A stretch of DNA of 22,438 nt, from IMG/VR virus record IMGVR_UViG_3300038429_000788, positions 1 to 22,438 of that record; one strand, 5' to 3'. Numbering within the stretch: position 1 is the first letter of the stretch; every line of letters starts with the position of its first letter. This stretch comes from a virus. A program made the position numbers and the translations under genes. The notes below the pieces were generated by a model. That model saw nothing but the letters and a program-made list of their open reading frames with translations. It was not told the origin of the DNA and searched no databases. Positions 1 to 22,438 of this stretch are shown here, piece by piece.

Positions 1-210
1 ATGGATGAACAGAAATTCGTGAGTCTCAAATGTGTAAACTGCCGGAGACCGCTATCGGCCGACGTCACAGACGGCCGGATCAACGTAACGTGCCCTAAAT
101 GTGGCCTGACGCATTGGGGCAGTTCGGAGAAGTGGGCTGGTCACTTACACAGCATAAATATAGAAGCCCGGGCCGATGTCGTGAGAGAACTCACAATCGT
201 TTACGGGTAA
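1..210 (+). CDS. Com-like small zinc-ribbon protein
   Basis: The 69-residue product has two CxxC pairs, C11/C14 and C31/C34, separated by about 16 residues, which is the layout of a small zinc ribbon. The flanking sequence (KCVNCRRPL and VTCPKCGL) resembles the Com family of small phage zinc-finger proteins. In phage Mu, Com is an RNA-binding activator of translation of the mom DNA-modification gene. The assignment rests on motif shape only, and another small zinc ribbon is possible. The ATG is the first base of the window, so the ribosome binding site and any longer N-terminus cannot be judged. The stop codon is followed directly by GGAGGG and the next gene after 13 bases, which suggests one operon. 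No mom-like gene is adjacent; the nearest modification gene is the ParB-methyltransferase near 12.4 kb. Confidence 0.6.
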   Translation: MDEQKFVSLKCVNCRRPLSADVTDGRINVTCPKCGLTHWGSSEKWAGHLHSINIEARADVVRELTIVYG

Positions 211-223
211 GGAGGGAAAAGCG

Positions 224-1033
224 ATGGCAGTAGAAGAAACGAAAGCAACGGGCAAGATGTCATATGATTCGATGAAAGAGGCGTCACCGCCGCCCATTCC
301 AAAAGATGGAGCGAAGGGCTCTTATACGTATACAAATTCACCGGACCTTAATAAAGCGCCGGGTCCTGGCATCCCTCAAAAAAGAACGGGGCTAAAATAC
401 GCCTCTTCGATGGAGCCGACAACCACACCGGCGGTAGATGTAAAGACGCCCTTCAAAGCCGAGCAAGCCGCTGAGGCCAGGGCAAAAGCCAAAGCGGAGG
501 CAGAGAAAAAGAAGGAACAGACGCCAGCTAAAGGTCCGGGCATGCGCTATCCTTCAATGCAAAGTCAGATGGAGGCCGAGGCCGCGGCAAAGGCAGAAGC
601 GGAGGCCAGAACAAAAGCGGAAACCGAGGCAGCCCGAAAAACGATAGCTGATGCACAGGCGAGGGATGAAGCGGAGGCAGCGGCAAAGCTCAAGACCGAA
701 ACAGAAGCGGAAGAAAAGCGCCTGGCAGATCAAGTTAAAAAAGATGATTCCATCGAAGTCGATCCTGTATTGGAAGCAGAGTTCGCGGAAGTCGGAAAAG
801 TGCTCGTTGAAAAAATCAATGTGAGTGACGTTGTTGGCTGGGCAGACGAATTTACGAAAACGCTTCTTAAAATCGATGGCGTGAAGCCCTCTGACCTGGC
901 TTTGGTTGAAGCAATGAAGAATCAGATTGCGGGACTGCCTGAGCATGAGCTTGGGCCTTACAAGGAATGGGCGACGTCGCTCCAAAATTGGGCTTTCAAT
1001 GTGCTTAGACAGAAACATAATAAGAAAAAATAA
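224..1033 (+). CDS. Ala/Glu/Lys-rich phage-type protein with predicted long helix
   Basis: I do not recognise this 269-residue protein by family. It has three parts: a Pro/Lys-rich, probably disordered N-terminus (about 1-75); a low-complexity Ala-Glu-Lys segment (about 80-178) with repeated units such as AEAAAKAEAEAR and EAEAAAKLKTE that should form a long charged helix or coiled coil; and a non-repetitive C-terminal domain (about 185-265). The start is preceded by GGAGGG seven bases upstream. The Com-like gene lies 13 bases before and a 37-residue basic gene 16 bases after. The composition is reminiscent of phage structural, scaffold-like or tail-associated proteins, but that is inference from context. 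The repeats make the DNA itself internally repetitive, so length may vary between relatives. Confidence 0.7.
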   Translation: MAVEETKATGKMSYDSMKEASPPPIPKDGAKGSYTYTNSPDLNKAPGPGIPQKRTGLKYASSMEPTTTPAVDVKTPFKAEQAAEARAKAKAEAEKKKEQTPAKGPGMRYPSMQSQMEAEAAAKAEAEARTKAETEAARKTIADAQARDEAEAAAKLKTETEAEEKRLADQVKKDDSIEVDPVLEAEFAEVGKVLVEKINVSDVVGWADEFTKTLLKIDGVKPSDLALVEAMKNQIAGLPEHELGPYKEWATSLQNWAFNVLRQKHNKKK

Positions 1034-1049
1034 AAGGAGGAAATAAATC

Positions 1050-1163
1050 ATGGGGAAAGCGACAAAGATTAAATGGCGAGGAAAGAACACTCACGGAGCG
1101 CCCAAAGGCGGGCACAGTAAAAAAGAAGCAGCCGCGGGGAAACGGAAAAAGATGGGACGGTGA
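1050..1163 (+). CDS. Small basic protein, 37 residues
   Basis: This very short gene encodes a Lys/Arg/Gly-rich peptide (ends KRKKMGR) of unknown function. The case for translation is the ribosome binding site: AAAGGAGG lies about nine bases before the ATG, one of the strongest in the window, and the gene sits between two others in the same direction. The high positive charge and lack of hydrophobic residues suggest a nucleic-acid-associated or virion-packaged peptide, which is inference. The TGA stop is followed 53 bases later by the start of the secreted Ig-like gene. A 14-codon GTG-initiated frame overlaps its end but has no binding site and is not called. Confidence 0.6.
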   Translation: MGKATKIKWRGKNTHGAPKGGHSKKEAAAGKRKKMGR

Positions 1164-1216
1164 TCATTAAGGATGGGACAAATGTCAAAATAAATAAAAT
1201 TTAGGAGGATCGAACA

Positions 1217-2125
1217 ATGAAGACGAAAGCGACAATTGATATTTGCGAGGTCAAGACCATTATGAAGAACAGAATTATATTTTTTGTACTATGTTTGCTT
1301 CTGATTACCTCGTCTGCTTCTGCTGATCTTTTTATGGCGAACATGACGAGGCATGTGCAGGCGATTACATGGTCAGTGCAACCCGGAGCTACCCTAACAG
1401 TTCCCAATACAGAAAGCATCGGGACAGTGGCCTCTAACAGCGGATTGACGCTGACCTATGATACTACTGACCATAGTAAATGCACAGTCAGTGGAACTAC
1501 CCTCACGGCAGTCGGAGCAGGCGATTGTTATATTGTGGCAAGTCAAGCAGGCAATGGTCACTGGTTTGCAGCAACACCGACCAACAGTGCGAAGGTGACG
1601 ATAAGCGGCGGCGGCGGTGCCTGCGATAACACAAAAGATTATATTGGCGACAAAACAGCAGAGGCATCGAATTTAGCGGGGAACGTTGATACTGCCTATT
1701 GTTATCATTATACTACTGTGTGCGGGTCGGGTTGCTCAACAGGAACTCTCGATACTGGTTATTTTTATCATTATGGCACAACTACTAACTCCACTAACAT
1801 TTGTGCTTATGAGTGGACAAAAAATGACATAAGTGGCGGTGATGCAAGCGCGACACTGAAGGGGTGTACGGGGACTATTTCCTCTAGCACAGACGGATGG
1901 AAATCTGCGGCCTTTAGCGGTTCTGCTCTTACCGTTGATACATCCAAGACTTATTGGATATGTTACTTTAACACTGTAACGGGGTCTTGGCCATTCCTTT
2001 ATAAAACTACTGGCCCAGGTTATATACGCGTCTGTTCTGGCTGCATGGCATCCCCGCCAACAGATTTATCGGGGACATGGGTATCTTATAACTACATGAT
2101 GTCAATTTACGGTACTATCAAGTAG
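1217..2125 (+). CDS. Secreted Ig-like, cysteine-rich protein with two possible starts
   Basis: The product has 302 residues from the ATG at 1217, which has TAGGAGG upstream. A typical signal peptide (MKNRIIFFVLCLLLITSSASA) begins only at the internal Met16 (ATG at 1262), itself preceded by GAGGT ten bases upstream, so two proteins may be made, with and without a 15-residue extension. After the signal, residues about 50-133 look like a bacterial Ig-like domain of the kind repeated in adhesins (YDTTDHSKCTVSGTTLT, GDCYIVASQAGNGHW). A Gly-rich linker then leads to a Cys-rich C-terminal domain of about 165 residues with regular aromatic strands. Export to the surface or periplasm is likely. It could be a phage-encoded receptor-modifying or tail-associated protein. 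The exact role is unknown. Confidence 0.65.
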   Translation: MKTKATIDICEVKTIMKNRIIFFVLCLLLITSSASADLFMANMTRHVQAITWSVQPGATLTVPNTESIGTVASNSGLTLTYDTTDHSKCTVSGTTLTAVGAGDCYIVASQAGNGHWFAATPTNSAKVTISGGGGACDNTKDYIGDKTAEASNLAGNVDTAYCYHYTTVCGSGCSTGTLDTGYFYHYGTTTNSTNICAYEWTKNDISGGDASATLKGCTGTISSSTDGWKSAAFSGSALTVDTSKTYWICYFNTVTGSWPFLYKTTGPGYIRVCSGCMASPPTDLSGTWVSYNYMMSIYGTIK

Positions 2126-2226
2126 GTGGCTTATGAGAAAGATGGCCTCGGTGTAGGCACGGGCGCCCTCAATGTCCTGGCCGTTGTGATCACATAAGGG
2201 GGGTTATGCCGGAGGGCTGATCAAGA

Positions 2227-2478
2227 ATGATTAAGGCCCCTACACCAGATGAAATCGAATATGAGGACTCTGACGATGAAGCATTGCCGGTCAGTGGCGT
2301 TTATGGACTGTGGCTAAAAGTAACTTTGCTCTCGGTTCTGCATTGCTTAAAATATCGAACGTGCTCCGGGCAGTTTATCTTTGACAGAGACAATATCTTT
2401 TTCGATTTCGTCTGTGACGAGCTGGGGCTTGATCCCGAGCGTGCACGGCAAAAGATTAAAGAGGCAATTAAGAATTGA
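2227..2478 (+). CDS. Small hypothetical phage protein
   Basis: An 83-residue acidic protein I cannot name. The N-terminus (DEIEYEDSDDEALP) is strongly acidic; the middle is more hydrophobic (LWLKVTLLSVLHCLKY); the C-terminal third, FIFDRDNIFFDFVCDELGLDPERARQKI, resembles a short motif seen in many small phage proteins in which an aspartate-rich turn is followed by a helix ending in a conserved DPxxxR. GGAGGG lies ten bases before the ATG. The gene is 101 bases after the Ig-like gene and 30 bases before a small zinc-finger gene, in the same direction. Function unknown; phage membership is inferred from the C-terminal motif and neighbours. Confidence 0.55.
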   Translation: MIKAPTPDEIEYEDSDDEALPVSGVYGLWLKVTLLSVLHCLKYRTCSGQFIFDRDNIFFDFVCDELGLDPERARQKIKEAIKN

Positions 2479-2508
2479 AATTCGGGGTTTGAGGTACGAT
2501 CAAAAACC

Positions 2509-2775
2509 ATGATTGAATGCGTTGCAACGGATTGTGAAGGCAATATGGCCTCCACGAACGGAGATCAGGTTCTTACGCCCTGTCCCGTGTGCGGTGAGCC
2601 GTTTAAAAAGAAAGTATCCTGGCAGGTGAACTGCTCGGATAAATGCCGGTTGAAAGCATACTGGATCAGGCAGATAGACAAGATCGTGGGCATTCTCCAG
2701 GAAGAATTGCACAACGCAATAGATGAATTTTTTGACAAGATGAGAAAGATCCTGGTTGAGAGGTTGGTGAAGTAA
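2509..2775 (+). CDS. Small zinc-finger protein
   Basis: An 88-residue protein with a CxxC...CxxxC cluster: C25/C28 in PCPVCGEPF and C42/C46 in WQVNCSDKCR. The pattern C-x2-C, a basic stretch, WQ, C-S-x2-C-R, then AYW is common in small phage and plasmid zinc-finger proteins, where it probably binds DNA or RNA. Two further cysteines (C4, C9) lie near the N-terminus. The remainder is a single amphipathic helix. The start is uncertain: the ATG at 2509 has only GAGGT 13 bases upstream, whereas an internal ATG at 2545 has GAAGG four bases upstream and would remove the first 12 residues including C4 and C9 but keep the zinc cluster. This is the last gene before a long gap. Confidence 0.55.
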   Translation: MIECVATDCEGNMASTNGDQVLTPCPVCGEPFKKKVSWQVNCSDKCRLKAYWIRQIDKIVGILQEELHNAIDEFFDKMRKILVERLVK

Positions 2776-3596
2776 GTCCTAAAGGATTGATCTTTGAAAC
2801 TTTGTCTCAGGTGTAATAGCGGTCCACCTGAAGAGGCTGCAAATGGCCCGAGAAAACGAATCCCACTTGGGAAAGGATGGAAACAGGGTCCCCTGGCTGA
2901 CAAGCAGGTAGGGCGCCTAACCGGAAAATGGCAATTTTAGATTATTGCTTACAAAAAGAATCAAAATTCCACAAAAGTAATGCTTACCATTTGAAATCGT
3001 TAATGAATAATTTTAATAAAAAAAATTGCCTCAATATCTGCCCCTGCACACTTGTTTTGTAAGAAAACGTAAAAGCGCCGGATTACTTTACAGATTTTGA
3101 ACAAAGTTGTAACTACCTCATAATTGTCGCGTAGTAGCTAAAAAGCCTCAATTCTGCCTGTTGGAAGTGTCGGCTTTATTTACAAACGATTGCTTCTTCA
3201 TACTTCTCAAAGGATATAAATCAAATAATATCAATATATTATGCTTTTGGCATAGTATATGCGTTAAAATAGCCCAGAAGGGGACGTTTGCCATTTTCTA
3301 TGAATGTTCATATTCCTTAAGATATCATTTATTTATCTGTTTTCGCTTACTGTGATCTCAGCCTTTCAGTTCTCAGGTGCTCCTGAAGGTAGTTCTTCTG
3401 TGTAGTAGGTCATGTTTTTCGACCCGGCATAGAATGAAGAATGATGGAAGCGCCTCATTGTATGTCTAACCCAAAACCCCTCTTAGAATAATCTAATTGT
3501 ATTACCCTGATTTGTGCAATGCGAGGGGTCGAGTCCTATTTTTCTTGGATTGAGCTCGCAAAAACTTGTTTAAAGTCTGAGAAAGGAGAGGGGTAC
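2776..3596. other. Long AT-rich gap without a convincing gene
   Basis: About 820 bases separate the phage-type block from the PEP-CTERM gene. I see one hairpin, TCAGGTG paired with CACCTGA (2807-2831), without a run of T after it. From about 2940 the DNA is clearly more AT-rich than the phage genes on its left. A 64-codon frame at 3161-3355 has no binding site and a composition rich in Phe, Ile, Cys and Ser typical of noncoding AT-rich DNA. A promoter for the PEP-CTERM gene is probably near 3480-3590, but no good consensus pair is visible. The segment may mark a junction between modules. Confidence 0.5.
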
Positions 3597-4352
3597 ATGA
3601 AAAAATCAGTCTTAAATGTCTTCATATTTTTGTTTCTTATCTTTACCGGTAATGTCATTGCGGCACCAATTCCCGTAGAAGTTATAAGCAGTAGTTTTCA
3701 TGCCTGGGGTGACTATGACGTGGACTATTTCATAGGTGTCAGTCCTGATCCACCATACTTGCTCTATGGGAATGCGAGTGATAGTTATAATAACGCAGGG
3801 ACGACACCTCAAAGCGGGAACATTTCTTTTTATTACGATCCTTACGACGAGGCATATGCTAGCAGTAGTGCACATCTATTCACTGCATCAGCTAGTACTG
3901 ATGCACGCGATGAGAGTAGTCATGCCAACGCCCGTGCCCAAGTTGACGCGACATTCAGGCCATTAAACAATTTTAATACTCTTGATTTCTCGTGGAGCAA
4001 TAGCGGTTCGCGCTGGTATTTAGTTAGTGGGTCCCTGGTTGACTTGACTGATAACGTAGTAATATGGAATGTACTAGCGGGAATGTGGATTTTGGCCGGG
4101 ACACCGCCTGGAGGCGTAGAAGACTTCAAGGCAGAATATGGATTCGCCGCAGTCGTTCCAATTAATTATGCTTTTGAGTCTGATCATGTATACAGTATGG
4201 ATCTTTTTGCATGGTCAAACGCTAATTGGGACGGAACAACTGTATCCTTTGGTTTTCCAGATTTAGTAACCGCCCCAGAACCAACCACCATGCTTCTTCT
4301 TGGTCTTGGTCTAGTTGGATTGGCAGGATTGAGGAGAAAGTTTAAACAGTAG
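3597..4352 (+). CDS. PEP-CTERM sorting-signal exoprotein
   Basis: The 251-residue product has an N-terminal signal peptide (MKKSVLNVFIFLFLIFTGNVIAA) and ends with a textbook PEP-CTERM signal: PEP at about residues 227-229, a hydrophobic helix LLLGLGLVGLAGL, and a basic tail RRKFKQ. Such proteins are exported and then recognised by an exosortase (EpsH-type) in Gram-negative bacteria, usually linked to exopolysaccharide and biofilm formation. The domain between is Ser/Tyr/Asp-rich and beta-like and I do not recognise it. The start at 3597 was chosen over an upstream ATG (3519) because GAAAGGAG lies eight bases before it and the signal peptide starts there. A strong terminator follows at 4379. 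It is an odd gene for a phage and may be host DNA or cargo. Confidence 0.85.
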   Translation: MKKSVLNVFIFLFLIFTGNVIAAPIPVEVISSSFHAWGDYDVDYFIGVSPDPPYLLYGNASDSYNNAGTTPQSGNISFYYDPYDEAYASSSAHLFTASASTDARDESSHANARAQVDATFRPLNNFNTLDFSWSNSGSRWYLVSGSLVDLTDNVVIWNVLAGMWILAGTPPGGVEDFKAEYGFAAVVPINYAFESDHVYSMDLFAWSNANWDGTTVSFGFPDLVTAPEPTTMLLLGLGLVGLAGLRRKFKQ

Positions 4353-4378
4353 CGAAACACATAACCGGCTTATTACAG

Positions 4379-4412
4379 AAAGGCAGGGTCAAATTGACGC
4401 TGCCTTTTCTTT
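4379..4412 (+). terminator. Intrinsic terminator after the PEP-CTERM gene
   Basis: AAAGGCAG (4379-4386) pairs perfectly with CTGCCTTT (4400-4407), with a further inner stem GTCAA/TTGAC in the loop, followed by TTTTCTTTT. It lies 26 bases after the PEP-CTERM stop. Read on the minus strand the same hairpin is followed by a shorter T-rich stretch, so it may also end the minus-strand unit that stops at 4584. Confidence 0.85.
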
Positions 4413-4491
4413 TGGTACGATTAATGTTTACTGATCGTACTATTGAACTTAATGCAGATATTGGATTTTGTGGTCCTCACTCAGGGGTTAT

Positions 4492-4511
4492 TTCTTTGGC
4501 TTCTTCTCTTG
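4492..4511 (-). repeat. Direct repeat, copy 1, matching the 3' end of the RHH gene
   Basis: The 20 bases here are identical except for one base to 5196-5215, which is the 3' end of the ribbon-helix-helix gene on the minus strand. Read on the minus strand this copy encodes RQEKKPKK then a stop, as the real gene encodes KQEKKPKK. The frame is continuous, after the stop at 4584, with the one-TM gene. The two copies bracket that gene. Confidence 0.7.
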
Positions 4512-4583
4512 TCTAACTTTCTGATCTGGCTCTTTGAGAACTGAAAAGTTATCCCGACGATGGTTCTCCCGTTTTAATAGCCT

Positions 4584-5195
4584 TTATTCTTTATCGACGA
4601 TAGATTCTATGAGGATTGGTGCATCCTTGTAGTTAGGATACTCATACGTTACACTTGTTTTGAACCGCTTTTTTTCATCAATTTTAGAGGAATAAAAGAA
4701 AGGCATTTTCAAGCTGAATAAAATAGGCGTTACAATAGCTACTTCTCTTTTTTCTGGGGTTATTGTATCTTCTTCACCTCTTTTCATTCCAACTCTCAAC
4801 AAGAAAGTTATTATCTTTTCCTCTCCAGGTTGTAATGATATTTCTGGCAATGGTTTTATGATTGGCTTTTGATCATCACCACCTAGGGCAATATCTTTTG
4901 ATTCCAGTACGTATCCTTTTGTATGTATATTTAGTGCTGGCGTTCTACCAACGTTTGATATTTTAAAATATCCTGTAAGGTGCATTAGTGCTTTATCACC
5001 CCAAGAAAAATCTATGAAAGAATCCGTCTTCGGATTTTTAATAGGCTGAAGGGTTAAGTAAGGCCGATTGATATCTAAATGGTTATTGTTGCTTACCTGA
5101 CATGATTTTATTGCAACAATTAAAGCAATGCCGGAAATGACTATTGAAGAAATTCTAATTAGCCGGTCATATAACAATTCTTTTGAAGCATTCAT
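4584..5195 (-). CDS. Single-pass membrane protein of unknown function
   Basis: The 203-residue protein has one N-terminal transmembrane helix (about residues 14-30, RISSIVISGIALIVAI) followed by a cysteine and a soluble domain that should face the periplasm. After the helix comes DINRPYLTL, a short motif common in small membrane proteins of unknown function. The rest looks like a beta-sandwich, with segments such as FKISNVGRTPALNI and LQPGEEKIITFLLRVG. No catalytic motif is visible. Its ATG overlaps the stop of the upstream ribbon-helix-helix gene by four bases, so the two are translationally coupled. After the stop the frame stays open for 31 codons and ends in a copy of the partner gene's C-terminal coding sequence. 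The unit runs opposite to the integrase-side genes. Confidence 0.7.
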   Translation of the reverse strand: MNASKELLYDRLIRISSIVISGIALIVAIKSCQVSNNNHLDINRPYLTLQPIKNPKTDSFIDFSWGDKALMHLTGYFKISNVGRTPALNIHTKGYVLESKDIALGGDDQKPIIKPLPEISLQPGEEKIITFLLRVGMKRGEEDTITPEKREVAIVTPILFSLKMPFFYSSKIDEKKRFKTSVTYEYPNYKDAPILIESIVDKE

Positions 5196-5377
5196 TTCTT
5201 TGGTTTCTTCTCTTGCTTGTCGTATTTTTTTAAAAGATCCTGAATGGCTTCTTCTAAGAGATTATTTTGGCGAGTGTCAGTTTCAACAGAGAGAAATTTG
5301 AGTTTCTTGATCAATGCTATATCGAGTTTCGTATTATAGTTTTTGCGTTCTTTCTTTTCCATGGCTTTATTTATCAC
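5192..5377 (-). CDS. Small ribbon-helix-helix (Arc/MetJ-type) protein
   Basis: This 61-residue protein has the pattern of a ribbon-helix-helix DNA-binding protein: a short strand YNTKLDIALI, helix KKLKFLSVETD, a turn, and helix RQNNLLEEAIQDLLKKYD, then a basic tail KQEKKPKK. Such proteins bind DNA as dimers and act as repressors, antitoxins or plasmid regulators. The longest frame starts with GTG at 5377; an ATG at 5362 (MEKKERK) would remove five residues and may be the true start, as neither has a strong binding site. It is the first gene of the minus-strand pair and is divergent from the gene at 5598, so it may regulate the shared promoter region. A classical toxin is not obvious in its membrane-protein partner. 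Confidence 0.7.
   Translation of the reverse strand: MINKAMEKKERKNYNTKLDIALIKKLKFLSVETDTRQNNLLEEAIQDLLKKYDKQEKKPKK
5196..5215 (-). repeat. Direct repeat, copy 2, in the 3' end of the RHH gene
   Basis: This is the partner of the copy at 4492-4511, with 19 of 20 identical bases in the same orientation. Here it is the functional 3' coding end of the ribbon-helix-helix gene. The arrangement suggests a past duplication or insertion of the one-TM gene between two copies. Confidence 0.7.
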
Positions 5378-5412
5378 GTATTTTCAAGGGTTTCAATCTT
5401 AAAAAAAAGGGC

Positions 5413-5447
5413 TTGACAAAGCCTGACTATAGGGATAGATGTATAGA
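5413..5447 (+). promoter_or_regulatory. Candidate promoter with GATA-type tandem repeat
   Basis: A perfect -35 hexamer TTGACA (5413-5418) is followed by a run of short repeats (ATAGATGTATAGATAGATAG, 5435-5454). A weak -10 could be TAGATG (5436-5441, spacing 17) or TATAGA (5442-5447, spacing 23); neither is good. It lies in the divergent gap between the ribbon-helix-helix gene and the gene at 5598, just before a strongly folding leader. The tandem repeats could be an operator, but no binding data are visible. Confidence 0.4.
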
Positions 5448-5502
5448 TAGATAGACACAATTTCCGAACCATAGGCCATGAAAACGAAACCAGAAATAAA
5501 AG

Positions 5503-5580
5503 CCCTTGAGATTCTTTCAGCCGCGAGGCTGGGAGCGGGTCCTATGGCCCGGGAGAAATCTCAGGGGTTTTTACTTTTTT
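5503..5580 (+). promoter_or_regulatory. Structured three-way-junction leader ending in a T-run (attenuator-like)
   Basis: An outer stem joins CCC(T)TGAGATT (5503-5513) to AATCTCAGGG (5557-5566), ten pairs with a single bulged T. Inside are two hairpins: CAGCC-GCGA-GGCTG (5518-5531) with a GNRA loop, and CGGG(T)CC/GGCCCG (5536-5551). The outer stem is followed by GTTTTTACTTTTTT, as in an intrinsic terminator, and then, after ACG, by AAAGGAG and the ATG at 5598. It therefore sits between a promoter candidate and the first gene of the integrase unit and could act as an attenuator or a ligand-controlled terminator. I could not match it to a riboswitch class I know. A frame from an ATG at 5478 reads through it but has no good binding site. 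Confidence 0.6.
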
Positions 5581-5597
5581 ACGAAAGGAGCAGAGGC

Positions 5598-6266
5598 ATG
5601 AAGAAAGACAGAAAAAAAGACTTAGACACACTCATTGAGAAACACAGGAAGAAGGAGAAGGTGAAGAAAGGCGCGGGGACAATCGACCTGTCAAGGTTAG
5701 GCATTCTGAAAAGTGCCATAGAGAATTATGCGAATGAAGAAACAATTGAATCACAGAACGGGGTCACCTACAAGCACATGGACAAACTCAAATTTGCGTA
5801 TGACATGGAAAAAAAATATAGTTCAATAACCGAAGTGACACAGTTACCATTTGTGAGAGATTACACAAAAGAGGAAAAGAAGACAGGGCGTATAGGCCGG
5901 AATTTCTGGAGCGTGAAGCCTACCGGGGATTATCTTACAGACTGTGAAACGGGGCATGAATACGCCGCCTATGCCTATGCTTATATGCAGAACGGACGTA
6001 TGAATGTTTTGGCTCAAATTGTTTTTGACATTATGCAACACGGCGACGCGGAACGTGACAAGGGTTTGATAGTGGGGTTTTTTTATTCTATCTATTCATT
6101 CCTTATGGGTAGCGGAGGCGTCGGTTATATGCTGTTCAACCGGGAGATCAGCAAAACAAAAATGAATGTTCTTTTACACAATGAACGGGTGAAAAAGGAA
6201 AGCAAGAAACTCCCCCTTGTATGGAATTACCCGAAAAGTGCGGAAGGGGAAACAGGCAGAAAGTGA
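5598..6266 (+). CDS. Hypothetical protein upstream of the integrase
   Basis: The 222-residue product is not recognised. The first 30 residues are very basic (MKKDRKKDLDTLIEKHRKKEKVKKG); the middle is mixed and polar; residues about 156-180 form a hydrophobic stretch (GLIVGFFYSIYSFLMGSGGVGYMLF) that could be a membrane helix; the C-terminus is again basic. The ATG at 5598 was chosen because GAAAGGAG lies seven bases before it. A frame open from 5478 would add 40 residues encoded by a folded, terminator-like segment and is unlikely. The stop lies ten bases before the chosen integrase start, so the two are probably one transcript. It could be a regulator or accessory factor of the element; nothing proves this. 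Confidence 0.65.
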   Translation: MKKDRKKDLDTLIEKHRKKEKVKKGAGTIDLSRLGILKSAIENYANEETIESQNGVTYKHMDKLKFAYDMEKKYSSITEVTQLPFVRDYTKEEKKTGRIGRNFWSVKPTGDYLTDCETGHEYAAYAYAYMQNGRMNVLAQIVFDIMQHGDAERDKGLIVGFFYSIYSFLMGSGGVGYMLFNREISKTKMNVLLHNERVKKESKKLPLVWNYPKSAEGETGRK

Positions 6267-6276
6267 GGGCTTAAAA

Positions 6277-7446
6277 ATGGCAGTTAGAAAACGTGGTAGC
6301 ACCTGGCAGATTGATTATATCGATCCATCAGGGAAGAGAATCCGCAAGGCCTTCAAGTTGAAGAAGGATGCGACTGATGAATACGCAAAGCGGATTTCGT
6401 TGATCGGTGAAAAGCGTTATCTGGATGTAAAGAAAGAATGCGTAACGACCTTCGGTGAGCTTTTGCAGAAATATGAAGACAATTTTCAGCATCAGCGGGG
6501 CTTCAAGGGTTCAAAGAAATTTTGCCTGAAAAACTTTAAGGAACATTTCAAGAGCGAAACGATTCTGGCAAATATTCGATATGTAGATATTGAAACCTAC
6601 AAAAACCATCTGAGGCAGAAACGGACCGTCAAAGATACGATCCGGAAGGATGCTTCGATCAACAGAGAACTTTCCTGTCTTCGCAATCTGTTCACAAAAG
6701 CTGTTGAATGGGAAATGATAGAACAGAATCCGTTTAAAAAAGGGAAGTCTCTTCTTGAAAAAGAAAACAATACCCGGGTTCGTTTTTTGACTGAGGAAGA
6801 AATTCCACTACTCTTGGGATCATGCTCCCCTCACCTTCGGGATATTGTTGTCTGTGCCTTGAACACAGGGATGAGACGCGGGGAAATTCTGAACCTCCGA
6901 TGGGACCAAGTCAGGAATGGTTTTATCTATCTGCAGAAAACGAAAACCAACACATCCCGGCAGATCCCCGTCAACAATGATTTAGGCGAGCTTTTCAAGA
7001 GGATCAGCAAAGCGCAAAAGGTCGGGGCAGAGTACGTCTTCACATTCACCCGTAATGCAAAAAAGAAAAAGATAGGCGCTCTTGTGTTAATAAATTCAGA
7101 ACAGGGGAACAGAATAAACAGCGTGAAAGTGTCCTTCGCCGCTGCATTGAGACGGTCTGGAATCAAAGATTTTCGCTTCCATGACCTGAGACACACCTTC
7201 GCAAGTCATTTCGTTATGAGGGGCGGTACACTTAAAGACCTGCAGGAGATACTCGGACACACGACTATGACCATGACATTGAGATATGCACATCTGAGCC
7301 AGGATCACAAAAAGAAAGCGGTTAATCTCCTGAATGGACTAACCGCTCTCGATAACAAGGCCGTGGAAGATGGCATGTCACAAAATGTCACAAAACCCGA
7401 TTTTGACCCATCTTGTGAAACTCACCAATCTGCTAACTGCCTATAA
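6277..7446 (+). CDS. int: Tyrosine recombinase, phage-type integrase
   Basis: The 389-residue protein has the full tyrosine-recombinase signature: Arg I (R200 in TGMRRGE), the beta-hairpin lysine (K223 in KTKTNTSR), the H-x-x-R box (H302 and R305 in FHDLRHTFASH), the second histidine (H328 in ILGHTTM) and the nucleophile Y337 in RYAHL. N-terminal to this are an arm-binding-like region (residues 1-50, MAVRKRGSTWQIDYID) and a SAM-like core-binding domain (about 60-160). It would integrate and excise the element at an attachment site; a tRNA-Lys 3' fragment lies four bases after the stop, as is usual for such integrases. The start at 6277 has GTGAGGG upstream and fits the family N-terminus better than an upstream ATG at 6217 that overlaps the previous gene. 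Confidence 0.93.
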   Translation: MAVRKRGSTWQIDYIDPSGKRIRKAFKLKKDATDEYAKRISLIGEKRYLDVKKECVTTFGELLQKYEDNFQHQRGFKGSKKFCLKNFKEHFKSETILANIRYVDIETYKNHLRQKRTVKDTIRKDASINRELSCLRNLFTKAVEWEMIEQNPFKKGKSLLEKENNTRVRFLTEEEIPLLLGSCSPHLRDIVVCALNTGMRRGEILNLRWDQVRNGFIYLQKTKTNTSRQIPVNNDLGELFKRISKAQKVGAEYVFTFTRNAKKKKIGALVLINSEQGNRINSVKVSFAAALRRSGIKDFRFHDLRHTFASHFVMRGGTLKDLQEILGHTTMTMTLRYAHLSQDHKKKAVNLLNGLTALDNKAVEDGMSQNVTKPDFDPSCETHQSANCL

Positions 7447-7450
7447 TTAC

Positions 7451-7496
7451 TGGTGAGCCCTGCCGGGATCGAACCGGCAACCTACTGATTAAGAGT
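7451..7496 (-). pseudogene. 3' fragment of tRNA-Lys(CUU): integrase attachment site
   Basis: Read on the minus strand, these 46 bases are the 3' part of a tRNA-Lys gene: the anticodon loop and 3' anticodon stem (ACTCTTAATCAGT, anticodon CTT), the T-arm (GCCGG-TTCGATC-CCGGC), the 3' acceptor strand AGGGCTC, discriminator A and an encoded CCA. Beyond 7496 the sequence does not continue as a tRNA 5' half. Integrases of this type use tRNA 3' ends as att sites, and the fragment begins four bases after the integrase stop, so this is very probably the crossover region. Phage-type genes occur on both sides, which is the layout of attP or of a junction between tandem elements. Confidence 0.88.
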
Positions 7497-7603
7497 TATC
7501 TGGGCTAGTCCGCACGTCTGCAAATCTGTTATTTAATCAACGACAATTTATCTGCTTAAAACAGACGATCAACTATGAAAGCTTCACGGGGGAAAGTGAG
7601 TTT

Positions 7604-8059
7604 ATGAAAGCCATATCGCTTTGGGAGCCCTGGGCTTCATTGATAATGACAGGGGCCAAAAAATGGGAAACGCGATCGTGGAGCACGAATTACAGGGGCA
7701 AGCTCCTCATCTGCGCATCAAAGAAGGGACTGCCATTCTATGAATTAAATCACTTGATGTGCTGCCAGCCCTTCCAAAGAGGATTGGGACCGCTGATAGG
7801 TGAGCCGTTGAATCTCGAAAAGGGTCTGCCGGCTGTAAAAATCATGCACCTGAATTTCGGCAAGGCTGTCTGTGTTGTAAATCTGACTAATTGTAAAAAG
7901 ACAGACGATCTTACCCAGGCCGACATTGCAGCCGAAAGGCATTTTGGCGATTTTTCCTTAGGCCGATACGCGTGGCGGCTTGATGATCTTCGTCCAATAA
8001 AACCCTTTCCGGTTAAGGGAAGGCAGGGATTTTTTGAAGTGCCATACGGAGAGGTATAG
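7604..8059 (+). CDS. ASCH-domain protein
   Basis: The 151-residue product matches the ASCH (PUA-like) fold: it opens with KAISLWEPWASLIMTGAKKWETRSWSTNYRGKL-type sequence, in which the WEPWA, G-KKWETRSW and YRG motifs form the RNA- or nucleotide-binding cleft. It continues with a beta strand KAVCVVNL and ends in GRYAWRLDD and QGFFEVP, the usual closing strands. ASCH proteins are common in phages; proposed roles include RNA binding, modified-nucleotide handling and some RNase activity, but the role of this one is unknown. GGGGGA precedes the start. The next gene begins three bases after its stop and reads in the same direction, and phages often place ASCH genes beside DUF5131 genes. Confidence 0.85.
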   Translation: MKAISLWEPWASLIMTGAKKWETRSWSTNYRGKLLICASKKGLPFYELNHLMCCQPFQRGLGPLIGEPLNLEKGLPAVKIMHLNFGKAVCVVNLTNCKKTDDLTQADIAAERHFGDFSLGRYAWRLDDLRPIKPFPVKGRQGFFEVPYGEV

Positions 8060-8062
8060 CAA

Positions 8063-8749
8063 ATGCCATTAAAGCCAAGTGTCGGGAATATGTATCCCTG
8101 GGTAAGTCATACGCACTGTCACCTGGGCGGGGAATGCCCGCACAAGTGCTCTTACTGCTACGTCGAGCATCCGAGATTTGGAAGGCCAGATAAATACAAA
8201 GGGCCCCTGCGATTGATAGATAGCGAGTTTCGGGTGAATTACGGAGAAGGCAAGACCATCTTTATGGAAAACTGTAATGATATGCTGGCAAGAGAGATAC
8301 CGCAACTCTTTATCAATCGCATAGTCATGCACGCTCTTTATTGGACGCAAAACACCTATGTATGGCAGACGAAAAACCCGGCGCGTTATCTGACCATGGA
8401 TTCTCTTTTCCCGGGTGGTAGCATCTTCGGGGCCACGATTGAAACGAATCGAAACATACCAGCCACGATAAGCATAGCCCCACAGCCTTATGAAAGAATG
8501 CTCGCCATGGAGAAGATCCAGGGCCGGAAGTTTATCACCATCGAGCCAGTAATGGACTTCGACGTTGACGTTCTCGCATCATGGATTGATCGCATCCGAC
8601 CGGAATTTCTTAATCTCGGAGCCGATAGTAAAAATCACAATCTGCCGGAGCCCACCATTGACAAGATTAATGCCCTGGTTACAAAACTGAAAGAGTACGG
8701 CATTGAAGTCCGGGAGAAACATAATCTACAGAGGTTACAGCTTACATAA
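8063..8749 (+). CDS. DUF5131 (phage Gp37/Gp68-like) radical-SAM-type protein
   Basis: The 228-residue protein carries C25-x3-C29-x2-C32 (ECPHKCSYCYVEH), the iron-sulphur cluster signature of radical SAM enzymes, near its N-terminus. The following sequence (IFMENCNDMLAREIP, VWQTKNPARY, GATIETN, FITIEPVMDFD, LNLGADSKNH) matches the pattern of the phage Gp37/Gp68 family, DUF5131. The reaction is not known; the fold predicts a TIM-barrel enzyme using S-adenosylmethionine. GGAGAGG lies upstream. It is three bases after the ASCH gene, and its TAA is followed immediately by the ATG of the primase, so the three are almost certainly one transcript. This hints at a nucleic-acid or nucleotide modification step linked to replication, which is inference. 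Confidence 0.85.
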   Translation: MPLKPSVGNMYPWVSHTHCHLGGECPHKCSYCYVEHPRFGRPDKYKGPLRLIDSEFRVNYGEGKTIFMENCNDMLAREIPQLFINRIVMHALYWTQNTYVWQTKNPARYLTMDSLFPGGSIFGATIETNRNIPATISIAPQPYERMLAMEKIQGRKFITIEPVMDFDVDVLASWIDRIRPEFLNLGADSKNHNLPEPTIDKINALVTKLKEYGIEVREKHNLQRLQLT

Positions 8750-11167
8750 ATGGGCATAGCAAAAAAATATCTTTCAGACGCCAGGCGAATAGACATCGCT
8801 GAATCTCTCTTTAAGGTCACGTCGAGAACGGCCGCGACTGACGACCAGAGAGGCGAACTGCATGGCCTCTGCCCGATCCATCAGGAATCAAACCCATCAT
8901 TTTCGTATAACTTCCAGAAGGACCAATACAACTGCTTTTCATGTGGCGTCGGCGGCGATCTCCTAAAGCTATGGAGCGAAGTCAACGGCCTCGGGCAGAA
9001 GGAAGGATTCAAGGCATTCTGCGAGAAATTTGGCCTTCCGCTTGGGGGGGATCAAAAACGGGAGCGCGCGGCGGCGAAGGGCGAGGGAGGGGGCGAGGCG
9101 GAGCCTCTCACTCATGAGAAGACGATGGAGATGATGCACAAGGCATGGGAGATGTTTCCCGCCTTGCCTGATGAATGGATCGCTCGTCTCGAGAAGACTC
9201 GCGGATGGTCCAGGAGGGTGATCGAGATCCTCGATCTTCGTCTTGAAACATATCGCCTGACGAAAAAGGGATATCTGGTCAAGATCAAGACTCCGGAAAA
9301 AATCGCCATTCCGATCCGGGACTCGCAGGGTAACCTGGTTAATATCCGCCTTTATCATGAAGGTGCAAAAGAATACAAAATGATCTCGTTCGCGCGGTCG
9401 ACGGGATCGTCGCGTCTGTTTCCGACAGTATTTTATTCGGATGAGTTGGCTATTCTATGTGAAGGCGAAACAGACACGATCTGTGCCCTTTCTCATGGCT
9501 TCAACGCCGGCACACAGACGTCAAAACTGAAAAACTGGCCGACTGAACACCTGGAGGCATTAAAGGAGCGGGATGTCATTATTGCATATGACGCTGACCA
9601 GCCTGGCCAGAAATATGCGACTTTCGCAGCACAGGCGCTCATGGGCACGGCAAAGTCGATCCGGATGATACATTGGCCGTCCTTCATGGGGATCGATGAA
9701 CCTGGGGTGTACCCCGCGCGCCATGGGCAGGACCTGACAGACTTCTTTGTACGTCACAAAAAGACTTCCGATGATTTCCGCGCTCTGATCGAAACGGCAA
9801 AAATATTCGCGCAAGCTCCGGCAGCGGCCGTTTCTCTCGATGACGCCGCCCCCGCAGGCCCCGAAATATTTTTCGCCAGGGGCGTCCATAAGGACCGCAT
9901 GTCATTCAAACCGCGTCTGTTGGCAAACAAGATCCTGGGCGACCTGGCGTTGTTGTCAGATCCGGAGACGGGCTTGATGTATCGCTGGAATGACCAATAC
10001 TGGGAATATTTCGACGAGGATCACGTTCGCAACCTTTGCCTGAAATATCTACATAATGAGTCGCAGAAAAGCCGGGCCGAGGATGCCACATATCAAGTTA
10101 AGATGCTCTGCACTATACCGCATGGCCGGAAAGTCAATGATCAGGCCGATTGGATATGCCTGAAAAACGGGATGTTCAATCTCGTGACATATGAAGTGAA
10201 GCCGCACGATCGGGAGTTCTACTGCACATATTCACTGCCGGTCTCTTTTGAGCCGGAATCAGATGCCAGTTGTAAGCGGTGGTTGCTTTATCTCGAGCAG
10301 ACGGTTCAAACGCCGGCGGCTATTGCGCAGCTGCAGGAATACCTTGGTTACGTTTTGGTCCGGCATACGAAATTTGAGAAGTGCTTACTTTTAGTAGGGC
10401 CCGGCTCAGACGGAAAAAGCACGTTTTTGAAGGTCATGAAGGAACTCGTCGGCGATGAAAATTGCGCGGCCGTCTCCTTTCAGGACCTGGAAGATCAGTT
10501 CCAGCGATCGTCGTTGTATAACAAGTTGCTCAATATCAGTACGGAGGTCGGCGCTAAGGCGATTGAGAGCCCCTATTTCAAGGCGATCACGTCCGGAGAC
10601 CCAATCAACGCTGCATTCAAGCATAAAAACACCTTTACTTTTTCGCCATACTGCAAGCTGGCATTTGCGGCGAATCGCCTTCCCCGGGTGCTCGATAACT
10701 CGGACGGCTTTTTTCGGCGCGTCCTGCCGGTGCGTTTCAAGCGACAATTCCTCGATGACGATCCGGACAAAGATTCAGAGCTGTTTGAAGTCTTGAAAGG
10801 CGAACTGTCAGAGATCTTCTCCTGGGCGGTCGTCGGCCTGGCCAGGTTGTCTCAGAATAAGAAATTCACACAGGCGGAAGAGACCAGGTTGATGATGATG
10901 GATTACCGGCGCATCAATAACCCGGTGCTCTGCTATGTCGATGATCAATGCGAGATCGGCGATGATTATGAGGTCACAAAGGCCGATCTCTATGATGACT
11001 ATAAAAGCTACTGCGGCAAGAATGGTTATACGGCACTGAACAGAGAAAACTTTTTCCGTGAACTCTATGTGGCAGTCAGCAACCTGCGACAATATCAACC
11101 GCGCAAGGAAGGCGTTCGTAAGCGCGTTATTGAGGGAATTAAGGTCAAGCCTGATGCGAATAAATAG
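8750..11167 (+). CDS. Phage primase-helicase: CHC2-type zinc finger, TOPRIM and D5/SF3 helicase
   Basis: The 805-residue protein combines the two activities that start and unwind replication forks. Residues C41, H44, C62 and C65 (CPIH...CFSC) form a DnaG-type zinc finger. A TOPRIM domain follows, with E238 in CEGETD and D281/D283 in AYDADQPG as metal ligands. The C-terminal half is a D5/P4-type superfamily 3 helicase with Walker A GPGSDGKST (residues 550-558), preceded by a D5_N-like region and followed by FAANRLPRV and a DNGFFRR-like segment, here DNSDGFFRRVLPVRF. The length fits phage and satellite primase-helicases. It starts directly after the radical-SAM gene and is followed by an iteron-rich gap, the usual neighbourhood of an origin. 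Confidence 0.94.
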   Translation: MGIAKKYLSDARRIDIAESLFKVTSRTAATDDQRGELHGLCPIHQESNPSFSYNFQKDQYNCFSCGVGGDLLKLWSEVNGLGQKEGFKAFCEKFGLPLGGDQKRERAAAKGEGGGEAEPLTHEKTMEMMHKAWEMFPALPDEWIARLEKTRGWSRRVIEILDLRLETYRLTKKGYLVKIKTPEKIAIPIRDSQGNLVNIRLYHEGAKEYKMISFARSTGSSRLFPTVFYSDELAILCEGETDTICALSHGFNAGTQTSKLKNWPTEHLEALKERDVIIAYDADQPGQKYATFAAQALMGTAKSIRMIHWPSFMGIDEPGVYPARHGQDLTDFFVRHKKTSDDFRALIETAKIFAQAPAAAVSLDDAAPAGPEIFFARGVHKDRMSFKPRLLANKILGDLALLSDPETGLMYRWNDQYWEYFDEDHVRNLCLKYLHNESQKSRAEDATYQVKMLCTIPHGRKVNDQADWICLKNGMFNLVTYEVKPHDREFYCTYSLPVSFEPESDASCKRWLLYLEQTVQTPAAIAQLQEYLGYVLVRHTKFEKCLLLVGPGSDGKSTFLKVMKELVGDENCAAVSFQDLEDQFQRSSLYNKLLNISTEVGAKAIESPYFKAITSGDPINAAFKHKNTFTFSPYCKLAFAANRLPRVLDNSDGFFRRVLPVRFKRQFLDDDPDKDSELFEVLKGELSEIFSWAVVGLARLSQNKKFTQAEETRLMMMDYRRINNPVLCYVDDQCEIGDDYEVTKADLYDDYKSYCGKNGYTALNRENFFRELYVAVSNLRQYQPRKEGVRKRVIEGIKVKPDANK

Positions 11168-11248
11168 CATATCTTTTTTTTCGCGTGCCCTTCCCCCTTC
11201 CCCTTTGGGAAGTTTATGCGCGCCAAAAATGAAAATACCGGTCGATTT

Positions 11249-11517
11249 GGCACAGGTGGAACAGGTGCGGCACAGGCAAGAGGGCGTTCACCTGTGCCAC
11301 TTTTCACCTGATTTTGTTGACGATTCTATCGCTGGCACAGGTGGAACAGGCGAAAATCAACCTATTGCATATGCGCGCGCGCGCGCGTGCAATTCGACTT
11401 CTTCCTTTAGAAATATATTGATTATATTAAAAAGTGCTTGTTCCACCTGTGACGGAGGCAAAATGATTGACGTTTCACCTGTGCCAACCGCCCGTGCCAG
11501 CCTGTTCCAGCTGTGCC
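11249..11517. repeat. Inverted and direct 17-base iterons: candidate replication origin
   Basis: GGCACAGGTGGAACAGG occurs exactly twice (11249-11265, 11334-11350). Its reverse complement occurs twice with few changes: 11437-11453 (15 of 17) and 11501-11517 (16 of 17). Half-units occur at 11269-11276 (GGCACAGG), 11289-11298 and 11476-11485 (both CACCTGTGCC). The forward copies lie to the left and the reverse copies to the right of an AT-rich patch (about 11400-11435). The gap of 365 bases has no convincing gene. Iterons, an AT-rich stretch and an adjacent primase-helicase fit an origin; a regulatory role, or repeats of another kind, cannot be excluded. Confidence 0.65.
11365..11392. repeat. 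Alternating GC tract within an inverted repeat
   Basis: ATGCGCGCGCGCGCGCGTGCA (11371-11391) is 21 bases of strictly alternating purine and pyrimidine, able to adopt Z-DNA or slip. It is bounded by TTGCA (11365-11369) and TGCAA (11388-11392), so the whole can form a cruciform or hairpin. It sits at the centre of the iteron region, between the forward and reverse copies. Confidence 0.8.
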
Positions 11518-11532
11518 AGATTGGAGGATGAC

Positions 11533-11961
11533 ATGAGTCTAGAAAAATTGATGGATAAATACAATCCATTGAAGACTACAGGGACCAACGAAGCCAAGGT
11601 TGAGACAACTGGAATGCAGTCCTGGAAGGATAGTGCCCCTGTCGGCAGGTTGTCTGAGTACCTGAAGAGGCACAAGGATCAAGGGATATATCTGTATCAA
11701 AGGAATGGCAGACCATATCTATTCTTCAATCCTGGCATCGCTCAGGCAGATCGGAGCACGGAACGATGGCAGATCGCATTCAATATGACCGTCCTCTTTT
11801 TTGAAGCGGCTGATGATCTTGAATATCTAATCACTAAGGGTTTGATCGACGTTCCGATGCAATTGGATAGCAGACCAGAAGACCGGGATGCAGTGGGTCC
11901 TTCCCCGGCCTCGGAAAGACAGGGGTGTCAGCACCTCGATTTGTCTTTGCATTTGAAATAA
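11533..11961 (+). CDS. Hypothetical phage protein
   Basis: I do not recognise this 142-residue protein. The N-terminal third is polar and Lys/Thr-rich; a central block (YLKRHKDQGIYLYQRNGRPYLFFNPG) has the alternating pattern of short strands, and a helix follows (AFNMTVLFFEAADDLEYLI). The start at 11533 is supported by GGAGG five bases upstream; the frame is open from 11467 but that part encodes iteron sequence. It is the first gene after the origin-like repeats and is followed 16 bases later by the zinc-ribbon gene, so it belongs to the early or replication block. An auxiliary replication or regulatory factor is possible, but nothing in the sequence shows it. Confidence 0.6.
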   Translation: MSLEKLMDKYNPLKTTGTNEAKVETTGMQSWKDSAPVGRLSEYLKRHKDQGIYLYQRNGRPYLFFNPGIAQADRSTERWQIAFNMTVLFFEAADDLEYLITKGLIDVPMQLDSRPEDRDAVGPSPASERQGCQHLDLSLHLK

Positions 11962-11977
11962 ACAACCGGATGGAAAA

Positions 11978-12427
11978 ATGGAAGATACTAAGAATGCCGC
12001 AAAATCTCAATCGAGAAAAGTGAGCTGCGTCGCATGGCCTGACGAATGTCTTGGGTCTTTCAATGCGGATTTTTTGGACGAGGATAAATGCATCAGTTGG
12101 ATTCTCTCGCACCTTCATGGAGATAACGCCTATTGTCCCAGTTGCGGAGCCATTATTCTTGACTCGCAGAGATTGCAGCATTTTTGGGGATGTGAACGTC
12201 TAAACTGTAAAGAGTGCGGCGCTTTCTTCACTGCACTGACCGATACAATATTCAGCGGATCACACATGAGCCTGCGTGAGTTGTATTTGATGATGATGTT
12301 GATCGGTGCAGGCCTGGGCGATCGGATGATCGCAAAGAAGGTCGGCATCAGCGCCGAGTCCGTAAGATTGTGGAAATCGAAATTCAAGGCATGGGAGGCT
12401 GCGGCACAATATGAGCGAGAATCTTGA
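11978..12427 (+). CDS. Zinc-ribbon plus HTH protein, transposase-N-terminus-like
   Basis: The 149-residue protein has a zinc ribbon with C53/C56 (CPSCGA) and C77/C80 (CKECGAFFTALTDTIF) and, after a connecting helix, a helix-turn-helix (DRMIAKKVGISAESVRLWKSKF). This is the layout of the N-terminal region of IS1595/ISXO2-type transposases, where the FT-x-TDTIF motif follows the second CxxC. The catalytic DDE domain is absent: the protein ends where it would begin. Its stop lies 17 bases inside the next gene, so it is translationally linked to the ParB-methyltransferase rather than being a chance insertion remnant. It is best read as a stand-alone DNA-binding protein adopted by the phage; a truncated transposase is the alternative. 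Confidence 0.75.
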   Translation: MEDTKNAAKSQSRKVSCVAWPDECLGSFNADFLDEDKCISWILSHLHGDNAYCPSCGAIILDSQRLQHFWGCERLNCKECGAFFTALTDTIFSGSHMSLRELYLMMMLIGAGLGDRMIAKKVGISAESVRLWKSKFKAWEAAAQYERES

Positions 12428-13712
12428 AATAGTCTATATCGGCATCGATCATCTTAAGAAGTTCGCTGACAATCCAAGGAAAGAAAAGGATCGCAATGCC
12501 CTCGAAAAACTCAAAGCTCTGATTAAGGAACATGGATTTCAGAATCCGCTTCAGGTCTATGAAGAGAACAACGGTTACACGATTCTCTGCGGTAACCACC
12601 GTTTCGACGCAGGCCTTCAACTTGGTAGGCAATCTTTTCCATGCATAATCTACCGCGGAGACCGACGCATGGCGATTGCCCGCGCGATTTCCGATAACAA
12701 GAGCAACGAGTGGACGTGCTGGGATGATGAACGCCTGGAAGAGCAGCTCCTCGACCTACAGAAAAATGAGTTCAACTTGGCGCTGACCGGGTTTGACGAC
12801 ATGGAACTAGAGGCCCTTCTGGATCGGGAAGTCATCGAAGACGATTTCGACGCAGACAAAGAATACGAAAATATAGAGAAGCCGGAATCAGTATATGGAG
12901 ACATCTTCAAACTTGGCCGGCATCGTCTCATGTGCGGCGATTCAAGAATAAAAGAGGACGTCGAAAGATTGATGGCTGGCGCCCTGGCCCGTCTTGTCTT
13001 CACGGATCCGCCCTACAACGTCAATTATAAATCTCCCGGAGGGTTGACCTACGACTCTGATAAATTCGGATCCACGGGCGGCAAGATGTTGAACGACAAC
13101 CTGGCAGAGACGGAAAGCCTTGGGTTATATATCGACGTCCTGAAAAACCTTTACCACTTTTCGACGGAGGATGTATCGCTTTATTGGTGGTTTGCAAACA
13201 GGAATGCCGGTCTGAATCAGCGCGCCTTTTTCGACGCGGGATGGCACATGAGCCAGGTCATTATCTGGTTGAAGAATTCGCCGGTATTCAGTTACGGCCA
13301 AGACTATCATAGATGTTATGAGCCGTGTATGTTTGGTTGGAAAGACAGGAAGACACATTATACCAATTTGAAAATTAGAAATCTGCGCGACGTATTTCAT
13401 CTGAGCATCCCCGACTTCGAGGAGATCTTTGACGTCTGGTATCAAAAGCGGGACGTGACGCAGAATTATCTGCACCCGACTCAGAAGCCGGTCAAACTGG
13501 CAGAGCGGGCCATAAGAAAGAACAGCCTGGAGGGTGACATTGTTCTTGACGTATTCGGCGGATCCGGATCGACCCTCATCGCGGCCGAACAGATGAATCG
13601 AACATGTTATCTGATGGAGTTGGATCCAAAGTATTGCGATGTGGAAATTAAACGTTGGGAAAACTTTGTCGGCGGCAGCCAGCGATTCCCGGTGAGCGAC
13701 GTCGGCAATTAA
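12411..13712 (+). CDS. ParB-domain and DNA methyltransferase fusion
   Basis: The 433-residue protein starts with a ParB/Srx-like N-terminal domain (residues about 6-110; IGIDHLKKFADNPRKE, then GNHRFDAGLQLG, the GxHR box). The rest is an amino-methyltransferase with catalytic motif IV DPPYN (D199-N203) and the S-adenosylmethionine-binding motif FGGSG (F382-G386) near the C-terminus. Motif IV before motif I is the beta-class order, and the sequence between holds the target-recognition region. Such fusions are widespread in phages and are thought to methylate adenine N6 or cytosine N4, protecting phage DNA or marking replication and packaging sites; the recognition sequence is not deducible here. 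No restriction endonuclease gene is adjacent. It overlaps the previous gene by 17 bases. Confidence 0.92.
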   Translation: MSENLEIVYIGIDHLKKFADNPRKEKDRNALEKLKALIKEHGFQNPLQVYEENNGYTILCGNHRFDAGLQLGRQSFPCIIYRGDRRMAIARAISDNKSNEWTCWDDERLEEQLLDLQKNEFNLALTGFDDMELEALLDREVIEDDFDADKEYENIEKPESVYGDIFKLGRHRLMCGDSRIKEDVERLMAGALARLVFTDPPYNVNYKSPGGLTYDSDKFGSTGGKMLNDNLAETESLGLYIDVLKNLYHFSTEDVSLYWWFANRNAGLNQRAFFDAGWHMSQVIIWLKNSPVFSYGQDYHRCYEPCMFGWKDRKTHYTNLKIRNLRDVFHLSIPDFEEIFDVWYQKRDVTQNYLHPTQKPVKLAERAIRKNSLEGDIVLDVFGGSGSTLIAAEQMNRTCYLMELDPKYCDVEIKRWENFVGGSQRFPVSDVGN

Positions 13713-13716
13713 AAAA

Positions 13717-13790
13717 GGGAGCGGACAGTATTCTTGGGGAGCGGTAACTCCCGCAGAACCTGTGAGGACACACAGGGCGCAAAGCGCTAC
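13717..13790 (+). other. Three-hairpin segment upstream of terminase: cos candidate
   Basis: The gap between methyltransferase and small terminase (13713-13832) contains GGGAGCGG twice (13717-13724, 13737-13744) and three successive hairpins: GGGAG/CTCCC (13737-13752), CCTGTG/CACAGG (13759-13776) and GCGC/GCGC (13777-13787). In lambda-like phages the cos packaging site lies just upstream of the small terminase gene, so this is a natural place for it. The frame of the methyltransferase also stays open for 39 codons after its stop, ending FFYQMKDIM just before the next ATG, so a small coding remnant is an alternative. Neither can be decided by eye. Confidence 0.4.
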
Positions 13791-13832
13791 CATCCGCATG
13801 AGTTCTTCTACCAGATGAAGGACATCATGTAA

Positions 13833-14717
13833 ATGGTGAAGAAGGCACGAAAGGCGAAGATCCTCAAATGGGATAAAGCGACCATTGATGAACGGGCGCG
13901 GATGCTCTGCGAGACATTGCCGGACAGGAAAATGGATCAGAAAAAGCTGAAAAGGCTCCTCGAGGTCGCCGCTTCCGATGATCAGGTCAAGCTCAAGGTC
14001 CTGCATAATGCAGTCATCAATTGCATCCGGGACTACAAGGACGAATCGACATCAGCAAAACTGAAAGACTGGCGGTCCGCTGAAGCCGCCCTGGACACAT
14101 TCATCGATGATCTCTGGGAAGAACATTTCAATGAGGGCGGCGAGACTCTTCCGAACCTTCTGGCCGTTGTAACTTATCTCGATACCCACGGATGGAAAAT
14201 CAAGAAATCTGCCGCCTATAAGCACCAGAAGGAAGGTAAGATTAGGCCGCAGAAGAACGGCGCCTTTCGCATCGTTGACATCGAAAAATATGCAGCGGCA
14301 TTTCTCAAGAGAACGGACTCCGGAAAAAAGCAGTCTGACATTCTGGAATCCATGCAGGAAGAAAGAATGCGTGCGGAAGTAGACAAGATAAAGGCTCAGG
14401 CCAGGCACTGGGATCTCAGGGAGAAAATCGCCGCCGGCAAATATGTGGACAAGGACACCTTCGAGCGAGAACTGACCAGGCGCGCCGCGGTCTTCAAAAA
14501 TGATATCGAAAGTTTTATTCGGTCGCAGGCCGGCGAGATCATCACCCAGACTGCCGGCGATCCGGAGCGAGCGCCTGACCTGATCGAATATCTTCTGGAC
14601 CGCACGGCGGACTGGCTGGATCGATATTCCGGCGACAAAGAATTCACCGTCCCGTTGCCGACCATGACATCGGCGGACGAGGAAAATGACCAAAACGAAG
14701 AGGATGAGGAAGGATGA
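13833..14717 (+). CDS. Terminase small subunit (Nu1-like)
   Basis: The 294-residue protein has a winged-helix-like region in its middle (about residues 108-165; LLAVVTYLDTHGWKIKKSAAYKHQKEGKIRP, then FRIVDIEKYAAAFL), as in Nu1-type small terminases, which bind the packaging site. A charged helical stretch follows (MQEERMRAEVDKIKAQARHWDLREKIAAGKYV), where the pattern of a helix ending in G-x-x-V is shared with many phage terminase small subunits. The N-terminal 100 residues are an extra, mostly helical extension of unknown role, so the protein is longer than lambda Nu1 (181 residues). The stop overlaps the start of the large subunit by four bases (ATGA). Assignment rests on the domain pattern and on this coupling. 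Confidence 0.82.
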   Translation: MVKKARKAKILKWDKATIDERARMLCETLPDRKMDQKKLKRLLEVAASDDQVKLKVLHNAVINCIRDYKDESTSAKLKDWRSAEAALDTFIDDLWEEHFNEGGETLPNLLAVVTYLDTHGWKIKKSAAYKHQKEGKIRPQKNGAFRIVDIEKYAAAFLKRTDSGKKQSDILESMQEERMRAEVDKIKAQARHWDLREKIAAGKYVDKDTFERELTRRAAVFKNDIESFIRSQAGEIITQTAGDPERAPDLIEYLLDRTADWLDRYSGDKEFTVPLPTMTSADEENDQNEEDEEG

Positions 14718-16654
14718 TAACCGCCGCCGCCCAAATTATAGCCGCCCCACCGCTCGAGGTCTTCACCTTCACGCCCGGCGAGCGCCGGGTCTTCAAGAAA
14801 AAGGAGAAGATCACGGTCTCAGAATGGGCGGAGAGATATCGGATCATCACTGATGGGCCCATGCCCGGGTTATGGCGTAATGACGTCACGCCCTATTCCA
14901 TCGGCCCCATGAACTGTTTCAATATCCCGTACATCCGGAAGGTGTTGCTTTGCTGGCCGCCGCAGACGTCGAAGACGCAGGTCGGATTCAATTGGCTGGG
15001 ATATGCGATGGAGCATGAGGCCATGTCGGTTATGTATATCATGCCGGACGAAAAACTTACAAAGCGCATCAGCAAGCGTCGCATCAGGCCGATGTTCAGG
15101 CAATCGCCGCGCCTGGCAGCAATCCTCAGTCATTGGAAAGACGATGTGACAGCTCTGTCCATTAATTGCATCAACGGCGCTGATCTGATGATGGTCTGGG
15201 CGACGTCGGCAGCGGAACTCAGTTCGGAGTCGGTGCCGGTTGTCATCGAGGACGAACGCGACAAGTACCCTGATTTTTCCGGTAAGGAAGCAGACCCCAA
15301 GGCGCTGGGTGAAATCCGGACGACGGCTTATCCGCATACATCAAAAATACTGGAGATGTCCACGCCGGTTTTGGAGACAGGGATAGTTGCCGACATCGAA
15401 GACGAGGCCGATCTGATTTATCATTACGGCGCTCGTTGCCCCATATGCTCTGAATATCAAAAAATGGAATTCGACAGTATTACATGGCCGAAGGATAAGC
15501 GGGATCCCCGGGAAATGAAAAGAATGAAGCTGGCGCATTATCAGTGCGCCGCATGCGGCATGCACTGGGATGATTACATGAGAAATAAGGCCGTGCGCGA
15601 CGGCCTGACGAATCCCGCTGCCTTTTATGGTTGGCTGCCGGACCGCGAGGTCGAGCGTCCGGAGGTCGTTGCCTTCCATCTATCATCCTGGTATTCGCCG
15701 TTCGTCTCGTTATCCACCGTCGCCGCGGCATTTCTCAGGGGACAGGATGATCCGAAAAAGCTCATGGTCTTCGTCACCCAGCACAAGGCCGAGGCCTGGA
15801 GAGAAACGATCATCCCGAAAAAGGAAAGCGGCGTTCTCGAGCATAAGACGGATATCCCCGCGGGAATCGTGCCCGCCTGGGCCGTTGCTCTCACCTGCGG
15901 GATCGATGTGCAGAAAAACGGATTCTGGTTTGTCGTCCGCGCATGGGACGCGGAGTTGAACAACAATCTCGTGCAATATGGCTATCTCACGACCTTTGCG
16001 GACGTGGAGGCACTGCTCTTCAATACACACTACCAGATTCAGAATTCTGAAGAGACCATGGGGATCTGGCGGGCGGGAATTGACACCGGCGGCGGCGATA
16101 CGGAAAGCAATGAATGGACGCGCACGGAGGAAATTTACCAGTGGCTGAGAAAGACCCAGCCCGGCAGAGTCTTTGGGACGAAAGGCGCCACACATACCCG
16201 CGGAATGCAGTTCAAACGGATCAAATTGAGCCGGATTGATGCCCTTCCCCGCTCTAATAAGCCCATTCCCGGCGGATTGGAGCTCCGCCTGCTCGACACG
16301 TCGCAATATAAGGCGCTCATTCATTGGCGCATGGAACGCAAAGAGGGCGAGTCTCAGCGCTTCTATCTCCATGCCGACACCGGCGTTGATTACGTGAAAC
16401 AGCTCCTCGCCGAGGAACTTGCACGGGACCGCAAGGGCAAAAGATACTGGAAGCAGACGAGCCGTGACAATCATCTTCTTGATTGCGAGGTAATAGCCGC
16501 CGCCTGCGCGGACAGCGAATGGTTGCCGTCATTGAAGATGCTGGCGACTCACCTGCAGCAGAGGAAGGCGAGGAAGGAAGAAGGCACTGAAAAACCGAAG
16601 GCGATGACGTCAAACTGGATGCATAAAGGCCCTGGTAGTTGGAAGATTAAATAA
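14714..16654 (+). CDS. Terminase large subunit (GpA family)
   Basis: The 646-residue protein is the packaging motor and nuclease. The ATPase part has a deviant Walker A, WPPQTSKT (K87), as is usual in GpA-type terminases, and an acidic Walker B-like segment VVIEDERDKYPD (176-187), followed by the coupling-like TAYPHTSKILEMSTP. A cysteine cluster (CPICSEYQ, about 243, and CAACGMHW, about 277) fits a zinc-binding insertion of the family. The nuclease domain starts at about 395 with CGIDVQKNGFW (D398) and ends with DCEVIAAACAD. Length and order match lambda gpA (641 residues). It is coupled to the small subunit by a four-base overlap, and its stop overlaps the next gene by one base. Confidence 0.95.
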   Translation: MITAAAQIIAAPPLEVFTFTPGERRVFKKKEKITVSEWAERYRIITDGPMPGLWRNDVTPYSIGPMNCFNIPYIRKVLLCWPPQTSKTQVGFNWLGYAMEHEAMSVMYIMPDEKLTKRISKRRIRPMFRQSPRLAAILSHWKDDVTALSINCINGADLMMVWATSAAELSSESVPVVIEDERDKYPDFSGKEADPKALGEIRTTAYPHTSKILEMSTPVLETGIVADIEDEADLIYHYGARCPICSEYQKMEFDSITWPKDKRDPREMKRMKLAHYQCAACGMHWDDYMRNKAVRDGLTNPAAFYGWLPDREVERPEVVAFHLSSWYSPFVSLSTVAAAFLRGQDDPKKLMVFVTQHKAEAWRETIIPKKESGVLEHKTDIPAGIVPAWAVALTCGIDVQKNGFWFVVRAWDAELNNNLVQYGYLTTFADVEALLFNTHYQIQNSEETMGIWRAGIDTGGGDTESNEWTRTEEIYQWLRKTQPGRVFGTKGATHTRGMQFKRIKLSRIDALPRSNKPIPGGLELRLLDTSQYKALIHWRMERKEGESQRFYLHADTGVDYVKQLLAEELARDRKGKRYWKQTSRDNHLLDCEVIAAACADSEWLPSLKMLATHLQQRKARKEEGTEKPKAMTSNWMHKGPGSWKIK

Positions 16655-16890
16655 TGAGCGGACAGATCAAAAGAATTCTCACGTCAAAGCAAGCCATAAT
16701 GGATCACATTACCGACGTCAGCGGCGAGACGTGCACGGAATATATGTTCAGAAAATATGTCAAGCGCGGCATGCCGGCGCGTTACGAAGATAATCGATGG
16801 CTCGCGCATGTGGAAAATATCGACGCCTGGTTTAAGAAATACACATGCGTAACGATGCAGGGACAAATGGATCAGATAGAAGCCGAATGA
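16654..16890 (+). CDS. Small winged-helix-like protein after the terminase
   Basis: The 78-residue protein begins on the last base of the terminase stop codon. It has the sequence pattern of a small MerR/excisionase-like winged helix: a first helix SKQAIMDHITDVSG, then a helix TEYMFRKYVKRGMPAR and a wing DNRWLAHVENIDAWFKKY, in which an invariant-type turn and a strand ending in the dipeptide NI before the last helix resemble phage head-proximal DNA-binding proteins. In lambda-like phages the position after gpA is taken by gpW, a head-completion protein; this sequence is not recognisably gpW. It is the last gene with a clear phage character before the cargo region. Function is unproven. Confidence 0.65.
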   Translation: MSGQIKRILTSKQAIMDHITDVSGETCTEYMFRKYVKRGMPARYEDNRWLAHVENIDAWFKKYTCVTMQGQMDQIEAE

Positions 16891-16935
16891 ATCTTGCGGA
16901 ACAATACGGATGTATTTTTTTAGGAGTTGTAATCT

Positions 16936-17004
16936 ATGATAAAAGAGTCTATGTTAGACTCAGTCAAGAGCGATCGGCTAAAGCTTTTATATAGACCGGT
17001 ATAA
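16936..17004 (+). CDS. Possible 22-residue leader peptide
   Basis: A 22-codon frame (MIKESMLDSVKSDRLKLLYRPV) starts nine bases after TAGGAG, a fair binding site, in the 177-base gap between the terminase block and the ATPase gene. The stop codon falls within the TATAAT hexamer at 17000. It is too short for homology reasoning. It could be a small peptide, a leader for the ATPase, or a chance frame. Confidence 0.25.
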   Translation: MIKESMLDSVKSDRLKLLYRPV

Positions 17005-17005
17005 T
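17000..17005 (+). promoter_or_regulatory. Candidate -10 element for the ATPase gene
   Basis: A perfect TATAAT lies 62 bases before the ATPase start. The matching -35 position (about 16977-16982, GCTAAA-like) is poor, so the promoter is only a candidate. A separate promoter here would fit the change from phage core to cargo. Confidence 0.35.
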
Positions 17006-17067
17006 TACTGTTCGACGAAAACATTTAAAAAGCCAGCACCTTTGGGGAGGCAAGGAGGGACTAAGCG

Positions 17068-18648
17068 ATGTCGTCAGTGTTAAACTCGGCTGAAATGGGT
17101 ATGCTATTGAACCTTGTAGAAGAAGCAGCGCGGTCCACGAAAGAAGGGGTGAAACATTTCGTTGAGCCAGCCCCTGGCACCCTCCAACGATCGACGAGTA
17201 AAAGGCATCACATTGTATTCGGCAGGCGCGGGTCTGGGAAGTCGAGCCTCTTGCACAAAGCGGCGGCGGATTTGACCATCGATCGACGCCCCATTGCCCA
17301 CGTCAATTTAGAGGCGTTTAAGGGTCACAGTTACCCAGACGTCTTGTTAAGTGTCCTTATTGCAAGCTTCACAGGATTCAAGAAATGGATGGATTCAGCA
17401 GCTGTCCATCCGTCCACGCGTACATCATTCTGGAATAAATTATTTGGGACGGCCCCCAAGCGCCCCTCTTTCAACCACAGAGAGGCCTCTGAACTATCTG
17501 CGGCACTGGGTAAGCAGATTGACGCCCTCACGCAAGAACTTCACAGAACTGACGAGTCAGATCTGACCGTGCGGGCCGGATTAGAGGCCAATGAGAAAGA
17601 TTCGGCTGGGCTAAAGAGCAAAATTGGCGGAGGTGGCGTATCCGTTGAAGCCAATGCTGCATTCGAAGTCAGTCAAAAGCACAAAGAGGAAATTGAAGAA
17701 AAATTCAAAAGACAGAAGATCGAATTCTTACTTCGGCACATTATGGAATATCAGAGTCTGTTTCTTCGCCTTGGCGAGTTGTCAGATGGTGACGCTTACC
17801 TATTTCTAGACGACCTCTACCATATTCGGCGTATAGATCAACCGCGGGTAATGGACTATTTTCACCGGCTTGCAAAAGATCACAATCTGTGGCTCAAGAT
17901 TGGGACGATCCGGCATAGAACACGTTGGTATTTACACGGAGACCCTCCAATCGGAATGAAACTCGGCGATGACGCAGACGAGGTTGATCTTGATCTCACT
18001 TTGGAGAAGTATTCTCTTGCGAAGGAATTCCTTTCAAAAATCCTAAATAGCTTTGCCTCCGAGGCAGGTGTGTCGCCTCTTAAATCGTGTCTTACAGATG
18101 GTGCACAGGATAGGCTTGTACTGGCAAGCGGGGGTGTCGCAAGAGACTTTCTCTCAATATTTAGGCGATCAGTAAATGTTGCACGTGAGAGACGAGGAGG
18201 GCATAGAGGCGAGAAAGTGGGTGTCGAGGATGTGAATATGGCAGCAGGTGAATATGATTCTTCAAAGAGGGAAGAATTCAAGAGAGATACTCTAGACGAT
18301 GGGGTCAACTTGGAAAGTGAATTTCACAAACTCCGTGACTTTTGTTTATATAAAAATACTAACTGTTTCCTCTTAGACAAAGAAGAAAGCGGCCCCGAGG
18401 TGGATTTAATCCACGAGCTTGTTGATCTCAAGCTGATCCATTTGGTGAGGTCAAGAGTAACCGTAAGTGGTCGTGCCGGGAAAATATACGAGGCATACAT
18501 GCTCGATTTGAGTCAGTATTCTGGTGCACGTAAGCGAAGAGAACTGAGAATCGTGGAGTTTTGGAAACCATCCTCTCAAGAGGCACTTCGTAAAAAATCA
18601 CTGATCTACTCCGCATGTACTTCTGCGGCATCCTGGCATCAAACCTGA
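17068..18648 (+). CDS. P-loop ATPase with coiled-coil insertion, cargo candidate
   Basis: The 526-residue protein has Walker A GRRGSGKS (52-59) and Walker B YLFLDD (244-249), with DLYH following, and the sequence LKIGTIRHRTRWY at the next strand (a sensor-like position). Between the two Walker motifs lies an unusual insertion (about 120-225) of mostly charged helix, including a GGGG hinge. The C-terminal third (about 410-500) reads like winged-helix modules (VDLIHELVDLKLIHLVRS). This is the general look of AAA/STAND-type ATPases found in accessory and defence regions, but I know no named system for it. AAGGAGGG lies eight bases before the start. Its position directly after terminase, where a portal gene is expected, marks it as cargo. 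No nuclease domain is visible in it. Confidence 0.8.
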   Translation: MSSVLNSAEMGMLLNLVEEAARSTKEGVKHFVEPAPGTLQRSTSKRHHIVFGRRGSGKSSLLHKAAADLTIDRRPIAHVNLEAFKGHSYPDVLLSVLIASFTGFKKWMDSAAVHPSTRTSFWNKLFGTAPKRPSFNHREASELSAALGKQIDALTQELHRTDESDLTVRAGLEANEKDSAGLKSKIGGGGVSVEANAAFEVSQKHKEEIEEKFKRQKIEFLLRHIMEYQSLFLRLGELSDGDAYLFLDDLYHIRRIDQPRVMDYFHRLAKDHNLWLKIGTIRHRTRWYLHGDPPIGMKLGDDADEVDLDLTLEKYSLAKEFLSKILNSFASEAGVSPLKSCLTDGAQDRLVLASGGVARDFLSIFRRSVNVARERRGGHRGEKVGVEDVNMAAGEYDSSKREEFKRDTLDDGVNLESEFHKLRDFCLYKNTNCFLLDKEESGPEVDLIHELVDLKLIHLVRSRVTVSGRAGKIYEAYMLDLSQYSGARKRRELRIVEFWKPSSQEALRKKSLIYSACTSAASWHQT

Positions 18649-18787
18649 CGCTCTGCCTGACTCTCTCCGTCGCTGCCGCTTCGTTGCTCACAGGTGAGTT
18701 CGTCGTTATATCTTTCAAATAGTTATCATTGATACTCAATATTAATTCCGAGTGAGGACGTGTAGGTGTTAACAATAAATTAAAATG

Positions 18788-18828
18788 AACCATTTTCCTG
18801 ATGGTGAGCCTACCCGGGATCATCCGGG
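18788..18828 (+). repeat. Flanking direct repeat, left copy, with two hairpins and tRNA-end likeness
   Basis: Bases 18788-18816 match 21029-21057 at 25 of 29 positions. The unit begins with a hairpin, ACCAT/ATGGT (18789-18805), followed by a second, CCCGG/CCGGG with a 6-base loop (18813-18828). The right copy has a short hairpin at the same offset with different stem bases. On the minus strand this copy reads CCCGG-ATGATC-CCGGG, then TAGGCTC, A, CCA, the spacing of a tRNA T-arm and acceptor end except for one missing loop base. It agrees with the tRNA-Lys fragment at 7451-7496 in the blocks GGTGAGCC, CCGGGATC and CCGG. Confidence 0.65.
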
Positions 18829-18865
18829 GCACAGCAGCGAGAAGGGTTCAATAACTGAAAAGAAC

Positions 18866-18915
18866 TTGACATATCCGTTAAAGTTGTTTACAGGCATTGC
18901 CGATTTATGTTATTG
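18866..18915 (+). promoter_or_regulatory. Candidate promoter of the HEPN unit
   Basis: A perfect TTGACA (18866-18871) is followed at 17 bases only by TACAGG. An overlapping choice is TTTACA (18887-18892) with TTATTG at 17 bases (18910-18915). Either could drive the gene at 18971. The position between the left repeat and the first gene would keep the promoter inside the repeat-bounded unit. Confidence 0.4.
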
Positions 18916-18970
18916 AGAATGTGAACATGCACAGTTCGGTCATATCAAATTCTTAGAAAGCGTCATTACG

Positions 18971-19627
18971 ATGAAATTGGATAGGCCCCAGACTAATGTT
19001 TCGGTTGTGGCGCGTCAATTCAATCCGTCAATCATCACACAACACTGGCTCATAAAGAATGGAATACTTTTAGAACCGGATTTCAATCCTGAGTGCGTGT
19101 TCTCTCCTGTTGTAGCAGACGTCAGGACTAAGGAATTCAATTTCATTGTCGTGCCAGAGAGGTTGCAATTTATCCCTAATGTTGATGATACCGACGCTGA
19201 GTGTCGTATAATAGTATCAAAGGTTGGGAGAATAATTGAACTGTTGCCCGAGACCCCTTTCGTTGCAGTTGGCATGAACTTCCTGTGGTTCATAGATCTG
19301 GAGTCTGAGCCGCAAACCAGAATAAGCCGAAAGCTGTTTTTCAGAGACGGTTCTAATCTCTACAAAAAATTCGATGCTGAGGATGCGCAGTTCGGCGCTT
19401 ACATGAGCAAGGAAGTTATTGGCTGCCGTTTACGCTTAAACATAAAACCAGTTATCTTGACTATCGAGAATGAGCAAAGCCCTAGACTACAGTTTTCATT
19501 CAATTTTCATCTTGATCTTCCGAATGATGAAAAGGTTTCGGCTATCAAGGATTTCTTACCGAATTGGATAAAGGCGAAAACATTGACACGCGAAATCGCG
19601 GAATGTGCTATTCAGGAGGCAATGTGA
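18971..19627 (+). CDS. Uncharacterised protein A of the three-gene HEPN unit
   Basis: I do not recognise this 218-residue protein. It looks like a compact alpha/beta domain: successive predicted strands (FSPVVADVRTKEFNFIVVP, RLQFIPN, PFVAVGMNFLWFIDL) and a strand-rich C-terminal half (GCRLRLNIKPVILTIEN, LQFSFNFHLDLP), closing with a helix (TREIAECAIQEAM). There is no signal peptide, membrane helix, nucleotide-binding loop or obvious metal-ligand cluster. The ATG has only a weak site (AGAAAG) upstream. The stop codon overlaps the next start by one base (TGATG), so it is coupled to protein B. The strand pattern resembles proteins that accompany toxins or restriction-like systems, but this is only an impression. 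Antitoxin, sensor or structural partner roles are all possible. Confidence 0.75.
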   Translation: MKLDRPQTNVSVVARQFNPSIITQHWLIKNGILLEPDFNPECVFSPVVADVRTKEFNFIVVPERLQFIPNVDDTDAECRIIVSKVGRIIELLPETPFVAVGMNFLWFIDLESEPQTRISRKLFFRDGSNLYKKFDAEDAQFGAYMSKEVIGCRLRLNIKPVILTIENEQSPRLQFSFNFHLDLPNDEKVSAIKDFLPNWIKAKTLTREIAECAIQEAM

Positions 19628-20310
19628 TGGAATCGAGCGAGACCCTTCTTCAATGGAAACTAAGCGATCCCCTTACTCTGCTGGACGCTTTCTCAATTGC
19701 AAAGATTGGTGAGACAAAGACGCGCATATCTACACGAAGCCTAGTCCCGGACATGATTTTGCATGAATCAGCAAACACTGCCACCTTCCGCATCGTCGAG
19801 TGGTTTGACTTTACAAAAGAGAAGAATGTAGACGACACTGTTTTAAGAAGCCTCAAAGCGTTTGTTTTGACAAAGATACCGACCAATTCCGCAAGAGCAT
19901 TTATGCATTCATTTGTTGGTCATCCAGCTTATGAATCATGGGCGTCGCTCAAGAAAGATGAAATTGATGAATTGAGAGATATTGCAATAAGAAGTCTCTA
20001 TGATAGCATGGATATTGGGGTTGAACTTTCTGGCGAAGTGCTCAGGTTCAGCTATCAATACAAGCTGATGGAGCATATCAAAACTTCAGCTGACCTGATA
20101 AGACGATGTTTTACTTCTCATGAAGAAATTTCAGCGGAATTGATGGAAGACACAGAAACCGATGAGATATGGGTTGTCCTCAATATCTTTGTCAGAGGTG
20201 AAACTAATCAAATACTAGACATGTATGACGAGTATACGAGAGAATGGATAGCCAAAGTCCCTTGGCCAGCATGTTCCAGAGTAAGAATCTCGTACTATCC
20301 CGTTGAATGA
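19627..20310 (+). CDS. Uncharacterised protein B of the three-gene HEPN unit
   Basis: The 227-residue product is not recognised by name. The ATG at 19627 shares its A with the stop of protein A and has CAGGAGG six bases upstream; a frame open from 19564 would overlap protein A and is not supported. The N-terminal half mixes helices and strands (LTLLDAFSIAKIG, ATFRIVEWFDFTKE); the middle is helical (DELRDIAIRSLYDSMDIG); the C-terminus (DEIWVVLNIFVRGETNQILDMYDEYTREWIAKVPWPACSRVRISY) has a strand, a helix and a closing strand, a pattern I associate with uncharacterised proteins found beside HEPN genes. No nucleotidyltransferase GSxxxG motif is present, so this is not the usual MNT partner. Start and stop are tightly coupled to both neighbours. 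Confidence 0.75.
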   Translation: MESSETLLQWKLSDPLTLLDAFSIAKIGETKTRISTRSLVPDMILHESANTATFRIVEWFDFTKEKNVDDTVLRSLKAFVLTKIPTNSARAFMHSFVGHPAYESWASLKKDEIDELRDIAIRSLYDSMDIGVELSGEVLRFSYQYKLMEHIKTSADLIRRCFTSHEEISAELMEDTETDEIWVVLNIFVRGETNQILDMYDEYTREWIAKVPWPACSRVRISYYPVE

Positions 20311-20311
20311 A

Positions 20312-20764
20312 ATGGACCCACGCGATTTCCAACTGGTAGCGGCTAAACTGGCGTTGAGCAAGACACCCGCCGAGTTCAGATCATCAATTAGCCGTGCCTA
20401 CTACGCAGCTCTTCACGTCAGTGCTGAAATCCTCAATGACATCGGCATACCTGTAGAAAAGGGCATACGCTGTCATCAGTCTGTCATCACTTGTCTACAC
20501 AATAGCAAGGACGAAGAGCTTGCAAAGATCGGCTCACAATTGGACGATGTTAGAAGTGATAGACTCAAAGCAGATTATCACTTGGATGATAGGAAGATTG
20601 CTACGCCAGAAAAAGCGAAGGCAACTGTCTCTCAGACTAGCAGAATGATAGCTATTTTGGATTCCTGTAAGAGTGGAAACCCAGAGCGCAAGAAGAAGCT
20701 TAGACAAAGCATCAAAGAATATCAGAATAAAATACAGCCACTTCAAAGTAACAGGTCCCTTTAA
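20312..20764 (+). CDS. HEPN-domain protein, UPF0332-like
   Basis: The 150-residue protein matches the UPF0332/HEPN pattern: FRSSISRAYYAALH (residues 22-35), in which the SRAYYA box is the family hallmark, a histidine H55 at the start of the next helix (GIRCHQSVI), and R84-x5-H90 in DRLKADYHLDD, equivalent to the R-x4-6-H motif of HEPN ribonucleases and to the R-x2-ADY motif of UPF0332. Many HEPN proteins are RNases of toxin-antitoxin, abortive-infection or CRISPR systems; others are non-catalytic, so activity is not assured. The ATG at 20312 follows the stop of protein B by one base; a TTG at 20303 would add three residues and overlap it. No binding site is evident, so translation probably depends on coupling. 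The C-terminal 40 residues are basic. Confidence 0.82.
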   Translation: MDPRDFQLVAAKLALSKTPAEFRSSISRAYYAALHVSAEILNDIGIPVEKGIRCHQSVITCLHNSKDEELAKIGSQLDDVRSDRLKADYHLDDRKIATPEKAKATVSQTSRMIAILDSCKSGNPERKKKLRQSIKEYQNKIQPLQSNRSL

Positions 20765-20884
20765 CATTTTGTTGGCACCCAAGAAAGTCAAAAGGTCATA
20801 ATAGAGCCTCTCAATCAGCAAGTTACTGTATGAGACAGGAGACACCAAAATCTTCGTTTCAATCCGATTTGATATTTTAATAAT

Positions 20885-20970
20885 CGGTGCGTGGTGGAAC
20901 TGGTAGACACACCGACCTGCGAAGTCGGGGAGGGTTTTCCCTCGTGTGGGTTCGAATCCCACCGCAAAAG
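20885..20970 (+). tRNA. tRNA-Leu-type (class II) tRNA-like sequence with GCG anticodon and defective acceptor stem
   Basis: The sequence folds as a class II tRNA: TG (20892-20893), a leucine-type D-arm GTGGAACTGGTAGACAC, an anticodon stem CCGAC/GTCGG (20912-20928) with loop CTGCGAA, a long variable arm GGAGGG-TTTT-CCCTC, and a perfect T-arm GTGGG-TTCGAAT-CCCAC (20946-20962). The anticodon would be GCG, which reads arginine CGC, not leucine. The acceptor strands CGGTGCG and CGCAAAA pair at only four of seven positions, and no CCA follows. It is therefore either a decayed or recombined tRNA, or a specialised phage tRNA-like RNA. The T-arm and D-arm are too well preserved for chance. Confidence 0.65.
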
Positions 20971-21000
20971 CATTTCACATGAGCATGGGATGTTTTTGCG
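20963..21000 (+). other. Long hairpin competing with the tRNA-like acceptor end
   Basis: CGCAAAAGCAT (20963-20973) pairs with ATGTTTTTGCG (20990-21000) over 11 positions, including one G-T, around a 16-base loop. The left arm is exactly the 3' acceptor strand of the tRNA-like sequence. No run of T follows, so it is not a clear terminator. Confidence 0.6.
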
Positions 21001-21028
21001 AGGAGATTGGACTTGCTACCGGCGATAA

Positions 21029-21067
21029 AACCATTTTCCGGATGGTGAACCCACCTGCCTTATCAGG
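21029..21067 (+). repeat. Flanking direct repeat, right copy
   Basis: Bases 21029-21057 match 18788-18816 at 25 of 29 positions, with the hairpin ACCAT/ATGGT (21030-21046) intact. The second hairpin at the same offset is CCTG/CAGG (21054-21067), different in sequence from the left copy but formed at the same place. Together the copies enclose the three-gene HEPN unit and the tRNA-like sequence. Confidence 0.6.
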
Positions 21068-21397
21068 CCACTCTGTTTCATCCCTCCCTTACAGGATTTG
21101 TTTTCTTTCGTGAATTACAACCGACTTCAGGCTGGTTGTTGTGCATCCTCACTTTAATTCTGAATAGGAAGTTGAAGATAAGTAGGTGAACGAAACAGCA
21201 ACCTCCGTAACTAACTTTCTGTAGTCGAGTCGTTATCAGTATTTCCAGCCATGCGACATTTCATCCCGAACGCTTATAATTACGCCGCAAATTTTCCGCT
21301 TGAAATTAGATAAGAATTGCGGGAAGCTAGATAAGTTATAAGTGATCTCTGGTGCGATGAATTGACGACATGAAGTTATCTCACAGGAGGTAAAGTG

Positions 21398-22438
21398 ATG
21401 GAGGCGGGAGAAGAACAAGGTCAGAAGCATGTAGAGGTTAATCCGTTAGACACTCTACAAAGAATCATCGACCGCTCGGATAAAGAAGTTGACAGGGTTT
21501 ATAAGATCTATCGAATTTTAGCGGGGGCGATTACGTTAATCCTGGTAATCGGTATAGGTACTCTTGGGTACGTTAGCTATAACAGCGTAAAGGACATGCA
21601 GAGAGACCTGAGACAAGAGATGGACAGGCTTAAGACGAGGGCTGCTCAAGAAATGAACGACTTCCAGCAAAAAACATCGGAGGAGTTTATACTCTTGAAA
21701 AATCACTTGAGATCAGAGTTGGAAATGGTCGTGACAAATGTTGGCAAAAGAGTAAACCAAAGGATAGAGGACGAATTCAATAAGGACAATATACAGACCT
21801 TAGTAAACACAAAAGCGTCTGAGAGAATCGATAAAGTAGCAGATTTACTTATTGGGCAGCAGGTGGAAAAAAAGATCGACCCCAAGATGAAGGCTGCAGA
21901 GGAGAAAATAAAGGATGTAAATCAGCAAGTCGCTAAGACCGCCGAAAGCATAAAGGATCTTAGATCGGAGACAGACTTTATAACTGCAGTAAATGCTGCT
22001 CAGAATAATGACAGAATAGCTTTCGAGAAGTTGAAGATGTGGGCAGAAGACAAATCATTCCCATTCTATGAAAGAGCAGGTCAAGCATTTAGAAAAGTTA
22101 TGCAGGACCATCAGTCCGCCTTCGGTAAAACTCCTGTTGATGTTCCATGGAAGGAAGGTGTAGACCATTCTAAATTTACAATTGAAGACCTTCGTAAGGT
22201 TTACGATGACGCGGGAAATTATAAGGCAAGTGTCATAAAATATGTGTGGGAGAGAAAAGACTTAACGAAAAAAGAAAAGATGCAGTTTTTGATAGATATT
22301 ATTAAAAGTGAAAAAGACCTTTTCTTCTTAGAATACGCAGGTCGCTACTTTATCCAGGAATCCAAGCAAAAAGTCTATGAGATTGCATATTGGGAACATT
22401 TAAAGTGGTGGGATGAGCATAAAGACGAGATAAAATGA
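21398..22438 (+). CDS. Single-pass membrane protein with coiled coil and C-terminal helical domain
   Basis: The 346-residue protein has a polar N-terminus of about 38 residues, one transmembrane helix (about 40-59, ILAGAITLILVIGIGTLGYV), a long charged helix or coiled coil (about 62-190) and a C-terminal helical domain (about 195-346) with repeated helix-turn-helix units such as YERAGQAFRKVMQ and KEKMQFLIDIIKSEKDLFFLEYAGRYF, similar in feel to HEAT-like repeats. No enzyme motif is visible. AGGAGG lies seven bases before the ATG at 21398; a GTG three bases earlier is the alternative. It stands alone after the right repeat, so it is probably a separate transcription unit. Membrane-anchored sensors of this shape occur in accessory regions, but no function can be assigned. 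Confidence 0.75.
   Translation: MEAGEEQGQKHVEVNPLDTLQRIIDRSDKEVDRVYKIYRILAGAITLILVIGIGTLGYVSYNSVKDMQRDLRQEMDRLKTRAAQEMNDFQQKTSEEFILLKNHLRSELEMVVTNVGKRVNQRIEDEFNKDNIQTLVNTKASERIDKVADLLIGQQVEKKIDPKMKAAEEKIKDVNQQVAKTAESIKDLRSETDFITAVNAAQNNDRIAFEKLKMWAEDKSFPFYERAGQAFRKVMQDHQSAFGKTPVDVPWKEGVDHSKFTIEDLRKVYDDAGNYKASVIKYVWERKDLTKKEKMQFLIDIIKSEKDLFFLEYAGRYFIQESKQKVYEIAYWEHLKWWDEHKDEIK

Follow-up and report, generated by a model that had tools for sequence, protein, structure and literature searches.

A phage tRNA-like sequence with a leucine-type body, the anticodon GCG and a broken acceptor, and intact cellular tRNAs of the same design

Close to the right end of a virus record lies a sequence with the body of a leucine tRNA and GCG, an anticodon for arginine codons, in its anticodon loop. 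Is this a working tRNA, an attachment site, the remains of a tRNA picked up with other genes, or an RNA kept for a purpose outside translation? The window, by which we mean the whole stretch of DNA analysed here, is a virus record of 22,438 nt that begins with the codon ATG and ends with a stop codon, as in records trimmed at gene borders, and its G+C content lies between 0.35 and 0.56 in 1-kb steps. Elsewhere it holds a gene for a PEP-CTERM protein (3519-4352; PF07589, E 1.5e-7) and one for an N6/N4 DNA methylase (PF01555) fused to a ParB N-terminal domain (PF02195; 12411-13712). Here, we describe the tRNA-like sequence and the hairpin behind it, then turn to intact cellular tRNAs of the same design and to the surroundings of the phage sequence, and finally weigh the explanations against each other. 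The coordinates of the relevant features are collected in Table 1.

Table 1. Features of the window around the tRNA-like sequence and the integrase gene.
Feature	Position	Strand	Basis
3' half of a tRNA gene (anticodon loop to CCA), likely attP core	7451..7495	-	directly behind the integrase stop; read from sequence
ATPase, ORC-CDC6-like	17068..18648	+	Pfam PF24389, E 5.3e-7, 29.2 bits against a cut-off of 27; weak PADLOC mad8 match, E 2.6e-5
HEPN-like ORF, 153 aa, motif RLKADYH	20303..20764	+	phrog_5176, E 5.9e-16, function unknown; weaker family matches
Class II (Leu-bodied) tRNA-like, anticodon GCG, four-pair acceptor	20885..20969	+	Rfam tRNA, 40 bits at 20888-20966; 17/20 pairs
Acceptor 5' strand CGGUGCG	20885-20891	+	pairing starts only at 20888
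D arm	20894-20910	+	read from sequence
Anticodon arm	20912-20928	+	read from sequence
Anticodon GCG	20919-20921	+	inside loop CUGCGAA, 20917-20923
Long variable arm GAGGG-UUUU-CCCUC	20929..20945	+	sequence and Rfam alignment
T arm	20946-20962	+	read from sequence
Acceptor 3' strand CGCAAAA	20963-20969	+	read from sequence
15-pair hairpin, loop of 8, CGCA in common with acceptor 3' strand	20963..21000	+	fold of 20884-21006, G-U allowed

The first-pass annotation had described a leucine-type tRNA-like RNA with the anticodon GCG, in which the D, anticodon, long variable and T arms are intact, only four acceptor pairs form and CCA is absent, and this description is borne out in every part. The covariance-model check that it had proposed gives a match to the Rfam tRNA family (RF00005) at 40.0 bits (E 1.9e-5), where 29 would reach the gathering score; the match covers positions 4-67 of the 71 in the model, and no other Rfam family matched the sequence. 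Stem pairs form at 17 of 20 places (acceptor 4/7, D 3/3, anticodon 5/5, T 5/5), and the variable-arm stem GAGGG/CCCUC, counted by eye, pairs at 5/5. All mismatches fall on the three outermost acceptor pairs, C1-A72, G2-A71 and G3-A70, where AAAAGC occupies the position of the matching acceptor strand. Among the features of a tRNA-Leu, the long variable arm and a Leu-type D arm are accompanied by G at position 73 in place of the A73 discriminator. The sequence passes the Rfam threshold, lacks the seven-pair acceptor of a functional tRNA and is rejected by ARAGORN, which called 0 tRNA genes in the window; in five intact cellular tRNAs taken for comparison, the match spans the full model at 54.7-58.4 bits. 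The fold energy of the 89 nt from 20884 to 20972 is no better than that of shuffled sequences (z -0.19; 88/200 shuffles as good or better), so that the case for a tRNA-like is made by sequence and structure and not by energy. With the outer acceptor pairs, A73 and CCA gone, charging is not expected and the RNA should not feed the ribosome. A twin contig (L002, IMGVR_UViG_3300018005_000072) is 99.97% identical over 7136 nt and 100% identical over 141 nt around the tRNA-like, which disfavours an assembly slip and is too close to inform on conservation.

The acceptor had also been thought switchable, its 3' strand pairing instead in an 11-pair hairpin immediately downstream. The hairpin is real, but it is longer, with 15 pairs and a loop of 8: the segment 20964-21003 folds at -16.2 kcal/mol (z -5.4), a value equalled by 0/200 shuffles, and in the window it is the sole perfect stem of at least 13 pairs (+ strand, loops of 3-12, G-U allowed), while a stem of at least 15 pairs was contained in 1/40 dinucleotide shuffles of the window. 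Because CGCA forms both the first four letters of the hairpin and the stretch of the acceptor 3' strand that pairs, the acceptor and the lower hairpin are mutually exclusive, and to this extent the proposed competition stands; an even switch does not, as 15 hairpin pairs are set against 4 acceptor pairs, and a four-letter chance overlap is enough to explain the competition. Close to the 5' foot of the stem stands AAAA and close to the 3' foot UUUUU, a layout known from terminators with A- and U-tracts that pair, and the core is G+C-poor. We favour reading the hairpin as a weak terminator-like element of A-tract, stem and U-tract, sharing its four letters with the acceptor by chance, that may act in termination; a scan of intrinsic terminators accepted 0 sites, the U run falling inside a stem that is not G+C-rich.

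The anticodon GCG had been regarded as foreign to class II tRNAs and thereby as a sign of something irregular, a view that intact cellular tRNAs contradict. In a genome collection that comprises 84,980 species by its description, a pattern joining a Leu D arm to an Arg-type loop (CTNCGAA) was found at 12 loci, 7 of which are ARAGORN tRNAs at that place and 5 of which are not. Six of these seven tRNAs have GCG and come from five Gemmatimonadota genomes; the seventh has CCG and comes from a Chloroflexi genome. With a looser pattern, 90 of 395 Gemmatimonadota genomes matched; a reversed control pattern matched genomes as well, so that the loose-pattern matches are largely noise. The pattern GGTAGACRC-N6-CTGCGAA occurs in 11 Gemmatimonadota genomes, and ARAGORN confirms a GCG tRNA in 10 of them (11 genes) and not in G349. 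Intact Leu-bodied GCG tRNAs are thus confirmed in 10/395 Gemmatimonadota genomes, five of the ten being the seed genomes of the pattern; three further Gemmatimonadota pattern matches were examined, and none is a tRNA. The related pattern GGTAGACRC-N6-CTSCGAA was found in 1/301 Chloroflexota genomes (the seed G007, with CCG) and 0/299 Pseudomonadota genomes. The Gemmatimonadota GCG loci, some of which are the same gene listed twice, carry the labels L015, L018, L020, L022, L023, L024, L062-L066 and L071-L076, and the Chloroflexi locus with its Leu-bodied CCG tRNA the labels L021/L077.

Intact Leu-bodied GCG tRNAs therefore exist, and a GCG anticodon on a class II body is for this reason no safe sign of decay. 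Among 11 distinct cellular sequences (10 GCG and 1 CCG, with G383 left out because it duplicates G017), 219 of 220 pairs form, A73 is present in 11/11, and the pair types of the anticodon stem vary at all five positions. Intact pairing built from differing pair types makes the Leu-bodied GCG tRNAs appear selected, as far as their sequences tell. By pattern, allowing one mismatch, eight of the ten GCG genomes also show a class I tRNA-Arg(ACG), which was not seen in G002 and G383. A narrow literature search found no description of Leu-bodied GCG tRNAs of Gemmatimonadota, including the available portions of PMC8629427 (without the word stem 'gemmatimon') and PMC8450103.

The phage tRNA-like and the Gemmatimonadota GCG tRNAs have the Leu D arm and the loop CUGCGAA in common. 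In a local search of 15 chosen genomes, the best match of the phage sequence is the GCG tRNA of G017 (75%, query positions 6-82, E 2.3e-8) and the second that of G002 (E 5.2e-6), the other matches listed spanning at most 34 nt; the best of these local matches is helped by the common anticodon loop. Aligned globally, the phage sequence is equally close to the best GCG tRNA (64/80 aligned positions) and to a normal tRNA-Leu(caa) (64/77). Descent of the phage sequence from the cellular GCG tRNAs is thus possible, favoured by the local search and level with tRNA-Leu in the global alignment. Among viral contigs, a pattern search for the Leu-bodied GCG design found it in this virus only. Another viral search matched 13 contigs, the 12 others being without an ARAGORN tRNA and without a tRNA around the match, and when ten viral loci were searched with Rfam, only that of the twin contig (L005) reached a gathering score, for tRNA. 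In a phage collection the tRNA-like had one match, in which 53% of the query aligned at 74.7% with a tRNA-Leu from a Mycobacterium phage, and a plasmid search gave none.

A recombined or decayed tRNA used as an att site was one of the roles first suggested. Recombination or decay is supported, the loss being limited to the outer acceptor, position 73 and CCA; the att-site part is not. Directly next to the integrase gene of the window (6217-7446) lies the 3' half of another tRNA gene, and attP cores usually take just this form. The anticodon of this half reads Lys CUU, an isotype that differs from that of the tRNA-like, and its nearest matches among phages (81.5%, covering 76% of the query) are Proteus phage sequences annotated as tRNA-Met or unannotated; Rfam called no tRNA at 7451-7495. 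No 13-mer of the tRNA-like recurs elsewhere in the window, whose record may be incomplete, and no convincing direct repeat involving it was found there. Given the other tRNA half behind the integrase and the lack of a repeat or second copy, and considering also its position among late genes, the tRNA-like is probably not the att site of this phage's integrase. A host among the Gemmatimonadota, considered as well, was unsupported by searches with the tRNA half and with the large terminase subunit TerL. The tRNA-half pattern (at most 3 mismatches) was found in 7/390 Gemmatimonadota genomes, in all at 3 mismatches, two matches reading CAT, four CTT without CCA and one (G181) CTT with CCA; the TerL of the window matched in 14/390 genomes at E 1e-20 or better, with a best identity of 31%.

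The twin contig extends beyond the right end of the window and there encodes a head-tail joining protein (phrog_5774, E 5e-31) followed by the start of a portal gene (phrog_21, E 4.6e-26). In a related contig (L009), the genes for the head-tail joining protein and the portal come after terL with no more than a 70-aa gene and a gap of 132 nt (4464-4597) in between; the 70-aa gene product is 40% identical over 63 positions to that of the window ORF 16654-16890, and the head-tail proteins are 44% identical. As only this small gene and gap separate terL from the head-tail gene in L009, the part of the window from about 16,890 to its right end is cargo. It holds, in order, the ATPase, two ORFs, the HEPN-like gene, the tRNA-like and an ORF with a coiled coil; the head-tail and portal genes come next in the twin contig. 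The two ORFs between the ATPase and the HEPN-like ORF have no Pfam, PHROGs or PADLOC match at E 0.01, the coiled-coil ORF has weak family matches only, and relatives of the ATPase were found among viral contigs in the twin contig only. In other related phages the slot is filled differently: contig L008 (5653-7115) has a SocA/Panacea-like gene (E 4.6e-5, 24.7 bits, below Pfam's 25.7) and a 239-aa ORF between terL and the portal, and contig L006 (10425-12716), which stops before any portal, has an AAA_13 protein (E 8.7e-30) after terL. Judged from these gene orders, the post-terL slot is a variable cargo site with differing defence- or toxin-antitoxin-like genes in related phages. Three closely spaced ORFs of the window (18971-20764; 218, 229 and 153 aa), the last of them HEPN-like, may form a toxin-antitoxin or defence operon.

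The tRNA-like sits 120 nt behind the HEPN-like gene on the same strand. The motif RLKADYH of this ORF fits Rx4-6H, the definition of the HEPN RNase motif in the accessible part of PMC3710099, and its relative in contig L003 keeps RVKADYHLDD. A structure model made without an alignment is all-helical and poor (mean pLDDT 59.8), and the ORF has no match to a Pfam HEPN family and no solved relative by sequence. That relative, the only other one found among viral contigs, has no tRNA match in the 6590 nt covered. A link between the HEPN-like protein and the tRNA-like, which the first-pass annotation had itself called speculative, is possible, with proximity as the sole evidence.

We consider it somewhat better than even, at roughly 55%, that the tRNA-like is a dead or dying passenger copy of a Leu-bodied tRNA with the arginine anticodon GCG, truncated in its acceptor and uncharged. 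It lies in the variable cargo slot that, in this integrase-bearing phage, comes after terL and before the head-tail and portal genes; its body is still able to pair, and its three outer acceptor pairs, A73 and CCA are lost. This relic reading accords with failures limited to the outer acceptor, with G73 set against A73 in 11/11 cellular tRNAs, with the position in the cargo slot and with the rejection by ARAGORN. Random decay, however, should also damage the arms, and here the 17 inner pairs are intact and one end only is hit, which looks like a clean truncation or as if the body had been selected. In its anticodon loop, CUGCGAA, the phage sequence is moreover identical to the intact cellular GCG tRNAs. 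A neutral and a selected state would look alike in two contigs this close to each other. The confinement of the damage to the charging end is what makes a functional mimic attractive, in which the body would be kept without its acceptor and bound or cut, outside translation, by a tRNA-targeting enzyme (the phage HEPN-like protein or a host anticodon nuclease) as a bait, a sensor or an antitoxin RNA. The HEPN-like gene immediately upstream suits this idea, as does the related phage with an AAA_13 protein after terL, a family that includes the PrrC anticodon nucleases. Irregular soil and peat tRNAs have also been suggested to accompany transposons or toxin-antitoxin systems (PMC7609411, in the part available). 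Against it stand the HEPN-like relative in L003 with no tRNA match nearby and the putative nature of the nuclease activity and its target, the poor model and the lack of a Pfam HEPN match, and we regard a mimic as rather unlikely.

If the relic is instead that of an ordinary tRNA-Leu, which came in together with the cargo block and is decaying at random, GCG would be one of its mutations and unrelated to the cellular GCG tRNAs. The global alignment (64/77 against 64/80) leaves room for this, but the best local match in the 15 genomes is a GCG tRNA, even if helped by the common loop, and to reach the phage loop from any Leu loop in the 30 rows listed takes at least 3 substitutions, all leaving a well-formed Arg-type loop; we hold this origin to be unlikely. 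A recombination scar, left where an earlier element or the cargo block once used the tRNA for attachment and a crossover swapped the acceptor, would explain why the damage is limited to the end that tRNA-directed integrases exchange. Neither outer strand resembles a Leu acceptor, however (C1, A72), a second copy and a convincing direct repeat were not found, no integrase match was seen among the cargo ORFs scanned and the phage integrase adjoins another tRNA half, all of which makes such a scar very unlikely. That the phage tRNA works after all, for missense, codon support or tRNA-dependent lysogeny, its acceptor completed by editing, is hardly to be expected with three mismatched acceptor pairs, no A73 and no CCA, even though lysogeny can require phage tRNAs (available part of PMC10865867).

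With allo-tRNAs and the irregular soil and peat tRNAs the phage tRNA-like has in common a class II body with a non-matching anticodon; GCG is among the commonest anticodons of the Ser-type allo-tRNAs of the 8/4 kind (Mukai et al. 2017, as told in the part of PMC7609411 available), and the same part puts on record a broken copy that overlaps a transposon-related gene. Unlike the allo-tRNAs, which are of Ser type with 8/4 or 9/3 branches, the phage tRNA-like is Leu-bodied, and the pairs left in it agree with a 7/5 frame, in which the T stem has five pairs, the acceptor itself being broken. The Gemmatimonadota GCG tRNAs are like it in the D arm GGTAGACRC, the loop CUGCGAA, the long variable arm and the lack of an encoded CCA in the sequences examined, a likeness by sequence only, and differ in their full seven-pair acceptors, their A73 and their place in bacterial genomes. 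Phage-encoded tRNAs, for which nuclease-insensitive copies (PMC10264068) and tRNA-dependent lysogeny (PMC10865867) are described in the available parts of two papers, compare in that a tRNA-like gene is found in an integrase-bearing phage; the present one, by contrast, is not chargeable as read and is mismatched in isotype with the attP-like tRNA half. An RNA of the YrlA kind was also considered and rejected, as Rfam gives tRNA only and no Ro/TROVE match was seen among 20 ORFs scanned with Pfam. Bacterial Y RNAs such as YrlA have tRNA-like domains in which a tRNA body is joined to another stem, and the phage tRNA body is likewise joined to another stem.

A bolder combination can be imagined, in which bacteria keep a dedicated Leu-bodied tRNA for the arginine codons CGC/CGU, for deliberate leucine or for a role outside translation, and the phage carries an acceptor-less mimic of it, for example as bait for a tRNA-cutting HEPN enzyme; we think this quite unlikely. 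The phage tRNA-like alone is probably a relic, and the fully paired cellular Leu-bodied tRNAs with an arginine anticodon are the more important and more surprising part of what was found. The leucyl-tRNA synthetase LeuRS of Escherichia coli does not read the anticodon. If charged by LeuRS, the Leu-bodied GCG tRNAs would place leucine at arginine codons, and the reason for keeping such a gene is directly testable.
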